Below are positions 1-64,000 of a stretch of 64,000 nt of DNA, piece after piece. How positions within the stretch are numbered: position 1 is the stretch's first letter; every line of letters starts with the position of its first letter. A model generated the notes under the pieces. It was not told the DNA's origin, ran no database searches, and worked only from the letters and a program-made list of their open reading frames with translations. A program made the position numbers and the translations under genes. Source of the stretch: an uncultured Candidatus Entotheonella sp. (lineage in GTDB: Bacteria; Tectomicrobia; Entotheonellia; Entotheonellales; Entotheonellaceae); NCBI GenBank assembly GCA_951828535.1, contig OX639990.1, positions 359,300-423,299 of the forward strand. The letters run 5' to 3'.

Positions 1-654
1 GAATTCGCCCTCATCGCTACCCGGCCTGCCGACGGCTTGCTTGAACTCACCACTGCCGGAAAACACCTGGTAGCGGTTGTTGCCCCAATCGGCCACGTAG
101 ATGTCCCCCAGCTCGTCCACGTGCACGCCCCAGGGCAGGTTGAACTGCCCCGGCTCTGAACCGTGTGAGCCGAAGCCGTCCAGGTACTTGCCATCGGCGG
201 TGAACCTTTGCACGCGGTGGTTGCGGGAATCGACCACGACCATGTTGCCGTCGCCGTCGAAGGCGATGCCGGTCGGCCCGTCCAGCTCGCCCCTGCCGGC
301 GCCTTCGGTGCCCCATTTGCTCAAGAATTCGCCGTCCCGGCTGAAGCGTGTGATGCGGTGGGTTGCTTCATCGCTGACGAAGAGGTCGCCATGGCCGTTG
401 GTGACGATCTGCACCGGCCAGATGAACTGCCCGTCGTCGGACCCGTAGCCGCCGATCTGCTTCAGGTCATCGGTTTGCTGTTCCATGTCCTCCATGGGCC
501 AGACACGAATCAGCGTCACACCCTCCGAGCGGCACAAAATGTAGGCCGTGTCATCCCCGAAGGCGATATCCGTCGGGAAGTTGGTGATGCGGCGCATGCC
601 GAGGGTCTTCAGATACGGATACCCCGCTCTCAGTAATCCATGTGGGCGTGTCAT
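1..654 (-). CDS. NHL-repeat beta-propeller protein (3' end outside window)
   Basis: The first 218 codons are visible and the reading frame runs off the left edge. Three NHL-type repeats can be seen, each a hydrophobic strand followed by an Asp-rich turn and an Asn/Asp-His/Asn-Arg pattern: about residues 79-104 (ends THRITRF), 127-151 (ends NHRVQRF) and 171-198 (ends GNNRYQVF). NHL propellers act as binding or scaffold domains, and some are lyases or lactonases. No signal peptide is evident at the N terminus. The ATG is preceded by a GGGAGAG ribosome site. The gene is the third of a minus-strand run after DUF1800 and DUF1501 genes, so it probably shares their transcript. Substrate and precise function cannot be read from the sequence. 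Confidence 0.8.
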   Translation of the reverse strand, partial: MTRPHGLLRAGYPYLKTLGMRRITNFPTDIAFGDDTAYILCRSEGVTLIRVWPMEDMEQQTDDLKQIGGYGSDDGQFIWPVQIVTNGHGDLFVSDEATHRITRFSRDGEFLSKWGTEGAGRGELDGPTGIAFDGDGNMVVVDSRNHRVQRFTADGKYLDGFGSHGSEPGQFNLPWGVHVDELGDIYVADWGNNRYQVFSGSGEFKQAVGRPGSDEGEF

Positions 655-685
655 AAGTCGCTCTCCCTGCTGCCGCCTGCTTGGG

Positions 686-1825
686 CTAGCCAGCTTTGAA
701 AGGCGTCAACTGCTCGAACGTGCCCTTGACGATCGGCTTGGCCTCGACACCCATCCATTGTTCAAGCACCGTTCCATAAATGCCGCGGAAATCGATCGTG
801 TGCTTCAGGTCCTCACCGTGTTCCCAGTCGGCGGGGTCGAGCGACGGGTATTCCGCGTACAGACCGCCCTGCACTTGATTGCCGAACAGGAAGGCGCCGC
901 CGCCGGAGCCGTGATCCGTGCCGCTGCCGTTGTCGCGCATGCGGCGGCCGAATTCCGTGAACACCAGCATGGTGACGTCGTCCGCGGCGTCATGCTCTTC
1001 CAGGTCATCGAAGAAGTCCCCGATAGCACCGGAGAGATCTTGCAGCAGCTTGGGGTGGCTCGGCATCTCGTTGGCGTGCGTATCGTAGCCGCCGTGCGCC
1101 GTGTAGAAGATGCGGGTGCCGAGGCCCGCCAGATGGATGCGGGCCACATCGCGGAGATTCTTGGCGATGACGTTGTCGGCATACTCGACCGCGGATTCAT
1201 ACTTGTGGGCCACGTCGGCCAGCAGGTCGGCGCCCTTGAGAATGTCGATGCCCGTCTTGCCGATGTATTCCGACACCGGGCCGGTGCCGATGGCCTGGCC
1301 GTATATATTCTCAAATGCCGCGAGGGCCTTGCCGCGCAGCGCTTCCTTTTCCAGCCGGTTCATGACGCCGTAGCTTTCCAGGTCGCCGACCGAGGTGACC
1401 GGCACGCCGGTGACGGCCATGGCGCGCGGCAGGCCCATGCCGACGTTGACACCGGTCAACACGTTGCCAGCCTGCGGATCCAATTCCCGCACGGCCAGTC
1501 CGACCCAGCCTTCGTTGCCCACTCTGTCGGGCTCGCAGGTGTGCCAGATATCCATGCCGCGAAAGTGCGAGCGGTTCGAGTTCGGGTAGCCGATCCCCTG
1601 AATGATCGCCATCTTGCCTTCGTCATAGAGCCGTTTCAGCGGCGCCGCATGGGTGTTGATTCCCAGTCTGTCGTTGATCGGCACCACCTGATCCGGCTGA
1701 ATGACGATCTTCTTGCGAGCGTCGTAGTAGTGCTCGCTGGTATACGGCACCAGGGTGTTCATGAAGTCGTTGCCGCCGGTCAACTGCACGACGACCAACG
1801 TGTTCTCGGCTTTATTCGCACTCAT
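686..1825 (-). CDS. DUF1501 family protein
   Basis: This 379-aa protein belongs to the DUF1501 family, which is related to the alkaline-phosphatase/sulfatase fold. Family marks are the N-terminal QLTGGNDFMNTLVPY segment, HGGYDTH in the middle and TEFGRRMRDNGSGTDHG near the C terminus, which holds likely metal-binding Asp and His. DUF1501 proteins usually start with a Tat signal, but this one has no twin arginine and no hydrophobic leader, so export is uncertain. An ATG at 1843 overlaps the upstream stop codon but has no ribosome site; the ATG at 1825 follows AAAGGGAAAGAC and is preferred. It is paired with DUF1800, as is usual for this family, and the biochemical role of the pair is unknown. 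Confidence 0.85.
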   Translation of the reverse strand: MSANKAENTLVVVQLTGGNDFMNTLVPYTSEHYYDARKKIVIQPDQVVPINDRLGINTHAAPLKRLYDEGKMAIIQGIGYPNSNRSHFRGMDIWHTCEPDRVGNEGWVGLAVRELDPQAGNVLTGVNVGMGLPRAMAVTGVPVTSVGDLESYGVMNRLEKEALRGKALAAFENIYGQAIGTGPVSEYIGKTGIDILKGADLLADVAHKYESAVEYADNVIAKNLRDVARIHLAGLGTRIFYTAHGGYDTHANEMPSHPKLLQDLSGAIGDFFDDLEEHDAADDVTMLVFTEFGRRMRDNGSGTDHGSGGGAFLFGNQVQGGLYAEYPSLDPADWEHGEDLKHTIDFRGIYGTVLEQWMGVEAKPIVKGTFEQLTPFKAG

Positions 1826-1842
1826 GTCTTTCCCTTTCTTCA

Positions 1843-3246
1843 TCAGGCGAACTGATAATCAACGGTGGAGGCTACCATTTGCAGCAGATTGTGGACGCCG
1901 GCACGATCCTGCCCGCTGTCTTTCATGCCCTGGAGCTCCTCGGTGTAGGCCGTCAACGCTGCGAGGGTCTTATCGCTGACCTTGATGCCGCCCAGCAGAT
2001 CGAGGCAGCGTTCCACCACCTGGCCGGGTTCGCCGTCCAGGCTGCCGGCGCGGGCCACGATGTCCTGGACGCCCGGCTTGGAGCCGTCGGCGAACTGCCG
2101 TTCAACGAAGCCGACTCTTTCGCTCAGAGTGCCGGAATCGATCCACTCGTGCCCCGTATGCCAGCCCTCGACGGTCGGCGGATTGAGTAGGCGTTGGCCC
2201 ATGATCGCCATGGTGCCCTCGTACAGCGAGCCGTTCAGCGTCGTGACCCCAAACTCGTGCAGGCCGGGTGTTGGCGTCTGGAATTCACCCGTCTGTTTCA
2301 GCACACCCGCCACCAGCTCGGTCGGGCTTTTCACCTTGCGCAGATCGATCGCCTGTTTGAAATAGTCCGCGTTGAACAGCGCCCCGAGGATGGCGCGCAT
2401 GTCGCCGTGGGTGTCCAGGAAAATGCCCGACAGGTGCTCAAGGGCCGCCTCGTTCTTGGCCGGCACCGTCGCCCAGGACGGTACCTGCACCTCGTCTTCG
2501 ACGAAGAAATTGTAGAGGTGGCGGCATATGAATCGCGCCGCGGCAGGCTGTTTGACGATGATATCGATGATGTCGTCGCCGTTGAAATTCCCGGTCTCGC
2601 CAAGGAACGTCTTCGGGCCGTCGTCGTGATCTTCGGGGATGAATTCGAACTCGGCGGGGTAGTGGCCGACCGGGTACAGCGACAGTGGCTGCCGGAAGGT
2701 CCAGCCGGTGAAGGCGCGCGAGGCGTTCTTGATGTCGTCCTCGGTGTAGTTGCCGACGCCCATCGAGAACAGTTCCAGCAATTCCCTGCCGTAGTTCTCG
2801 TTGATTTCGTTCTTGTGGTTTTCGTTGTTGTCGAGCCAGAAGATCATGGCGGGGTCGCGCGACAGTTCCAGCAGAATGGTTCGCATGTCCGTCATGGCAA
2901 CGCTGCGGAACATGTCAATCTGCCGGTAGATGGAGGGCCCGTGCTCGCTCTTGCCCCAGGCAACGGGAAAGATGTGGTGCAGGAACAGCGCCATCTTTTC
3001 TTCCAGGGGCCGCTGCGTATTGACCATGCGGTACAGCCACTTGCCAACGTGTATGGCAACCAGCTCGCCGCCGTAGTAGCGGTCCACGAGGGAAGTGTCC
3101 ATGGCAGGAACGCGCTCGGGATGAATGAGATCGTCAACGATTTCTTCGTAGGTCTTGTCTCTCGTGAGGATATCGAGTTCGGCCGGCGTAGCGCCGAATC
3201 CGGCACGCCGCATCAGGTGGGCTACCAATGAACGAACAGATTTCAT
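1843..3246 (-). CDS. DUF1800 family protein
   Basis: This 467-aa protein is a DUF1800 member. It opens with the typical HLMRRAGFGATPAEL segment (residues 10-24), then has the family core GRELLELFSMGVGNYTE (153-169) followed by AFTGWTF (178-184). Unlike many homologues it begins directly with the conserved domain and has no signal peptide, matching the leaderless DUF1501 partner downstream. The ATG has a GGAGGAAGG ribosome site. The next start codon lies within a few bases of this stop, so the two are probably translationally coupled. DUF1800 and DUF1501 genes are commonly neighbours, and their shared function is not established. Confidence 0.87.
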   Translation of the reverse strand: MKSVRSLVAHLMRRAGFGATPAELDILTRDKTYEEIVDDLIHPERVPAMDTSLVDRYYGGELVAIHVGKWLYRMVNTQRPLEEKMALFLHHIFPVAWGKSEHGPSIYRQIDMFRSVAMTDMRTILLELSRDPAMIFWLDNNENHKNEINENYGRELLELFSMGVGNYTEDDIKNASRAFTGWTFRQPLSLYPVGHYPAEFEFIPEDHDDGPKTFLGETGNFNGDDIIDIIVKQPAAARFICRHLYNFFVEDEVQVPSWATVPAKNEAALEHLSGIFLDTHGDMRAILGALFNADYFKQAIDLRKVKSPTELVAGVLKQTGEFQTPTPGLHEFGVTTLNGSLYEGTMAIMGQRLLNPPTVEGWHTGHEWIDSGTLSERVGFVERQFADGSKPGVQDIVARAGSLDGEPGQVVERCLDLLGGIKVSDKTLAALTAYTEELQGMKDSGQDRAGVHNLLQMVASTVDYQFA

Positions 3247-3343
3247 CTGCGACCTTCCTCCGTTCAGAGTCCGACGATGATTCGGAACTGGGGTGGTTGA
3301 GAGGGCTGCAACTCGTTAATTAAAGCTGATTAACCAACGCCGC

Positions 3344-3373
3344 ATTATACCGGGAGTAATCCGCGAAATTCAA
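3344..3373 (-). promoter_or_regulatory. sigma-70-type promoter of the DUF1800/DUF1501/NHL operon
   Basis: On the minus strand a TTGAAT -35 box (3373-3368) is followed by an 18-base spacer and a perfect TATAAT -10 box (3349-3344). It lies about 100 bases upstream of the DUF1800 start and separates that operon from the secretion genes, which end at 3388. The -10 match is the best promoter element seen in the window. Confidence 0.65.
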
Positions 3374-3387
3374 CGCCGCCAAATGAC

Positions 3388-3933
3388 CTAACCGGCGGAC
3401 TCGATAAGGCTGAACACCGAGACGCGGAACCGTACCGAGAGTTGCTGCCGGTCTTCACGGGTTGGCTTGACCTGCAAGCGTTTGATCTTCAGAACTTGTG
3501 GCGAGCTTTCCACCCGGTGGAGGTAGTCGGTGAGCTGACCGAGTGTGACGCCCTCCATTTTGACCTCCACCGAGACCTCCTTGTAGACAGTGTTGGGTGG
3601 GCTCGCGGTGGTATTCATGGATTGAATCTTGTCCTGAATGCCAGTCTGCCCGGCTACCTGCTCCAGATGCGAGAAAATCGCGAAATTTTCCTGCTGCCGC
3701 CTCAACTGCGCGTCGATGCGGTTAATGATCTGCTTCTGACGCTGGTAATCGCCGCGCAGGTTTTGCAACTCCGTAAGCTGGCGGCTGGCGATGGCGAGCC
3801 GGCGGTCCAGGTGGGTAGCGCGCGCCAGGATGGGGTCAACGACGAGGGTGAACAGCGCCGCTGCCAGCACCAGAATTCCAGCGCTGACTACCAGAACCTG
3901 TTCGCGCCGCTGCAGCATATGGAAGTAGTTCAT
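3388..3933 (-). CDS. gspM: type II secretion inner-membrane protein, GspM/PilO-like
   Basis: This 181-aa bitopic protein has a short cytoplasmic N terminus, one membrane helix (about residues 13-33), a coiled-coil stretch (about 40-85) and a small periplasmic alpha/beta domain, which is the GspM/PilO layout. GspM pairs with GspL in the inner-membrane platform of type II secretion and related type IV pilus machines. Its start overlaps the end of the GspL-like gene by four bases (ATGA), so the two are translationally coupled. It is the last gene of the secretion run. The assignment rests on topology and position more than on motifs. Confidence 0.75.
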   Translation of the reverse strand: MNYFHMLQRREQVLVVSAGILVLAAALFTLVVDPILARATHLDRRLAIASRQLTELQNLRGDYQRQKQIINRIDAQLRRQQENFAIFSHLEQVAGQTGIQDKIQSMNTTASPPNTVYKEVSVEVKMEGVTLGQLTDYLHRVESSPQVLKIKRLQVKPTREDRQQLSVRFRVSVFSLIESAG

Positions 3934-5429
3934 GGCGCTCCTCCCAGGCCGTTCACCGCACGGAGGCTAAGCTTGAATTGCACCGTGTTGTTTAACCCTT
4001 GCTTGCTATTGTGGATGGTTACGTCACCAAGGAAAGGCGAGGCGGCAAAGGCGTTTTGCAGCTTGACGACGTTATCGTATGACGCCGTGCTGGCGCTCAG
4101 CTCGATCATCTCGTCGCCGATGGTTACGTTGTCGACCTCCACTCCCAGCGCTGCCGGCGTACGGACGCTTAGCTCGCGCAGGATCTGAAGCCCGGAAAGC
4201 TGCGCGCCCGTCAGGCCGCCGAAGGCCCGCAGGCGCTTGTCGAGGTCACGAATTTTCTCGCGCATCTGTACCACCGGCTGCACCATGCGGGTGCCTGGCA
4301 GTACCTCTTCGAAAATCCTGGCGGTACCGTGCTGCAACTGCGCCAGGTGCCGCGCCTTGTAATGATTCTGCAAATACAGATTGCCCAGTCCGAGGCTGCC
4401 GACGGCAGCACAAAGAACGCCCAGGGCAATGAGCTTGCCGCGTAGATCGCGCAGATTGCTGTGGGGTGCAAACGCTCCCCGACGCAGATTCAGCCCCCGA
4501 GCCTGGCGATGCAGGCCCCGCAAAGCTACACCTAGCGCGATAGCATGAGAGGCCGCATCGGGCGACGCGCTGCCGGCATTGGCCGGCTTGTAGCCCGGCG
4601 CCTCAAGCCGCCAAACTTGCGTCGGCACGTCGGTGGCCTCGTTCAGGCTGACAGCCAGCTGTCCCAACGGCTCGCGGTCGGCGCCGAACAGCAGCAGCAG
4701 GTCCGGCTCGTAAGTCAATTGCACGATGTGCTCGCAGGCGTAAAGCGTATGCTGCAACTGCTTGTCCAGTCTTTGCGCGTCCGGTAAATCGCCGTTGTCC
4801 GCCGGCATGCCCCGAGCCAGACTGCGCGCAAACACCGGCACACCGTCATGCAGCAGGGTGAGCAGCGTTCTCTCGGGGTGCACGTACATGAGGGCCGTCT
4901 TGCCCGGCACACCGTTGCCGCCCAGCACGGCGGCATTGGCCAAACTGAACACGTCGAGGTCGAGCACGTTGGGTTGCAGGCCACCGCCGTTGAGCAACGC
5001 CAAACCCCTGGCGATTTCCTCTTTGGGCATCCCCGCCACCAGCACCTGCGTCTGTTGCGGGACTTGCTGCACCGGCAGCGGGCGAAAATCCACCACCACG
5101 TCTTCCGGCTCGAAGGGCATGTGCTCGTCCAGCGCGAAGGTAATCATCTGGCGAATGCGTCGGAAGTCGCGGAACGGCAGCGCCAGGTTGCGCAGGATGG
5201 CGTGATGGGCCGGCAGGGCGGCCAGCACCGTGTCGCCCCGCAGGCCATGCGCCTCCACCAGTTGCCGCACCGTCTCGCGCTGCAGCCGGGCCTGCTCATC
5301 CGGGTCGTTATGCACCGGCAGTGGCTGGCGCAGCGTGAGGGTGACGTCGTACGCCTTGCTGTAGCCCGTCAGTCGTACCACCGCAACGTGGTTGTCTTCA
5401 AGCGCAATGCCGACCACTTGTTGAGGCAT
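3930..5429 (-). CDS. gspL: type II secretion protein GspL-like, PilM-PilN type fusion
   Basis: The 499-aa protein has a cytoplasmic actin-like half (about residues 1-300), one membrane helix (about 332-353) and a periplasmic PilN-like domain (360-499). In type IV pilus systems these are two proteins, PilM and PilN; in type II secretion they are one, GspL. The N terminus (QQVVGIALEDNHVAVVRL) and the PFRDFRRIRQMITFALDEHMPF segment are typical of PilM/GspL. GspL recruits the GspE ATPase to the inner-membrane platform and binds GspM, which is encoded directly downstream with a four-base overlap. An ATG start without a strong ribosome site follows the gspF stop by about 30 bases. Confidence 0.82.
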   Translation of the reverse strand: MPQQVVGIALEDNHVAVVRLTGYSKAYDVTLTLRQPLPVHNDPDEQARLQRETVRQLVEAHGLRGDTVLAALPAHHAILRNLALPFRDFRRIRQMITFALDEHMPFEPEDVVVDFRPLPVQQVPQQTQVLVAGMPKEEIARGLALLNGGGLQPNVLDLDVFSLANAAVLGGNGVPGKTALMYVHPERTLLTLLHDGVPVFARSLARGMPADNGDLPDAQRLDKQLQHTLYACEHIVQLTYEPDLLLLFGADREPLGQLAVSLNEATDVPTQVWRLEAPGYKPANAGSASPDAASHAIALGVALRGLHRQARGLNLRRGAFAPHSNLRDLRGKLIALGVLCAAVGSLGLGNLYLQNHYKARHLAQLQHGTARIFEEVLPGTRMVQPVVQMREKIRDLDKRLRAFGGLTGAQLSGLQILRELSVRTPAALGVEVDNVTIGDEMIELSASTASYDNVVKLQNAFAASPFLGDVTIHNSKQGLNNTVQFKLSLRAVNGLGGAP

Positions 5430-5462
5430 AAGCGTGTGCCTTCGCTGAACTGCCGCGGCGCG

Positions 5463-6689
5463 TCAGCGGATCGTCGTATTGAGTTCAAAAATAGGCAGCA
5501 ACACCGCCAGCATGATACCGAACACCACAACCGCCATGAGCACGATGATGACCGGCTCCACCAGGGAGGTCAGTCCCTCAACGCTCGAACGCACCTCGTT
5601 GTCGTAATTGTCGGCCACCCGCAGCAGCATCTCCTCGAGCTGGCCGGTTTTTTCGCCGACCGATATCATGTGCGACACCAGTGGCGGGAAACAACCGCTG
5701 GCCTGCAACGGCGCGGCGATCGTGGCGCCCTCGCGGATCTCCTCCCGGGCGTGTCGGATAGCGTCCGACAGCACCGTGTTGTTGACCACGGCACCGGCGA
5801 TTTCCAGGGCGTCGAGCAACGGAATATCGCTGTGCAGCAGCATGCCCAGGGTGCGAGTGAAGCGCGACATGGCCATGCGCAGCGCCAGCTTGCCGACTAG
5901 GGGTGCGCGAATCTTCCACAGGTCGAACCGGCGCGTGCCGCGCGCCGTGCGCCGGTAGCGTTGCACCGCCAAGGCAACACCGAGGGCGACCAGACCCATC
6001 ATCCACCAATACGCTTTGAGGAAGTCGCTAACCGCGATGAGGATTCGTGTCGGCAGTGGCAGCGTCGCACTCATGTGGCTGAAGATCGTCGTCACGGTAG
6101 GCACGACATAGGTAAGCAGTGCAAGCAGTATCAAGCCACCGATGATCATCATGAAGAGCGGGTAATACATCTTGGCGGTGATCTGATTGCGGGTGTCGAG
6201 TTGCCGCTCGGTCAAATCCGCCAGCCACAACATGACGACCGGAAGGGTGCCGCTTGTCTCGCCGGCGCGGGCCATATTGACGAACAGGCCCGAGAAAACT
6301 CTTGGGTGCTGCTCCAAGGCCGCCGCCAGGCCGTTGCCCTCGTTGACGCTCTCACGTACCTGAATGAGCGTTTTCTGCAACTGCCGGCTGTCCGTCTGCT
6401 CGATCAGCGCCGTCAGCGCTTCGACCACGGTCAGGTTGGCCGCCATCAAGGTGGCGAACTGGCGCGTCATCACCGTCAGATCCTGCGGCCGCACACGTTG
6501 CAGCAGCGAGAAGCCCGACAGGTTGCGACCGCCGCCGTGTGACTCGGTCTCGGCGGTCTCCAGAATGTCGGTGGCGAACAGACCCGCCTGCCGCAGCTTG
6601 CCGCGCGCAGCGCGCGGGGTGTCAGCGTTGATGACGCCCTTGGTCGCTTTGCCGCGTTCGTTCAGCGCACTGTATGTGTATACCGGCAT
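5463..6689 (-). CDS. gspF: type II secretion inner-membrane platform protein GspF
   Basis: This 408-aa polytopic protein forms the core of the type II secretion platform that couples the GspE ATPase to pseudopilus assembly. It starts with the family hallmark MPVYTYSALNERGKATKG, then has two repeated T2SSF domains, each with a conserved F..Y....A.GE.G..L pattern (ARAGETSGTLPVV; SVGEKTGQLEEML), and three membrane segments, the last at the C terminus. An upstream in-frame ATG at 6728 would add 13 residues, but the 6689 ATG has a GGGAG ribosome site nine bases before it and matches the family N terminus. It lies between gspE and gspL; gspG-K, which normally follow gspF, are absent. Confidence 0.93.
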   Translation of the reverse strand: MPVYTYSALNERGKATKGVINADTPRAARGKLRQAGLFATDILETAETESHGGGRNLSGFSLLQRVRPQDLTVMTRQFATLMAANLTVVEALTALIEQTDSRQLQKTLIQVRESVNEGNGLAAALEQHPRVFSGLFVNMARAGETSGTLPVVMLWLADLTERQLDTRNQITAKMYYPLFMMIIGGLILLALLTYVVPTVTTIFSHMSATLPLPTRILIAVSDFLKAYWWMMGLVALGVALAVQRYRRTARGTRRFDLWKIRAPLVGKLALRMAMSRFTRTLGMLLHSDIPLLDALEIAGAVVNNTVLSDAIRHAREEIREGATIAAPLQASGCFPPLVSHMISVGEKTGQLEEMLLRVADNYDNEVRSSVEGLTSLVEPVIIVLMAVVVFGIMLAVLLPIFELNTTIR

Positions 6690-6738
6690 GCTTGTTAACT
6701 CCCGTCGCTGGCTTGGAAAAATCCCCAATTAAGGGGGG

Positions 6739-8445
6739 TCAATCATCATCCTGAGTGACCCGTAGGACTTCCTCCGCCGTCGTCCTGCCTTCCAAGACCT
6801 TGCGAGCGCCGTCCTGCAGCAAGGGGCGCATGCCGCGCTCGATGGCGCCGCCGCGCAGCATGCTGGCGTTGGCCTGCTCCATGATCAGGCGGCGGATGGG
6901 GTCGTCGACCAGCAGCAGTTCGTATATGCCCGTCCGCCCGCGGTAACCGGTGCCGCGGCAGCCGTTGCAGCCGCGGCTGATGAACCATTGCCCCTCCGGG
7001 ATGTCGGCGGCGTTGGGCTCCAGACCTAGCTCGCGCAGCGATTCGCGTTCCGGTTTTCCCGGCTGGCGGCATTCGGGGCACAGCAGGCGCACCAGGCGTT
7101 GCGCCATCATGGCCAGCACGGAGGAGGAGATGAGGAACGGCTCGACGCCCATGTCCAGCAGTCGCGTCACCGCGCTGGCGGCGTCGTTGGTATGCAGTGT
7201 GCTCAGCACCAGGTGGCCGGTGAGCGACGCCTGGATGGCGATTTCCGCGGTCTCACGGTCGCGGATTTCGCCCACCATGATGACGTCCGGGTCCTGCCGC
7301 AGAATGGAACGCAGGCCGTTGGCGAACGTCAGATCGATCTTGGGATTGACGTGAATCTGCCCGACGCCGTTGATCTGATACTCGATCGGATCTTCGACGG
7401 TAATGATGTTGAGTTGCGGCGAGTTGATGCGCTGTAGGGTGGCGTAGAGCGTCGTGCTCTTGCCGCTGCCGGTGGGGCCGGTCACCAGAATGATGCCGTG
7501 TGAACGATGAATCAGCCGGCTGTAGGCGGGTAGTAAGTCCGCCGAAAAGCCGATCTCCTCGAGCTCAAACAGAGCCCCCGATTTGTCTAGCAGCCGCAGC
7601 ACCAGGCGCTCGCCGAACGCCGTCGGCACCACCGACACGCGAATGTCGATCTCGCGGTTACGCACCCGGATGGCAATCCTGCCGTCCTGCGGCAGCCGTG
7701 TCTCGGCGATGTTGAGATCGGCCATGACCTTGAGGCGCGAGGTGATGCGGGGTTGCAGCGCCTTGGGCGGCGACAGCACCTCGTGCAGCACGCCGTCGAC
7801 GCGGTATCTCACCTTGAGTGTCCGCTCAAACGGCTCGATATGGATGTCGCTGGCGCGGTCTCGCACCGCCTGCGACAAAATCAGGTTGACGAGTTGGATG
7901 ATGGGCGCCTCGGCCTCGTGATCGAGGATGTCCTGCGGCCCTTCCAGGTCGTGCGCCAACCGGCCCAGGGTCTCGTCGTCCAGGTTCTGGATGACATTGG
8001 CCGCCGTCTGGGAGCCGGAGTCGTAGAAACGGTTCAGGGCGCTGATAATTTCGCGTTCGCTGCTCAGCACCGGCTCCACCGGCGCTTTGAGGAGCAAGCT
8101 GACGTCGTCGAGTGGCTGCAAATCCAGCGCCCGGCTGATGGCCACCAGCGCGGCGCCGTCCTGCATGCGGAGCGGTACCAGCTTGTGCTGCCGTGCGAAC
8201 ACCAGCGGCACGCGATGCATTAGCGTCACGTCGAACTCGCTGTCGGGCAACTCTTTCCAGTAGGTCAGGCCGAGCTGCCGGCCCTGCGCCCGCAATAGCG
8301 CATCGTCGCTGACCATGTGTTGCCGCAGCAGCACCTCAGACAGCGGCAGCTGACGCTCCGCGCTCAGTTCCTCGGCGCGCGCACGTTGATCGGGCGTCAG
8401 GTCGCCGGTGTCGATCAAAATATCGGCCAGGGATGTTCGCGGCAT
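6739..8445 (-). CDS. gspE: type II secretion ATPase GspE
   Basis: The 568-aa cytoplasmic ATPase powers pseudopilus assembly. It has an N-terminal MshEN/GspE_N region (about 1-150), the linker SDIHIEPF, the Walker A motif GPTGSGKST (323-331), Asp and His boxes, the Walker B region DPDVIMVGEIRD, and a zinc-binding pair CPEC (456-459) and CNGC (493-496). All the expected ATPase motifs are intact. An in-frame ATG at 8487 would overlap gspD by 16 bases but lacks a ribosome site; the 8445 ATG follows TGGAGA. The gene sits between gspD and gspF, with short gaps, in one transcription unit. Confidence 0.95.
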   Translation of the reverse strand: MPRTSLADILIDTGDLTPDQRARAEELSAERQLPLSEVLLRQHMVSDDALLRAQGRQLGLTYWKELPDSEFDVTLMHRVPLVFARQHKLVPLRMQDGAALVAISRALDLQPLDDVSLLLKAPVEPVLSSEREIISALNRFYDSGSQTAANVIQNLDDETLGRLAHDLEGPQDILDHEAEAPIIQLVNLILSQAVRDRASDIHIEPFERTLKVRYRVDGVLHEVLSPPKALQPRITSRLKVMADLNIAETRLPQDGRIAIRVRNREIDIRVSVVPTAFGERLVLRLLDKSGALFELEEIGFSADLLPAYSRLIHRSHGIILVTGPTGSGKSTTLYATLQRINSPQLNIITVEDPIEYQINGVGQIHVNPKIDLTFANGLRSILRQDPDVIMVGEIRDRETAEIAIQASLTGHLVLSTLHTNDAASAVTRLLDMGVEPFLISSSVLAMMAQRLVRLLCPECRQPGKPERESLRELGLEPNAADIPEGQWFISRGCNGCRGTGYRGRTGIYELLLVDDPIRRLIMEQANASMLRGGAIERGMRPLLQDGARKVLEGRTTAEEVLRVTQDDD

Positions 8446-8471
8446 GGCGGTTGTTTTCTCCAGTGTGGCCC

Positions 8472-10568
8472 TCAGTCGAGCAGCCATTCGAGGTTATCTT
8501 TCGGTTGCCCTTCAAGCAGTTTCTGCTCGATGACCTCGGACTTATCGGACTGCCCTCGTTTGTGTGCCGTCACCCGGTCGATATCCTCGCGTGTGGCAAT
8601 GATATGCGGGGTCAAGAAGATCAATAAATTGGTCTTCACGTTCTGCCTGCCCGTCTGCCTGAAAAGCCCGCCGAGCAGCGGCAGATTGCTCAGAAAAGGT
8701 ACTCGGGTTTCAGCGTTGTTGCTCGCTTCCTGAATGAGCCCACCAAGCACGATGGTCTGCCCATCGTCCACGATGACCGTTGTCTTTGTTGAACGTTTGG
8801 TCGTCCTCACAGCCCCGACTTCGGCCTCTGAAACAAAACGGGTAATCTCCAGGAATAACTCCGTACGGACCGTACGACCTTGGCTGATTTGCGGTGTCAT
8901 ACGCAGCGTAATGCCCGTATCACGGAATTCGAAGCCGCGGGTCGTTGAAACAACCCCTCCGGATGGCGTGGCTTGGCTCGAGGTCAAAAAGGGCCGTTCC
9001 TCACCAACAACAATTTCGGCCTCTTCATTATCGGTTGTCAGCAAGTTCGGCGTAGCAAGGACGTCGACATCGGTATTACCTTGAAACGCTCGTAAGAGGG
9101 CCGGAATATTGAAAATCTGGTTGCCACCGACTTCTATCGTATTACGTAGCGCGCCGATGAGAAAGCCTGCGGTGCCCGCGGCCAGAGGATTGGCGGTAAG
9201 GGTGTTGAGCACGCCGGTACCGCCGGGACCACTCGATCCGGTTGAGCTGGCGAATACCTGAAAGCCATTGGGATCATCGATGACACGCCACTCCACGCCG
9301 AGCTGGCTGGCCGTATCCAGTGTGACTTCTGCAATTAGGCCTTCGATCAGCACCTGGGCACGGCGAATATCGAGCTTCTGAATAATCTCCTCGATAACCG
9401 CATACGTCTCCGGCTCAGCGGTGATGACAAGGGAATTGGTCGGCTTATCCGCGGTAATCGTGATGTCCGTGGGCGTCGTGCCGGTAGTGGGGCGTCCGGG
9501 CCGCTCCGGTCGTTGCGGTTCTCTGTCTCCCTGCGCCTCCTGCATCCGGGTAATTTCGGACGCCTGCGCCGTCAGCACCTGCGCCAGTTCCTCGGCACTG
9601 GCGTGGGACAGGTAATAGACGTGAATTTTGCCGCGTCCGGCGGGTGTCGGGATGTCCAACTTGGCGATGATGTCATCGGCCACCTCCATGTTGGCGGGTG
9701 TGGCGATCAACACCAGGCTGTTCGTCCGCGTGTCTGCGATGATGGTCGGCCCATCGCCGGGGCTTTGCGGCGATGGGTCGGTCCGCTGCCGTCGCCGCCG
9801 CCGTCGCTCTCCCTGTTCGGCCGGCTGCTGCCCCTCGGCACCGGTGTTGGTCTCCGCCAGACCCTGCAGCGCCGTCTGCAGCGAGCTCGCCAGCTCTCCC
9901 GCATCGGCGTGCCGCAGCGGCGTCACCCGGAATATTTTCGTCGGCGCCTCGATGTCGAGGGCGGCGATGATCTTCTTCAGCCGCGCAATGTTGGATGCCG
10001 CCTCGGTGAGAATCAGCGTGTTCGTCGGTATGTAAGACAGTAAGCTGCTCTCCTTTGACACCAGTGGCGACAGCAGGCCGCGAATCTGGTTCACGTCCGC
10101 GAATTTAAGGGGAATGAGCTGCGTCACAAAAGCGTCGCTACTGGACGGCGAGATGGCGCCTTCTTCATCCGTGGCGGTGGGAATCGGATTGTCCTTGATG
10201 TCGGTGGATGGAATGATCTTGATGATAGGCCCCTGCGGTACGACGGTGAAGCCCTGAATATCCAGGATCGATAGAAAAACCTGGTAGGCCTCGTCGAGGG
10301 TCACCGGCTCGGGGGCAATGAGCGTGATTTTCCCGCGTACATTGTCGTCCACCAGAAAATTCTTGCCTGTCAGCTCGCTCATCAACCTGATTACGTTCAG
10401 AATATCCACATCGCGGAAGTTCAACTGGATCCTACTATCGCTGCTATGTGCCTCGGCCCCGGCGGGGACTTCTTCGTCGTCCAGCCGCGCCGCATGACCC
10501 GAATCGAGCCCTGCCAGCACCGCGCCGGTCAATAACAACCCAAGCACACCGAGCTTGTACGAACGCAT
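8472..10568 (-). CDS. gspD: type II secretion outer-membrane secretin GspD
   Basis: This 698-aa precursor builds the outer-membrane channel. A signal peptide (about residues 1-26, ending HAA) is followed by the N0 domain (QLNFRDVDILNVIRLMSEL), N1-N3 domains with repeated TNTLILTEAASNI and TNSLVLIATPANM-type strands, and the secretin domain with the IEGLIAEV entry and the VILGG-type segment TIVLGGLIQEASNNAETRVPFLS near the C terminus. A low-complexity Gln/Arg/Pro-rich linker (around residues 245-270) is inserted between two N domains. No pilotin-binding S domain is obvious. The start is an ATG 33 bases after the gspC stop. Confidence 0.94.
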   Translation of the reverse strand: MRSYKLGVLGLLLTGAVLAGLDSGHAARLDDEEVPAGAEAHSSDSRIQLNFRDVDILNVIRLMSELTGKNFLVDDNVRGKITLIAPEPVTLDEAYQVFLSILDIQGFTVVPQGPIIKIIPSTDIKDNPIPTATDEEGAISPSSSDAFVTQLIPLKFADVNQIRGLLSPLVSKESSLLSYIPTNTLILTEAASNIARLKKIIAALDIEAPTKIFRVTPLRHADAGELASSLQTALQGLAETNTGAEGQQPAEQGERRRRRRQRTDPSPQSPGDGPTIIADTRTNSLVLIATPANMEVADDIIAKLDIPTPAGRGKIHVYYLSHASAEELAQVLTAQASEITRMQEAQGDREPQRPERPGRPTTGTTPTDITITADKPTNSLVITAEPETYAVIEEIIQKLDIRRAQVLIEGLIAEVTLDTASQLGVEWRVIDDPNGFQVFASSTGSSGPGGTGVLNTLTANPLAAGTAGFLIGALRNTIEVGGNQIFNIPALLRAFQGNTDVDVLATPNLLTTDNEEAEIVVGEERPFLTSSQATPSGGVVSTTRGFEFRDTGITLRMTPQISQGRTVRTELFLEITRFVSEAEVGAVRTTKRSTKTTVIVDDGQTIVLGGLIQEASNNAETRVPFLSNLPLLGGLFRQTGRQNVKTNLLIFLTPHIIATREDIDRVTAHKRGQSDKSEVIEQKLLEGQPKDNLEWLLD

Positions 10569-10601
10569 GGAATCCTCATTCTCAGGACAGATCGTAATCG
10601 G

Positions 10602-11513
10602 CTACCGAATTTCGTAAGTGAGGGTTGTGGGGCTGTTGCGCCGCAGGATTTCCAGCCGCACGGTGGGCTCGCTCTGAATCACCTGATAGGCCCTCAAGGC
10701 TTCTTCTGGAGAGTTGACGTCCAGCCCGTTGACCCGCTGCAACACATCTCCGTTGATCAGGCCGATCCGCTGCAGCAGGCCGGGCCGCAGACGGGTCAGG
10801 CGAAAGCCGCTCGGTTTGCCCTGGATCGAGTGGGGGGTCACGCGAACCTGCCGCGATAACGTTCCGAGATCGGCAAAATGTTCCATGATGAGATCACGCT
10901 TGACGCGCCAGGTCCCTTGATCGATCCGTACGATATCGTCACCCGCCGACCTGTCAGAAGGGGCAGCGGAATCCTCCTGACCATTCCGGCGACGCGGCGC
11001 CGGCGGTGTGTCGGTGGTGTCATTGTCGTACTCGAAACATAGCTTTTCGCGTTGCCGGCGCGTATCGAGCAACACGCACTCGGGACGAATGTCGATGATG
11101 GCTGCCCGCTGCACCACATCGCCGATCTGGTAGAGGTCCTGGGTGCCGCTGCGCTGGAGGTCCTCGATAATGGCATATTGCTGCTGCGGCAAGTCTCCCG
11201 CCACGATGCCGATCAGCCGGAGGCGGAGTCGCGTCGGCTGAACCGATTCTTCGACCGGTTTCTCCTCGACTACCGGCGCCAGATCGCCCGACGGCGGATT
11301 GGCGTTGAACAGGTTGCGTTCGGAAATGATGGCGTAGTCGGCCAAAGTCATGCGTTTGACCGCGGGCGCCGCGGTGCCCGAAACCCGCGCCGGCGGTTGC
11401 ACGTGTGGCACGTTAAGCCGCATCGTGACGTACCCCTTAGCCATGTCGGCAGCCATCACCGCCGCTGCGGTGACGAGAAGCAGATAGGCGAGCCAGAAGT
11501 AGCGCTTCAGCAT
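10602..11513 (-). CDS. gspC: type II secretion protein GspC with PDZ domain
   Basis: This 303-aa inner-membrane protein links the platform to the secretin. It has one membrane helix near the N terminus (about residues 5-23), the homology-region segment ISERNLFNAN plus RLRLIGIVAG that contacts GspD, a charged linker, and a C-terminal PDZ domain (about 220-303, with PSGFRLTRLRPG and INGDVLQRVNG). The ATG at 11513 begins two bases after the stop codon of the TPR gene, and the protein then starts MLKRYFWLAYLLL as expected; a longer in-frame start lies inside the upstream gene. PDZ-type GspC proteins help select substrates. Confidence 0.88.
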   Translation of the reverse strand: MLKRYFWLAYLLLVTAAAVMAADMAKGYVTMRLNVPHVQPPARVSGTAAPAVKRMTLADYAIISERNLFNANPPSGDLAPVVEEKPVEESVQPTRLRLRLIGIVAGDLPQQQYAIIEDLQRSGTQDLYQIGDVVQRAAIIDIRPECVLLDTRRQREKLCFEYDNDTTDTPPAPRRRNGQEDSAAPSDRSAGDDIVRIDQGTWRVKRDLIMEHFADLGTLSRQVRVTPHSIQGKPSGFRLTRLRPGLLQRIGLINGDVLQRVNGLDVNSPEEALRAYQVIQSEPTVRLEILRRNSPTTLTYEIR

Positions 11514-11515
11514 CT

Positions 11516-12322
11516 TCACGGCCCCAGAAGTTGACGAAATTCCGGCGTATTGCGTACCACAGCGAAATCGCTGTCCGTCCTCGCCCAAGCGCGGGCGTCG
11601 GGCTCGATGGCCATGGCCTGCTGCAAGTATGCCGCCGAGCTTTCCACGTTGCCGGTGCGCGCATGCACGCAGGCCAGGTTGTAGTAGGCGAGGCTGTAGG
11701 AACTGTCCAGTCGCAGCACTTCCTGGAAGGCCGCCATGGCATGGTCGTTCATGGTGAGTTGCATGTAGGAGCTTCCGAGGTTGTTGCGGGCTTTGACATC
11801 TAGCGGGTTGAGGGCCAGGGCGGATTGATACATATCGACGGCGCGGTGGTACTCGCCCTCACGGTAGAGCACGTTGCCGCGAGAGATGTAGTCGGCGGCA
11901 TTGGCTGGCGGGGCAGGGCGCCGTGCCGCGGCGACCCGAACGGGGCGGACCGGGGTGACGCTGGCGGTCCTTGGCTGGGCCAGATGCTGTTCGGGTAAGG
12001 GACTGACGACTTGGCGCGCGGGTCTGAAACGTGCGCCTGCTTTCTGGGTTGACTGCACGGGTTGCGGCTGGGGAATCGGACCGGTGGCGGATTGGGTGGG
12101 TTCGACAACAGTCGCGACGTGTGCCGTCGGGCTTATAAGCCAGGCGTGCAGCGTGGCGCCGAGGCTCAAGGCGAACAGCGCGGCCGTGACGATCCACAGC
12201 GCCTGGCCACGCCTGCGAGGCGCACGGACCTCCGCCGATGCGGGCAGGCTCCAGGCTGCGCCCCCTTGCGCCAGTTGCTGCTCGCGCTGCGCCTTTTTCA
12301 GGGCTTGGTTGATGACGCTCAT
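11516..12322 (-). CDS. membrane-anchored TPR protein, MshN/GspB-like
   Basis: The 268-aa protein begins MSVINQALKKAQREQQ, the short conserved N terminus seen in MshN and GspB-type accessory proteins. It has a Pro/Ala-rich cytoplasmic stretch, one membrane helix (about 41-62), a low-complexity linker, and three or so TPR repeats (about 138-245) including ARNNLGSSYMQL and AYYNLACVHARTG. Such proteins support secretin assembly in MSHA pilus or type II systems. It lies between the AAA ATPase gene and gspC with almost no spacing, so it is part of the same operon. The exact partner cannot be stated. Confidence 0.75.
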   Translation of the reverse strand: MSVINQALKKAQREQQLAQGGAAWSLPASAEVRAPRRRGQALWIVTAALFALSLGATLHAWLISPTAHVATVVEPTQSATGPIPQPQPVQSTQKAGARFRPARQVVSPLPEQHLAQPRTASVTPVRPVRVAAARRPAPPANAADYISRGNVLYREGEYHRAVDMYQSALALNPLDVKARNNLGSSYMQLTMNDHAMAAFQEVLRLDSSYSLAYYNLACVHARTGNVESSAAYLQQAMAIEPDARAWARTDSDFAVVRNTPEFRQLLGP

Positions 12323-12337
12323 AAGCGGGGCTCGCTG

Positions 12338-14050
12338 TTACGTGGTCCGTTCCAGGGCTTCGCCGCCGAAATGCAGCAGGGTGATCAGCGTCTGCCACCC
12401 GGCGTAGCCATCGACGGGCAACCAATTGTCGCGCTGAAATCGCTTGACGGCCTGCTTTGTCTGCGTATCGAACAACCCGGAAGGGTTCGCTGGAAAATAC
12501 CCGCTCTGCTTCAACGCGCGCTGTAAGGCTCGCACCTGCTCGCCCTGCATGCCCGGTCGCAGCGTCAGACCCTCATAGGTGTTCGACTCTGCCGTCAGGT
12601 ACAGCGCGCCGTACCACACCCGGCGCAACTCCGACAGGGAGACGGGCGTCAATTCACCTGATTCACGATAAATCAGCACACCGTCCGGCAGTCCGCGCGC
12701 CAGCACCCACAGCACGGCGTGCGGCGCCGACGCATGCGGCAGCACTTCGATGTAACACGGCCGCGAAATGTGCCGCAACTGCGCCAAGCGGGGCTGAAAC
12801 GGCATCACGTCCAGTTCACCCGCGACTGTCCTCAGCAGGGTTCCCCAATCCGTTGACGCTGGGTCCTGCAAGGTCGGCAGCAGCGCCTCGGCGTTCATCT
12901 TGAGGCGCCATAGGGTCTGCGACAATGCCAAGTCGGCCTGAGGTGTCGGTGGCTCGAACTCAGGCGCGGAGACGGCTTCCGTTGGCGGCTCGGCTTCAGG
13001 CGCGTCGGGTATGAATGACGGCGGGCTGCCGTCGGCCACCTGTAACTCAGGCGGCTGAGAGGTCGCCTCCAGGCGCGTTGGCACCGGCTTGGCGGTTGGC
13101 GATGTGAGTCCGGCGCGCACGCCAGGTAGCATCCAGGCGCTGGTGACCAGTCCCAGTAGGGCGCAGCCCGTCAGACTCGCCAGCGCCAGCCGCCCCAACA
13201 GCCGCGTGCGCGGCGTCCTGGCGCCGACCGCTTGCCGACCGCCGTTCAGGTCCCGCACGCTTTGCCGCACGATGGCGCCGTTGATGCACCGTGTTTCGTG
13301 CACAAAGGCTGTCATCAATGCCCGGTCGCACAGCAGGTTGATGCGCCGCGGCAGTCCGCTGCTGTAATGGTAAATCAGCGTCAGGGCACGCCGTGAGAAG
13401 GTGATGCCGTTGGCGCCCGCCGTGGCCCCGGCCACCTGCAGGCGGTGCATGATGTACTTTGTCGTCTCCGCACGGCTGAGTTCGCTGATATGGGACCGCA
13501 CCGCAATCCGCTGGTCCAGTTGCCGCATGCCGGGCAGGGAGAGCCTGTCTCGCAGCTCCGGCTGTCCCACGAGGACGATTTGCAGCAGCTTGCCGCGTGC
13601 CGTCTCCAGATTGGACAGCATGCGCAACTGCTCCAGCACAGTCGACTCAAGGTTCTGTGCCTCGTCAATCACCACCACCGCGTTGCGCCCGGCGCTGAAT
13701 TCCGTCAGCAGATAGGTGTTCAATCTGTCAATCAGGCCGGTATCGGTGGCACCCTCCAGCGCCAGCCCGAAATCCCGGCTGATGGCCTCCAGAAGTTCCG
13801 TCTGGGTCAGGTAGGAATTGAAGATCAGGGCCGTGGAGATCGAGCCGTCGAGTTGCTCCAGCAGCGCCCGGCACAGCACGGTCTTGCCCGCGCCGACCTC
13901 GCCGGTTATCTCGATGAAGCCCTTTCGCTCGTGAATGCCGTACAGCAGGTGGCTGAGCGCTTCTTCATGCTGTGAGCTGAGGAAGAGAAAGCGAGGGTCC
14001 GGCGTCAGATTGAACGGTGGCTCGCGCAGGTTGAAAAAGGGCAGGTACAC
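12338..14050 (-). CDS. ExeA/MshM-type AAA ATPase with peptidoglycan-binding domain
   Basis: The 570-aa protein has an N-terminal AAA_22 ATPase with the family opening FNLREPPFNLTPDPR, Walker A GEVGAGKT (50-57) and Walker B VVVIDEAQ (125-132), a membrane helix (about 284-308), a Pro/Glu-rich linker and a C-terminal peptidoglycan-binding domain (about 500-560, GMQGEQVRALQRALKQSGYF). ExeA with ExeB inserts the secretin through the cell wall in Aeromonas; MshM is the equivalent in MSHA clusters. The start is a GTG, chosen because it matches the family N terminus MYLxFFxLxEPPF. It is the first gene of the secretion operon. Confidence 0.87.
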   Translation of the reverse strand: MYLPFFNLREPPFNLTPDPRFLFLSSQHEEALSHLLYGIHERKGFIEITGEVGAGKTVLCRALLEQLDGSISTALIFNSYLTQTELLEAISRDFGLALEGATDTGLIDRLNTYLLTEFSAGRNAVVVIDEAQNLESTVLEQLRMLSNLETARGKLLQIVLVGQPELRDRLSLPGMRQLDQRIAVRSHISELSRAETTKYIMHRLQVAGATAGANGITFSRRALTLIYHYSSGLPRRINLLCDRALMTAFVHETRCINGAIVRQSVRDLNGGRQAVGARTPRTRLLGRLALASLTGCALLGLVTSAWMLPGVRAGLTSPTAKPVPTRLEATSQPPELQVADGSPPSFIPDAPEAEPPTEAVSAPEFEPPTPQADLALSQTLWRLKMNAEALLPTLQDPASTDWGTLLRTVAGELDVMPFQPRLAQLRHISRPCYIEVLPHASAPHAVLWVLARGLPDGVLIYRESGELTPVSLSELRRVWYGALYLTAESNTYEGLTLRPGMQGEQVRALQRALKQSGYFPANPSGLFDTQTKQAVKRFQRDNWLPVDGYAGWQTLITLLHFGGEALERTT

Positions 14051-14106
14051 GCCGATGTGGCCTTTTCATGGTGTGGCTACTCGTTTAATTCCTTCCTGCT
14101 GCCTAA

Positions 14107-14135
14107 GTAGTAGAGTATCGCTGTGGGTGTGTCAA
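14107..14135 (-). promoter_or_regulatory. candidate promoter of the type II secretion operon
   Basis: On the minus strand a perfect TTGACA (14135-14130) is followed by a 17-base spacer and a weak TACTAC -10 box (14112-14107). It overlaps the last codons of recJ and lies about 60 bases before the GTG start of the ATPase gene. The -10 match is only partial, so the call depends on the -35 box and position. Confidence 0.4.
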
Positions 14136-15871
14136 TGGGGTTGCGGGAGGTGGGGCCGCAAGTCGCGTAACTGCAACTCCAGGGTGCGGCGGTCGCGCCA
14201 GGTATTGATAACCGGGGTGAAGGCGATATCGAATTCGCCACCGCCGGCTGCTACTTCCGCCACGTGGTCGCCCTGCTGAAAGGCGATGGCCTCCCGGCTG
14301 ACGTCGTCCTGCTCAACCCGAAAGCGCGCGTGTTGCCCTTCCTGACCGAGCCGCCGGATAGGTGAGGCGCACCGCACCCCATAGGCCGCAAACACCGGCG
14401 CCGGATTACCTGACCCGTGTGGCGCCAGAGCCGTCAGTTCGCTGACCAGTTTCTCGGTGATATCTGCTAGCAATACAACCGCGTCCAGACCTACCACAGG
14501 CTGCATATCGTCCGGTCCGAGGCGATCGTCGGCATAGCGAATGAAGGCTTCCTGCAGGGCCGGCAAGTGCTCGGCGGCCATGGTCAGACCCGCGGCATAG
14601 CGATGCCCGCCGAACTGCTGCAGCCATTCGGCGCAGTGCTGCAGGCCGTCATACAAATTGAAAGCCGGAATGCTCCGTCCCGAACCCCTGGCGGTGCCGC
14701 TGGTGATTTGCAACAGAAACGTCGGGCGATGGTAGGTTTCGGCGATTCGGGCAGCGACGATGCCCACCACCCCCAGATGCCAATCCGCATCGCCCAGCAC
14801 GATGGCTGCCGGTGGCGTGCCGCCGTATTGTTGCCCGATGCGCTCGTGCACCGCCTGCTCGACGTTCTGTTGCAGCGTGCGGCGCTGCCGGTTCACCGCG
14901 TCGAGCGACGCCGCCAGGTGCTCAGCCACTCCGCTGTCACGGGCTATGAGCAGCTCCAGGCTCTGCGCCGCCGATCCCAGGCGCCCGCTCGCATTCAGCC
15001 GCGGCGCCAACTGAAAACCAACCTCGCCGGCGTTCGCCGTTTTGCCCTGGCGGCCGCTCACCTGACGCAGCGCCTGTAGGCCCGGCTTGAGCGTGTGCGT
15101 CAATTCCTGCAGGCCGTAATGCACAATGACACGATTCTCCCCGCGAATCGGGGTGACGTCCGCGATGGTCCCCAGGGCCACCAGGTCGAGATGCCGTTTG
15201 AGGTTGGGCAGCCGCTCGCGCAGCACCCCGATCTGCCGCATGGAAGCGCGCAGCGCCGTCAGCAGCTTGAACACCAGGCCGACGCCGCACAGGTGCTTGT
15301 TCGGGTAGCCGCACCCCGGCTGGTGCGGGTTCAAAACCGCCAGCGCCGCCGGCAGTGTTTCGGGCGGCTGATGGTGATCCGTGATGATGGTGTCGATGCC
15401 CAACTCGCGCGCCAGGGCCACTTCCGATAGCGCTGTGCTGCCGCAATCGACTGTAATCAGCAGCCGCGTGCCTTGCCGCGATAGCTGGTGCATGGCCTCG
15501 GCGTTCAGCCCATAGCCTTCGCCTTCGCGTTCCGGGATGTAGGACGCCACCCTTAGCCCCAGTTCCTCGAAGAATGTCATCAACAGTGCCGTGGCGGTGA
15601 CCCCGTCGACGTCGTAATCGCCGTACACCGCCATCGGCTCGCCTTGCTGCACCGCGGCCGTAATGCGCCGGACCGCCGCGTCCATGCCGAGGATCTGGTA
15701 GGGGTCATGCAGGTCGTGCAGCGATGGCGTCAGAAACGTCCCGGCTGACGTGGCATCCGTGATGCCGCGATTGATCAGAACCTGGCAGAGCAGGGGAGAT
15801 AGGGAGAGTTCGGTGGCCAGTCGGACCTGGGCGGTGGGATCGGGGGTGGCAACCTGCCATTGCGTCAGCAT
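14132..15871 (-). CDS. recJ: single-stranded-DNA-specific 5'-3' exonuclease RecJ
   Basis: The 579-aa enzyme degrades single-stranded DNA 5' to 3' in recombination and mismatch repair. The DHH phosphoesterase motifs are intact: YGDYDVDG (83-90), VDCG (141-144) and TDHHQPP (164-170). The DHHA1 domain follows, with GSGRSIPAFNLYDGL and FGGHRYAAGLT, then the OB fold. Length is normal for the family. A GAGGGA ribosome site precedes the ATG. It is on the same strand as the secretion genes downstream and the cytochrome gene upstream, but functionally unrelated to either. Confidence 0.95.
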   Translation of the reverse strand: MLTQWQVATPDPTAQVRLATELSLSPLLCQVLINRGITDATSAGTFLTPSLHDLHDPYQILGMDAAVRRITAAVQQGEPMAVYGDYDVDGVTATALLMTFFEELGLRVASYIPEREGEGYGLNAEAMHQLSRQGTRLLITVDCGSTALSEVALARELGIDTIITDHHQPPETLPAALAVLNPHQPGCGYPNKHLCGVGLVFKLLTALRASMRQIGVLRERLPNLKRHLDLVALGTIADVTPIRGENRVIVHYGLQELTHTLKPGLQALRQVSGRQGKTANAGEVGFQLAPRLNASGRLGSAAQSLELLIARDSGVAEHLAASLDAVNRQRRTLQQNVEQAVHERIGQQYGGTPPAAIVLGDADWHLGVVGIVAARIAETYHRPTFLLQITSGTARGSGRSIPAFNLYDGLQHCAEWLQQFGGHRYAAGLTMAAEHLPALQEAFIRYADDRLGPDDMQPVVGLDAVVLLADITEKLVSELTALAPHGSGNPAPVFAAYGVRCASPIRRLGQEGQHARFRVEQDDVSREAIAFQQGDHVAEVAAGGGEFDIAFTPVINTWRDRRTLELQLRDLRPHLPQPH

Positions 15872-15892
15872 GATAGGTTTCCCTCGCCGTTG

Positions 15893-16333
15893 TTATTCGG
15901 TCGCACCCTGGGGTTCCGCTTCCAGCGCATCCCCGCGTTTGGAAGAGGGTGTCAAGAAATCCGAGATCTTTCTGATGAGGCCCCGTTTGGGAAGACCTCG
16001 TTCGGAAACGGCGAAGCGGTTGCCGGCCACGTCGGCGGGGAAGAGGGTCTTGCGGGATTTCATGCCCCAGGCGTTTTCGCCCACCAGATGGCAGGCGCGG
16101 CACTGCGTGGCGGCCGTGTACGGCTCGCGGTCATAGAGGGCTTGCATGCGCGGGGCGTGGTTCGCCGCTTCGAAGGTGCGGTGAATATGGCACGTCTGGC
16201 AATAGGCGGTGATGACCGTGTTGTTCTCTCCCTCGGGCAATTTGCCCTGGAGAGCCAGGTCGAGCGGTTCGGGAATGCAGGCGGTCAACAGGAAAAGGGG
16301 AATGGTAAGACAAAGGAACCAGCGATAAAACAC
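15893..16333 (-). CDS. diheme c-type cytochrome lipoprotein
   Basis: The predicted 146-aa protein has a lipoprotein signal ending in the lipobox LLTAC (Cys19) and two heme-binding motifs, CQTCH (45-49) and CRACH (78-82), so it should be an exported, membrane-tethered diheme cytochrome. The reading frame stays open upstream through a tRNA-Gly gene to an ATG at 16453, but translation from within a tRNA is unlikely. A GTG at 16333 preceded by TGAGG at six bases gives a clean lipoprotein start and is preferred. An electron-transfer role is inferred; the partners are not identifiable here. Confidence 0.7.
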   Translation of the reverse strand: MFYRWFLCLTIPLFLLTACIPEPLDLALQGKLPEGENNTVITAYCQTCHIHRTFEAANHAPRMQALYDREPYTAATQCRACHLVGENAWGMKSRKTLFPADVAGNRFAVSERGLPKRGLIRKISDFLTPSSKRGDALEAEPQGATE

Positions 16334-16374
16334 GCGCGGCCTCAACGGAAAGCGGGGAACGGCAAAAGGAAAGA

Positions 16375-16446
<72 letters not shown>

Positions 16447-16539
16447 TCGGCATGGCGTATGGCGACTTTGACCTTACACAAGTCGCCGGTTCGTGTCAAT
16501 TTGGCGAGCCGTGCACCCGGGTGAAGCGGTATGGGTGTT

Positions 16540-16569
16540 TTGACAGCTTTGCAAGCGGTGGCGTATGAT
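16540..16569 (+). promoter_or_regulatory. sigma-70-type promoter of the LLM oxidoreductase gene
   Basis: TTGACA (16540-16545) and TATGAT (16564-16569) are separated by 18 bases and lie about 65 bases before the ATG of the luciferase-like gene. The -35 is perfect and the -10 matches five of six positions. Confidence 0.6.
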
Positions 16570-16632
16570 GCCCCTCCTGCGGGGCGGTCCCGAGAAGACA
16601 ATGGCAGGCTTTCCAGACAGGAGGCGCTCGTA

Positions 16633-17856
16633 ATGAAAGTGAATTGGTTCCACCTCATGCCCTACCCGTATCTGCCGGACGATTTCAAGGAGAAATACCG
16701 CAGCGTGTGGGTCGACGTGCCCAGTGAATTGTATGACCCGGAAAAGGGACACACCGTTTATAACGATTACCTGGATGAACTGGAATTTGCCGAGCAGTCG
16801 GGCTTCGACGGCTTGTGCGTGAACGAGCACCATGCCAATGCCTATGGCCTGATGCCGTCGCCGAACCTGATGGCCGCGGCGCTGACGCGGCGCACCTCTG
16901 AGGCGGCCTTGGTGGTGCTGGGCAACTCCATCGCGTTGTACAACCCGCCGGTGCGGGTGGCGGAGGAGTTCGCCATGCTCGACGTCATGAGCGGCGGGCG
17001 GCTGGTGGCCGGCTTTCCGGTCGGCAGCTCGATGGATACCAACTACGCCTACGGCGAGGCGCCGGCCTCCCTGCGCGACAAGTACCGCGAGGCGCACGAC
17101 CTGATTATCCAGTCGTGGACGCGCCCCGAGCCGTTCGCCTTCAACGGCAAGCACACCCAATTGCGCTACGTCAACATCTGGCCGCGCCCGCTGCAGAAAC
17201 CGCATCCGCCGATCTGGATTCCCGGCGGTGGCAGCATTGAAACGTGGGATTGGTGCCTGGAACACGATTACTGTTATTGCTACCTGAGCTATTTCGGCTA
17301 CAAACGCGGCAAGAACGTGTTGGACGGCTTCTGGGAGGTGGTGGACCAACGCGGTGTGGATCCCAATCCGTACCGGGTCGGGTTCCTACAGCTTGTGGCG
17401 GTTGCCGATACGGACGCGCAGGCCGAGAAGCTGTACGCGGAGCACGCCGATTATTTCTACAACCGCTGCCTGCACATCTACGAGGGCTTTGCCGACGCGC
17501 CGGGCTATCGCACCGTGGAGACACTGCGCCGGGGTTTCAAGCCGCAGTTCGGCGCCGCGGCCACGCAGGCGCGCGACAAGCTCACCTGGAAGGACTTCGT
17601 GGAGCAGGGCTACGTGATCGGCGGCAGTCCGGAGACTGTGCGGCAGCAGCTGTCGGAAGCCATGCGCGACATGCGCGTCGGGCACCTGATGGTCTTGTGC
17701 CATTTCGGCAGCATGCCGCCGGAATTGACGCGCTACAACACGGAACTGTTCGCCAGGGAAGTGATGCCCCACATGAAGAGCATGTGGAGTGAGTACGAGG
17801 ATCGCTGGTGGCCGGAACCCGCGGCGGAGCGGGCGGTACCGGCGCCCTTGGCGTAA
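16633..17856 (+). CDS. LLM-class flavin-dependent oxidoreductase (luciferase-like)
   Basis: This 407-aa TIM-barrel enzyme belongs to the bacterial luciferase/F420-reductase superfamily. Marks are the N-terminal strand VNWFHLMPYPYLP, the VNEHHANAYGLMPSPNL segment (residues near 70-86), EEFAMLDVMSGGRLVAGFPVG, and RPLQKPHPPIWIPGGGS. The VNEHH motif is typical of the alkanal-monooxygenase branch, which uses FMN; use of F420 cannot be excluded. The ATG follows AGGAGG, and an earlier in-frame start at 16531 overlaps the promoter. It stands alone and ends in a strong terminator. Substrate unknown. Confidence 0.87.
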   Translation: MKVNWFHLMPYPYLPDDFKEKYRSVWVDVPSELYDPEKGHTVYNDYLDELEFAEQSGFDGLCVNEHHANAYGLMPSPNLMAAALTRRTSEAALVVLGNSIALYNPPVRVAEEFAMLDVMSGGRLVAGFPVGSSMDTNYAYGEAPASLRDKYREAHDLIIQSWTRPEPFAFNGKHTQLRYVNIWPRPLQKPHPPIWIPGGGSIETWDWCLEHDYCYCYLSYFGYKRGKNVLDGFWEVVDQRGVDPNPYRVGFLQLVAVADTDAQAEKLYAEHADYFYNRCLHIYEGFADAPGYRTVETLRRGFKPQFGAAATQARDKLTWKDFVEQGYVIGGSPETVRQQLSEAMRDMRVGHLMVLCHFGSMPPELTRYNTELFAREVMPHMKSMWSEYEDRWWPEPAAERAVPAPLA

Positions 17857-17863
17857 CGCTGCG

Positions 17864-17895
17864 CGGGCGGGTTTCCTCAACCCGCCCGATTTTTC
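17864..17895. terminator. bidirectional intrinsic terminator
   Basis: A nine-base perfect stem (17865-17873 with 17879-17887, extended by one C-G pair) encloses a five-base TCCTC loop and is followed by ATTTTT. It lies between the convergent LLM oxidoreductase and SLC13 transporter genes and can serve both. Confidence 0.85.
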
Positions 17896-17899
17896 CCGC

Positions 17900-19672
17900 C
17901 TAAAATCCCCAGAACATCGGAATGAGAAGCACCGCCGTGCCCCACACCAGGATGCTGAGCGGCAATCCCAGTTTGACGTAATCGCTGAAGCGGTACCCGC
18001 CCGGTCCGAAGACCATCAGGTTGGTCTGATAGCCGATGGGGGTGACGAAGCTCGCCACCGAGCCGATCATGATGGCAATGGCGAAAGGCATGGGGTCGAT
18101 CTCCAGCGTGCCGGCGGCGTGTACGGCAATGGGGAACATCAACACCGCCGCGGCCTTGGCGTTGATAATGTTGGTGAACAACATGGTTACGCCGCAAATC
18201 ACCGCCAGCAGCAGGCGTGGCTCGCTGCCCGCCATCGACAGCAGCCCGGTGGTAATCCAGGTGGCCGCGCCGCTCGTTTCCATGGCGCGCCCGATGCCGA
18301 GTGACGCTGCGATGATGAGCAGCATCTGCCAATCGACGTTGCGCAGGGCCGCCGCCGCGGTACAACAGCCGGTAACGATCATCAGCCCGGTGACGATCAA
18401 GGCGGCGTTTAGCATACTCATCGGCGTCAACGTGACCGCCAGAACCATGACGCCGAGCAGCAGCAATGCCAGGGGCGCTTTTTCGTGGCGCGGCGGCGCC
18501 GAGTCTTCGATCTGCGAGACCAGGTAAAAATCGCGACTGTTGCGCTGTTGGTCGGTGAACGAGGCGCGGGCTTCCAGCAACAGCGTGTCGCCCGCCTGCA
18601 GAACGATATCCCCGACCTTGCCGGGGAGACGTTGCCCGTTGCGCGCCACGGCAATGACGGCGGCGTGATAGCGGCTGCGGAACTGCCCGCGGCGAATCGT
18701 CTGGCCGATGATGGGGCAGGTGTCGGATACGACGGCCTCGACGAGGCGACGATTCGGACGCGGTTCATCGATCTTGTAGACCTGATTGGTGGCGGGTTCG
18801 AGGCCGCGAATTTTCTGCAAGTCAACCACCGATTCGACAATACCCACTAACACCAGCCGGTCCTGCTCGCGCAGCACCACGTTGGACGACACCGCCGGTA
18901 GCACCTCCCCCAGGCGCTCGATTTCCATCAGATAGAGCCCCGGCAGATGGCGCAGGCCAGCTTCCTCGATCGACTTGCCCGCCAGGTGACTGCCATCCGA
19001 CACCACCATCTCCACCGTATACTGTCGCACGTCGTCTTGTTGGCTGAGGACTGGCCGACGATCCGGGAGCAGGCGACTGCTGCACAGCAACAGGAACGCC
19101 AGGCCCACCACGGCGCACGGCAGGGTGACGGCGGTGATGCCGAACATGCTGAGACCCTTGTCGGCGCCGAGTTCGGACAGAACCAAGCCGTTGACCACGA
19201 GGATCGTGCTCGTGCCGATGAGCGTGCAGGCGCCGCCGAGGATGGAGGCGAAGGAAAGTGGGATGAGCAGTTTGGAAATGGAAATGCCGTGCTTGCGCGC
19301 CCAATCGTTCAAAACGGGGAGCATGGCGGCTACCAGGGGGGTGTTGTTCATAAAGGCGCTCAGCACCGCCACTGGCCCCATGATGCGAGCCTGCGCGGCG
19401 CCGAGCGAGTGCGGTCGCCCGAGCAGCGGCTCCGCCAGCCAGTGCATGGCGGCGGTGTCGCGCAGCCCGGTGACCACCGCGAACAGCACCGCGACGGTGA
19501 CCATGCCGGGATTGGCGAATCCCGCCAGCACGTCCTTCTCGGTCACGATACCCAAGGTGAACAGGAGCGTCAGGCCGCCCAGCAGAACGAGATGGGGCGA
19601 CAGCCGGGTGCAAATTAGCAGACCCAGCAGGACCCCGATCACGGCCAGCGTAACGGCGGATTCCAGACCCAT
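17900..19672 (-). CDS. SLC13/DASS-family transporter with two TrkA-C domains
   Basis: This 590-aa polytopic membrane protein has about ten to twelve helices interrupted in the middle (about residues 205-370) by two RCK_C (TrkA-C) regulatory domains. Family motifs include MNNTPLVAAMLPVL and GGACTLIGTSTILVVNGL in the first half, and FTNIINAKAAAVLMFPIA and SFVTPIGYQTNLMVFGPGGY in the second half, matching the SLC13 sodium- or proton-coupled dicarboxylate/sulfate carriers. The ion and substrate cannot be fixed by eye. The ATG has a GGAG site six bases upstream. The next gene on the same strand begins about 430 bases upstream. Confidence 0.88.
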   Translation of the reverse strand: MGLESAVTLAVIGVLLGLLICTRLSPHLVLLGGLTLLFTLGIVTEKDVLAGFANPGMVTVAVLFAVVTGLRDTAAMHWLAEPLLGRPHSLGAAQARIMGPVAVLSAFMNNTPLVAAMLPVLNDWARKHGISISKLLIPLSFASILGGACTLIGTSTILVVNGLVLSELGADKGLSMFGITAVTLPCAVVGLAFLLLCSSRLLPDRRPVLSQQDDVRQYTVEMVVSDGSHLAGKSIEEAGLRHLPGLYLMEIERLGEVLPAVSSNVVLREQDRLVLVGIVESVVDLQKIRGLEPATNQVYKIDEPRPNRRLVEAVVSDTCPIIGQTIRRGQFRSRYHAAVIAVARNGQRLPGKVGDIVLQAGDTLLLEARASFTDQQRNSRDFYLVSQIEDSAPPRHEKAPLALLLLGVMVLAVTLTPMSMLNAALIVTGLMIVTGCCTAAAALRNVDWQMLLIIAASLGIGRAMETSGAATWITTGLLSMAGSEPRLLLAVICGVTMLFTNIINAKAAAVLMFPIAVHAAGTLEIDPMPFAIAIMIGSVASFVTPIGYQTNLMVFGPGGYRFSDYVKLGLPLSILVWGTAVLLIPMFWGF

Positions 19673-19705
19673 GAGAAACTCCGGGGTTTTTGGTTGGCCG
19701 CCGCG

Positions 19706-20116
19706 CTATCCCTTGTGGTCGGGCCCGGCGCTTTCGATGGTGATGCGAATGAGCACGCGTTGATCCTGCTGCATGGCGCGGCGGTAGTCATCCCAGTCAG
19801 GATGCTCGCCGGCGACTTGCCGATAGTATTCCACCAGCAGTTCCATCGCCTCGGGCAGGGAAACGATTTCAGCGGCGCCGCTGACCTGCACCCACGGACC
19901 GGTGAACTCGTCGACGAAAACGCACAACCATGCCTGTGGACGACGGCGCAGGTTGCGCACCTTATAGGCGGTCTCGCGGCTGCTGATAATCGCCCGCCCC
20001 TCTGCATCGAGGCCGACGGTGACCGGCGACATCTGAATCTGACCGTTGCGGCGTGTGGTCGCGAGAACCGCGCATTCGTTGTCGCGCAGGAATTGCTGCG
20101 CCTTGGCGATATCCAT
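19706..20116 (-). CDS. PNPOx-like (PPOX-class) flavin/F420-binding protein
   Basis: The 136-aa protein has the split beta-barrel fold of the pyridoxamine-phosphate-oxidase superfamily: CAVLATTRRNGQIQMSPV at the N terminus, then KVRNLRRRPQAWLCVF and the GPWVQVSGAAEIV strand. The arrangement resembles PPOX-class F420-dependent enzymes (probable F420-linked reductases). The ATG at 20116 has AAGGAA six bases before it and is preferred over the in-frame ATGs at 20131 and 20152. It lies between the SLC13 gene and an SDR gene, all on the minus strand. Confidence 0.8.
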   Translation of the reverse strand: MDIAKAQQFLRDNECAVLATTRRNGQIQMSPVTVGLDAEGRAIISSRETAYKVRNLRRRPQAWLCVFVDEFTGPWVQVSGAAEIVSLPEAMELLVEYYRQVAGEHPDWDDYRRAMQQDQRVLIRITIESAGPDHKG

Positions 20117-20162
20117 TGGCTGTTCCTTCATACCTGCAGGGGTGGGTTTCAAATCCGTTTGT

Positions 20163-20981
20163 TCATGGGTTCAATGCCCGGCGCGACGTGATGCCGTGCA
20201 GGCGGCGTACCAGGGAACGCGGCAATGCCGCGATCAATGCCGTCAGCACCTGGTAAAGCGGCCCGGGTATACAGATCAACGTGCCGCGGCGCAGGCCGGC
20301 CAGCGACGCTTCGACGACATATTCGGGAGTCATCCAGGCGAAAGCCGGAACGTTCCTCGAGGCGACGCCGGCGCGTTCCTGGAAGTCGGTGCGCGTGAAA
20401 CCGGGGCACAGGGCCTGCACGCGCACGCCGGTGCCGCGCAGTTCCTCGTGCAGAGCCTCCGTGAAGCTGTTGACGAACGCCTTGGAGGCGCCGTAAGTGG
20501 CGTGGTAGGGGCCGGGCAGCAGCCCCGACACGGACGACACATTGATGATGCCGCCCAGACCACGGGCGATCATGCCGGGCAGCGCGGCGCGGGTGAGGCG
20601 GGAGAGCGCCACGACGTTCAGGCGGACCTCCGCTTCGTCGCGGTCCGGATCCAGCGCCGCGAAGCGCCCAATGGTGCCGAAGCCGGCGTTGTTCACCAGG
20701 ATTGTCAGGGCGGCGTCACTGGCCACGTGGCTCTCGACGGCCTGGAGGTCCGCCGCCTGAGTGAGATCAACAACCAGCACCTGCACGGCCACCTCGTAGC
20801 GATCGCGCAGCTCCTCGGCCAGGGCTTCCAGCCGCTCGCGCCGCCGGGCAACGATCACCAGGTCAAAGCCGCGGCGCGCCAGCGCCTCGGCAAATGCCGC
20901 CCCCAGCCCTGACGAGGCGCCGGTTACCAAAGCTCGCCGCCGGCTGCGGCGGCCGTCCGCGGAACGGCCCAATCCTCGCAT
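20163..20981 (-). CDS. short-chain dehydrogenase/reductase (SDR)
   Basis: This 272-aa NAD(P)-dependent oxidoreductase shows the classical SDR motifs: TGASSGLG nucleotide-binding loop near residue 20, the NNAG motif, a catalytic Ser in NVSSVSG, and YGASK holding the Tyr-Lys pair. Arg residues just after the first strand (VARRRERL) suggest NADP preference. A C-terminal hydrophobic Leu-rich tail resembles the acyl/steroid-type 'DltE' branch. The ATG at 20981 is preferred over 21044 because AAAGGG precedes it; both would give the full domain. Substrate unknown. Confidence 0.87.
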   Translation of the reverse strand: MRGLGRSADGRRSRRRALVTGASSGLGAAFAEALARRGFDLVIVARRRERLEALAEELRDRYEVAVQVLVVDLTQAADLQAVESHVASDAALTILVNNAGFGTIGRFAALDPDRDEAEVRLNVVALSRLTRAALPGMIARGLGGIINVSSVSGLLPGPYHATYGASKAFVNSFTEALHEELRGTGVRVQALCPGFTRTDFQERAGVASRNVPAFAWMTPEYVVEASLAGLRRGTLICIPGPLYQVLTALIAALPRSLVRRLHGITSRRALNP

Positions 20982-21197
20982 TGCGATGCCCTTTCGTCGG
21001 CGTGGCCCGCTTTTTTGCGGCGCAGCACCCGTAGACAAATTCAAATCCTATGCCCTGTTTCCCGCCAATTGGTTTATTGGGCTCCATTGTACACAACCCC
21101 TGCCCGGACCGGAAACCGCCACCTGACCCCTTGACGGTATCCGCTATAATGGGTCCACTTTCTGTTGCCTGTCTTAAGCTTACCGAGGAAATCCCCC

Positions 21198-21680
21198 ATG
21201 CCAATTGAAACAACCATCGCCGCCCGTCTGATTGAACGCGGCTGGCGTCTGGCCCTTGCCGAGACTACCACCGGCGGTCTGATTTCGGTGCGTTTTGTGC
21301 GCCTGCCAGGCAGTTCGGCGTATTTCGATCGCGGTATCGTGGCTTACAGTCAGGCAGCGAAGGTCCAGGCACTCGGTATCGACCCGGATGTGACCCAGGC
21401 ATACGGCGTGGTCAGTATGGAGTCGGTCCGCGCCATGGCTATGGGGTTGCAACGCCTCAGCCAGGCCGACCTTGTCTTGGCTGAGACGGGCCTCGCCGGC
21501 CCGATTCGCGGGCGCTCTTCTAAGCCGCTGGGGATGACCTATTTTGCCCTCCACACCCCGACCGGCATGCTGGCTGCCGAGGCGCGGTTCGACGGCGACC
21601 GGCACGCTATTCAGGAACGGATTGCCGATTACGCCCTTGACATGATGGCCGGCTACCTTGGCGTCCAAGGGGGAGCCTAG
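21198..21680 (+). CDS. CinA C-terminal domain (nicotinamide-nucleotide amidohydrolase) protein
   Basis: The 160-aa protein corresponds to the stand-alone CinA C-terminal domain (PncC), which deamidates nicotinamide mononucleotide. The family pattern LAETTTGGLISVRF is present, with GIVAYSQAAKVQALGI and VVSMESVRAMA following; the usual AESxTGG is AETTTGG here, and the later GxAGPxGG-type loop reads GLAGPIRGRSSKP, so activity should not be assumed. The start follows GAGGAA at seven bases. A TATAAT box lies at 21145-21150. The next gene begins directly after this stop codon, so they are co-transcribed. Confidence 0.8.
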   Translation: MPIETTIAARLIERGWRLALAETTTGGLISVRFVRLPGSSAYFDRGIVAYSQAAKVQALGIDPDVTQAYGVVSMESVRAMAMGLQRLSQADLVLAETGLAGPIRGRSSKPLGMTYFALHTPTGMLAAEARFDGDRHAIQERIADYALDMMAGYLGVQGGA

Positions 21681-22628
21681 ATGGGGGCGATGCCCGTTGT
21701 GCGGCCTGCCGCCCTGCGGGAAGGCGACTGCATCGGCTTGGCGGCGCCAGCCAGCCCGTTCCGGAAGGAGGCGCTGCACGAGGGCATCGAGGTGCTGCAC
21801 GACATGGGCTTCCGGGTGCGTTACGAGCCGCGCGTGTTCGAGCGCTACCGTTACCTCGCCGGGCACGACGCGGAGCGCGCCGCGGAGTTGCAGACCCTGT
21901 TCGCCGACCCGGACATCAAGGCCATTTTCTGCTGCCGCGGTGGTTACGGCTCGCAACGGCTGCTGCCTTTCCTGGATGCTAACACCATCCGCACCAATCC
22001 CAAGCTATTCATGGGCTACAGTGACCTCACCAGCCTTCTGTGCTATCTCGATGCCCGCTGCGGACTTGCAACCCTGCACGGCCCTGTGGTGTGCGGCGAT
22101 CTGAGCCGCGATCTGGGCATCGCAGCGCGGCGGCAATTGATGGGCGTGCTGACGGGAGACATGGAGGCCATGCAACCGCCCGATGCCTGTCAGGACGGCC
22201 TTGCGGTACTGCGCGCGGGGGGCGCGGAGGGCCGCTTGCGGGGCGGTTGTCTGTCGGTGTTCGCATGCGCCATCGGCACGCCGTTCCAGCCGTGCACGCG
22301 GGACGCTATTTTGTTCCTGGAGGATAAGGGCGAGCGCCTATACGCCATTGACCGCTTGCTGACAACGCTGAAACTCTCCGGCCTTCTTCAGGGCGTTCGC
22401 GGTCTCGTGTTTGGCCGCATCGAACGGGTTGAGGCCGACGTTCATCTGCCCTACGACGCCAAGGACGTCATCGTCGACGTGCTGGGCGATCTGGACATCC
22501 CGATTCTGTATGGCTTTCCATCGGGCCACTGCTCCCAGCCGCTGACCTTGCCGTTCGGTGTTAGGTCGGCGATTCGCGGCGGGCGGCTGGTGCTGTGTGA
22601 GCCGCCGGTCACGACACGGGGTTGTTGA
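21681..22628 (+). CDS. ldcA: LD-carboxypeptidase (muramoyltetrapeptide carboxypeptidase)
   Basis: This 315-aa S66-family serine peptidase removes the terminal D-Ala from murein tetrapeptides during peptidoglycan recycling in the cytoplasm. Visible marks are the ALREGDCIGLAAPASP opening, the nucleophile elbow MGYSDLTSLL, LRGGCLSV, the Glu in FLEDKGERLYAIDRLL and the terminal His in GFPSGHCSQP, giving the Ser-Glu-His triad. The ATG abuts the stop of the CinA-like gene, with GGGGGAG as ribosome site. Together with mpl two genes downstream it forms a cell-wall recycling cluster. Confidence 0.92.
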   Translation: MGAMPVVRPAALREGDCIGLAAPASPFRKEALHEGIEVLHDMGFRVRYEPRVFERYRYLAGHDAERAAELQTLFADPDIKAIFCCRGGYGSQRLLPFLDANTIRTNPKLFMGYSDLTSLLCYLDARCGLATLHGPVVCGDLSRDLGIAARRQLMGVLTGDMEAMQPPDACQDGLAVLRAGGAEGRLRGGCLSVFACAIGTPFQPCTRDAILFLEDKGERLYAIDRLLTTLKLSGLLQGVRGLVFGRIERVEADVHLPYDAKDVIVDVLGDLDIPILYGFPSGHCSQPLTLPFGVRSAIRGGRLVLCEPPVTTRGC

Positions 22629-22630
22629 AT

Positions 22631-23716
22631 ATGCAGCAACTTGATTCCTACCTCCGGCAGTCCGTCGCCTGCGGCGACGTGCCGGGAGCCGTTGTCTGCG
22701 TGGCGCATCGGGGCGAGGTCGTGTGGCACGAGGCGTATGGCGCCGCGGCGTGGGTGCCGGAGCGGCGTACCATGCGGCGCGAGACGCTGTTCGATCTTGC
22801 CTCATTGACCAAGGTGATGGCCACCACGCCGCTGGTGCTGGCCGCGCATCGGGACGGCGTCCTGAAGTTGGACGATCCGCTGCGGCGTTTCTACCCCGCC
22901 GTGCCGGGCGACGTGGGCGAGGTTACCCTGCGGCAACTGTTGTCGCACAGCGGTGGCTTTGCGGATTGGCTTCCCTTGTACGCTCGTTTGGGGTCGAACG
23001 GCACGGCACGGCGGCGGGCGGCTGAGCTAATCCTGCAGGAACCGCTGGCCTACCGACCGGGGCAGGCATCGGTGTACAGCGATTTGGGGTTCATCGTGCT
23101 CGGCGACATTCTGGAAACGTCCTACGAGCGGCCGCTCGACGTCCTGTTCGAGCAGCGGGTGGCCCGGCCTTTAGGTCTGAACCGGGTTGCGTACCGACCC
23201 CTGGACGCACCGGTGGCCGGCGGTGATCCGTCGGATGTCGCTGCAACGGAGCGTTGTGACTGGCGCGGGCGGGTGTTGGCGGGTGAGGTGCACGACGCCA
23301 ATGCCTGGGCCATGGGCGGTGTTGCCGCGCACGCCGGTCTGTTCGCCACCGCCGCCGGGGTGTGGGAATTTGCCCACGCCATGCTGGAGGCCGCGGCCGG
23401 CCGGCGCGATTGGCTACCGGCCGCGCTGCTGCGTCAGAGTTGGCAGCGGCAGGCCGCTCCGCTGGGCACCACGCGGGCGTTGGGATGGGACACGCCGACG
23501 CCCGGACGATCCAGCGCCGGATCGTTTTTCAGCGCCAATGCCGTTGGACATTTGGGGTTCACGGGGTGTAGCCTGTGGATCGACCTTGAGCGGCAGGTCA
23601 GCGTCGTTCTCTGCACCAATCGCGTGCATCCATCGCGGCGGGCCGACAGCATTGCTCGGTTGCGCCCGCGGGTGCACGACCTCGTCATGCACGCCTTGGG
23701 AGTTGCCGCCGCGTGA
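22631..23716 (+). CDS. class C beta-lactamase-like serine hydrolase
   Basis: The 361-aa protein has the penicillin-binding/beta-lactamase fold of family S12: SxxK motif SLTK (in LASLTKVMATT), a Tyr motif YSDLG, and HLGFTG in place of the KTG triad. Such proteins may be D-aminopeptidases, esterases or carboxypeptidases. No signal peptide is visible, so it is probably cytoplasmic. The ATG at 22631 lies just after the LD-carboxypeptidase stop. Its place between ldcA and mpl suggests a role in murein peptide or beta-lactam-like substrate turnover, which is inference. Confidence 0.85.
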   Translation: MQQLDSYLRQSVACGDVPGAVVCVAHRGEVVWHEAYGAAAWVPERRTMRRETLFDLASLTKVMATTPLVLAAHRDGVLKLDDPLRRFYPAVPGDVGEVTLRQLLSHSGGFADWLPLYARLGSNGTARRRAAELILQEPLAYRPGQASVYSDLGFIVLGDILETSYERPLDVLFEQRVARPLGLNRVAYRPLDAPVAGGDPSDVAATERCDWRGRVLAGEVHDANAWAMGGVAAHAGLFATAAGVWEFAHAMLEAAAGRRDWLPAALLRQSWQRQAAPLGTTRALGWDTPTPGRSSAGSFFSANAVGHLGFTGCSLWIDLERQVSVVLCTNRVHPSRRADSIARLRPRVHDLVMHALGVAAA

Positions 23717-25197
23717 CCGAAAACTCGCTTCGCTCGCTTGCATCTATCCATACGTCCGGACTCGCTGGTGCTCGCCGGACTGTGGCGCAGCACATCCATC
23801 TCATCGCCATCTGCGGCACGGGCATGGGTAGCCTGGCCGTCCTCCTGAAGAACCTCGGTCACCGAGTCACTGGTTCCGATCAGCACATCTACCCGCCGAT
23901 GTCCACGCAGCTGCACGACTGGGGTATCCCGTTGTACGAGGGATTCAAGGCCGCCCACCTGCAACCGCACCCCGATGTGGTTGTCGTGGGCAACGCCGTG
24001 TCACGGGGTAATCCCGAGGCCGAAGCGGCGGAAAAGGCCGGCGTTCCCGTGATGTCGTTTCCGCAAGCGTTGGCCCATTTTCTCATCGGCGACCGGCATG
24101 CCGTGGTGGTCGCTGGCACGCACGGCAAGAGCACCACCACGGCATTGATCGCCTGGCTGCTGGATCATGCCGGCTGCGAACCCGGCTTTTTCGTCGGCGC
24201 CGTGATGCGCAATTTTCCCACCCCCATTCGCCTGGGAGAAGGGGAGCACGTCGTCGTGGAAGGCGACGAATACGACAGCGCCTATTTCGACAAGGGCCCC
24301 AAGTTCCTGCATTACCGTCCCCGCACGGCGGTATTGACGGCCTTGGAGTTCGACCACGCCGACATCTACCCGGACTTGGCGCACGTGCGGTCGGCTTTCG
24401 CGCGGTTCGTACGTCTGTTGCCCGCTGAGGGCTGCCTGATTGCGTGCGCCGACGACACCGGCGTACGCTCTCTATGCGCCGAGGAGGCGATTGCCGGCAG
24501 CGTGCAGACGTACGGTCTGCAAGCGGGCGCCGACTGGCAGGCGGCTGAGTGGGGCGCTGGGGAGGGCGGCACGGTGATGGAGGTTCTCCACGGCGGCAAA
24601 GGGTTCGGGCGTTTCGTGACGACGCTGTTCGGCCGCCACAACGTGTGTAACGCTCTGGCGGCGATTGCCGTCGCGCACCGGCTGGGGGTCCCGAAAGAAC
24701 ATATTGCCTCGGGGCTGGCGAGCTTTGCGAGCCTCAAGCGGCGGTGTGAGGTGCGCGGTGAGGTCGGCGGCGTTACGGTTATCGACGATTTCGCGCATCA
24801 CCCGACGGCCGTCGGCGTGACCCTGGAGGGTCTGCGGCAGGCGTACCCCGGGGCCCGTGTGTGGGCCGTTTTCGAGCCGCGCACCGCGACGACTCGACGC
24901 AAGGTGTTTCAGGAGGCTTACGTCGATGCGCTGAGCCGCGCTGACTGCGTGGTCATCGCCGAGGTGTTTCGCAAAGAGGAGCTTGCGGCCGATCAGCGGC
25001 TGTCGGAACAGCAGTTGATAGAGGCGTTGAGGGCGCGCGGGGTGGCGGCGTGGTTCCATCCGGACACCGCGGCCATCATTGCGCAGGTGTCGGGTGAGGC
25101 ACAGGATGGGGACTTGGTGGTCGTCATGTCCAACGGTGGTTTTGATAACATCCATGAGCGGTTTCTCACGGCGTTGCGGCAAAAAGCTGAAGCGTAA
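23713..25197 (+). CDS. mpl: UDP-N-acetylmuramate:L-Ala-gamma-D-Glu-meso-DAP ligase Mpl
   Basis: This 494-aa Mur ligase reattaches recycled tripeptide to UDP-MurNAc. It has the ICGTGMGSLA Rossmann start, the ATP P-loop GTHGKSTTTALIAWLL, EGDEYDSAYFDKGPKFLHY (the Mpl-type EYD..F segment), LEFDHADIYPD, FGRHNVCNALAAIA and DDFAHHPTAV near the C-terminal domain, all as in Mpl rather than MurC. The GTG start at 23713 overlaps the previous stop and has GGGAG eight bases upstream; a GTG at 23782 would fit the usual Mpl length better but lacks a ribosome site. It ends the murein-recycling run. Confidence 0.94.
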   Translation: MTENSLRSLASIHTSGLAGARRTVAQHIHLIAICGTGMGSLAVLLKNLGHRVTGSDQHIYPPMSTQLHDWGIPLYEGFKAAHLQPHPDVVVVGNAVSRGNPEAEAAEKAGVPVMSFPQALAHFLIGDRHAVVVAGTHGKSTTTALIAWLLDHAGCEPGFFVGAVMRNFPTPIRLGEGEHVVVEGDEYDSAYFDKGPKFLHYRPRTAVLTALEFDHADIYPDLAHVRSAFARFVRLLPAEGCLIACADDTGVRSLCAEEAIAGSVQTYGLQAGADWQAAEWGAGEGGTVMEVLHGGKGFGRFVTTLFGRHNVCNALAAIAVAHRLGVPKEHIASGLASFASLKRRCEVRGEVGGVTVIDDFAHHPTAVGVTLEGLRQAYPGARVWAVFEPRTATTRRKVFQEAYVDALSRADCVVIAEVFRKEELAADQRLSEQQLIEALRARGVAAWFHPDTAAIIAQVSGEAQDGDLVVVMSNGGFDNIHERFLTALRQKAEA

Positions 25198-25219
25198 CCC
25201 CATTACGAGGAGGCTTAAC

Positions 25220-26068
25220 GTGCGAGGCATCTGGCAGCGAGCGATGTTGGTGCTGACCGTCCTCTATTTGGTGAGCACCGTGGCCTGGACAGCCCCGAAG
25301 GCATACACCGTGCGGTTTTCCGATATGCCAGAGGCAGATGTCCGCGCCTCCAACGGGACGGAGGCGCCGATCGTTTCGGCGAATAGATGGATGCGAAAAA
25401 ACGGCTGGAAGCAGGTGTGGCCGATTGTGTTGATCGGAAAAGGCAAACGCCTGGACTTTGCGGGGCCGGCTCAGAATCGGTTCCTGCGCGTCGCGACTGA
25501 CGAGTCGTTCTTCATTTGGGGCAATGAAGTCAATCTGGACCCGCAGGAATACCCCGTGTTGGAATTGGTCTGGGGCATTGAGGCGTTTCCGAGCGCCGCC
25601 GCCATGGACTTGTACAAGCGCAACGACCGCGCCTTGGTCGTTCAGGTGCTTTTTGGCGAGACATTGCCCACCAAGGGCCTTCCCGACCTGCCGCGCATGC
25701 TGGCTTTCTTCTGGGGCGAGACGGAGACCGTCGGCGATACTTACACCTGCATCCCGCCGCGAGAGGGCCCGGTGGACGTGCGGATCATGTGCCTATACCC
25801 ACACGTGAAATACATCGCGCTGCGCAGCGGTGGCGAGGGCGGCGTGTTCACCGATCGGGTTAATCTGTTGGATTATTTCCGAGAGCAGTTTCCCGACTAT
25901 TGGCGTGAGCACCACCAAGCGCCAACCATCGTCGGGCTCAGCTTTGAGGCGCAATCCCGTCACACGCAAAGCCGCTCCAGTGCGCGGTTGTATAGCATCC
26001 GGTTATTGTCCGGGATAGATGAAACTGCTTGGAACGGCAGCGATGCCGGCGGCGGAGCAGAAAATTAG
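25220..26068 (+). CDS. DUF3047 family exported protein
   Basis: The 282-aa protein has a Sec signal peptide (about residues 1-24: WQRAMLVLTVLYLVSTVAW) and a DUF3047 domain; the segments NRFLRVATDESFF, VLELVWGIEAFP, FFWGETETVGDTYTC and ALRSGGEGGVF..RVNLLDYFREQF fit the family. Function is not known. The start is a GTG chosen because GAGGAGG lies six bases upstream, immediately after the mpl stop; longer open frame upstream overlaps mpl. It converges with the DinB-like gene, the two stop codons overlapping. Confidence 0.78.
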   Translation: MRGIWQRAMLVLTVLYLVSTVAWTAPKAYTVRFSDMPEADVRASNGTEAPIVSANRWMRKNGWKQVWPIVLIGKGKRLDFAGPAQNRFLRVATDESFFIWGNEVNLDPQEYPVLELVWGIEAFPSAAAMDLYKRNDRALVVQVLFGETLPTKGLPDLPRMLAFFWGETETVGDTYTCIPPREGPVDVRIMCLYPHVKYIALRSGGEGGVFTDRVNLLDYFREQFPDYWREHHQAPTIVGLSFEAQSRHTQSRSSARLYSIRLLSGIDETAWNGSDAGGGAEN

Positions 26069-26751
26069 GTGAGGGGTACGAAACCCGGCGCGGCTTCCTC
26101 CGTTTCCCCCGTGTACTCCTGCAAGGTCAGATAACCCACCCGCGGAATGGTCACCCGAATCGCCAAGCCCTGAGCGTGCTTGAGGCGCTGAATCGTGAAC
26201 AGGTGCGCCAATACCTCCCAGTGCAACATCCACAGCGAGGCTTCCAAGGTGTAGCGAATGCGGTCGGGGTCACCCGGCTCGAACTTAGCGCCGCGCGGCA
26301 GCACTTGGATGACATGCTTCCAGAACGCCGTGGCCCGGTGCACGGACTGCGTGGCGCGCAGGGTTTCGACCGGCACCGTGCTGACGACCTGCGAAGCCCA
26401 CCCGGCACCGATCCTCACTTTGTCCAGCAGATCCCCGATTTCCCAGTGGCGTTGTTCATCGAGGCGGCGGTCGGACTTCATGTTGGCGAGATGGTGGTCC
26501 TCCCAGCGGATTGGCGTTGGGATGTTGCCGTCGGGCCACAGGAAGGTGTGGCAACGGCGTCGCATGACCGCCAGAAAGACCCAGGCGATGTGGCTGACTT
26601 GGCGGCGAATGGACCACCACATCCATTCGCGCTGCGGGTCTTGAGAGTCGAAGTCGAGTTGGGCGTCGCTGAGGCCGTGTACTTCCGTTTCCAGCCAGCA
26701 TCGGAATTCCTGGTAGTCTGGCCAAATCACGATAGAAGGGTCGTCGTGCAT
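26065..26751 (-). CDS. DinB-like / DUF664-type protein
   Basis: The 228-aa protein looks like a four-helix-bundle DinB/YfiT-type protein: WWSIRRQVSHIAWVFLAVMRRR and LEASLWMLHWEVLAHLFTIQRL hold widely spaced His residues that in the family bind a divalent metal. DinB proteins are often thiol transferases or have unknown roles. The assignment is by overall pattern and is moderate. The gene converges on DUF3047, with four bases of overlap at the stops. Confidence 0.6.
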   Translation of the reverse strand: MHDDPSIVIWPDYQEFRCWLETEVHGLSDAQLDFDSQDPQREWMWWSIRRQVSHIAWVFLAVMRRRCHTFLWPDGNIPTPIRWEDHHLANMKSDRRLDEQRHWEIGDLLDKVRIGAGWASQVVSTVPVETLRATQSVHRATAFWKHVIQVLPRGAKFEPGDPDRIRYTLEASLWMLHWEVLAHLFTIQRLKHAQGLAIRVTIPRVGYLTLQEYTGETEEAAPGFVPLT

Positions 26752-26799
26752 TCGTCATGCTACCTTGCTTCAGGAAGGTTGTAGGGTGCGCGGTTCGGT

Positions 26800-27069
26800 T
26801 TACCAATCGCGGCGGTTCGAGCGCGGCTCGCGCGGGCGAGCTTCGTTGATGGTCAACGTGCGGCCCTGGAGCTCGATGCCATTCAGGGCCTCGATGGCGG
26901 CGCGCGCCTCGTCGTCGTTCGGCATGCCCACAAAGCCAAAGCCGCGTGAGCGACCGGTTTCCCGGTCTGTAATGATACTGACCCGTTCCACGGTGCCAAA
27001 TTCGTCGAAAAGTTGCCGGATGTCGTCCTGGGTGGTCGTAAACGGGATGTTACTGACGAAAATTTCCAT
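26800..27069 (-). CDS. small RNA-binding protein with one RRM
   Basis: The 89-aa protein is a single RNA-recognition motif of the bacterial/cyanobacterial Rbp type: RNP2 IFVSNIPF (residues 3-10) and RNP1 RGFGFVGM (around 44-51), then EARAAIEALNGIELQGRTL. A short Arg-rich tail (REPRSNRRDW) ends the protein, which is typical and adds RNA affinity. The ATG at 27069 follows GAGAGGA. These proteins are often cold-induced, but no regulatory site was recognised here. Confidence 0.92.
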   Translation of the reverse strand: MEIFVSNIPFTTTQDDIRQLFDEFGTVERVSIITDRETGRSRGFGFVGMPNDDEARAAIEALNGIELQGRTLTINEARPREPRSNRRDW

Positions 27070-27270
27070 CGACTGCGTCCTCTCGTGAGGTTGACGCATG
27101 TGCCGGTGCGGAGCGCACGACAAGGGCGCTTGGGGGCTTGCCGGCGCACATGCTGCGAATAAACGCTCAGGCGGAATGCGGGCTAGTGTACACCCAACAA
27201 TGTAGGTGGATAAATAACAATATTGCGTGGCAGTGGAAATTTCGTCGGTGACCGGCTGTCATACCGTGTT

Positions 27271-28863
27271 CTACGATGCCTGAAAGTCCCGCCCGACCAG
27301 TGCTACCGCTTGGCGAGCAAGGCGGCGTGCGTGCTTCTGCTTGATGGGTGAGTGGAGGAAGCGATTCAGGCTGGCGAGCAGGTAGAACTGGCACGTCTCG
27401 GAGGCGTCGGGTAGTTCCTCCTGCACGGCCCGTGCCGTCTTGACGACGTGGGCGGCGTAAATGGGCTCCCGCAGGCCATGGTCCAGCAGCAACTCAGTAA
27501 CCTCTCCAAAGAAGCCGTCGGGATCCGCCACGGCCCATTCCCCTTCCGTTTGTGCGAGTTCCAAGTCCACATAGCGGCGGTTGCGCCCTACGAAGCAGGC
27601 CATCTGCAGGAGGCCGGGTGCCCACAGCGACGGCACGGCGGCGCACTGCGCCCGCACGGCGTTGGCAAAGGTGATGCCGTGCGTGAAGCTCAGCCAACTG
27701 ACGTTGTCGCTCACGGGCCGATGATACTGCGTATCGTAGGTGGCGTCGTAGCAGAGGAAGTTACGGGCCAGGGCCTCCAGGAGCGCCTGGTAGAGCGCCT
27801 CCGGGGTGTGGGACGCGGCGTTTCGCACCACCCATGCCAGCGTTTGTTTGGTCGTCGCTGGGTAGGGCAGGGGCTCACAAGCCTTGGATGTCCCCCAGGT
27901 GTCGGATTGCAAGGCAGCCAGGGCACCGGCGTAGTCCCGGAAGTCGGGCAGCAGGTCCTCCCGTGTGGTGTAGCAGAGATGTCGCGCCAGGGTGGGCAGC
28001 AGAAAGGGTTCGACCTCCACGCCGAGGTGCTCGATCAATTGGGATGCCTTGTAGACATAGATCAGCGAGTGGCCGAAATCGTTGTAGTGGGCCAGCGCGG
28101 TGGTGGCCAGTGCCTCGTGCATATCGTGCCAGTGCAGCCCGTTGGCCAGGCCTTGCAGAACCATCCCCTCGGCGGCCTGCGGATTTTCCGCCTCGACCGC
28201 GTCGGCGAAGCCCTGAGTCGTAAACGGCTCCCGGGCGTCGCCAAAAGAGTGGACGGGGTACCGCAGGGCCGTATGTGCCATGTGGTCGATGGATTCCGCC
28301 AGACAGATGAGTTGCGGTTCCCATTCTCCGGCGAACTGCCGTGCCAGGGTCAGCCAATCGGCGGCCGCGGCATAGGCGTGCACAAAGCCGAACTCCAAGC
28401 GGTCGTGCGACCACGCCACTGCTTGGCGCACCGCCACCAGCGGCTCAAGGCCGTGAAAGTGCAGGCGGCTTAATTCCCGGCAGATGCGGTCGTATTCCTG
28501 CTTGCGGAAAGCCTCGTGCAGGCCGTCCAGAATCTCCGATTGCACGACCTCGGGAGGTGGGTCGGCCAGGTTGAGCCATACGTAGCCGTCCTCAACGCGT
28601 GTCTCGTAGGACCGCACATGATCGCCGCCGAGGATGCAGCGGCCATCGCTAAGGCGGAACTTCCAGTTGTGCCAGTTGCAGGTGAGGGTGTAGGCGTCGT
28701 CAATCTGACCCTCGACCAAGGGATAGCCCTCGTGCGGGCAGCGGTTGTCCACGGCGTAAACCGACCCGGCAACGCTGAACAAGGCCACCTGCTTCGGCGG
28801 ATGTTGAAACGTGACCGGACGACGTTGCAACTCGGAACACGGTACCGTCTTGACCCAGGACAT
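27271..28863 (-). CDS. Rieske 2Fe-2S protein with large helical C-terminal domain
   Basis: The 530-aa protein has an N-terminal Rieske domain with intact cluster ligands, C42-x-H44 (CPHEGYPL) and C62-x2-H65 (CNWHNW), then about 420 residues of mostly helical sequence with no motif I can assign. This C-terminal part is rich in His and acidic residues in two short stretches, LHWHDMHE and HYNDFGH, which could bind metal. It may relate to questin-oxidase-like proteins, but I am not sure. The ATG follows GGAGGTGA. It is the last gene of a minus-strand run starting with metH. Confidence 0.75.
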   Translation of the reverse strand: MSWVKTVPCSELQRRPVTFQHPPKQVALFSVAGSVYAVDNRCPHEGYPLVEGQIDDAYTLTCNWHNWKFRLSDGRCILGGDHVRSYETRVEDGYVWLNLADPPPEVVQSEILDGLHEAFRKQEYDRICRELSRLHFHGLEPLVAVRQAVAWSHDRLEFGFVHAYAAAADWLTLARQFAGEWEPQLICLAESIDHMAHTALRYPVHSFGDAREPFTTQGFADAVEAENPQAAEGMVLQGLANGLHWHDMHEALATTALAHYNDFGHSLIYVYKASQLIEHLGVEVEPFLLPTLARHLCYTTREDLLPDFRDYAGALAALQSDTWGTSKACEPLPYPATTKQTLAWVVRNAASHTPEALYQALLEALARNFLCYDATYDTQYHRPVSDNVSWLSFTHGITFANAVRAQCAAVPSLWAPGLLQMACFVGRNRRYVDLELAQTEGEWAVADPDGFFGEVTELLLDHGLREPIYAAHVVKTARAVQEELPDASETCQFYLLASLNRFLHSPIKQKHARRLARQAVALVGRDFQAS

Positions 28864-28900
28864 AGTCACCTCCAGATAAGACAGGGTTGGCCTGCGGCGT

Positions 28901-29434
28901 CTAGCCTTCGGGCACTTCGGGAGCGTATGGATAGTCATCCGCGGTCAGCGCCCGCAGCGTGAATGCCCCTATCGAAATAAGGCCCCACAGCAGCCCGATG
29001 ACCACCCCGGCATCGACGATCCCCCGCCACGGTTGCGCGAGCCAGCGCACCGCAACGATGAGCAGGATGATGAACACCGTCAGCGCATACACGGAGATCA
29101 CGCGCCGCCTTGTGGTGTGGAAGTAACCCATGCAGAAAAACGGAGCCAGCAGCACGTGCGCCGGGCGCGGATGCGCAATCAGGTGCTTGGCGCGCGCGAC
29201 GATACGCGGCGAGAAGCTCTGTTGAAAGCCGCGGTAGCCCTCGGACCAGGCCATGAAGGCGACGTGCACGGCCAGGACCAGCCAATGATGGACGCGAAGG
29301 TCGTAAGACCAGGCGTCAGCGGCGACCCCGGCCAGCCGCCATACGGAATAGCCCAGCAAAAAAGCGATGCCCGCGAGGCCCCAAACGGCTCCGAGGTACC
29401 CAAGGATTCGATCTGACGGCGCATTGGCGATCAT
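28901..29434 (-). CDS. four-helix membrane protein of unknown function
   Basis: The 177-aa protein has about four membrane helices (roughly residues 9-35, 48-64, 111-131 and 138-160) and a Lys/His/Arg-rich cytoplasmic loop (about 70-100). I recognise no family. It overlaps the upstream Rieske gene by four bases (ATGA) and lies 37 bases before the larger Rieske gene, so the three are translated from one message. Several His residues lie near the helix ends (VHHWLVLAVHVAFMAW), which would be compatible with heme or quinone binding, but this is only a suggestion. Confidence 0.7.
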   Translation of the reverse strand: MIANAPSDRILGYLGAVWGLAGIAFLLGYSVWRLAGVAADAWSYDLRVHHWLVLAVHVAFMAWSEGYRGFQQSFSPRIVARAKHLIAHPRPAHVLLAPFFCMGYFHTTRRRVISVYALTVFIILLIVAVRWLAQPWRGIVDAGVVIGLLWGLISIGAFTLRALTADDYPYAPEVPEG

Positions 29435-29784
29435 GAGGCGGGGGCTTCCTTGGTGTCACCCGGCAGGGTCACGAACAGATCGTCGCCCTGCACGGTGAGC
29501 GGATAGGTGGGCACCGGCGGCGCCTTGGGGATGTTGACGCAAACGCCGTCGCGCAGGTTGAAGCGCCAGGCGTGCCACATGCACATAATGGTGCCGTTTT
29601 GCACCGGCCCCTCGCTCAGCGGCGCTCCGGCATGCGGGCACACGTCTTCCAAGGCGAAGAATTCGCCGCCGTACCGGAACACGGCGATGAAGCGCTTACC
29701 GACCCTGAACTCCCGCCCGGCGCCTTCCGGCACCTCGTGCACGCTGGCCAAACGAACGGCCGTGGTGGCCTGTGGATGCGACAT
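29431..29784 (-). CDS. Rieske 2Fe-2S ferredoxin
   Basis: The 117-aa protein is a stand-alone Rieske domain of the ferredoxin type (BphF/NirD-like): C49-x-H51 (CPHAGAPLSEG) and C68-x2-H71 (CMWHAWRF) ligate the cluster, with the GxxVxxPxxxP.P.YP pattern at the end (IPKAPPVPTYPLTV). It should pass electrons to a partner oxygenase or reductase. Its stop overlaps the start of the membrane protein gene. The ribosome site is AAAGGGATTTTGGA. It lies between two small membrane protein genes in the metH run. Confidence 0.88.
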   Translation of the reverse strand: MSHPQATTAVRLASVHEVPEGAGREFRVGKRFIAVFRYGGEFFALEDVCPHAGAPLSEGPVQNGTIMCMWHAWRFNLRDGVCVNIPKAPPVPTYPLTVQGDDLFVTLPGDTKEAPAS

Positions 29785-29799
29785 TCCAAAATCCCTTTG

Positions 29800-29991
29800 T
29801 CAGAACACGAAATGGCGCACCACCTTCACGAGGAAGCTGATAGCCAGGTATGTGACCAGCATGATGGTGAGCCAGCTAATCTTGCGGTCGAACCCTCGCA
29901 CGCGTTCCCGGTACGCCGGCGATTGGGACAGCATGAAGCGATGCGCGAGATAGAGCAGGATAAAACCGGCGATCATCTTCACGATGCCCAT
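29800..29991 (-). CDS. 63-aa membrane protein
   Basis: This small protein has two predicted membrane helices (about residues 3-20 and 38-58) joined by a basic loop SPAYRERVRGFDRKIS. No family is recognised. The ATG has GGAGATCAGGAC in front and lies 29 bases after the metH stop; the Rieske ferredoxin begins 15 bases after its own stop. A longer open frame upstream overlaps metH and is unlikely to be used. The tight spacing supports a real gene in the same transcript. Confidence 0.6.
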   Translation of the reverse strand: MGIVKMIAGFILLYLAHRFMLSQSPAYRERVRGFDRKISWLTIMLVTYLAISFLVKVVRHFVF

Positions 29992-30020
29992 GTCCTGATC
30001 TCCCAATCGCGGGCTTGGCG

Positions 30021-33000
30021 TTATTCGGCCCGAAAATACTCCGCCTCCGGGTGATGCAGCACGAGTGCCGACACCGACGCCTCGGGGTCCATCATGAAAC
30101 CGTCGGTCAACTGCACGCCGATGGCCTCCGGGCGCAGCAGCCGAAACAGCTTGTCCTGATCCTCCAGGTCCGGGCAGGCGGGGTAGCCAAATGACACCCG
30201 CAGGCCACGATACGCCGCCCGGAAGCGGTCGCGCATGGTCATTTCCGGCGGGTCGGGGAAGTCCCACCAAGCCCTCAGATCCTGATGCAGCTTTTCGGCG
30301 AAGGCCTCCGCCAGCTCAATGGCGATGGCCTGGATGGCGTGGGAACGCATGTAGGCGCCGGCGTCTTTGTACATGGCTGCAAGGTCGCGCACGCCCAGCC
30401 CGCAGGTGACGACGAAGAAGGCCACCGAATCCATGTCGCCCGACTCAACGGGCCGTACGAAGTCGGCCAGGCAGAGATGCTTGCCGCCGCTTTGGCGCGG
30501 GAACGTGAAGCGCTCAATCAACTTGGAGGGGTTGTCCGGGTCGTAGATGAGCACCGAATCGCCTTCGGCCTGTGCCGGAAAGTAGCGGCACACGGCGTGC
30601 GCGTTGACCAGCTGGGCACCTACCACCTCCTGGAACACCGCGTCGATGCGCTCTTTCATGGCGATGGCCTTGGGGTCTCCCTGCGCGAAGCGTTTCTGCA
30701 CGTTGCCGTGCAGGCCCATGTGCTTGCCGTAGAGCATCTGCGGGTTCAGATAGGGCCACAAATGGTCAAGCGACAAGTCGCGGAACACCAGGTGCTCGAA
30801 CGTCGGGACGCCGGGCAGCGGCACGTCGGTGCGCACCGCTGAGCGCTGGGCGGGAATGGCCGCGGCAGGGGCGCGCTGCGGTTCGGCTTCGCTGGCGCGG
30901 AGGCGTAACGCCTGTTGCTCCGCTTGCACCCGTGCCACGAGGTCTTCGCGCTGGGAATCCTTGCTGAGTTGGTTGGCGAGGTCGAGACCCTGCATGGCGT
31001 CCTTGGCGTAGAGCACCGGCGCACCGTCGTAGGCCGGGGCGATTTTCAGCGCCGTGAAGCGATTCGACAGCGCTGCGCCGCCCACCATGATGGGAGCCTT
31101 GACGCCGGCTTCGCGCAGGTCCTGCGCTGTCAACACCATCTGTTGGGCCGATTTGACCAACAGCCCGGACAAGCCGATGGTGTCCGGCTGCTCGGCGCGG
31201 TACGCCTCGATCAACTGCTGCGGCAACACCTTGATGCCCAGGTTGATGACCTCAAAGCCGTTGTTGCTCAGCACGATGTCCACTAGGTTCTTGCCGATGT
31301 CGTGCACGTCGCCCTTCACGGTAGCCAGGATGACCTTGCCTTTCAGGCTGCTCTCACCCTTTTCCATGTAGGGCTCGAGGTAGGCCACGGCCGCCTTCAT
31401 CACCTCGGCGCTAAGCAGCACCTCGGCGATAATCAATTCGTTGCTGTTGAACAGCCGCCCTACCTCCGTCATGCCGTCCATCAGCGGGCCGTTGATAATC
31501 TCCATGGCAGCATGCTGCTGCAGGGCCTGCTCCAAGTCGGCAACCAGGCCGTCCTTGCTCCCCTCCACCACGTAGGACGGAAGCCGCTGCTCCAGGGGCA
31601 GGGTGACGGTCGGCTGGCGGGCGCCGGACTTTTTCCCTCGATAAAATCCGCTGAATGCCCCGATGGGGTCGTCGCCGCGCCAAAACAGCAGATCCTCGGC
31701 AAGCCGCCGTTCTTCCTCCGAAATGGAGGCATAGCGCTCCAGCCGTTCCGAGTTGACGATGGCATAGTCCAGACCGGCGCGGGTGCAGTGGTATAGAAAT
31801 ACGGCGTTCAGCACCTCGCGGCCGGCGTTGGGCAGGCCGAACGAGACGTTGGAAATACCCAAGATGGTGCTACACAGGGGGAACCGTTCCTTGATCGCGT
31901 GGACGCCGGCGATGGTCTCGGCGGCTGAGCCGATGTAGTTTTCGTCGCCGGTGCCGACCGGGAAGACGAGCGGGTCGAAGATGATGTCCCGCGGCAACAG
32001 GCCGTATTCGCCGGTGAGCAGGTCGTAAGCGCGTTGGGCGATGGTCAGTTTACGTTCGCGGCTGATGCCCATGCCCTGCACTGGGTCCTCATCGATGCAA
32101 CCGACCACCACCGCGGCGCCATACGTACGCAGCAACGGCACGATAGCGGCGAAGCGCTCCTCGCCGTCTTCGAGGTTGATGGAGTTGACGATAGCCTTGC
32201 CGGGCGAGTGTTTCAGCGCCAGCTCAATGACCGGCGCCTCGGTGGAATCGATCATCAGCGGCACGCGCATTTTGCCGGCGACGAATTTCAGGAAGTGCTG
32301 CATATCGGCATATTCGTCACGGTCTGGATTCGCCAGGCAAATGTCTACTACTTGTGCGCCTCCCTTGATCTGGGCGCGGCCGATGTCGGCAGCCCGCTCG
32401 AACTCGCCGGCGCTGATCAGGTCGCGGAAACGCTTGGAGCCGATAACGTTGGTGCGCTCGCCGACGATGACCGGGCGGTTGTCGGCCTCCAGGGGCAGGT
32501 AGTCCAGACCTGATACGGCCACGACAGTGCGGCCTGCAGGGGGGTGGGGGCGCTTGCTCTGTGCCATGTCGGCCAGCACTTCGATGTGTTGCGGTGTGGT
32601 ACCGCAGCAACCGCCCGCGACGTGCAGCCAGCCGTTGTCGATGAAGCGTTCGAGCTGCGTGGCGAGCGACGTCGGTGTCTCGTGATAGTGACCCTCTTCA
32701 TCCGGCAGGCCGGCGTTGGGGTGGCAGCTTACGGGAACGGATGACAGGTCGGCGAGGCTGCGCAGGTGGTCGGTCATGAACTCCGGGCCGGTGGCGCAAT
32801 TGAGCCCGATGGCCAGCGGTTTATAGTGTGCGATGGAGGTATAGAGCGCCTCCACATTCTGACCGCCGAGCATGGTGCCCATCGGCTCGATGGTCACTGA
32901 AATCATCAGGGGCACCTGACGCCCCGCCTCTTGCATGGCACGGCGGGCGCCCAAGACAGTGGCCTTGAGGTTCAGCGTGTCCTGCGCCGTTTCGATGAGC

Positions 33001-33467
33001 AGCAGATCGATGCCGCCCTCCAGCAGCCCCAGGGTCTGCTCGCGGAAGGCGTCAATGACCTCGTCGAACGTCACGCCGCCGGTAACGGTGATAGTCTTGG
33101 TCTGCGGTCCCAGCGACCCGGCGGCAAAGCGCGGCTTGTCCGACGTGTTGTGTGCGGCGACGGCTTCTCGCGCCAGACGCGCCGCCGCGGCGTTAATGGC
33201 GTGCACCCGATGTTGCAGGTTGTATTCGGAAAGCACGATGCGCGTGCCGCCGAAGGTGTTGGTGCAGATAATGTCGGCGCCGGCTTGCAGGTAGGCGCCG
33301 TGGATGTCGTGGAGCACATCGGGCCGCGTGAGGTTCAGATGTTCGTAGCAACCCTCGTAGTCGGGGCCGCCGAAATCGGCAGCCGTGAGCGGCTTGGCCT
33401 GCAGGAAAGTCCCCATTGCACCGTCCAGAACCAGGACGCGCTCTTGCAATAATTCCTGAATGTTCAT
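30021..33467 (-). CDS. metH: cobalamin-dependent methionine synthase MetH
   Basis: The 1148-aa enzyme transfers a methyl group from methyltetrahydrofolate to homocysteine through cobalamin. Modules in order: homocysteine-binding domain with zinc Cys near residues 223 and 286-287 (GLNCATG, GGCCGTTPQH), pterin-binding domain (GERTNVIGSKRF), cobalamin cap, B12 domain with the DxHxxG motif GDVHDIG near residue 720, and the C-terminal reactivation domain with RVSFGYPACPDLEDQ. All modules are present, and length is near normal. No cobalamin riboswitch can fit in the roughly 110-base leader. It heads a run containing two Rieske genes. Confidence 0.96.
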   Translation of the reverse strand: MNIQELLQERVLVLDGAMGTFLQAKPLTAADFGGPDYEGCYEHLNLTRPDVLHDIHGAYLQAGADIICTNTFGGTRIVLSEYNLQHRVHAINAAAARLAREAVAAHNTSDKPRFAAGSLGPQTKTITVTGGVTFDEVIDAFREQTLGLLEGGIDLLLIETAQDTLNLKATVLGARRAMQEAGRQVPLMISVTIEPMGTMLGGQNVEALYTSIAHYKPLAIGLNCATGPEFMTDHLRSLADLSSVPVSCHPNAGLPDEEGHYHETPTSLATQLERFIDNGWLHVAGGCCGTTPQHIEVLADMAQSKRPHPPAGRTVVAVSGLDYLPLEADNRPVIVGERTNVIGSKRFRDLISAGEFERAADIGRAQIKGGAQVVDICLANPDRDEYADMQHFLKFVAGKMRVPLMIDSTEAPVIELALKHSPGKAIVNSINLEDGEERFAAIVPLLRTYGAAVVVGCIDEDPVQGMGISRERKLTIAQRAYDLLTGEYGLLPRDIIFDPLVFPVGTGDENYIGSAAETIAGVHAIKERFPLCSTILGISNVSFGLPNAGREVLNAVFLYHCTRAGLDYAIVNSERLERYASISEEERRLAEDLLFWRGDDPIGAFSGFYRGKKSGARQPTVTLPLEQRLPSYVVEGSKDGLVADLEQALQQHAAMEIINGPLMDGMTEVGRLFNSNELIIAEVLLSAEVMKAAVAYLEPYMEKGESSLKGKVILATVKGDVHDIGKNLVDIVLSNNGFEVINLGIKVLPQQLIEAYRAEQPDTIGLSGLLVKSAQQMVLTAQDLREAGVKAPIMVGGAALSNRFTALKIAPAYDGAPVLYAKDAMQGLDLANQLSKDSQREDLVARVQAEQQALRLRASEAEPQRAPAAAIPAQRSAVRTDVPLPGVPTFEHLVFRDLSLDHLWPYLNPQMLYGKHMGLHGNVQKRFAQGDPKAIAMKERIDAVFQEVVGAQLVNAHAVCRYFPAQAEGDSVLIYDPDNPSKLIERFTFPRQSGGKHLCLADFVRPVESGDMDSVAFFVVTCGLGVRDLAAMYKDAGAYMRSHAIQAIAIELAEAFAEKLHQDLRAWWDFPDPPEMTMRDRFRAAYRGLRVSFGYPACPDLEDQDKLFRLLRPEAIGVQLTDGFMMDPEASVSALVLHHPEAEYFRAE

Positions 33468-33545
33468 GTTAGACTCGTTTCCTCCAACCCATTAAGGTGC
33501 GGATTGATTTTCAACTGTAGCAAAAACCTGACGGGGTAACAAAAA

Positions 33546-33568
33546 CGCGAGGCGTTGATTGCCTCGTG
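33546..33568 (-). terminator. hairpin followed by T-run upstream of metH
   Basis: A six-base perfect stem (CGAGGC/GCCTCG, 33548-33553 and 33561-33566, with two further weak pairs) is followed on the minus strand by GTTTTTGTT. It has the form of an intrinsic terminator in the metH direction but sits before metH and no minus-strand gene lies upstream of it. It could limit read-through or act as a leader attenuator. The stem is short, so confidence is low. Confidence 0.3.
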
Positions 33569-33581
33569 GCGGGTGTTGTAC

Positions 33582-34319
33582 ATGCCGAGGGAACGGATCA
33601 ACGGATATGGTATGTATTACGAGGTGGCCGGGGAGGGCGTGCCGTTTCTGTTCGTGCACGGCGGCTTGGGCGGCGGCAGGGGCAGCGAGGTATTCCGACA
33701 GCATCACATGGCCGAGTTGGCGCAGCACGCCACGGTTATTGCCTTTGACCGCCGCGCCGCGGGGCAGTCGGAGGAGCCGGCGGCCGGCTATGGGTTTGAA
33801 TGTTTCGTCGCAGACATCCTGGGGTTGCTTGATCATTTGGGGCACCCTCGGGCCGTGCTTATGGGAACCTCGGCCGGCGGACCGCAGGTGCTTCAGTGCG
33901 CGCTGGATCACCCGCAGCGGGTGATGGGCCTGGTGCTCAGCAGCACCGCCTCGCAGACGGTGCGGGTGCCGCCGGAGCTGGCTTCGCTGACGACCTATCT
34001 GGGCACGATCGCTTTGTCGGATCTGCAAAACATCCTGGGGCACGCCTCGGGTGGAGCCGCTGGCGGCATTCTGCAGACTTACCTGGCCTATCACCTGCAC
34101 GGCGACCCGATTGCCAGCCGCCTGGGGGAGGTTGAGGCGCCGGCGCTCGTCCTGCATGGCACGGCGGACGAAGAAGTTCCGTTTACCGAAGGCCGCCGCC
34201 TGCACGCCGGATTACGTAACGCCTCTTTGACCAGCATCGAGGGCGGTCGTCACGGCATTATGACCAGCCACGCCGTCGCCTTTCGCCAGGCGATTATCGA
34301 TTTTCTGGCGGATCTTTAA
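33582..34319 (+). CDS. alpha/beta hydrolase
   Basis: This 245-aa protein has the classical alpha/beta-hydrolase layout: oxyanion-hole HGGLGGGRG near residue 25, DRRAAGQS, nucleophile elbow GTSAGGP (Ser near residue 97), a late acid in LHGTADEEVP and the catalytic His in GGRHGIM. The lid region is small. An in-frame TTG at 33555 would add nine residues, but the 33582 ATG begins the domain directly. It is divergent from metH and followed by a ketopantoate-reductase-like gene. Substrate unknown; esterase or C-C hydrolase are both possible. Confidence 0.88.
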   Translation: MPRERINGYGMYYEVAGEGVPFLFVHGGLGGGRGSEVFRQHHMAELAQHATVIAFDRRAAGQSEEPAAGYGFECFVADILGLLDHLGHPRAVLMGTSAGGPQVLQCALDHPQRVMGLVLSSTASQTVRVPPELASLTTYLGTIALSDLQNILGHASGGAAGGILQTYLAYHLHGDPIASRLGEVEAPALVLHGTADEEVPFTEGRRLHAGLRNASLTSIEGGRHGIMTSHAVAFRQAIIDFLADL

Positions 34320-34418
34320 CCCTACCGATGCCAGACATCTTATTGACCTGCCGTATTGTTGTGAGTACAACCGGGCCTTGTTTTCGTGGAATCCAATGTT
34401 CACTGGGGGAGTATGCCA

Positions 34419-35426
34419 ATGCGTTTCGTCATGTGTGGTGCGGGTGCGATTGGGGGAGTCCTGGGCGGTCAACTGGCCAAAGCCGGTTTTGAGGTTATCT
34501 TTATCGATAAAATTGCCGAGCACGTTGCGGCGCTCAACGAGCACGGTTTGCAACTCAAGGGGGTGCTCGGCAACCATACCCTGCCAGTCACCGCCGTCAT
34601 GCATGCCAGCGACATCGACTTTCGACCCGACGACGCGGTATTCATGTCCGTCAAATCGTTCCACTGCGCCGCTGCTTGTGCCGAGCTGAGGCGTGCCACG
34701 GCGCTGGAATTGCCGATCTTCTGTTCGCAGAACGGCGTCGCCAACGAGCCCACGGCGGGTCAATACTTCAGAAACGTCAACGGCGTCATGGTGCTGATCG
34801 GCGCGAAACGCCTGAACCCAGGAGAGATCGTGCACACCGGCAACGGGCCGATCGGCGTCGGCACCTATCCGGAGGGACTCAGCCAAGCGGCCCAGGACGT
34901 TGCCGCCGCTCTGGAAAAGACTGACTTGCCGGTTTACACCACCGAACGCATTGCCCAGGCCAAGTGGAACAAGATGCTGATCAACCTCAACAACGCCACC
35001 ATGGGGCTGACCGGGCTGGCCAGCCAGGAAGCGCGTTCGGACGGCGAGGCGCGTCTGTGGATGGCGGACGTGTGGGAGGAGGGAGCCCGGGTGCTGCACG
35101 CCGCCGGGATCGCCTACGAAGGGCCGCCCGACATGGGACCGATCGAAGACCGCATTGCCGAGTTGCGCAATCCCGACTTCAAGCCCGACGTGCCGGAGGA
35201 CGAGGAACTCAAGGGCCGCGCCTCGTTGTGGCAGGACCTGCATCACCAGCGCGGCGAGGTGGAAGCCGATTATTTCAATGGCGAGATCGTCGAGCTTGGC
35301 CGCCATCACAACGTCCCGACGCCCCACAGCAGCCTCTTACTGGATCTGATCAATGACATGGCGGCGAAGCGCGAGAAACCGGGGAAATACACCATCCGGG
35401 ACTTGCGCCAACGGCTGCAGGGCTGA
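34419..35426 (+). CDS. ketopantoate reductase (PanE/ApbA)-family oxidoreductase
   Basis: The 335-aa protein has an N-terminal Rossmann fold (VMCGAGAIGGVLGGQLAKAG), the SVKSF segment after the fourth strand, SQNGVANE with the conserved Asn, and a C-terminal helical domain with AKWNKMLINLNNA, which carries the catalytic Lys of the family. Many such paralogues are not true ketopantoate reductases, and the catabolic neighbours suggest another 2-oxo acid substrate. The ATG at 34419 is eight bases after GGGGGA; an ATG at 34413 is too close to it. A second paralogue lies at 51232-52275. Confidence 0.82.
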   Translation: MRFVMCGAGAIGGVLGGQLAKAGFEVIFIDKIAEHVAALNEHGLQLKGVLGNHTLPVTAVMHASDIDFRPDDAVFMSVKSFHCAAACAELRRATALELPIFCSQNGVANEPTAGQYFRNVNGVMVLIGAKRLNPGEIVHTGNGPIGVGTYPEGLSQAAQDVAAALEKTDLPVYTTERIAQAKWNKMLINLNNATMGLTGLASQEARSDGEARLWMADVWEEGARVLHAAGIAYEGPPDMGPIEDRIAELRNPDFKPDVPEDEELKGRASLWQDLHHQRGEVEADYFNGEIVELGRHHNVPTPHSSLLLDLINDMAAKREKPGKYTIRDLRQRLQG

Positions 35427-35444
35427 GGTGGGCCGGAACCCGCC

Positions 35445-37205
35445 CTATCTCGGAATCACGGGCAGCAGCATATGGGACGGATACCGGGAATCATGGAAGA
35501 CGGTCTGGTTGGCGGATTGAAATCGGCTGCTGGTCGCCTGGTCCTCGCCAGTGTTTAGGTTGCGATCGAAACGGGGGAAGTTGCTGGAAGAAATGTCTAG
35601 GCGGATGCGGTGCCCAGTCAAGAACACGTGACTGGTGGCCCACAGGTCGATGGTGAATTCGGCGACGGTGTCGGGCTGCAACAAAGTGGGGAAGGTGCGG
35701 GAACTACGGTAACGCCCCCGGATAATGCCGTCCGCCAGGTTTCGGGCGTAGCCGTCCGGCCGCACGTCGACCAATTTGGCGGTGAAGTCCGTATCGGGCG
35801 CACTGGTGGCGGCGAAGAGCTTGACGATGATAGGGCCGGTCACCTCCAGCGGCTCGCTTAGCGGTTCGCCGGTGTAGACCAGAACGTCCTGACGTGCTTC
35901 CACGTCTCGCTGATCCTGCACGCCGATCGCGATGATCAGCGTGTTGCCGCCGCGTGTCGGCACCGGGTCGCCCGGGTCGTACACGAAACGATCCGGCGGT
36001 TCCTCGCCGGGCGTCGCCGCGCTCAGGCCGCCATCGCCCGCCGCGCTGTTCGCCCACCCCTGGCTGTGCAGGTAGTAGGGCGTGTAGCGGGTTCGGGCCA
36101 GCGGCCACTCGTTCTCATCCCGCCAGGCGTTCTCGCCCATCACAAACAGCTTCACCGGCGGTTCGTCGGTAATGCCCGTGTCGATGTCTTTCAGCCAGTG
36201 ATCGAACCAGCGCAGTTGCGTCGCTTGCAATTCGATTTTGGCGTTGTCGCCGAAGTCGATGTCGCCGGTGCCGCGCGAGGTGGGGGTGTGGTATGGGAAG
36301 AGGTGGGCCCACGGGCCGACGAGCAGCTTCTGGTGCCGGCGCGCTGTTTCGTCCATGGCGTGCTCGCGCAGGCCGCCGAAGGCCGCCAAGCCGCCGCGCA
36401 GGAAGATGTCGTACCAGGAGGTGACGTGGTACATGGGGATGTTGATGTTGTCCAGTTGCCGCTCCAGGTTGATGGCCCACCAGTAGGGGCCATCGTCGGG
36501 ATGGCGAAGGTATTCGCCCAGGTAGCGGGCCACCGGTTTCAGCAGGTCGTCCCAATAAGCCAACGGCAGGCGGCGGTAGGCTTCCTCGGTGAGGGGCTGG
36601 GCGAACGGGATAACGGGATCCGTGATTTCCCGTTCCAGCGCCGGCAGCAGCGAATCCGTCAACCCCTGGCGGGCGAGCGAATCGCGCGCCATCAGAATGG
36701 CGTAGGGAATCTGCCAGCCGAATTCGAAGGCGCCGCCGGTGTGGTAGACCCAGCTATGATGAAAATCGGCGGATGCGGAAACCGGAAACGCCGTCTTCAG
36801 GTGCGGCGGGCGGGTCGGCACCAGCAGGTACTGCGTGGCGCCGAGGTAGGATTGGCCCATGGTGCCGACGTTGCCGTTTGACCAAGGCAGGGCGGCGGCC
36901 CATTCCACCGCGTCGTAGCCGTCCTGGGCTTCCCAGATGAGTGGGTAGTACTCATCGCCCTCCGAGGCGAATCGGCCCCGCGTGTCTTGATGGATTACCA
37001 CGTAGCCGCGTTCGACGAAGTAATCGATGTCGCCGGGTCGCTGGCGGCCGTTCTTGTCGTAGGGCAGGCGCGAAAGCAGCACGGGGAACCGTCCGTCGGC
37101 GTCCGGGCGGTACACGTCGGCGCGCAGGGTGACGCCGTCGCGGGTTTGGCACGGCACATCTCTGTGTGTGGCGACACGGTACTGCGGCTGGCTGCCTTGC
37201 GCCAT
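35445..37205 (-). CDS. CocE/NonD-type hydrolase (Xaa-Pro dipeptidyl-peptidase S15)
   Basis: The 586-aa protein has the S15/CocE architecture: N-terminal catalytic alpha/beta domain (RDGVTLRADVYRPD, HQDTRGRFASEG, nucleophile elbow MGQSYLGATQ with Ser near residue 120), helical cap, and a C-terminal jelly-roll domain (VTGPIIVKLFAATSAPDTDF, HRIRLDISSSNFPRFDRN). CocE-type enzymes hydrolyse esters or acyl amides. The ATG at 37205 has GGAGGAAA upstream, and a longer in-frame start at 37271 does not. No signal peptide is seen. It converges with the ketopantoate-reductase-like gene. Confidence 0.9.
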   Translation of the reverse strand: MAQGSQPQYRVATHRDVPCQTRDGVTLRADVYRPDADGRFPVLLSRLPYDKNGRQRPGDIDYFVERGYVVIHQDTRGRFASEGDEYYPLIWEAQDGYDAVEWAAALPWSNGNVGTMGQSYLGATQYLLVPTRPPHLKTAFPVSASADFHHSWVYHTGGAFEFGWQIPYAILMARDSLARQGLTDSLLPALEREITDPVIPFAQPLTEEAYRRLPLAYWDDLLKPVARYLGEYLRHPDDGPYWWAINLERQLDNINIPMYHVTSWYDIFLRGGLAAFGGLREHAMDETARRHQKLLVGPWAHLFPYHTPTSRGTGDIDFGDNAKIELQATQLRWFDHWLKDIDTGITDEPPVKLFVMGENAWRDENEWPLARTRYTPYYLHSQGWANSAAGDGGLSAATPGEEPPDRFVYDPGDPVPTRGGNTLIIAIGVQDQRDVEARQDVLVYTGEPLSEPLEVTGPIIVKLFAATSAPDTDFTAKLVDVRPDGYARNLADGIIRGRYRSSRTFPTLLQPDTVAEFTIDLWATSHVFLTGHRIRLDISSSNFPRFDRNLNTGEDQATSSRFQSANQTVFHDSRYPSHMLLPVIPR

Positions 37206-37323
37206 AGGGATTTCCTCCGTGGAAGAGCGTGGAAATTGGATGACGAGTGACGAGGGTAGATTGTTCAACAACGTAATTCAAGTGGCTTGCCGAGGGCGCC
37301 GTTTTGCAGCCAGTTTGGGCCGG

Positions 37324-37352
37324 TTGACACTGCCCAACCCAGCGCGTAAGGT
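37324..37352 (+). promoter_or_regulatory. sigma-70-type promoter of the TRAP binding protein gene
   Basis: A perfect TTGACA (37324-37329), preceded by GG, is separated by 17 bases from TAAGGT (37347-37352). It lies about 65 bases upstream of the TRAP substrate-binding protein start. The GGTTGAC context matches that of the two quinoprotein promoters further on. Confidence 0.5.
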
Positions 37353-37415
37353 GCCGCCGTTTCGCACTGCTGGGAAGTGCACGAGGACATCAGATTCGCG
37401 AAGAAGGGGCATGGC

Positions 37416-38534
37416 ATGAAGGGGTGGAAGAACATCGGGGTGATGGCGTTGCTGCTGGCGGGGTTAGTGGGCGGCGGCTGGGTTTCACAGGTGGCGGCGG
37501 AGAACACCGCCAAGCCGATCGTGTGGCGGCTGCAAAGCACCTGGCCGACCGGCAACCTGTTGCACAAGTCGATCCAGCGTCTGGCGGAAGACGTCGAACA
37601 GATGTCCGGCGGACGGCTCCGGTGGGAGGTCATGCCGGCGGGCGCCATTGTCGGGGCATTCGAGGTTCTGGACGCGGTGCACCGCGGCCTCCTCGACGCC
37701 GCGCACGCCTGGCCGGGTTACTGGGCCGGCAAGCATCCCGCCGCTGGTCTGTACGGCCCGCCTCCCGGCGGCCCGTTCGGTCTCGGGCGCGAGGAATTCA
37801 TCGCCTGGCTGTTCGCCGCCGACGGGGCGAGCCTCTACAACGAGTTGTTGCAGAAGGAACTCGGTCTGGATGTCGTTGCTTTGTTCACCACCGGCCTGCC
37901 GTACTGGGAGGCGTTTGGCTGGGTGCGCAAGCCGTTTACCAGCCTGGATGAGTTGCGGCAGTTGAAGTACCGTACCTCCGGCCTGGGCATGGAAATGATG
38001 CAGAACATGGGGGTATCGGTGGTGACGCTGCCCGGCGGCGAGGTCTTGCCGGCCCTGGAGCGCGGCGCCGTGGACGGGGCCGAGTGGGCCATCCCCAGCC
38101 ACGACATTCTCATCGGCTTCCAAAACGTCACGAAGTACTACTACATGCCCGACCTGCGGCAGCCTGCTTCACTCCAGGACTTGTTGATCAACACCGACGT
38201 CTGGGAGGCGCTGCCGGACGACCTCAAGGCCATCGTCAAATCCGCCTGCTTGGCTGAAATCATCCGCATGGCGGCGTTTAGCGTCGACCTGGAGAGCAAG
38301 GCGGTGGCAGAACTAACCGGCAGATATGGCGTTGAGATCATGAAGACGCCGGATGACGTGTTGAAGGCCGAATTGGAAGCGATGGACCTGGTGTTCGAGG
38401 TGGAATCCGCCAAGAATCCCTTTTTCGCCAAGGTGCTCGAGTCGCAGCGAAAGTTCGCCGAACGCGCCGTGCCGCATGCCCGGCGGCTGCGGCCCCCCAT
38501 GGAGATCGTGGTGCCGCATTATTGGGGGAACTAG
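37416..38534 (+). CDS. TRAP transporter substrate-binding protein (DctP family)
   Basis: The 372-aa precursor has a Sec signal peptide (about residues 1-30) and the DctP fold: WRLQSTWPTGNLLHKSIQRLAEDVEQMSGGRLRWEV... is the family opening, and the middle has LKYRTSGLGMEMMQNMGVSVVTLPGGEVLPALERGAVDGAEW, split here only for length. The Arg in KYRTSG normally binds the ligand carboxylate. The family captures organic acids for a DctQM membrane pair, but no such genes are nearby. The ATG at 37416 has AAGGGGC at a good distance. It is followed by a strong hairpin. Confidence 0.9.
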   Translation: MKGWKNIGVMALLLAGLVGGGWVSQVAAENTAKPIVWRLQSTWPTGNLLHKSIQRLAEDVEQMSGGRLRWEVMPAGAIVGAFEVLDAVHRGLLDAAHAWPGYWAGKHPAAGLYGPPPGGPFGLGREEFIAWLFAADGASLYNELLQKELGLDVVALFTTGLPYWEAFGWVRKPFTSLDELRQLKYRTSGLGMEMMQNMGVSVVTLPGGEVLPALERGAVDGAEWAIPSHDILIGFQNVTKYYYMPDLRQPASLQDLLINTDVWEALPDDLKAIVKSACLAEIIRMAAFSVDLESKAVAELTGRYGVEIMKTPDDVLKAELEAMDLVFEVESAKNPFFAKVLESQRKFAERAVPHARRLRPPMEIVVPHYWGN

Positions 38535-38565
38535 GCGGAGCCTGTTCTGAGTTACCACATGTTGA

Positions 38566-38605
38566 GGGAGCGAGCGGTCATTGGCCGATCATCGGCCTCG
38601 CTCCC
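38566..38605. terminator. large hairpin between convergent genes
   Basis: A nine-base perfect outer stem (38566-38574 with 38597-38605) encloses a second palindromic stem around GGCCGATCATCGGCC. It lies between the TRAP binding protein gene and the convergent small secreted protein gene. There is no long T-run, so it may act with Rho or as an mRNA end stabiliser. Confidence 0.55.
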
Positions 38606-38607
38606 AC

Positions 38608-39036
38608 TTATTCCGAGCCCCGCTCGCAGTCCCCGGTGCTATCCCGCAAGGCGTTCGGCCCGGCCCGCGTGAAGTCCGCCTGCTCCTCTCGGCCTGCCTG
38701 ATATTGAGGATCCTCCGGAAACGAGCCCTGGATCGTTGCCAGCACCATGGCGTCGTGGCCGTCGTTGCCCGGCGTGGTGATTTCGTACGACCCGAATATG
38801 CGAATCGTCGTTGCGTATGGCACCATCCCGATATGGAAAATCCACTCGAATTGCTTGTCCGCCCCATAGATGGCCTGCATTCGCATCGAGCGGCTGTAGC
38901 GGCACATCCAGCTTCCGAGCAACCATTTCTGTAAATCCGCGGTCAGTTCAGGGTTGGCGTCTTGCGTGTAGGCTGGAGGTGCAGCCGCCAGGCTCGCGAA
39001 GATGGCCAGGGTGATCGCCAGGACGAATAAGCGCAT
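38608..39036 (-). CDS. small exported protein of unknown function
   Basis: The 142-aa product begins with a clear Sec signal (about residues 1-24, LFVLAITLAIFASLAAAPPAYT, cleavage near AYTQ). The mature part has LLGSWMCRYSRSMRMQAIYG, a beta-rich region with several aromatics and two Cys that could pair. The GSW opening is reminiscent of lipocalin-like proteins, but I would not assign it. The ATG follows GGAGAG. It lies divergent from the first quinoprotein dehydrogenase gene, which may be coincidental. Confidence 0.6.
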   Translation of the reverse strand: MRLFVLAITLAIFASLAAAPPAYTQDANPELTADLQKWLLGSWMCRYSRSMRMQAIYGADKQFEWIFHIGMVPYATTIRIFGSYEITTPGNDGHDAMVLATIQGSFPEDPQYQAGREEQADFTRAGPNALRDSTGDCERGSE

Positions 39037-39193
39037 AGGTCTCTCCTTCAGAAGGTGCGGGTCTGTCAGTGGGATGGGGTGCGTTCCCTAGGGCTATTGG
39101 CCACCATTATATCCGTGTACCCCGGGAAAGTAACGGAGCCACCGGATCAGCGCCGCCGTCGAGCGGCATCGGAAACGAAGACACTTTTTTCGG

Positions 39194-39222
39194 TTGACCT
39201 CCCGCCTTGCCTTCCGTACCAT
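39194..39222 (+). promoter_or_regulatory. promoter of first PQQ dehydrogenase gene
   Basis: TTGACC (39194-39199) and TACCAT (39217-39222) are separated by 17 bases, about 80 bases upstream of the ATG. The stretch TTTTTTCGGTTGAC before the -35 and CCTTCCG before the -10 recur at the second dehydrogenase promoter (41648-41676). The 267-base gap from 39036 to 39303 holds only this promoter and leader. Confidence 0.6.
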
Positions 39223-39302
39223 TGCCAGCCTTCCAGGATTGCGCCATGTCGGTGTCACGGCAAGGCATAACGTATTTTTCTCAACCAAGTAAGGAGTAGG
39301 CC

Positions 39303-41003
39303 ATGTACCGTATGTTGACGAAGCTCACGAGCGTGGGCGTCGCGTTGGCGCTCTGCTTGATGGGAACCGCCTCATGGGTCAGCGCGCAGAATGATCTGGC
39401 GGTGACGGATTCAATGCTGCTGGCCGACCCGGCAGCATCTTGGCTGCACACCAACGGCAATCTCGCCGGGCATCGTTACAGCGTGCTCACGCAGCTGAAC
39501 ACTTCCAACGCCGGCGACCTCAATGTTGCCTGGATGTTCGCGCCGGGCGGCGAGACCGATGCGCAGAATACGCCGCTGTACCACGACGGTCTGGTGTACT
39601 TCGCGCAAGACAACAAGGTCTTCGCAATCGACGCCCGCTCCGGCAGGCGCGTGTGGAAGTACGAGCACGAATTGCCGGAGACGTTTGGCGGCTACAACGT
39701 CGATTTCATCACCGGCAAGCACCGCGGTGTGGCCATCCTCGGGAATAACATTTATTTCCTGTCGAATGACACCAAGCTGCACGCCATGGACTACAAGACG
39801 GGCGAGCAGAGGTTCGTCAAGCAATACCTCGATTATCCCGAGGACTTCGAGAAAACTGAGGACGGAGACGCGACCGGTTACGCCACCACCGTCGGACCCA
39901 CGGCCATCCCCGGCCAGATCCTGGTTCCCCTGAACGGCACCGACTTCGGCGGCCTGCCAGGCTGGGTCTATGGCGTCAATCCTGAAGACGGCGAAATTCT
40001 CTGGGAATGCAACATGATTCCCGGCCCCGGCGAGCCTGGCTATGAAAGCTGGCCCGGCGACAGCGCCGAGTACGGCGGTGCCGGCCCCTGGATCACCGGC
40101 GCCTGGGATCCCGATTTGCAGATGTACTACACCGGCACGGCCAACGCCTATCCGTGGAACCCCAAGACCCGCGGCGACGGCAAGATGGACAACCTCGGCG
40201 CTGCCAGCGTGGTGGCGTGCAGCACCGATACCGGCAAGGCAGCATGGCGCTATGTTGTGGTGCCCGGCGACCCCTGGGACTATGACACCATGCAGACCCC
40301 CATGGTCATCACCATTGACGGTCGCAAGACGGTCGTGCATCCGAACAAGACCGGCTACATCCACTACCTGGATGCGGCCACCGGCGAGTTCCTGCGCGCC
40401 CCGGCGTTTGCCGACCGGATTAACTGGATCCAGGGCTACGACGTCGAAGGCCGTCCGGTGGGTCAATTGGACCTTCCGATTGAAGACGGCGGCGCGGTAG
40501 AAGTGTGGCCGAGCCTGTTCGGTGGCGTCAACATGTATCCCAATGCCTACAACCCGCTGACCGGAAACCTGTATCTGGCGGCGACGAATGCGGGCATGGA
40601 GTACAAATTTGAAGACATCAAGGTCATCGCTAACGTGCGCCACTTTGGCGCCTCGGTGGAATTCATCTGGGGTTACGAGCTGGAGTTGGCGATCGACGTG
40701 AAGACCGGCGCTGAGGTATGGCGCGATCAGAAGGGCAAGTGGGGCTATGCAGGCGGTATGCTGACGACGGCCGGCAACCTGGTGTTCTATACCAGCCAAG
40801 CGGGCATCTTCCATGCCACGAATGCCACCACGGGCGAGATCCTCTACACCTTCAACCTCGGCGTGACGCCGAAGGCCGGCCCCATCACCTACATGCTGGA
40901 TGGCAAGCAGTACGTCGTGCAGCCGGTCGGTGGCGTGCCGGGCTGGGATTTCCAAGAGCATAACTTAGAGCACGGCAGCATGGTGGTGGCGTTCAGCCGC
41001 TAA
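39303..41003 (+). CDS. PQQ-dependent dehydrogenase (quinoprotein), lanthanide-type signature
   Basis: The 566-aa precursor has a Sec signal (about 1-28, ending VSA) and the eight-bladed quinoprotein propeller. By comparison with methanol dehydrogenase the active site shows Asp214 (GTDFGG) where the metal-ligand Glu normally sits, Asn281 (GTANAYPWN), the catalytic Asp326 and an extra Asp328 (WDYD). The extra Asp is the residue that distinguishes lanthanide- from calcium-dependent enzymes. The vicinal Cys pair over PQQ is missing. It should oxidise an alcohol or aldehyde in the periplasm and pass electrons to cytochrome c, which is encoded next. Substrate unknown. Confidence 0.88.
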   Translation: MYRMLTKLTSVGVALALCLMGTASWVSAQNDLAVTDSMLLADPAASWLHTNGNLAGHRYSVLTQLNTSNAGDLNVAWMFAPGGETDAQNTPLYHDGLVYFAQDNKVFAIDARSGRRVWKYEHELPETFGGYNVDFITGKHRGVAILGNNIYFLSNDTKLHAMDYKTGEQRFVKQYLDYPEDFEKTEDGDATGYATTVGPTAIPGQILVPLNGTDFGGLPGWVYGVNPEDGEILWECNMIPGPGEPGYESWPGDSAEYGGAGPWITGAWDPDLQMYYTGTANAYPWNPKTRGDGKMDNLGAASVVACSTDTGKAAWRYVVVPGDPWDYDTMQTPMVITIDGRKTVVHPNKTGYIHYLDAATGEFLRAPAFADRINWIQGYDVEGRPVGQLDLPIEDGGAVEVWPSLFGGVNMYPNAYNPLTGNLYLAATNAGMEYKFEDIKVIANVRHFGASVEFIWGYELELAIDVKTGAEVWRDQKGKWGYAGGMLTTAGNLVFYTSQAGIFHATNATTGEILYTFNLGVTPKAGPITYMLDGKQYVVQPVGGVPGWDFQEHNLEHGSMVVAFSR

Positions 41004-41036
41004 GCCCCGTGTTGTAGGTGATGTGAAGTAGAAGTG

Positions 41037-41070
41037 CCAAGGCACGTACGATTTGTCGTGCGTGCCTTGG
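41037..41070 (+). promoter_or_regulatory. very stable intergenic hairpin between quinoprotein and cytochrome genes
   Basis: A ten-base perfect stem (CCAAGGCACG/CGTGCCTTGG), a single T-G wobble and four more pairs enclose a TTTG loop. It starts 33 bases after the dehydrogenase stop and ends 32 bases before the cytochrome start. It lacks a proper T-run, so partial termination or mRNA 3'-end protection that lowers cytochrome expression is more likely than full termination. Confidence 0.55.
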
Positions 41071-41102
41071 TTCGTTGTGGAGAGAAAAACAAGGGCGTGG
41101 CG

Positions 41103-41537
41103 ATGGGGCGTGCAGTTCGAGTGGCAACGGTAGTTATGGTGGTTGTGGGTTGTCTGGCGTTCGATGCGGGGTTCGTAGCGCAACGTTTGGCGCACGCCGA
41201 GTCGGAGGTGCCGGCGACCAATCCTTTTTCCGGAGATGAGAAGGCGATTAAAGAAGGCAGATCCTGGTTTATAGCGGTGTGCGCCCCGTGTCACGGCCCC
41301 CGCGCCAACGGCGCAGCCGAGCGGGGTCCAAGCGGCGCTGATTTGCGGGTATTCAAAAGAGGTTTTGAGCAATACGTCCACGTCGTCAAGAATGGTCGCG
41401 AAACCGGCCGAATAGGTAAGATGCCCAGTTGGGGTAAAGTGTTGTCCGAGGAGCTTATTTTCCAAATTGGCGCGTTTCTCGAAACTCTGGCAATAGAGGG
41501 CGCCTATTGGGGAGATTCCGAGGACAGGCCTCGGTGA
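41103..41537 (+). CDS. periplasmic cytochrome c
   Basis: The 144-aa precursor has a Sec signal (about residues 1-31, ending AHA), one heme motif CAPCH (60-64) and a likely axial Met107 in KMPSWG. It is a class I cytochrome c. Its place between two quinoprotein dehydrogenases makes it the likely electron acceptor of one or both, analogous to cytochrome cL/XoxG, though it is shorter. The ATG at 41103 follows AAGG at eight bases; a GTG six bases upstream is an alternative. Confidence 0.87.
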   Translation: MGRAVRVATVVMVVVGCLAFDAGFVAQRLAHAESEVPATNPFSGDEKAIKEGRSWFIAVCAPCHGPRANGAAERGPSGADLRVFKRGFEQYVHVVKNGRETGRIGKMPSWGKVLSEELIFQIGAFLETLAIEGAYWGDSEDRPR

Positions 41538-41647
41538 CGCGGTGAATGCCGGTGACCGGACGGCATCTGACAGCATCTGTCCTTATTGTCTGCTTTGAAC
41601 CATTCTTCCTACATGCTCCACCTCAGCCCCGGCGGGTCAGTTTTTGG

Positions 41648-41676
41648 TTGACACGTTATACCCCCCTTCCTACCAT
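41648..41676 (+). promoter_or_regulatory. promoter of second PQQ dehydrogenase gene
   Basis: TTGACA (41648-41653), 17-base spacer, TACCAT (41671-41676), about 80 bases before the ATG. The TTTTTGG before the -35, the CCTTCC before the -10 and the identical TACCAT -10 match the first dehydrogenase promoter, implying common control or gene-duplication with promoter. Confidence 0.6.
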
Positions 41677-41754
41677 GCGCCCGTCCCTTCCAAGAGTGTG
41701 CTTTACCAACGCAGAACAGACGCTAAATCTCCGGAGTCGAATAAGGAGGGAGCT

Positions 41755-43470
41755 ATGAACCGTATCTTCACACGACTTGTGGGCGTAGGTATGGTCGTTG
41801 CGCTGTGCATGGCGGGCGGCGCCGGATGGGTACAAGCGCAAGAGGAGGATGCACAGGCGGGGGTCACGGATTCGATGCTGGCATCCGCGCCGGCAGCGTC
41901 CTGGCTTCATGGCAATGGCAACTGGGCCGGGCATCGCCACAGCCTGTTGACCCAGTTGAACCCGAGCAATGTTGGCGATCTCAGAGTCGCCTGGATTTTC
42001 TCCACCGGCGGCAAAACCGATGCTCAGGCCACCCCGCTGTACCATGACGGGGTGGTGTATCAGGCGCAGGACAACACGGTCTTTGCCATTGACGCTCGAT
42101 CCGGCGGCCGGTTGTGGAAGTACGTCCACGAGCTGCCCGAGGACTGGGGCGGACAGTTTGCCGATTTCTTCACCGGGAAGCATCGCAACCTGGCCATCTC
42201 CGGGGAGTATATTTATTTCCTTTCCAACGACACGAAGGTGCACGCCATTCATTACAAGACCGGCGTGGCGAAGTTTGTTCAACCATACATGCACTACCCC
42301 AAGGCGTTTGAAAAGTCAGACGATTCCAACGGTTACTTCGGCACCGCCGGGCCGCTGGCCATTCCTGGTCAAATCATCATACCCCTGAACGCCACGGACA
42401 TGGGCGGCTTGCCCGGCTACGTGGCCGGGATAAGTCCCGACGACGGTGCGTTGCTCTGGCAGGCCAACATGATTCCCGGCCCGGGCGAGCCCGGTTACGA
42501 ATCCTGGCCCGGTGACAGCCGCGACTACGGCGGCGCCGGCCCGTGGATCGTTGGCACTTGGGACCCGGACCTGCGCATGTACTATACGGGCACGGCGAAC
42601 GCCTACCCGTTCAACGCCGTGCCGCGCGGCAACGGCAAATACGACAACGTGGGCGCCGCCAGCGTGGTGGCGGTCAACACGGATACCGGCAAGGTGCCCT
42701 GGCGCTATACCGTGGTGCCGGGCGATCCGTGGGACTACGACACCATGCAGACGCCCCTGATCATCACCATTGACGGCCGCAAGACCATCGTGCAGCCCAA
42801 CAAGACCGGTTTCATCCACTATCTGGATGCGGCGACCGGTCAGTTCCTGCGGGCGGCAAGGTTCAGCGACAAGATCAATTGGGCGGACGGCTACGACGTC
42901 GAAGGCCGCCCGCTTAACCAGATCGCGCTGCCGGAGCAGGGCGGCGATACGCTGGAGGTGTGGCCCAGCGTTTTCGGCGGGGTAAACATGTATCCCGCAG
43001 CCTACAACCCGGACAGCGGTATGATCTTTCTGCCGGCAACCAACCTCGGCATGATGTATGGCTATGAGGAAGTCAAGGTCATCAGCAACGTGCGGAATCT
43101 CGGCGCCACGTTCGAGTTTCTCTTCGACCGTGAAGACGCGTACGAGGTGAATCTCGCCCTGAACCTCAAGAGCGGCAACGAGATCTGGCGCGATCAGAAA
43201 ACCAAGTGGGGTTTCGCCGGTGGCATGTTGTCCACGGCCGGCGGCTTAGTCTTCTACACCAGCCAGAACGCCGATTTTCAGGCCGTTGATGCGGCTTCGG
43301 GAGAAATCCTCTATGCCGTCAACCTGGGCACCACGCCCAAGTCGGGGCCGATTACCTATATGCTGGACGGCAAGCAGTACGTCGTGCAGGCTGTCGGTGG
43401 CGTGCCCGGCTGGGGTTACGAGGAGCACAGCCTGGAGCACGGCAATCTGATCGTAGGCCTGTCGCGTTAA
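41755..43470 (+). CDS. second PQQ-dependent dehydrogenase, paralogue of the first
   Basis: The 571-aa precursor has a signal peptide (about 1-29) and aligns with the 39303-41003 product along its whole length, sharing long segments such as NMIPGPGEPGYESWPGD and PITYMLDGKQYVVQ. Active-site equivalents are Asp215 (ATDMGG, in place of Glu), Asn282 (GTANAYPFN), catalytic Asp327 and extra Asp329 (WDYD). The vicinal Cys pair is again absent. The Trp after N282 region is Phe here. AAGGAGG precedes the ATG. A strong terminator follows. The two are clear tandem duplicates with different substrates or metal preference possible. Confidence 0.88.
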   Translation: MNRIFTRLVGVGMVVALCMAGGAGWVQAQEEDAQAGVTDSMLASAPAASWLHGNGNWAGHRHSLLTQLNPSNVGDLRVAWIFSTGGKTDAQATPLYHDGVVYQAQDNTVFAIDARSGGRLWKYVHELPEDWGGQFADFFTGKHRNLAISGEYIYFLSNDTKVHAIHYKTGVAKFVQPYMHYPKAFEKSDDSNGYFGTAGPLAIPGQIIIPLNATDMGGLPGYVAGISPDDGALLWQANMIPGPGEPGYESWPGDSRDYGGAGPWIVGTWDPDLRMYYTGTANAYPFNAVPRGNGKYDNVGAASVVAVNTDTGKVPWRYTVVPGDPWDYDTMQTPLIITIDGRKTIVQPNKTGFIHYLDAATGQFLRAARFSDKINWADGYDVEGRPLNQIALPEQGGDTLEVWPSVFGGVNMYPAAYNPDSGMIFLPATNLGMMYGYEEVKVISNVRNLGATFEFLFDREDAYEVNLALNLKSGNEIWRDQKTKWGFAGGMLSTAGGLVFYTSQNADFQAVDAASGEILYAVNLGTTPKSGPITYMLDGKQYVVQAVGGVPGWGYEEHSLEHGNLIVGLSR

Positions 43471-43497
43471 AGCTGTCTGGCCTCAAGGAAGGGAATC

Positions 43498-43533
43498 AAG
43501 GCGCTCGCAGACACAATGCGGGCGCCTTTTTTT
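43498..43533 (+). terminator. intrinsic terminator after second PQQ dehydrogenase
   Basis: A twelve-pair stem with one G-T wobble (43498-43509 with 43517-43528) encloses a seven-base loop and runs into an unbroken seven-T tract (43527-43533). It is the best intrinsic terminator in the window and ends the quinoprotein-cytochrome region. Confidence 0.92.
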
Positions 43534-43598
43534 GTCTTGTCGTGTAAGGCCTGTGGAAAGTCGGGCTGCCGACTGTCAGATGGGTCTTAACGGGAAGG

Positions 43599-43671
<73 letters not shown>

Positions 43672-43744
43672 ATGGGTTGAACGTCATTGCAACCGCCCCG
43701 GCGTGGGGTGTGCCGGGGGCGGAAAACCGGAAACGACACGCCGC

Positions 43745-43975
43745 CTAGGCGGATTGAAGGCTGGCGATGGCGTCGAAAATCTCGTCGTTTTCGGGGAATC
43801 GGAAGGTCTTGAGCTTGGAGAAAACCAGCTTGCCGTCCACCCGGACTTCAAAGGCGCCGCCACCGCCCTCGATCAGGGTGGCTACGTGGTCGAATTTGTC
43901 TTTGATTGCGCTCTGCAAACTTGCAGCATCAGGCAAATAGTTTCATTCGCCGCAGTATTCAATAGAGATGTCCAC
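43745..43975 (-). CDS. SelW/Rdx-family selenoprotein with in-frame UGA
   Basis: A 76-aa thioredoxin-like protein is encoded if the TGA at 43945-43943 is read as selenocysteine: VDISIEYCGEUNYLPDAA at the N terminus, giving the CxxU redox motif (Cys8, Sec11) where most SelW/Rdx homologues have CxxC or CxxU. The rest matches the family: KDKFDHVATLIEGGGGAFEV, VDGKLVFSK, and RFPENDEIFDAI. The GTG start lies six bases after a near-perfect AAGGAGGT ribosome site. A SECIS-like hairpin follows the TGA. Without recoding the frame would be cut to 10 residues, or to a C-terminal piece with no ribosome site. Role: probable redox protein. It follows lpd on the same strand. Confidence 0.85.
43904..43930 (-). 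promoter_or_regulatory. SECIS-like hairpin for selenocysteine insertion
   Basis: After the in-frame TGA, the minus strand forms a five-pair apical stem (CTGCA/TGCAG, 43926-43922 with 43917-43913) with the four-base loop AGTT, an internal loop, and a lower GAT/ATC stem (43930-43928 with 43906-43904). About 21 bases separate the TGA from the apical loop, inside the range known for bacterial SECIS elements, and the loop contains the GU that SelB recognises in known examples. The fold was worked out by hand. Confidence 0.6.
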
Positions 43976-44082
43976 CTTGGACCTCCTTAGCAGAATTCGG
44001 TTGCCGCGTCAGGTAACGAAGGCGAAATTCTAGTCATTTCGCCCGATAGCGTCAAGCGGCTCCGAAAGGTTGAAGTCTGCCA

Positions 44083-45510
44083 CTATTTGACTCTGGGGGG
44101 GCGGTAGACGTGGGTGCTGTGACCGAAGAAAGCATCAGCCGCCTCCATGAGGGATTCCGAGAGGGTAGGGTGGGGATGAATGCTGAGCGACAAGTCGGAC
44201 GCCAAGGCCGCCATTTCCACCGCCAGCACCCCTTCGGCAATCATTTCCCCGGCGCCGCTACCGGCGATGCCGACACCAAGGATGCGTTGGGTCTCGGGGT
44301 CGATGACCAGCTTGGTGACGCCATCGCGGTGGCCTAGGGTCAAGGCGCGGCCCGAGGCGGCCCAAGGAAATCGGGCAATGGTGACATCACGCTGCTGTTG
44401 TTTGGCCTCCGATTCGGTGAGTCCACACCAAGCGATTTCAGGGTCGGTGAATACCACGGCGGGGATGGCTTGCGGCTCGAACGCCGTCTTCTTGCCGGCG
44501 ATAGCCTCGGCGGCGATGCGGCCCTCGTGCGCCGCCTTGTGGGCCAGCATGGGTTCTCCGCTAATGTCGCCGACGGCATAGATAGATTGCTCGTGGGTGC
44601 GGCGCTGCGAGTCGACCTGCACAAAGCCGCGCGCGTCCAGGGCGACGCGGGTGTTTTCCAGACCCAGGCCGTCGGTGAGCGGGCGGCGTCCCACCGCAAC
44701 CAGAACCTTTTCATTGACCTGTTCCGCTTCCGTGGCGCCAGCGCCTTCGAATCTGGCGCGGATACCGTCCGGCTCTTCGTGTAACGCCGTGACGGTTGCG
44801 TCGAGCATGACGGCGGCGAACCGTTCCTTCAGGCGCCGGCTGAGGACGCGCACGAGGTCGCGGTCGACACCCGGGAGCAGGCCCGAGGTCGCTTCCACGA
44901 CGGAGACCCGTGTCCCGAGGGCGGCATATACCGAACCCAATTCCAGGCCGATGTAACCCCCGCCGATGACCAGCAAACTCTCCGGGATGTCAGGCAGAGC
45001 AAGCGCGGTGGTGGAATCAAGGATGCGGGGCGAATCGGCGCCAAGATCTGGGAGAGATGCGGGAAAGGAGCCGGTAGCCAGAATGGCGTGCTCAAACGCC
45101 ACCACCTCGGTTCCCGACTCCGTACGAACAATCAAAGCGTTCGCATCGCGGAAGACGGCGCGGCCCTGCACGAAGTCAACCTTACGGCGTCGGCATAAGT
45201 CCCCCAGTCCTTCGGTGAGTTTGCCGACGATACCCTTTTTCCATTTCCGCAGGGCGTCGACGTTGATTTGTGGGTCGCCGAACGTCACGCCCCACTCCCT
45301 GGCCTGGCGTGCCTCGCCGATCACCTTGGCAACGTGCAGCAAAGCTTTGGAGGGGATGCAGCCTCGGTAGAGGCAGACGCCGCCGGGGTTGGGCTCGGTG
45401 TCGATGAGGGTGACATTCAGGCCGAGATCGGCGGCCAGAAAGGCCGCGGCGTAGCCGCCGGGGCCACCGCCGATGATCGCGACTTGTGTGCTGCGCGACA
45501 CCGTCGCCAC
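44083..45510 (-). CDS. lpd: dihydrolipoyl dehydrogenase (E3)
   Basis: The 475-aa flavoprotein reoxidises dihydrolipoamide of the pyruvate dehydrogenase complex with NAD. It has the FAD-binding GGGPGGYAAAFLAADLG, the redox disulfide GGVCLYRGCIPSKALL (Cys46, Cys51), the NAD-binding VIGGGYIGLELGS, the second FAD motif IYAVGDISGEPMLAHKA, and the dimer-interface segment IAEGVLAVEMAALASDLSLSIHPHPTLSE with its His-Pro-His and Glu pair. Everything needed for activity is intact. It starts three bases after aceF and completes an aceE-aceF-lpd operon. Confidence 0.95.
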   Translation of the reverse strand: MATVSRSTQVAIIGGGPGGYAAAFLAADLGLNVTLIDTEPNPGGVCLYRGCIPSKALLHVAKVIGEARQAREWGVTFGDPQINVDALRKWKKGIVGKLTEGLGDLCRRRKVDFVQGRAVFRDANALIVRTESGTEVVAFEHAILATGSFPASLPDLGADSPRILDSTTALALPDIPESLLVIGGGYIGLELGSVYAALGTRVSVVEATSGLLPGVDRDLVRVLSRRLKERFAAVMLDATVTALHEEPDGIRARFEGAGATEAEQVNEKVLVAVGRRPLTDGLGLENTRVALDARGFVQVDSQRRTHEQSIYAVGDISGEPMLAHKAAHEGRIAAEAIAGKKTAFEPQAIPAVVFTDPEIAWCGLTESEAKQQQRDVTIARFPWAASGRALTLGHRDGVTKLVIDPETQRILGVGIAGSGAGEMIAEGVLAVEMAALASDLSLSIHPHPTLSESLMEAADAFFGHSTHVYRPPRVK

Positions 45511-45513
45511 GCC

Positions 45514-46806
45514 TCAACCTTCCAGACTGAGCAGGAAGGGCTGCGACAGGGCTTCCGCCACCCAGCGGAGAAAACGGGCGCCATCGGCGCCGTCGATCAA
45601 CCGGTGGTCGTACGACAGGCTGAGCGGCAGCATCAAACGCGGCACGAATTGGCCGTCCTCGTGCACGGGCTCGATGCGGCTGCGCGCCATGCCGAGGATG
45701 GCCACTTGCGGGGCGTTGAGGATGGGGGAGAAGCCGGTGCCGCCGATGCCGCCCAAGTTGGTAATGGTAAAGGTGCCGCCCTGCATTTCTTCCAGACTGG
45801 TTTTACGGCTGCGGGCACGTTCGGCGAGTTCGGTCAGCTCTACGGCGAGAGAGATGATGTTCTTGCTATCCACGTCGCGAATCACAGGGACCAGCAGCCC
45901 GCGGTCGGTGTCCACCGCGACGCCGACGTGATAGTACTGCTTGTAGATGACTTCATGGGTCGCCATGTCGACGCTGGCGTTGAATTGCGGGAACCGTTTG
46001 AGGGCGGCGGCGACCACTTTCAGGGCGATGGCCGTGACGGTGAGCTTGCCGCCCGCCGCAATGGCTTTGGGGGCGAATTGCTGCCGCAACTGCTCCACCT
46101 CGGTGATGTCGGCTTGATCGTATTGCGTCACCTGCGGCACCGTGGCCCACGTGCGGGCCATCTGGTCAGCGGTGAGGCGGCGCACGTTGCTCATTGGCCG
46201 GCGCTCCACATCGCCCCAGCGGCCGAAATCCGGTAAGGGCAGGGCGGCGGGCACGCCGGCACAGGTTGCGCCGGGTTCATCCGGACCGGCCCGCGCGCGG
46301 GCGTGGCGTTTGACGTCATCGGCGGTTACACGCCCGCCGGGTCCCGATCCGGGCACATCATGGACATCGACGCCGATCTCACGGGCCAACCGACGTACCG
46401 AAGGCGCCGCCGGTGTACCGGGGTGGGTTTCCTGCGCTACCGGCGCCTGTGGACTTATGGATTCGTCAGCGGGCATTTCGACTCGCGTGGGCGGCTCGGC
46501 GGGCTCCGGTTCCGCGCCTGCCAGCGGTTCATTCGGACGGTGGGCCTCGTTCGTCGATGCCGCCCCGTCGGTCTCCAGGGTCACGATCAACTGACCCACC
46601 GCCGCCTTGTCCCCCGGCGCCACGTGAATCGCCGTTACCGAGCCACTGATAGGCGACGGCACCTCGACCACCGCCTTGTCGGTCTCGAGCTCCAGCACCG
46701 ACTGCTCAGCGGCGATCTTGTCCCCCACCTCGACCAATATCTGTACGACGTCCCCTGACTCGATGCTCTCACCAAGTTCAGGAAGGGCAAACGCAAACGT
46801 TGCCAT
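45514..46806 (-). CDS. aceF: pyruvate dehydrogenase E2, dihydrolipoamide acetyltransferase
   Basis: The 430-aa E2 has one lipoyl domain (residues 1-75, lipoylated Lys44 in ETDKAVVEV), a Pro/Glu/Ala-rich linker, an E3-binding domain (about 133-170, APSVRRLAREIGVDVHDVPGSGPGGRVTADDV) given here in short form, and the catalytic domain ending in DHRLIDGADGARFL with the catalytic His and Asp. Enteric E2 often has two or three lipoyl domains; one is common elsewhere. It lies between aceE and lpd on one transcript and forms the core of the complex. Confidence 0.94.
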   Translation of the reverse strand: MATFAFALPELGESIESGDVVQILVEVGDKIAAEQSVLELETDKAVVEVPSPISGSVTAIHVAPGDKAAVGQLIVTLETDGAASTNEAHRPNEPLAGAEPEPAEPPTRVEMPADESISPQAPVAQETHPGTPAAPSVRRLAREIGVDVHDVPGSGPGGRVTADDVKRHARARAGPDEPGATCAGVPAALPLPDFGRWGDVERRPMSNVRRLTADQMARTWATVPQVTQYDQADITEVEQLRQQFAPKAIAAGGKLTVTAIALKVVAAALKRFPQFNASVDMATHEVIYKQYYHVGVAVDTDRGLLVPVIRDVDSKNIISLAVELTELAERARSRKTSLEEMQGGTFTITNLGGIGGTGFSPILNAPQVAILGMARSRIEPVHEDGQFVPRLMLPLSLSYDHRLIDGADGARFLRWVAEALSQPFLLSLEG

Positions 46807-46862
46807 GTCGCTCTATCTCCATGCCTTTGCGGTCAGGATTTACCGGTACGTACGGGCGGGCA

Positions 46863-49556
46863 TCAAGCCATCATCGGGTTGATTTTCTCGGCATCGATGT
46901 CGAGGTCCTGTCGGGCCTGCTGCACGGTCTGAATGGGGAGCTGCCCGTCGACGGCCAGGGCGTGCAGGGTGGCGTAGGCAATACAGCGCGCATCGACCTC
47001 GAAGAAATGACGCAGCGCTTTGCGGCCGTCACTGCGTCCGAAACCGTCGGTCCCCAAGGCGGTAAGCGGTCTAGGAAACCAGCGCGCCACCGAGTCGGGC
47101 AGCGTTTTGGTGTAATCCGAGGCGGCCACAAACACCCCCGGCGCGTCAGCGACGCATTGGCTGAGATGACACTGCCGGGGGGGTTCGTCCGGGTGCAGCA
47201 TGTTCCAGCGGTCGACGTCCAGCCCGTCGCGGCGCAGCGACTTGTAGCTGGTCACGCTCCACACGTCGGCGGCGACGTTGTAGCGTTCGGCAAGCAACTG
47301 CTGGGCCTCCAGCACCTCGTTCAAGATGGCGCCGCTGCCCATCAGTTGGGCTTTGAGGGGGGCCGTCGGGTTTTCCGCTGCCCTGAAGCGGTACATGCCC
47401 TTGAGGATGCCCTCCTTGACCGCCGGGTCGTCGGGCATCGGCGGCATTGGGTAATTCTGGTTCTCCACGGTCAGGTAATAGAAAACGTTCTCCTGCTCCT
47501 CGTACATACGGCGAATGCCGTCGCGGATGATGACCGCGACCTCGTAGGCGAATGCCGGATCATAGGCCAGCAGATTGGGGATGGGGTAAGCCAGCAGGTG
47601 GCTATGGCCGTCCTGATGCTGCAGACCCTCCCCCGCCAAGGTGGTGCGGCCCGCCGTGGCGCCCAGCAAAAAACCACGGCAGCGCATGTCAGCCGCCGCC
47701 CAGATGAGGTCGCCGATGCGCTGGAAGCCGAACATGGAATAATAAATGAAGAACGGAATCGTATTGATGCCGTGCGTCGCGTAGGCGGTGCCGGCGGCGA
47801 TAAACGAGGCCATAGACCCAGCTTCGGTGATCCCCTCCTCGAGCAGTTGGCCGTCGGTGGATTCCTTGTAGTAAAGCAGGCTATCGGCGTCGACCGGCTC
47901 GTAGCGCTGGCCGATGTGCGAGTAAATGCCGCACTGCCGAAATAGAGATTCCATGCCGAACGTGCGCGCCTCATCCGGCACGATGGGCACGATCAGCTTG
48001 CCGACGTCGGGATCGCGCAGCAGTTTGGACAGCAGTCGTACGAAGGCCATGGTCGTTGAAATGGACCGGTCGCCGGTGCCGTGATAGAGCTCCTCGAACA
48101 GCGGCTCAGCGGGCGTGCGCAGGCGCACGGCGGTCTCTTGTCGGTTTGGCACGTAGCCGCCGAGGCTCTGGCGATGCTCGTGCAGATACTGAATTTCCGG
48201 GCTTTCCACCGGCGGGCGGTAGAACGGCGCCCCGGCCAAGGTATCGTCGGAGATAGGAATGCCGAATCGGGCGCGGAACTCGCGCAATTCGTCCTCGTTA
48301 AGCAGTTTCTGCTTGTGGGTGATATTGCGTCCCTCGCCGCTCTCGCCGAGCCCGTAGCCCTTGATCGTCTGGGCCAGAATAACGGTCGGTGCTTCGTCGT
48401 TTTCCATCGCTACCCTGTACGCCGCATACACCTTCTCCGGATCATGCCCGCCACGCCGCATGCGCCGCAGTTGCTCGTCGGAGAGATGGCTGAGAAGGTC
48501 CAGCAGGTGGGGGTCGCCGTTGCAGATATGCTCGCGGATATAGGCGCCGTCGGACACCGAGAATTTCTGGTATTCGCCGTCGACGATTTCGCCTAGGCGT
48601 TTGGCCAATCGGCCGTCGTAGTCGCGCGCGAACACGGGGTCCCAGCCGCTGCCCCAGATCACCTTGATCACCGTCCAGCCGGCGCCGCGAAACAGCGCTT
48701 CGAGTTCCTGAATAATCTTGCCGTTGCCGCGCACCGGACCGTCGAGGCGTTGCAGGTTGCAATTGACGACAAAGATCAGGTTATTGAGTTTGGCGCGGTG
48801 GGCCAGGCTGATCGAGCCGAGGGCTTCAGGCTCGTCGGTCTCGCCATCGCCCAGGAAGACCCACACTTTGGCACGCGGGTCGCGCTGCAGCAGGCCGCGG
48901 TCTTCGAGGTAACAGTTGAAGCGCGCCTGGTAGATACCCATGATGGGGCCGAGACCCATGGAGACGGTGGGAAACTCCCAGAAATCCGGCATCAGCCACG
49001 GGTGGGGGTATGAGGCCAGGCCGCCGCCGGGTTTGAGCTCATTGCGGAAATTTTCGAGCTGCTCCTGCGATAGCCGCCCTTCAAGAAAGGCGCGGGCGTA
49101 TATGCCCGGTGAGGCGTGACCCTGGAAATACACCTGATCGCCGCGCTGGCCGCCGCCGTCGCCGCGGATAAAGTGGTTGAAGGCGACTTCATACAGCGTC
49201 GCCGCCGAGGCGTAGGTCGAAATGTGGCCGCCGATGTCGGGGTCCATGCGGTTGGCACGCACCACCATGGCCATGGCATTCCAGCGCACCAGGCTCTTGA
49301 TGCGGCGCTCGATTTCGCGGCTGCCCGGAAATGGCGCCTGGTCTTCCACCGACACGGTGTTAAGGAACGGCGTCGTGGCCGAATAGGGAAGCGACACGCC
49401 GGCCTGTTGGGCGCGCATCTGGAGTTGTTGCAGGAGGTTCTTGACACGCTCCGGGCCGCCGTTTTCCAACACGTAGTCCAGCGATTCCAGCCACTCTTGC
49501 GTTTCGAGGGCTTCCACTTCTCCGTTCTGCGCCGCGATCTCTGAATGGTTGTTCAT
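46863..49556 (-). CDS. aceE: pyruvate dehydrogenase E1, homodimeric type
   Basis: This 897-aa thiamine-diphosphate enzyme decarboxylates pyruvate and acetylates the E2 lipoyl group. The length and lack of separate alpha and beta chains mark it as the AceE type. Key segments: HISTYASAATLYEVAFNHF with conserved His, the ThDP motif FLGDGETDEPEALGS, NCNLQRLDGPVRGNGK, and GRTTLAGEGLQHQDGHSHL with active-site His residues. The ATG at 49556 is taken because the upstream TTG (49577) is a poorer start. It heads the aceE-aceF-lpd operon, followed by the selenoprotein gene. Confidence 0.96.
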   Translation of the reverse strand: MNNHSEIAAQNGEVEALETQEWLESLDYVLENGGPERVKNLLQQLQMRAQQAGVSLPYSATTPFLNTVSVEDQAPFPGSREIERRIKSLVRWNAMAMVVRANRMDPDIGGHISTYASAATLYEVAFNHFIRGDGGGQRGDQVYFQGHASPGIYARAFLEGRLSQEQLENFRNELKPGGGLASYPHPWLMPDFWEFPTVSMGLGPIMGIYQARFNCYLEDRGLLQRDPRAKVWVFLGDGETDEPEALGSISLAHRAKLNNLIFVVNCNLQRLDGPVRGNGKIIQELEALFRGAGWTVIKVIWGSGWDPVFARDYDGRLAKRLGEIVDGEYQKFSVSDGAYIREHICNGDPHLLDLLSHLSDEQLRRMRRGGHDPEKVYAAYRVAMENDEAPTVILAQTIKGYGLGESGEGRNITHKQKLLNEDELREFRARFGIPISDDTLAGAPFYRPPVESPEIQYLHEHRQSLGGYVPNRQETAVRLRTPAEPLFEELYHGTGDRSISTTMAFVRLLSKLLRDPDVGKLIVPIVPDEARTFGMESLFRQCGIYSHIGQRYEPVDADSLLYYKESTDGQLLEEGITEAGSMASFIAAGTAYATHGINTIPFFIYYSMFGFQRIGDLIWAAADMRCRGFLLGATAGRTTLAGEGLQHQDGHSHLLAYPIPNLLAYDPAFAYEVAVIIRDGIRRMYEEQENVFYYLTVENQNYPMPPMPDDPAVKEGILKGMYRFRAAENPTAPLKAQLMGSGAILNEVLEAQQLLAERYNVAADVWSVTSYKSLRRDGLDVDRWNMLHPDEPPRQCHLSQCVADAPGVFVAASDYTKTLPDSVARWFPRPLTALGTDGFGRSDGRKALRHFFEVDARCIAYATLHALAVDGQLPIQTVQQARQDLDIDAEKINPMMA

Positions 49557-49688
49557 TTTCGCCGTTCCGTTTAGCAAGTTGTATCAGGGGACCAACCGAA
49601 ACCACACCCATCCCCACAGGCCACTTGCCGCCGGATTGCCGGTTTTGCGGCAACACGCGGGCCATGCAGGGAATTGTCTGGACCAACC

Positions 49689-51104
49689 CTAACACATGGG
49701 CCGGGCCAGCACCGTCGGGTCAATGCGGCGCGGAATCAGCTGGCCGGTTCCCAGGTCGCCATGCAGCCGGCCATCCTCGACCATGATCTGGCCGCGAAGC
49801 ATGGTCCACACTGGCCAGCCGCGGATTTCCCAGCCTTCCCAAATACTATAGTCGCTGATATGCAGGTCGGCCATGCTCAGCGTCTTGTGCAGCGTCGGGT
49901 CGATGAGCACGATGTCGGCGTCGCTGCCGGGGGCGATAGCACCCTTGCGCGGATACAAGCCGAGCAGGCGGGCGGCGTTGGCCGAGGTAATGTCGACGTA
50001 TTGCTGCAACGGCATGCCGCGGTTGACGACCCCTTCCGTGTACGTAATGCCCATGCGTGTCTCGACACCGTTGTGGCCGCCAGTCACGTTGTCGATCTGC
50101 TCTCCGGCGATTTTCAGCTCGAAAGTGGTGCAGTACTCGTCGGTGGCCATGGTGTGCAGGTCGCCGTGCAACAGGCCGTGCCACAGGGCCTGGCGGTCCT
50201 CCTCGGACTTGAGGGACGGGTAGGTGTGGTACTGCATACCGTGCGTCTTCTGGTAGTCGTCGGCGGTGAACGACACGTAGTTGTGCAGGGTTTCGCCGTA
50301 GATCGGCAGGCCCTTGGCGCGCGCCTCGCGGATTGCCTGCACGCCTTCCTTGGCGCTGACGTGCACGAAATACGTCGCCGCGCCGGTCCACTCGGCGGCA
50401 CGGATGATGCGGCGAAAGGAGATGTCCTCCGACATGTTGGTGTGGGCGCGGTGCATGTGTGTCCAGTCGTAGGTACCCTGGTCTTTCAGGCGGGTGTAGA
50501 GAAACTGGACGATATCGTCGTCCTCGGCGTGCACCACCATCAGGCCGTTGTGCGCCGCCACCTCTTCCATGACCGCCACGACGTGTCCGAGGCGGGCCAT
50601 GCGGTCGTGGACGTTCGGGCGGATGTTGGTGGTGAAAATCTTGAAGGTCGGGAAGCCGGCCTCGATAGCCTGCGGGATTTGCAGAATGACGTCGGAGGGG
50701 ATGGCGTCGAGGAGCATGCAGTGATAGCTGAAATCGCTGTACGACTGGCCCTGCCAGCGGCCGTTGCGCTCTTCGATAGCCGCGAAGATGTCGCGGCCGG
50801 GAAACTGGATGGCAAAGTCGACGAGGGTCGTGGTGCCACCGAAAACGGCGGCACGGCTGACGTCCGCGGGCGGGGCGGTTTCTGCGTCCGGATGGCCCAT
50901 GATCGGCGCCGCCACGTGGGCGTGCGGCTCGATACCGCCGGGCACGACGATTTTGCCGCCGGCGTCGATAACCCGTCCGACTTCGTCGGTCAGGCCGCCC
51001 GCTTCGGCGATGGCGACAATCTTCTCGCCGCGAATGCCGATGTCCCACTGGCCGACGCCACCGGGCGTCACCACCTGTCCGCCGTGGATGAGATAGTCCA
51101 ACAT
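49689..51104 (-). CDS. D-hydantoinase/dihydropyrimidinase-family amidohydrolase
   Basis: The 471-aa metallohydrolase has the full binuclear site of the hydantoinase branch: His61 and His63 (PHAHVA), Lys155 (FKIFTT) for carboxylation, His192 (VVHAED), His248 (YFVHVS) and Asp322 (ATDEYC). NVTGGHNGVETRM, a stretch typical of dihydropyrimidinases, follows. It should open cyclic ureides such as hydantoin or dihydropyrimidines. The ATG at 51104 is eight bases after GAGGAG. The next gene upstream on the same strand is a ketopantoate-reductase-like gene, so a small catabolic operon is likely. Confidence 0.9.
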   Translation of the reverse strand: MLDYLIHGGQVVTPGGVGQWDIGIRGEKIVAIAEAGGLTDEVGRVIDAGGKIVVPGGIEPHAHVAAPIMGHPDAETAPPADVSRAAVFGGTTTLVDFAIQFPGRDIFAAIEERNGRWQGQSYSDFSYHCMLLDAIPSDVILQIPQAIEAGFPTFKIFTTNIRPNVHDRMARLGHVVAVMEEVAAHNGLMVVHAEDDDIVQFLYTRLKDQGTYDWTHMHRAHTNMSEDISFRRIIRAAEWTGAATYFVHVSAKEGVQAIREARAKGLPIYGETLHNYVSFTADDYQKTHGMQYHTYPSLKSEEDRQALWHGLLHGDLHTMATDEYCTTFELKIAGEQIDNVTGGHNGVETRMGITYTEGVVNRGMPLQQYVDITSANAARLLGLYPRKGAIAPGSDADIVLIDPTLHKTLSMADLHISDYSIWEGWEIRGWPVWTMLRGQIMVEDGRLHGDLGTGQLIPRRIDPTVLARPMC

Positions 51105-51231
51105 GGTGTTCACTCCTCTAGCGGGCAGGATGCCCGCGCTCCAACTGCGAGCGGGTCAAGAAAGGGTCTGAAAGTGGAATGTCGGATGACGCTCCGCTAA
51201 TCCGACCTGCAACTGCTGCGCGGGTGAGCGG

Positions 51232-52275
51232 TCAGATTGCCGCGACGTTGGCCGGGTCGGGCGCCATATCGCCGCGCTCGACGCCCTTGACCACTTCCGT
51301 GAGGGCCGCGTGGGCGGGTGCTGGGACGCCGACTTCCTCGCCCTTGGCGGCGACCAGGCCGTTGATGAAAGCGATTTCGGTACGCCGGCCCTTGATGATG
51401 TCCTGCCCGGTGGACGGCCGCCCGGATTCGGTCATGCGTTTCATACCGGCCAGCATGGCGCCCTCGATTTCTTCCAGGGCGGCAGCATCGCCCGCCGCCG
51501 CGTTCACCCACTTGTCGGGCGGCATGCCGCGGATACTTTCCAATTCATAACCCAACGCCTGACCGACACGGACGGCCTCGCCCCCCAGACGAATCGACAG
51601 GCGGCGGGTCACCGGCTGCTCGGTCATTGCCAGACTGTTCATACCGGTGGCCGCCGAAATGCCGTTGCCCATGCCGTTGATGGTGAGCTTGGACCAGCGT
51701 TCGCCCCACAAATTGGTGGTGACCCTGGCACTGTCCACGGTGCTGAGCATGTCCGCCAATTCCTGCGCCCTTGGCGTCACCCGGCCATGCGGCTCGCCGA
51801 CGCGAAACACCGTGTACGAGGCGCCGCCGGGCTGCAGGGTGCGCATGACGTGCCCCGCCTTGAAGGCGTCGACGCCGATGGTGCTGGCGATACAGCCCAC
51901 CACCTTGCCCCAGCCGACGATCCCCGCAATACGCTCTTCGTTAATGCTGTTCTGCAGCGACACCACAACGCCGTGCGGCTTCAGATATTGGGCGATCAGG
52001 GCCGTGGCCCATTCCGTGTCATACGACTTGGTGCAGACGAAGGCGATGTCCACCGGGTCCTTGAACAGGCTCTGCACCTCATGCAAATGCAGCGCCTTGG
52101 GGTGCACGGTATGGTCGCCCTGCGTGCCGCTGAGTTGCAGACCGTCGCGCTTGATGGCCTCGATATGATCCGGCCAGGGATCAATGAGGGTGACATCCAG
52201 CCCGGCGCGCGCCATGTGCCCGCCGACGTAACCCCCCACGGCTCCCGCGCCCATGAATACGATGCGTTTCGTCAT
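51232..52275 (-). CDS. second ketopantoate reductase (PanE/ApbA)-family protein
   Basis: The 347-aa protein has the Rossmann start FMGAGAVGGYVGGHMARAG, the VCTKSYDTEW segment, SLQNSINEE with the conserved Asn, ERWSKLTINGMGNGIS with the catalytic Lys, and the C-terminal KGRRTEIAFINGLVAAKGEEVGV that is typical of the family. The product is a paralogue of 34419-35426 but not close. The gene lies between a hydantoinase and a phytanoyl-CoA dioxygenase-like gene on the same strand, arguing for a catabolic oxo-acid reductase rather than pantothenate synthesis. Confidence 0.85.
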   Translation of the reverse strand: MTKRIVFMGAGAVGGYVGGHMARAGLDVTLIDPWPDHIEAIKRDGLQLSGTQGDHTVHPKALHLHEVQSLFKDPVDIAFVCTKSYDTEWATALIAQYLKPHGVVVSLQNSINEERIAGIVGWGKVVGCIASTIGVDAFKAGHVMRTLQPGGASYTVFRVGEPHGRVTPRAQELADMLSTVDSARVTTNLWGERWSKLTINGMGNGISAATGMNSLAMTEQPVTRRLSIRLGGEAVRVGQALGYELESIRGMPPDKWVNAAAGDAAALEEIEGAMLAGMKRMTESGRPSTGQDIIKGRRTEIAFINGLVAAKGEEVGVPAPAHAALTEVVKGVERGDMAPDPANVAAI

Positions 52276-52328
52276 GCCCGTGTCCCTTTGCGGATTGGTG
52301 TGTCAGGCTATGGCCAGGCGCTCCCGGA

Positions 52329-53234
52329 CTACATGCTGGGTTGACCGGCCGCTTCCTTTTCCTGTTGCAGTGCGAAGATCGACGAGTAGCCCTTCGACCA
52401 ATCCGGCGGTATCAGGCAGGGCCGCGGGTCGAAATGAATCCACTTGGCGGGCTGGCCGCGCACGACGACGTTGGCAAACTGGAACCGGTCGACCAAGTTG
52501 GTGATGTGCAGGGCGTCCGCCGAGGCATACGTGTGTAGGAGGAGGGGACGCGAGCGGTGAGAGTAATTGGGCATGGAGCCGTGAATGGTGCGGCAGTTGT
52601 GGATGGTGATCGAGCCGCGCGGGCCTTTCAGGTAAACAGCTTTTTCCAGATCCGCGCGCGGCAGGTCGCGGTTCTTGATGGCGCCGCTCCATTGCCCGTC
52701 GTCGCTGTACAGATCGAAAAGCTCGCCGTTATGGCTGCCGGGGATGACGCCCATGGGACCCATTTCGTCGTCCACGTCGTCCATGTACACGCCAATGGTG
52801 AGCGGAGAATAGTTGGTGTGCGGCCAGAACTGGATGTCCTGGTGCCACTTGACCTCTTCGCCGCCGTCGGCCCATTTGAAATTAAGTTTGGAGTGGTGGA
52901 ATTTAACGTCGGGCCCGACCAGGTCTTCGGCCACATCGACGATGGGGCCGTGGGCCGCGAAATCGCGGTAAATGGCGTGTTGCTCGGTCGGGAAGGACAG
53001 GCGCCGCAGGCGGGGTTTGTCAGCGCTGTGGCCGTGCTCAAGATCGAAAACACTGTCCGAATGGATGCGCGACCGGCTTTGTGCGATGAATTCGTTGGTG
53101 ATCTGCCACAGGCGGTCCAGCCACGCTTCAGAGAGGAAGTTTTCGACAAGCAGATAGCCGTTTCGGAAATAGAATTCTCTCTGTACCTGCGTCAACACCT
53201 TGGGCGGGTGGGCCAGGACGTCATCAACCTGCAT
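52329..53234 (-). CDS. phytanoyl-CoA dioxygenase (PhyH)-family iron/2-oxoglutarate enzyme
   Basis: The 301-aa protein has a double-stranded beta-helix with the facial triad His131-x-Asp133 (WHQDIQF) and His218 (RTIHGS), and Arg229 (HRSRP) as the likely 2-oxoglutarate anchor. It should be a mononuclear iron oxygenase hydroxylating or demethylating an unknown small molecule. AAGGAG lies before the ATG. It is the first clear enzyme gene of the run that continues to the second ketopantoate-reductase-like gene. Confidence 0.88.
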   Translation of the reverse strand: MQVDDVLAHPPKVLTQVQREFYFRNGYLLVENFLSEAWLDRLWQITNEFIAQSRSRIHSDSVFDLEHGHSADKPRLRRLSFPTEQHAIYRDFAAHGPIVDVAEDLVGPDVKFHHSKLNFKWADGGEEVKWHQDIQFWPHTNYSPLTIGVYMDDVDDEMGPMGVIPGSHNGELFDLYSDDGQWSGAIKNRDLPRADLEKAVYLKGPRGSITIHNCRTIHGSMPNYSHRSRPLLLHTYASADALHITNLVDRFQFANVVVRGQPAKWIHFDPRPCLIPPDWSKGYSSIFALQQEKEAAGQPSM

Positions 53235-53253
53235 GCCGGTCTCCTTCCTCAGT

Positions 53254-53304
53254 TTTCCTCTTCTCTCCCTTTCCCTGGTCAGGGAAGAGGATGGGGGGTG
53301 AGGG
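53254..53304. repeat. REP-like palindromic intergenic element
   Basis: A pyrimidine-rich stretch TTTTCCTCTTCTCTCCC turns into its complement GGGAAGAGGATGGGGGGTG after a short TTTCCCTGGTCAGGGAA palindrome. The form resembles the scattered REP-type intergenic palindromes of many GC-rich genomes. Only one copy is seen here, so repeat status is inferred by resemblance. Confidence 0.35.
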
Positions 53305-53305
53305 T

Positions 53306-53491
53306 TTACTCTTGTCCTGGGCGCGCGAAGTACCCATCCAGACGGCCTTGAATTCGCGCCATGCGTTCCCGCAGGTCACCCACGTCACGCCGCAATTCTC
53401 CGATTGCCTGTCGGAATGACGTTATCATGCGCCGCGTCGGGCCTACGATCGCAACACCCGTGCCAAGAATCGATGCCATTTGAGCGCTCAT
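53306..53491 (-). CDS. 61-aa protein with coiled-coil C terminus
   Basis: This small product has a hydrophobic N-terminal part (MASILGTGVAIVG) and then a charged heptad-like stretch FRQAIGELRRDVGDLRERMARIQGRLDGYF. Small proteins of the DLRERMARLEG type are widespread, but their function is unknown. The ATG at 53491 and a GTG at 53497 are both possible. It precedes the dioxygenase gene on the same strand and may be part of that transcript. Coding is likely but not certain. Confidence 0.45.
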   Translation of the reverse strand: MSAQMASILGTGVAIVGPTRRMITSFRQAIGELRRDVGDLRERMARIQGRLDGYFARPGQE

Positions 53492-53674
53492 GCGCACCCC
53501 GCACTCGTGGCGTCCGCTTGGCTTGCTGCCTCCCCTCTATAGGCATCATCATAGCATAATGTCTGTGCAGCCGTTGGTGTGGGGCGCGTAGAACATTGCC
53601 CCGCTTCGGCGTATAATCCGGCCTTTCAACGCGGCGCGAAATGCGAGATCACAGGCGAGAGCCACGAGGAGACC

Positions 53675-54139
53675 ATGGCAAACCGACACGCGCAATTTAC
53701 GACGTCCAAGGGCGTGTTCCGGGTGGAACTCACCGAGGACAAGGCACCCAAGACGACCGAGAATTTCATCCAATTGACCGAGTCCGGTTTCTATGACGGC
53801 CTCATTTTTCACCGTATCATCGACGGCTTCATGATCCAGGGCGGCTGTCCCCAGGGAACGGGTACGGGCGGCCCCGGTCACACCATCGACGACGAATTTC
53901 ACCCCGAATTGAAGCACGACGGGCCGGGCATCCTGTCCATGGCCAACGCCGGTCCCAACACGGGCGGCTCGCAGTTCTTTATTACGCTTGCGGCCACCAA
54001 CTGGCTGGACGGGCGGCACGCCGTGTTCGGTAAGGTGGTGGAGGGGTTGGACGTAGTTCACGCGACCGGCCAAGTGGAAACGGACGGCAGGGATCGGCCG
54101 CGGGAAGATGTGGTCATCGAAACGATAACCATCGAGTAA
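53675..54139 (+). CDS. cyclophilin-type peptidyl-prolyl cis-trans isomerase
   Basis: The 154-aa cytoplasmic protein catalyses prolyl isomerisation. It has the bacterial cyclophilin opening [20 protein letters not shown], the active-site [13 protein letters not shown] (Arg, Phe, Met, Gln), [22 protein letters not shown] and [14 protein letters not shown]. No signal peptide precedes it, which fits the PpiB type. GAGGAGACC is the ribosome site and a TATAAT box lies at 53612-53617 without a clear -35. The YceI-like gene begins 24 bases downstream and is probably on the same transcript. Confidence 0.95.
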
Positions 54140-54163
54140 ATGGATACCACCGAGGAGCGATAT

Positions 54164-54856
54164 ATGATTAGGGACACATTGGGAAGGCGTGTTGCCGGAA
54201 CGATATTGGTGATGGTAGTGGCGGTTGTGCTCGGCGTTGGTGCCGGTTATGCCGAAACCCTGCGGGTCGTCAGTGGCGAAGTCGGCGTCACCGGCTTCAA
54301 GATGAAACCCACGGCGCGCATGGGCGTTCCGGTCCGCGGCGCTATCAGCATCCTGCCCGGTCAGGTCCAGTTCGACCCCGCAACCGGTGCGGTCAGCGGC
54401 TACCTGATTCTGGACATCACGTCGTTTAACACCGGCAACCCCGCTCGGGACGCCAACATCCGTCAAGGCGCCTTTCTGGTCAATCAATTTTCCCTGTGGA
54501 CGCTCTCGCCCCTGAGCCTGACCGGCTACGACCCCGCCTCATCCGCGCCGATGCAAACCGTCGAACTCGCCGTTCGCATCGAAGCCATGGGCCTTTCGGA
54601 GGACCGCACGGTCAAGGTTCGCGTCGCGACGTCCGATGACAGGGTGATGATCAGCAGTGCTGGCGCCCACTACATGCACGCCAGTGATTCGCCCCTTGCG
54701 CAGCTCATCGTTGCCGGCATCGAACGCGTCTGCCTGGCCTTCCACCAAGCGCCTTTCCCCAACGTCCAGATGACCATGGACGGCAACCCGGTGCCCGGCT
54801 TTGCCACCGCGGATTTCGCCATCATCGACCTCTCTCTGACGCTGGCGTGGCGATAG
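54164..54856 (+). CDS. YceI-like exported protein
   Basis: The 230-aa precursor has a Sec signal peptide (about residues 1-31, ending YAE) and a YceI-type lipocalin fold: strands around GYLILDITSFNTGNPARDANIRQGAFLV, where TGNPARD..R is a family pattern, and a final SLTLAW strand. YceI proteins bind isoprenoid lipids in the periplasm. Similarity is partial, so family membership is likely rather than sure. GAGGAG is six bases before the ATG at 54164. It ends in a strong hairpin shared with the convergent DUF1501 gene. Confidence 0.7.
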   Translation: MIRDTLGRRVAGTILVMVVAVVLGVGAGYAETLRVVSGEVGVTGFKMKPTARMGVPVRGAISILPGQVQFDPATGAVSGYLILDITSFNTGNPARDANIRQGAFLVNQFSLWTLSPLSLTGYDPASSAPMQTVELAVRIEAMGLSEDRTVKVRVATSDDRVMISSAGAHYMHASDSPLAQLIVAGIERVCLAFHQAPFPNVQMTMDGNPVPGFATADFAIIDLSLTLAWR

Positions 54857-54894
54857 TCCCAGGCGCGGCACTACTGTTCATGATCAGTCAACGA

Positions 54895-54932
54895 CCACCG
54901 CCCCGGCAACCGTGAGGCTGCCGGGGCGGTGG
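54895..54932. terminator. perfect 14-pair hairpin between convergent genes
   Basis: CCACCGCCCCGGCA (54895-54908) pairs exactly with TGCCGGGGCGGTGG (54919-54932) around a ten-base loop. It sits between the YceI-like gene and the convergent DUF1501 gene and probably ends both messages, although neither side has a T-run. Confidence 0.6.
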
Positions 54933-54956
54933 CTTGTGAGGCGGTGGTGTCGACTG

Positions 54957-56204
54957 CTACGCGAACATATCGAACGGCTTGAAGTCGCCGCCCAGGAGCG
55001 TTTGGGTGTCTTGGTATCCGAGCCAGCCGTCGATGGCGGTGGCGTAGACGCGCCGGAAGTCGGTGGTGTAGATGAGGTTGTCGCCGGCGTCGAGCTCGGT
55101 GAGGCTGGGGATTTGGCCATAGTGGCCGCCTTTGACGGGGTTGCCGACCATGAACATGAGACCGGCGGCGCCGTGGTCGGTGCCGAGGCTGGTGTTTTCG
55201 GGCACCCGGCGGCCGAACTCGGAGAAGAGCAGCACGATGACATCGTCGGCGCGTCCGATACGCTCGAGGTCGGCCATGAAGCCTGCCACGGCGTCGGCGG
55301 CGTAGGTGAGGAGCCGCTGATGCAGGTTGCTCTGGTGCACATGGGTGTCGAAGGCGTTATTACGGAACGTGGTGTAATACAGCCGCGTCGGCATATTGGC
55401 GTGGATCAACGCGGCGATTTTGGGCAGATCGATTGGCGCGATGCCGTAGTCGACCGGCGAATGGTAGTCAGTCCAGGCCTGCCGCACCAGCGCCGAGGCG
55501 TCGAGGGCGCTCTGGGCGATGTTCAGCAGGTAGTCCCGCGACGGATTGGTCACGCCGTTGGCGCCGGCGACGTGCTGGAACAGCGGCTGTTGCGAATGGA
55601 ACCCTTCCCGGGCGAATTTGTCCGGGGCGTCGAAGACCACGGGCACGTGATCGCGGCTGCGCACGGCTAGCGATTGGGTGGCGTCGATGTTGACAATGTA
55701 GTTCGACGCGCCGCCCGGCTTGACGGCGTCCGCCAGGCGGCCCAGCCAGCCGTATTCCGCGCCGCTGTTCGGCGCCGCGGTATGCCAATACGCCATGGAC
55801 GTGAAGTGCGAAAACGACGGATTCTCGTAGCCGCAGCCGTGCACCACGGCCATCTTGCCATCCTTGTACAGCCGTTCGAATCCCACCAGGCCCGGATTGA
55901 AACCAAAGTGGTCGTCGATCTTGCGCACCGCCTCCGGCTTGATGCCGATGGTCGGCCGCTGCTGGTAGTACGCATCGTCGCCGTACGGAACGAGGGTGTT
56001 CAGCCCGTCGTTGCCGCCCGACAGCTCCAGGACCACCAGAATGCGGTTGTCATTGTGGTCCCCGCTGTATTTCACCATGGCATTGGCGGCCCGCCCGAAG
56101 AATGGCGGCAGCCCGAGGGCACCTGCTGCGCCCATGCCCAGTAAGCCGGTCTTCAGCGTATCGCGTCGGGTCAGGTCCTGTTGTGCAGAAAACGTGTTTC
56201 TCAC
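54957..56204 (-). CDS. DUF1501 family protein with Tat signal
   Basis: The 415-aa protein begins with a clear Tat signal: RRDTLKTG at residues 13-20, hydrophobic stretch GMGAAGALGL, then NA before the mature part. The DUF1501 core follows: VLELSGGNDGLNTLVPYGDDAYY, DVIVLLFSEFGRRVPENTSLGTDHGAAG. It is a paralogue of 686-1825, which lacks a leader. The start is GTG with AAGGAG eight bases upstream. It lies 41 bases after the partner DUF1800 gene and converges with the YceI gene. Confidence 0.9.
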   Translation of the reverse strand: MRNTFSAQQDLTRRDTLKTGLLGMGAAGALGLPPFFGRAANAMVKYSGDHNDNRILVVLELSGGNDGLNTLVPYGDDAYYQQRPTIGIKPEAVRKIDDHFGFNPGLVGFERLYKDGKMAVVHGCGYENPSFSHFTSMAYWHTAAPNSGAEYGWLGRLADAVKPGGASNYIVNIDATQSLAVRSRDHVPVVFDAPDKFAREGFHSQQPLFQHVAGANGVTNPSRDYLLNIAQSALDASALVRQAWTDYHSPVDYGIAPIDLPKIAALIHANMPTRLYYTTFRNNAFDTHVHQSNLHQRLLTYAADAVAGFMADLERIGRADDVIVLLFSEFGRRVPENTSLGTDHGAAGLMFMVGNPVKGGHYGQIPSLTELDAGDNLIYTTDFRRVYATAIDGWLGYQDTQTLLGGDFKPFDMFA

Positions 56205-56245
56205 GACCGTGTCTCCTTGTTGAAAATGTGGCAGCCTGCGAGCGA

Positions 56246-58084
56246 TCAGCCGAGCTGGTACTCGGGTTGGCTCATGATGAGATGAACGAGTGCGCGCAAA
56301 GGCGCTTCGAGGTATGTCTCGGCCACCGTGATGTCCGAGGTCCCCAGCTCGCCGTCCAGAAAGGTAACCAGCAGGTTCCGTTCCGTCTTGCCGAGCGGCG
56401 TCCGCATCAAGCGGTCGAGGAAGTAGTCCACGACCTCCTCGGTATTGCGCAGCCCTGCTTCCATGACCATGGCGCTCAGGTTGAGCCGTGCCGTGTGGCG
56501 CGGCAGGGGTTTTACCCGCTCGATCGCCATCTGCCAGCCCCGGTAACTGCCGAAGCGCGTATTAAAATCCTCGTCGCGGTCGGCCATCATGTTCGATTCG
56601 GCCATCATCATACCGCCGTTGCCGTATCCCGGCAGCGTCGCACTGGTAATGTCCAAGCCCTGCTTGATGCGGGCGTGTACCTCGCGGAGCATCAAGCTGG
56701 CTTGATAGCGGTCGCGGGGGATGAAGTCGATGTCCGGAAAGAGCACGGCGCGGGCGAAATTGCCTCGCTCCAGCAGCAGCCCGGGGGTGATCCAGCTGCG
56801 CCCATGCGCCCAGCCTGCGACGGTGGGGGGCCAGAACAACTCCTGCCCCAGTGCGGTGACCACCAGGTTGAAATCGGGAATGCCTGGTACGTCATCGACG
56901 CCGAGTTTCTTGTAGGTGGACACCACCAGTTCCGTCGGGCTCTTGATATGGGTGCCCATGCTGGCGGGGCTGTAGAAGTCCCTGGAGAGGAAGACCCTCT
57001 GCAGCAGCGGCTTCATCTCGTAGTTGCTGTCACGCAAGATCGCGGCCAGTTTGCCGTTCAGGGCCGGGGAAAGCTCCTGCCGCACCAGGTAGCCATAGAG
57101 CTTGGCGGTCATGAATTCGGCGGTGACTGCTTGTGCCATGATCAGGTCGATGACTTCCACGCCGTCAAAGCCGCCCCGATTGCCGAGGAAACTCTTGGTG
57201 CCGTCGTCGTGCTGCGCCGTGTTGACGACGAACGTCAGGTCATCCGAGTTCCAGCCGGTGAAAGCCCGCGCCGCCTCACGGATGTCCTTTTCGGTGTAAT
57301 TGCCCACGCCCATGGTGAAGAGTTCCATGATCTCGCGGGCGAAGTTCTCATTCGGGGCGCCCTTGACGTTGACCCCGGCGTCGAGGAAGTAAAGCATCGC
57401 CGGGTCCTGCGCCACGGCCACCACGAGGTCGCGGAAGTTGCCGGTGGCGTGACGCCGGAAGGTTTCGTTCTGCAGCAGCATCTTGCGGTAGTCGCGCACC
57501 TTGGCCTCGCTGGTAGCGAAGTGGCCGTGCCAGAACAGCGCCATCTTCTCCTCGAGCGGGCGATTGGTGTTGAGCATGCGGTTGGCCCACCAATACGACA
57601 CCCGCCGGGTTTCCAGCATGCTGGCGCGCAACCAGTAGAAGAACTTGTTGACCACCGGCTGCAGTCGTCGATTGCCCGACGCCTTAACCTTGACGCCCAA
57701 CGCCTCGCCGTTCTCCTTGGCGAGCTGGGTGGTGGCGGGGCGGCTGGGCGGGAAGGGCACCAGACCAGGGTCGTGTACGCCGGATTCATCGAACGGCGGC
57801 AAGTGGCCGTTATCAATCGATTCGTAGTGCACCAGGCGTCGTACCGCCTGTTCCGGCGTCATGGCGGCCAGCCGTTCGATTTCCTCGGGGGTGCCGCTGA
57901 AGCCGGCTCGTTCCAGCAAGTGCGCGGCGCGGTCGTAACTCCACTCGCTCGACGCAATGGGTGACAGGTCGCCCTGCCAATCGACCGGTCCCGGACCGAG
58001 GTGGATACGCTCGGCGGCGTCTGCCGCGGGCGACAGCGGCAGCAGCAGCGCCACCAAGCCAGCGAGAAGCATGTGGAATAACAT
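56246..58084 (-). CDS. DUF1800 family protein with signal peptide
   Basis: The 612-aa protein has a Sec signal (about residues 1-23, LLAGLVALLLPLSPAADA) and the DUF1800 core: HLLERAGFSGTPEEIERLA near residue 45, NRMLNTNRPLEEKMALFWHGHF, NFAREIMELFTMGVGNYTEKD, AFTGWNSDDLTF and a C-terminal TPLGKTERNLLVTFLDG. It is about 150 residues longer than the paralogue at 1843-3246, mostly through the leader and inserted segments. GGAGG lies seven bases before the ATG. It is transcribed before the Tat-DUF1501 gene. Confidence 0.9.
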   Translation of the reverse strand: MLFHMLLAGLVALLLPLSPAADAAERIHLGPGPVDWQGDLSPIASSEWSYDRAAHLLERAGFSGTPEEIERLAAMTPEQAVRRLVHYESIDNGHLPPFDESGVHDPGLVPFPPSRPATTQLAKENGEALGVKVKASGNRRLQPVVNKFFYWLRASMLETRRVSYWWANRMLNTNRPLEEKMALFWHGHFATSEAKVRDYRKMLLQNETFRRHATGNFRDLVVAVAQDPAMLYFLDAGVNVKGAPNENFAREIMELFTMGVGNYTEKDIREAARAFTGWNSDDLTFVVNTAQHDDGTKSFLGNRGGFDGVEVIDLIMAQAVTAEFMTAKLYGYLVRQELSPALNGKLAAILRDSNYEMKPLLQRVFLSRDFYSPASMGTHIKSPTELVVSTYKKLGVDDVPGIPDFNLVVTALGQELFWPPTVAGWAHGRSWITPGLLLERGNFARAVLFPDIDFIPRDRYQASLMLREVHARIKQGLDITSATLPGYGNGGMMMAESNMMADRDEDFNTRFGSYRGWQMAIERVKPLPRHTARLNLSAMVMEAGLRNTEEVVDYFLDRLMRTPLGKTERNLLVTFLDGELGTSDITVAETYLEAPLRALVHLIMSQPEYQLG

Positions 58085-58181
58085 GGAGGTGCCTCCTGTA
58101 GTTTGCGTGGATCCGCGTCGGAGCCTCAACGGAGGTCCAGCGGCTTACGGAAAGGCCGAACGGGAAGCGTACATGGTGGTT

Positions 58182-58211
58182 TATATAGCATACGGTAGCC
58201 GAAATTGCCAA
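58182..58211 (-). promoter_or_regulatory. promoter of the second DUF1800/DUF1501 operon
   Basis: On the minus strand TTGGCA (58211-58206), an 18-base spacer and TATATA (58187-58182) form a good sigma-70 promoter about 100 bases before the DUF1800 start. It lies in the short gap between this operon and the second TRAP binding protein gene. Confidence 0.55.
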
Positions 58212-58261
58212 AACGTCCTGCCATCTCCGGCTACCGACCGTCTATGCCGGCAGGGCGCGTC

Positions 58262-59395
58262 CTACGGCTCTTTGTCGCCCCAGTAATAATCGGCGATGGT
58301 GTCATACGGACTCATGAACAGCCGCGCCGGAACCACAAGCTCGGCGTAGGCTCGCTGCGAGTCCAGCACCCTCTTGAAGAATGGGTCCTTGGCGGATTCG
58401 CGTGCTGCGATCTTGTCCCACGAGTTCAGGTGCGCCAGGAGGATGTCGTCAGGCGTTTTGACCAGCGTTACACCGCGCTTATCGGTGAAGGTATTCAGCG
58501 CCTCGGCGTCCATGCGGTTGAACTCCAGCAGCGACTGGAAAGCCGCCTGGAAGGCCGCTGCCTTGATGATGGCTTGCAGGTCGGGCGCCAAGCCGTCCCA
58601 GATATCCTTGTTAATTAACAAGTCGCAGGAACCGGCTATCTCGTGCGCGCCAGGGTAATGATAGAACTTCCACACCGTGTCGAACCCCTGCCGCAGGTCC
58701 TCCGCCGGGGTGTACCACTCGGTGGCGTCCAGCACCCCGCGCTCACCGGCGGGCAGCACCTCGCCGCCCGGTAGTGTGACGACGGAAAGCCCCATGTCCT
58801 TGTACACCTCGGACGCCAGGCCGGGAACCCGGTACTTGAGGCCCTTGAGTTCTTCAACGCCCTTCAGCGGCTTCTTGAACCAGCCGAGCGACTGGGGCGT
58901 GGTCGGGAAAATGGGGAAGGCCACAATGTTCATGCCGAGAATCTGCTGGTAGAACTCGTTCAGCAGCTCGAAGCCGCCGCCCTCGTACTCCCAGCCCCAA
59001 AAGTCAATGGTGCTCATGCCAAAGGGGCCGCCCGGCACGGAGGTGAACAAGGCTGCCGCCATGTGCTTGCCCATGAAGTAATACGTGCAGGTATGGGCGC
59101 CGTGCAGAACGCCGCGGTGCGTAGCATCGGCCACGTCGAAGGCACCAACGATGGCGCCCGCTGGAAAACCGTCGATTTTTAGCCGCCCCGCCGACATCTG
59201 CTCGACGCCTTGGGCGAATTTCTGCATGTTCGTAAACAACAGGCTGGACGGCGGAAAGCTCGCTTGAAGCTTTAAAATGGTGGTGTCGCCCTGCGCCATC
59301 GCGGCAGGGGGCGTCAGGGGGTGCTGTGGGGAAGGCGCGGCTAGAAGAACGGTCGCGGCGCATACCGCAAGGAACCCAAGCGCAAGCTTGTTCAT
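58262..59395 (-). CDS. second TRAP transporter substrate-binding protein
   Basis: The 377-aa precursor has a Sec signal (about 1-20, ending AAPS) and a DctP-type fold with LKLQASFPPSSLLFTNMQKF, PAGAIVGAFDVADATHRGVL and LKYRVPGLASEVYKDMGLSVVTLPGG, where the Arg of KYR should bind the ligand carboxylate. It is a paralogue of 37416-38534 (shared PAGAIVGAFxVxDAxHRG). Again no DctQ or DctM gene is close. It is divergent from the SMP-30 gene. Confidence 0.88.
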   Translation of the reverse strand: MNKLALGFLAVCAATVLLAAPSPQHPLTPPAAMAQGDTTILKLQASFPPSSLLFTNMQKFAQGVEQMSAGRLKIDGFPAGAIVGAFDVADATHRGVLHGAHTCTYYFMGKHMAAALFTSVPGGPFGMSTIDFWGWEYEGGGFELLNEFYQQILGMNIVAFPIFPTTPQSLGWFKKPLKGVEELKGLKYRVPGLASEVYKDMGLSVVTLPGGEVLPAGERGVLDATEWYTPAEDLRQGFDTVWKFYHYPGAHEIAGSCDLLINKDIWDGLAPDLQAIIKAAAFQAAFQSLLEFNRMDAEALNTFTDKRGVTLVKTPDDILLAHLNSWDKIAARESAKDPFFKRVLDSQRAYAELVVPARLFMSPYDTIADYYWGDKEP

Positions 59396-59436
59396 GAAAT
59401 ATCTCCCTGAGTAATAGCATGGTGTGGAACGGCGCC

Positions 59437-59465
59437 ACGGTATAAGCCCGGCATAGGGTTGTCAA
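59437..59465 (-). promoter_or_regulatory. promoter of the second TRAP binding protein gene
   Basis: On the minus strand TTGACA (59465-59460), 17-base spacer and TACCGT (59442-59437); a TATACC box overlaps with a shorter 15-base spacer. It is about 45 bases before the TRAP gene start and is back to back with the SMP-30 promoter at 59492-59521. Confidence 0.5.
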
Positions 59466-59491
59466 TACCGCTCAGGGGCGCCCGCCCGCCT

Positions 59492-59521
59492 TTGACCCGA
59501 GAAACACAGCCAATGTAGAAT
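59492..59521 (+). promoter_or_regulatory. promoter of the SMP-30 lactonase gene
   Basis: TTGACC (59492-59497), 18-base spacer and TAGAAT (59516-59521), about 50 bases before the ATG. It diverges from the TRAP promoter within the same 175-base intergenic region, so one regulator could control both. Confidence 0.5.
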
Positions 59522-59571
59522 GCCCCCCGCCGTAACGCGCCAATCAGAACAAGCCGAAAAAGGGGAGCCTC

Positions 59572-60450
59572 ATGACGGATGTAGTTTGTGTACTCGATGT
59601 GCGGGCCGAGTTGGGCGAATGCCCGGTGTGGAGCAGGGAAGAGCGTCGGCTGTACTGGGTCAACATTAACGGGCACACGGTCAACCGGTTCGATCCGGCC
59701 ACCGGCGACAACGAAATCTGTCAATTGCCGGAGCAGGTCGGCGCGTTCGTGCTGCGCGAGCAAGGCGGCTTGGTGGTGGCGTTGCGTTCGGGTTTCCATT
59801 TCCTTGATTTCGACACCGCGGCGCTCACGCCGGTGGTGGATCCGGAGGCGGACAAACCGGACAATCGGTTCAACGACGGGCGTTGCGGACCGGGTGGGCG
59901 ATTTTGGGCCGGCACCATGCGCGACCCCCAGGACCCGGCGCAGCGCACCGGCGCGTTGTATTGCCTCGACACGGATCTGAGCTGGCGCACCATGGTGCCT
60001 GACATTGGCGTCAGCAATGGCTTGGCGTTCAGCCCTGACGGCACCATCATGTATCACGCCGATACCCGGCAGGAGACCATCTGGGCGTTCGACTTTCGGG
60101 CCGAAGACGGAAGCCTCAGCAATCGTCGGGTATTCGCCACCACCCACGACCTGCCGGGTCGCCCCGACGGCGGCTGCGTGGATGCGGAAGGTTATTACTG
60201 GTCGGCAAACGTCGACGGCTGGCAGATGGTGCGTTTTGCGCCGGACGGCAGCGTGGACCGAACGGTGAAGGTGCCGGCGCAAAAGCCCACCATGCCTGCC
60301 TTCGGGGGCGACAATCTGGAGGTCATGTACATCACCACCATTGGTTCCGGCGGCAGCACGCCCCCGCAGCCGGGCCAGCCGCAGGCCGGGAGCCTCTTCG
60401 CCTGCGAACCCGGCGTGCGGGGCCTACCGGAACCGAAATTCCGCGGTTAG
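59572..60450 (+). CDS. SMP-30/gluconolactonase-family lactonase
   Basis: The 292-aa beta-propeller has the metal-site residues of the SMP-30 family: Glu15 (ELGECPVW), Asn near 103 (PDNRFNDG), Asn in VSNGLAFSPDG and Asp in RPDGGCVD. Such enzymes hydrolyse sugar lactones or related lactones. A YYWSANVDGWQMVRF segment forms the C-terminal substrate region. It lies back to back with a TRAP binding protein gene and tail to tail with an aldolase gene, with a four-base overlap of the stops, suggesting a sugar-acid pathway. Confidence 0.9.
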   Translation: MTDVVCVLDVRAELGECPVWSREERRLYWVNINGHTVNRFDPATGDNEICQLPEQVGAFVLREQGGLVVALRSGFHFLDFDTAALTPVVDPEADKPDNRFNDGRCGPGGRFWAGTMRDPQDPAQRTGALYCLDTDLSWRTMVPDIGVSNGLAFSPDGTIMYHADTRQETIWAFDFRAEDGSLSNRRVFATTHDLPGRPDGGCVDAEGYYWSANVDGWQMVRFAPDGSVDRTVKVPAQKPTMPAFGGDNLEVMYITTIGSGGSTPPQPGQPQAGSLFACEPGVRGLPEPKFRG

Positions 60451-61244
60451 AGTGTATCCACGACCTTGCGCAGCCCCTCGCCCAGATTCATCAGCGCCGC
60501 CTGATAGATGAAGCGGTCCCAGCCGATGCAGAAGTGGCGCACGCCCAACTGCACGTAGCGCTTCGCCTGCTCCACATCGGAGATCTCCATGCGCGGCGGC
60601 ACACCGTATTCGATGGACTTCTTGATGACCATCTCTTCAAAAGGCCGAATTTCCGGCGTGAACATGAGACCGGGGTTGCCCCGTGAGAAGCCGAAGTCGG
60701 CCGGCCCCCACTGGTTCATGTCAACGCCCTTGTCCTTGGCTTCCTGCAGAATCGCGTCCAGTTGGTCAACCGCAACGTCCTTCTCGATCATGATCAGAAA
60801 CACGACCGATTGCAGATCATCCAGGTACCCGGTGGGGTTGTAGCTCGTCAGCGCCGGGCGGCGCAGCTTGACGCCCATGTGCCCGCCAATGTCCGGCATG
60901 TCGGCGCGGATTGCCTGGTGGCAAAGCTGCACGTCCTCCACGGTGCGGACGTCCGTAAACAGCACCGATTTGAACCCCGCCCCGATGGCCGCCTGGGCCC
61001 AGAAGGCCTGGCTGCGTTGATCCGGCTTGATCATCAGGGGCAGGTTGCCGCACTGGCCGGCGCGCGCCATGTGGTAGAGCAGTTGCATGTCAAAGGCGCT
61101 GTACTCGGCGCAGAATTCGCCGTAGTCGTACAGACCGGTGTCGCCAATGATTTCGGGCAGGTCGGGATCGGACGACAGGTAATGCGTGCCGATGGTAGGT
61201 CTGCCGGCGTTCAGCTTCTCGCGCAGCGTGTTGGTCATAATCAT
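60447..61244 (-). CDS. HpcH/HpaI-type aldolase family protein
   Basis: The 265-aa TIM-barrel resembles the 2,4-dihydroxyhept-2-ene-1,7-dioate aldolase and citrate lyase family: LREKLNAGRPTIGTHYLSSDPDLPEIIG at the N terminus, MIKPDQR, GFKSVLFTDVRTVEDV in the barrel centre, and VVFLIMIEKDVAV with the metal-binding Glu strand. Some typical catalytic segments differ, so it may cleave or form a related hydroxy acid. The ATG at 61244 is chosen because GGAAGGA precedes it; an in-frame ATG at 61238 is possible. It converges with the SMP-30 gene. Confidence 0.82.
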   Translation of the reverse strand: MIMTNTLREKLNAGRPTIGTHYLSSDPDLPEIIGDTGLYDYGEFCAEYSAFDMQLLYHMARAGQCGNLPLMIKPDQRSQAFWAQAAIGAGFKSVLFTDVRTVEDVQLCHQAIRADMPDIGGHMGVKLRRPALTSYNPTGYLDDLQSVVFLIMIEKDVAVDQLDAILQEAKDKGVDMNQWGPADFGFSRGNPGLMFTPEIRPFEEMVIKKSIEYGVPPRMEISDVEQAKRYVQLGVRHFCIGWDRFIYQAALMNLGEGLRKVVDTL

Positions 61245-61368
61245 GGGAGCCGTTCCTTCCTCCGCAGGGATCGTGCAAGTGGGTATCTTGGCCAGGGATT
61301 CTGGCTGGATCTGTCCATTATCAATTCTGAGTAACACACTTGTAAACCGTGCGACCGAGGCCGTTGGG

Positions 61369-61397
61369 TTGCCAAGACCGGATCGGCGGGATATAGT
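61369..61397 (+). promoter_or_regulatory. promoter of smpB
   Basis: TTGCCA (61369-61374), 17-base spacer and TATAGT (61392-61397), about 33 bases before the smpB ATG. Both boxes match five of six consensus positions. Confidence 0.55.
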
Positions 61398-61429
61398 AAC
61401 CGCCTTATCTCAGGAGAAGGGTCGGACGC

Positions 61430-61891
61430 ATGGCAGACAAGGGTGGAAAGAAAATCATCTGCGTCAACAGGCGGGCGCGCTTCGACTACGCCATCGACGA
61501 GGTATTCGAGGCGGGCCTCGTTTTGCAGGGGACGGAAGTCAAATCCCTGCGGGCCGGCCGGGCGACCTTGAAGGATGCCTACGCCGAGGCCCGCGACGGT
61601 GAGATGTTTTTGCTGCATGCGCACATCAATCAGTACGAACAGGCCAACCGCTTCAACCACGAGCCGGAACGGCCCCGCAAGCTCCTCCTGCACAAGCGCG
61701 AGATTCACCGTCTCGCCGGCAAGGCGCAGGAACGCGGGCTGACGCTGATTCCGACCCGTATGTATTTCAGCCGCGGCAAGGCCAAGGTCGAACTGGGCCT
61801 TGCCAAGGGTAAGCGGCAGTACGACAAGCGGCAGGACATGAAACGCCGCGACGCGCAGCGCGACATCGCGCGGGCGCTGGCCGGTGAGTAA
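61430..61891 (+). CDS. smpB: SsrA-binding protein SmpB
   Basis: The 153-aa protein binds tmRNA and delivers it to stalled ribosomes. It has the SmpB opening KIICVNRRARFDYAIDEVFEAGLVLQGTEVKSLRAG, shown here only in part, plus NQYEQANRFNHEPERPRKLLLHKREI, LIPTRMYFSRGKAKVELGLAKGKRQYDKR and a Lys/Arg-rich tail that folds into the ribosome. AGGAGAAGG precedes the ATG. The tmRNA gene begins nine bases after its stop, as in many bacteria. Confidence 0.97.
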   Translation: MADKGGKKIICVNRRARFDYAIDEVFEAGLVLQGTEVKSLRAGRATLKDAYAEARDGEMFLLHAHINQYEQANRFNHEPERPRKLLLHKREIHRLAGKAQERGLTLIPTRMYFSRGKAKVELGLAKGKRQYDKRQDMKRRDAQRDIARALAGE

Positions 61892-61900
61892 CCACCAAAA

Positions 61901-62260
61901 GGGGGCGAAAGGATTTCGACGGGGGTACATGACGTTACGGTTGCATGCCGAGGACTCCGCTGGCCTCGTAAAAAAGCGGAACAAAACATAATCGCCAACG
62001 ATTATGAGGTAGCCCTGGCCGCTTAATCCCGGCCAGCGTCTCCCTGTCACTTGCCCACGGTGTCAGGATCAGGCGTCACGATGTGGGATAGCCCGTGTTC
62101 CCCCTGCCTGGGGAGAGCACGGTGCGAAATTAATCCAGGCTAGCGTCTTCCTTGCCCGGCTGGGGAGGTCGGGGAGAGGCGAAATCATCTTCCCCATGCT
62201 AAGCATGTAGACACTGTAACCGAAGGCTTTCGGACGCGGGTTCGATTCCCGCCGCCTCCA
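61901..62260 (+). ncRNA. ssrA: transfer-messenger RNA (tmRNA)
   Basis: The 5' end GGGGGCG pairs with the 3' end CGCCTCC, followed by discriminator A at 62260; CCA is not encoded. GGATTTCGACGGGGG and GGTTCGATTCC form the D-like and T arms. The tag reading frame, 61994-62026, encodes ANDYEVALAA and stops at TAA. The 360-base length is typical, and pseudoknot regions lie between. The 3' end abuts an integrase remnant, so it is probably a phage or island attachment site. Confidence 0.96.
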
Positions 62261-62284
62261 CTCCCTCCAATTCGTGTAACTCCC

Positions 62285-62760
62285 TTAATTAGTACGAGTT
62301 ACAGAACATTCATCGTCCGCCGTGAGTCGATTTGGCACTCCTCTGGCACTCCAAACCAAATTTGCGATGCCTTCCACGAGCTCCTGGCGCCGTCCCAACT
62401 GCGCCTGTACATACCGCTGCATGGTCAGCATCGGGGTGGCGTAGGTCGCCCGCCAGGAGCGAAAAACCAGTACGCCGTCAGGACTGACTTTCCCGATGCC
62501 AGCTTCCTGGATATCGCGGTGGAAGGTCCGCGTGGGATGCGAGGGCACTTGCAACAAGGGTTCGGAAGGGGAGGTGCCGGTGCCCGCCAGTTTCTCCAAC
62601 AGGTAGCGGGGCAGAGGCTGGAACCCGGGCCGGCGGTTCTTCGTCAATTCGGCCTCCAGCCGCAGGCCGCCCCGGTTGAGGTCCAGATGCCGATGCTACA
62701 GATCCGGCGCCTGATGTCGAGAAGGGTCGTCGTCCAGGCAAGCGGGGGAGTTCGATTCCA
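62285..62760 (-). pseudogene. decayed tyrosine-recombinase (integrase) remnant
   Basis: The minus strand reads HRHLDLNRGGLRLEAELTKNRR, then PGFQPLPRYLLEKL, DGVLVFRSWRATYAT and TMQRYVQAQLGRRQEL, which match the C-terminal catalytic domain of phage-type integrases. It is broken: a TAG at 62698-62696 interrupts the frame, the HxLR motif reads RSWR, and the stretch with the second His between RATYAT and the Tyr of MQRY is missing. It starts 25 bases from the tmRNA 3' end, the classical position of an integrase at an ssrA attachment site. Confidence 0.6.
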
Positions 62761-63311
62761 GAATAGGCATGCGCGGCGCCGGGATCGCCGTACTAGGGGA
62801 TCAGGCGCGGCTGTGGTACGGGCCTGCCCCATATCCGGATCGTTTCGGAACGCCAGGGCGTCTCCCGAATGAGTGTCCGCAGCAAGCGCCCTGGAGTCCT
62901 GATGCAGCGCGTTGCGAAGCATCGCGAGTTCGGCGTCAGGCAGCGGGATCGGTTCGAAGTCGGCTGCGAAAAGGTCCTTCACGCGGGAAGTCGGAAGCCT
63001 TTCGGCTCGGGGATTGACCGCGCATGTCACGGGGAAGGGCGGGGGCGGCGTTTGCCACGTCATCGGCGGCGGGTGCAAGATTGTCACATGGCGGAAAGTC
63101 GCCGTCGTAAACGGGAAAATCGTCAAGCAGATCCTGTGCCGAGGGAAAGCGCGTTCGCCAGGCGGTCGATCTCTTCGGGGCTCCGGATGTAGCCGTCAAA
63201 ACCCGCCCAATCGGGGTCGTCAGGCGCGTATACCCAGGGTCTGCGGGACGCCGACATCCTCAAGCGAAATGGCTTGGTCAGGCCACGAGGCAAGCGCCGC
63301 CGCGTGCCGCA
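62761..63311. other. degenerate intergenic region with frame-shifted coding debris
   Basis: No intact gene is present. On the minus strand several protein-like pieces lie in different frames: PWVYAPDDPDWAGFDGYIRS then SPEEIDRLANA (about 63126-63240), RFPSAQDLLDDFPVYDGDFPP (about 63085-63150) and VKDLFAADFEPIPLPDAEL (about 62925-62985). The last is like the N terminus of AlkB-type dioxygenases, but this is a weak resemblance. The pieces suggest one or more genes decayed by frameshifts after insertion at the tmRNA. Confidence 0.35.
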
Positions 63312-63590
63312 TTCGGCGTGCTGCCCACGGCCGGCGGGTTGATCTTCAACGACACCTATGACGGCTTTGCGGAAGCCCTGGACGCGCGGGCCGGCAGAGT
63401 CTTGTGGCAGTTCAACACCGGTTCCGGCCACAACGGCGGGATCATTTCCTACGAGGCCGGCGGCAGGCAATACGTCGCCGTTGCTTCCGGTCATGGTTCC
63501 TACGTGGGTGGGGGAACTGCCGCGGCATTCGCGGACAAGCTGCTGCATTACGAGCAGAGCGCCGCGCTGGTGGCGTTTGAACTCCCATAA
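63312..63590 (+). pseudogene. 3' fragment of a PQQ-dependent dehydrogenase gene
   Basis: The 3' piece encodes about 90 residues typical of the last propeller blade of quinoprotein alcohol dehydrogenases: PTAGGLIFNDTYDGFAEALDA, GRVLWQFNTGSGHNGG, then GGRQYVAVASGHGSYVGGG and the end ALVAFELP. There is no ribosome site or upstream coding part, and the sequence before it is unrelated. It is not a copy of the two intact dehydrogenases of this window, whose last blade reads differently (GQYVVQ-type), so it probably came from another, more standard quinoprotein gene. Confidence 0.6.
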
Positions 63591-63674
63591 CCACCAACCC
63601 AGGCGGGGCAAGCAGTGTCAATGCTGTCTGGTCCCGCCTCATGGCTCGTTGAGGAACACTGCGACTCCGGAGAT

Positions 63675-63694
63675 GGCGCGGCCTTTGCCGCGCC
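63675..63694. terminator. eight-pair GC hairpin
   Basis: GGCGCGGC (63675-63682) and GCCGCGCC (63687-63694) pair perfectly around a CTTT loop. It lies between the quinoprotein fragment and the stop of the substrate-binding protein gene on the minus strand and may end the latter message. No T-run is present. Confidence 0.45.
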
Positions 63695-63711
63695 GATTCT
63701 GACCGCGCTTG

Positions 63712-64000
63712 TCAGCGCCGCAGACCCAGTTCCTTGGCGCGGCGCAGGAGGATATCCGAGCGATCGGAAAAGAGCTGCAGGTTGTCCTTCGTGACGACCG
63801 CCTTGCCGGTATTCACCAGTGGCGGCAAATTTAGCCGCTCAAGACGCGCCCAAGCGATCGCCGCGGTCAGATAGGCCTGGTTGTACAGCTCCTGCTCAAC
63901 GGCATAGATAATGAAGCCCTTGTCGATACCCTCGTTGATGTCGGGGCCTGTATCAAAACCACCAACGGGGATCTCGTCTGGAGCGAAACCTGCCTGCTCG
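63712..64000 (-). CDS. ABC-type sugar substrate-binding protein, C-terminal part
   Basis: About 95 codons from the C terminus are visible and the gene continues past the right edge. It reads EIPVGGFDTGPDINEGIDKG, then FIIYAVEQELYNQAYLTAAIA and NTGKAVVTKDNLQLF, which match the periplasmic-binding-protein class of sugar ABC transporters and LacI-type sensors (VGGFDTxPxxxxxIxxGxIxxxVxQxPxxQG pattern). The usual QQP after the third strand reads EQE. The stop is at 63714-63712. This partial gene is the only intact-looking coding sequence after the tmRNA. Confidence 0.75.
   Translation of the reverse strand, partial: EQAGFAPDEIPVGGFDTGPDINEGIDKGFIIYAVEQELYNQAYLTAAIAWARLERLNLPPLVNTGKAVVTKDNLQLFSDRSDILLRRAKELGLRR

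Follow-up and report, generated by a model that had tools for sequence, protein, structure and literature searches.

SelW-like selenoproteins are already known as a family that is abundant in the sea (Sargasso Sea 2005; GOS 2008). They were the most abundant selenoprotein family in the Sargasso Sea set, where their function was described as unclear (PMC1088965), and among the most widespread selenoproteins in GOS (PMC2398784). Very few Cys homologues of SelW were reported from Sec-using organisms (Zhang et al. 2006; PMC1794560). (Seleno)proteins of the SelT/SelW/SelH family are modelled in NCBIfam as SelTWH_Campy (NF041051), a Campylobacter-named entry, and mammalian selenoprotein W (2npb) and C17orf37/MIEN1 (2ljk) affiliate by sequence to the same Rdx family.

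The window, i.e. the whole stretch of 64,000 nucleotides analysed here, derives from an uncultured member of Candidatus Entotheonella, a genus known from marine sponges and belonging to a lineage known for its natural products. It contains a locus that is very probably a selW-like selenoprotein gene, in which UGA would be read as Sec by means of SelB and a hairpin to yield a 76-residue product with the motif CGEU. With the described bacterial SelW-like selenoproteins (PMC1088965, PMC2398784, PMC1794560) it shares the family, the CxxU motif and the marine occurrence; a bacterial SECIS follows the UGA closely in those proteins' genes, and a candidate for one does so here. There is no difference of principle; here the host lineage, Entotheonella, is new and the neighbouring gene lpd is conserved. 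Compared with the Campylobacter-named NF041051, the Entotheonella member comes from a different phylum.

Gene structure and family affiliation

43745..43975, minus strand: selW-like selenoprotein gene of the Rdx family, running from a GTG start to a TAG stop and encoding 76 residues with predicted Sec at residue 11
43943..43945, minus strand: in-frame UGA, the predicted Sec codon, which would supply the second redox residue of CGEU; the same column holds UGA or Cys in homologues
43981..43988, minus strand: Shine-Dalgarno sequence AAGGAGGT, five bases ahead of the GTG

The frame opens with GTG (43975-43973, minus strand), and ten codons reading VDISIEYCGE lead to the TGA (43945-43943), which is codon 11; 65 codons follow up to a TAG at 43747-43745. 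This reading confirms the preliminary description, which had recognised ten codons ending in CGE, the TGA and 65 codons to the stop; it had also seen both the ribosome site and the GTG, and only its spacer of six bases is corrected to five. A purine-rich site also precedes most selW homologues. The sole standard ORF of selW on the minus strand is a TTG-start remnant of 63 residues without the active site. As standard ORF calling yields just this remnant, the earlier expectation that automated annotation could lose or truncate the gene holds. The epithet "cryptic" was too strong, since NF041051 already models this kind of (seleno)protein.

With stops read through, the Pfam Rdx profile had one match in the whole genome of 3.62 Mb, located at selW. 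This match covers profile positions 2-72 with one internal TGA (61.9 bits, E=2.2e-16) and hence lies on both sides of the TGA. The read-through protein obtained 70 bits against Pfam Rdx (PF10262; E=2e-19, cut-off 22.6, positions 2-73 of 74), and the Rdx match is well beyond chance. It also passed the curated cut-offs of the NCBIfam models CXXU_selWTH and NF041051, the latter with 91.2 bits versus a cut-off of 88. The CGEU of SelW aligns with the CxxU/CxxC of the homologues. Profile match and homologue alignment thus agree with the initial assignment to the Rdx/SelW family, with the TGA as second residue of CxxC/CxxU. Among solved structures, the best sequence match was C17orf37/MIEN1 (2ljk, E=2.9e-10); mammalian selenoprotein W (2npb) matched with E=0.011. 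These matches to solved family members point to a thioredoxin-like fold.

Conservation of the UGA and of the downstream loop signal

A comparison set of 145 genomes was scanned for Rdx matches, and matches with one internal TGA were present in 25 of them. Among the loci read, 25 rows have the TGA aligned in one CxxU column and eight have CxxC instead; a tree of these homologue rows explains the Sec/Cys label with two changes. Close and distant homologues carry UGA or Cys exactly at this place, where a missing residue had earlier been named as a point against the reading. The UGA is retained in all four genomes of the taxonomic family. The scan included a single genome of the same genus, that of an uncultured Candidatus Entotheonella MAG (OY282375.1). 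Its SelW protein is 97% identical and the TGA is kept; 8 of 77 codons differ, seven of them synonymously and none before the UGA. The two other family genomes keep the UGA at ~67% protein identity. In addition to the UGA-type SelW, these two encode a separate Rdx paralogue of the Cys type (EYCTQCRWLLRAAW), which the window's genome lacks.

The gene selA scored over the cut-off in 23 of the 25 genomes with a UGA-bearing Rdx gene versus 45 of the 120 others (Fisher p=3e-7, for genomes that are not independent and uncorrected for phylogeny). Of the remaining two UGA-Rdx genomes, one has a fragment of selA where a contig ends and the other is 86% complete.

A candidate recoding signal was located downstream of the UGA:

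43908..43926, minus strand: SECIS-like hairpin; core CUGCA-AGUU-UGCAG (43926-43913), apical G-U at 43920-43919

The stem has 5 bp, and the loop, AGUU, begins 21 nt past the UGA. The bacterial SECIS model comprises a loop of 3-9 nt with a G among its first two bases, a stem of at least 4 bp, a distance of 16-37 nt from the UGA and an MFE of -7.5 or lower (PMC13188914). The window hairpin agrees with this model in its stem, its loop, the place of the G and the distance from the UGA. Its energy, -6.1 kcal/mol for 28 nt and -8.8 for 56 nt, is borderline versus the limit of -7.5. Its stability does not exceed that of synonymously reshuffled sequences (z=-0.17). The hairpin is situated within the coding sequence, directly past the UGA, whereas the SECIS elements of eukaryotes are located in the 3' UTR (PMC1088965).

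Synonymous-codon randomisation was used to test the loop signal across the family. An apical GU loop occurred in 22 of 25 UGA homologues versus 4.2 expected (sd 1.8) when codons were redrawn synonymously, and in none of the eight Cys homologues (1.4 expected). The Ser/Gly codon of the loop was AGT or GGT in 17 of 19 instances, although in the neighbouring ORFs these two account for 4-32% of the synonymous choices. Some homologues with a differing protein sequence in this region (L029, L041) form the AGUU loop in another register. RNAalifold returned zero consensus pairs, and hence no covariation, on a 24-row alignment, in which the window stem closes one base off the usual place and a small number of rows pair in a different register; the randomisation took its place. 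The putative SECIS element is thus weak when the window copy is taken alone, but its signal is strong across the family.

Selenocysteine machinery, further likely selenoproteins and alternative readings

The preliminary description held that the organism makes selenocysteine, and a genome search for selA, selB, selC and selD found all four over their cut-offs. The gene selA (606 bits) is directly followed by selB (363 bits), both over the curated cut-offs, and a tRNA-Sec with anticodon UCA reached 73.9 bits (gathering threshold 47). Likewise over its curated cut-off, selD (319 bits; own-genome 3249000-3253200) lies in a frame of 775 codons behind an NADH-dehydrogenase-like part, a domain named from reading the sequence; the known Ndh-SelD fusion fits this arrangement (PMC2398784). 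The SelD part carries CGGCGAK and hence represents a Cys form. The gene, the place and conservation of its UGA, the full sel set and the family-wide loop signal are direct results of this analysis, whereas Sec insertion at the UGA and the redox role of SelW are inferred.

Read by eye, selA and selB adjoin among ordinary genes (own-genome 3367000-3384500), and inspection of the ORFs of this 17.5-kb region revealed no dioxygenase of the RiPP type next to them. This differs from the Entotheonella RiPP cluster in which SelA/SelB homologues were read as cluster parts suggesting "noncanonical biochemistry" (PMC12858407).

Five of the ten AhpC/TSA matches in the genome hold one in-frame TGA, in each case at a redox position: two TxxU (TGVU and TGGU), one WUPYC and two WUGxC.

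705150-706100, 636070-636507, 109424-109765 and 1573531-1573908 (own-genome coordinates): UGA-bearing AhpC/TSA loci; two of the five genes are adjacent

All four of the UGA-bearing AhpC/TSA genes that were scanned with Pfam exceeded the AhpC/TSA cut-off. Among the formate dehydrogenase, AhpD-like and thioredoxin families of this genome, no UGA form was found except one TlpA-like hit already contained in the AhpC set. As five AhpC/TSA genes and selW carry UGA at a redox position, the selenoproteome of this Entotheonella likely comprises at least six genes, a lower bound.

Readings of the UGA other than Sec have to be weighed against these data. The locus might be a Cys-type Rdx gene turned pseudogene, or its TGA might be a base-calling error for TGC or TGT; a single base separates these codons, and Cys forms of the Rdx family exist. 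However, the UGA is kept in four family genomes with purifying selection downstream of it, and many distant genomes have it in this column too. A sequencing error, raised already in the preliminary description, does not account for the TGA, since separate same-genus and same-family assemblies carry it. With the UGA kept across the family and changes that are mostly synonymous, base-calling error and pseudogene may be regarded as excluded for practical purposes, and their probability is close to nil.

Translation might instead start past the TGA at the TTG 43936, the beginning of the sole standard-code ORF of selW on the minus strand, and give a 63-residue product without redox motif. Such a start is very improbable: the Shine-Dalgarno sequence precedes the GTG at 43975 instead, the codons ahead of the TGA correspond to the N-terminal strand and the CxxC of Rdx, and they are identical between the two same-genus genomes. 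Decoding of the UGA as a standard amino acid such as Trp or Cys, by a near-cognate tRNA or under an altered code, has nothing in its favour beyond the open frame. It conflicts with the full Sec machinery of the genome and with the location of the UGA at the Cys/Sec position of the family, and is highly unlikely. A reassigned code was rejected, since TGA ends 18 of the 40 long ORFs in the window and is thus an ordinary stop elsewhere in it.

Gene neighbourhood and proposed function of SelW

44083..45510, minus strand: lpd, dihydrolipoyl dehydrogenase (E3), upstream neighbour with family synteny; TIGR01350, 491 bits
45514..46806, minus strand: aceF-like, pyruvate dehydrogenase E2; best match TIGR01348 with 510.5 bits, just below the cut-off of 552.1
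46863..49577, minus strand: aceE, pyruvate dehydrogenase E1; TIGR00759, 1368 bits

On the minus strand, selW is the last gene of the order aceE-aceF-lpd-selW. The gene lpd lies directly upstream of selW in all four family genomes, in two of which both Lpd and SelW are only ~67-70% identical to those of the window. Around the more distant homologues with UGA, where the genes were identified by eye alone, no recurring neighbour was found. Two adjacent, similar genes resembling PQQ-dependent alcohol dehydrogenases (39303-41003 and 41644-43470, plus strand) also lie in the window; they score below the curated cut-off of the methanol/ethanol family.

In the reading of the locus as a selenoprotein gene, the ribosome would begin at the GTG 43975. 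SelA would make Sec-tRNA-Sec with selenophosphate from SelD, and SelB, bound to the hairpin just downstream, would deliver it at the UGA 43945. The product would be a thioredoxin-fold protein of 76 residues with the CGEU redox motif. By analogy with the family fold and the CxxU motif, SelW probably has a redox role, most likely that of a small thiol/selenol oxidoreductase which would exchange electrons with low-molecular-weight thiols or partner proteins. Counting SelW, this bacterium has at least six likely redox selenoproteins.

The conserved lpd-selW order suggests that SelW of this lineage may be connected with pyruvate dehydrogenase or with lipoyl redox chemistry. A bolder proposal, which we consider rather doubtful, is that the Entotheonella lineage runs a sizeable Sec-based thiol redox system (SelW together with several Sec-containing peroxiredoxin/TlpA-like proteins) and that SelW is functionally tied, by way of the lpd-selW order, to the lipoyl/E3 system of pyruvate dehydrogenase. 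If true, it would provide a testable partner for SelW, a family of unclear role.

In the literature searched, no earlier report on a selenoproteome of Entotheonella or Tectomicrobia was found; new here are the Entotheonella member of SelW, the likely selenoproteome of at least six genes and the conserved lpd-selW pair. The Entotheonella lineage very probably decodes Sec in at least six genes, and standard ORF calling can truncate or miss such genes. This bears on the reading of SelA/SelB in PMC12858407, as the genome studied here holds genes for SelA and SelB to serve. The pairing of lpd with selW offers a concrete lead on a possible target of SelW.
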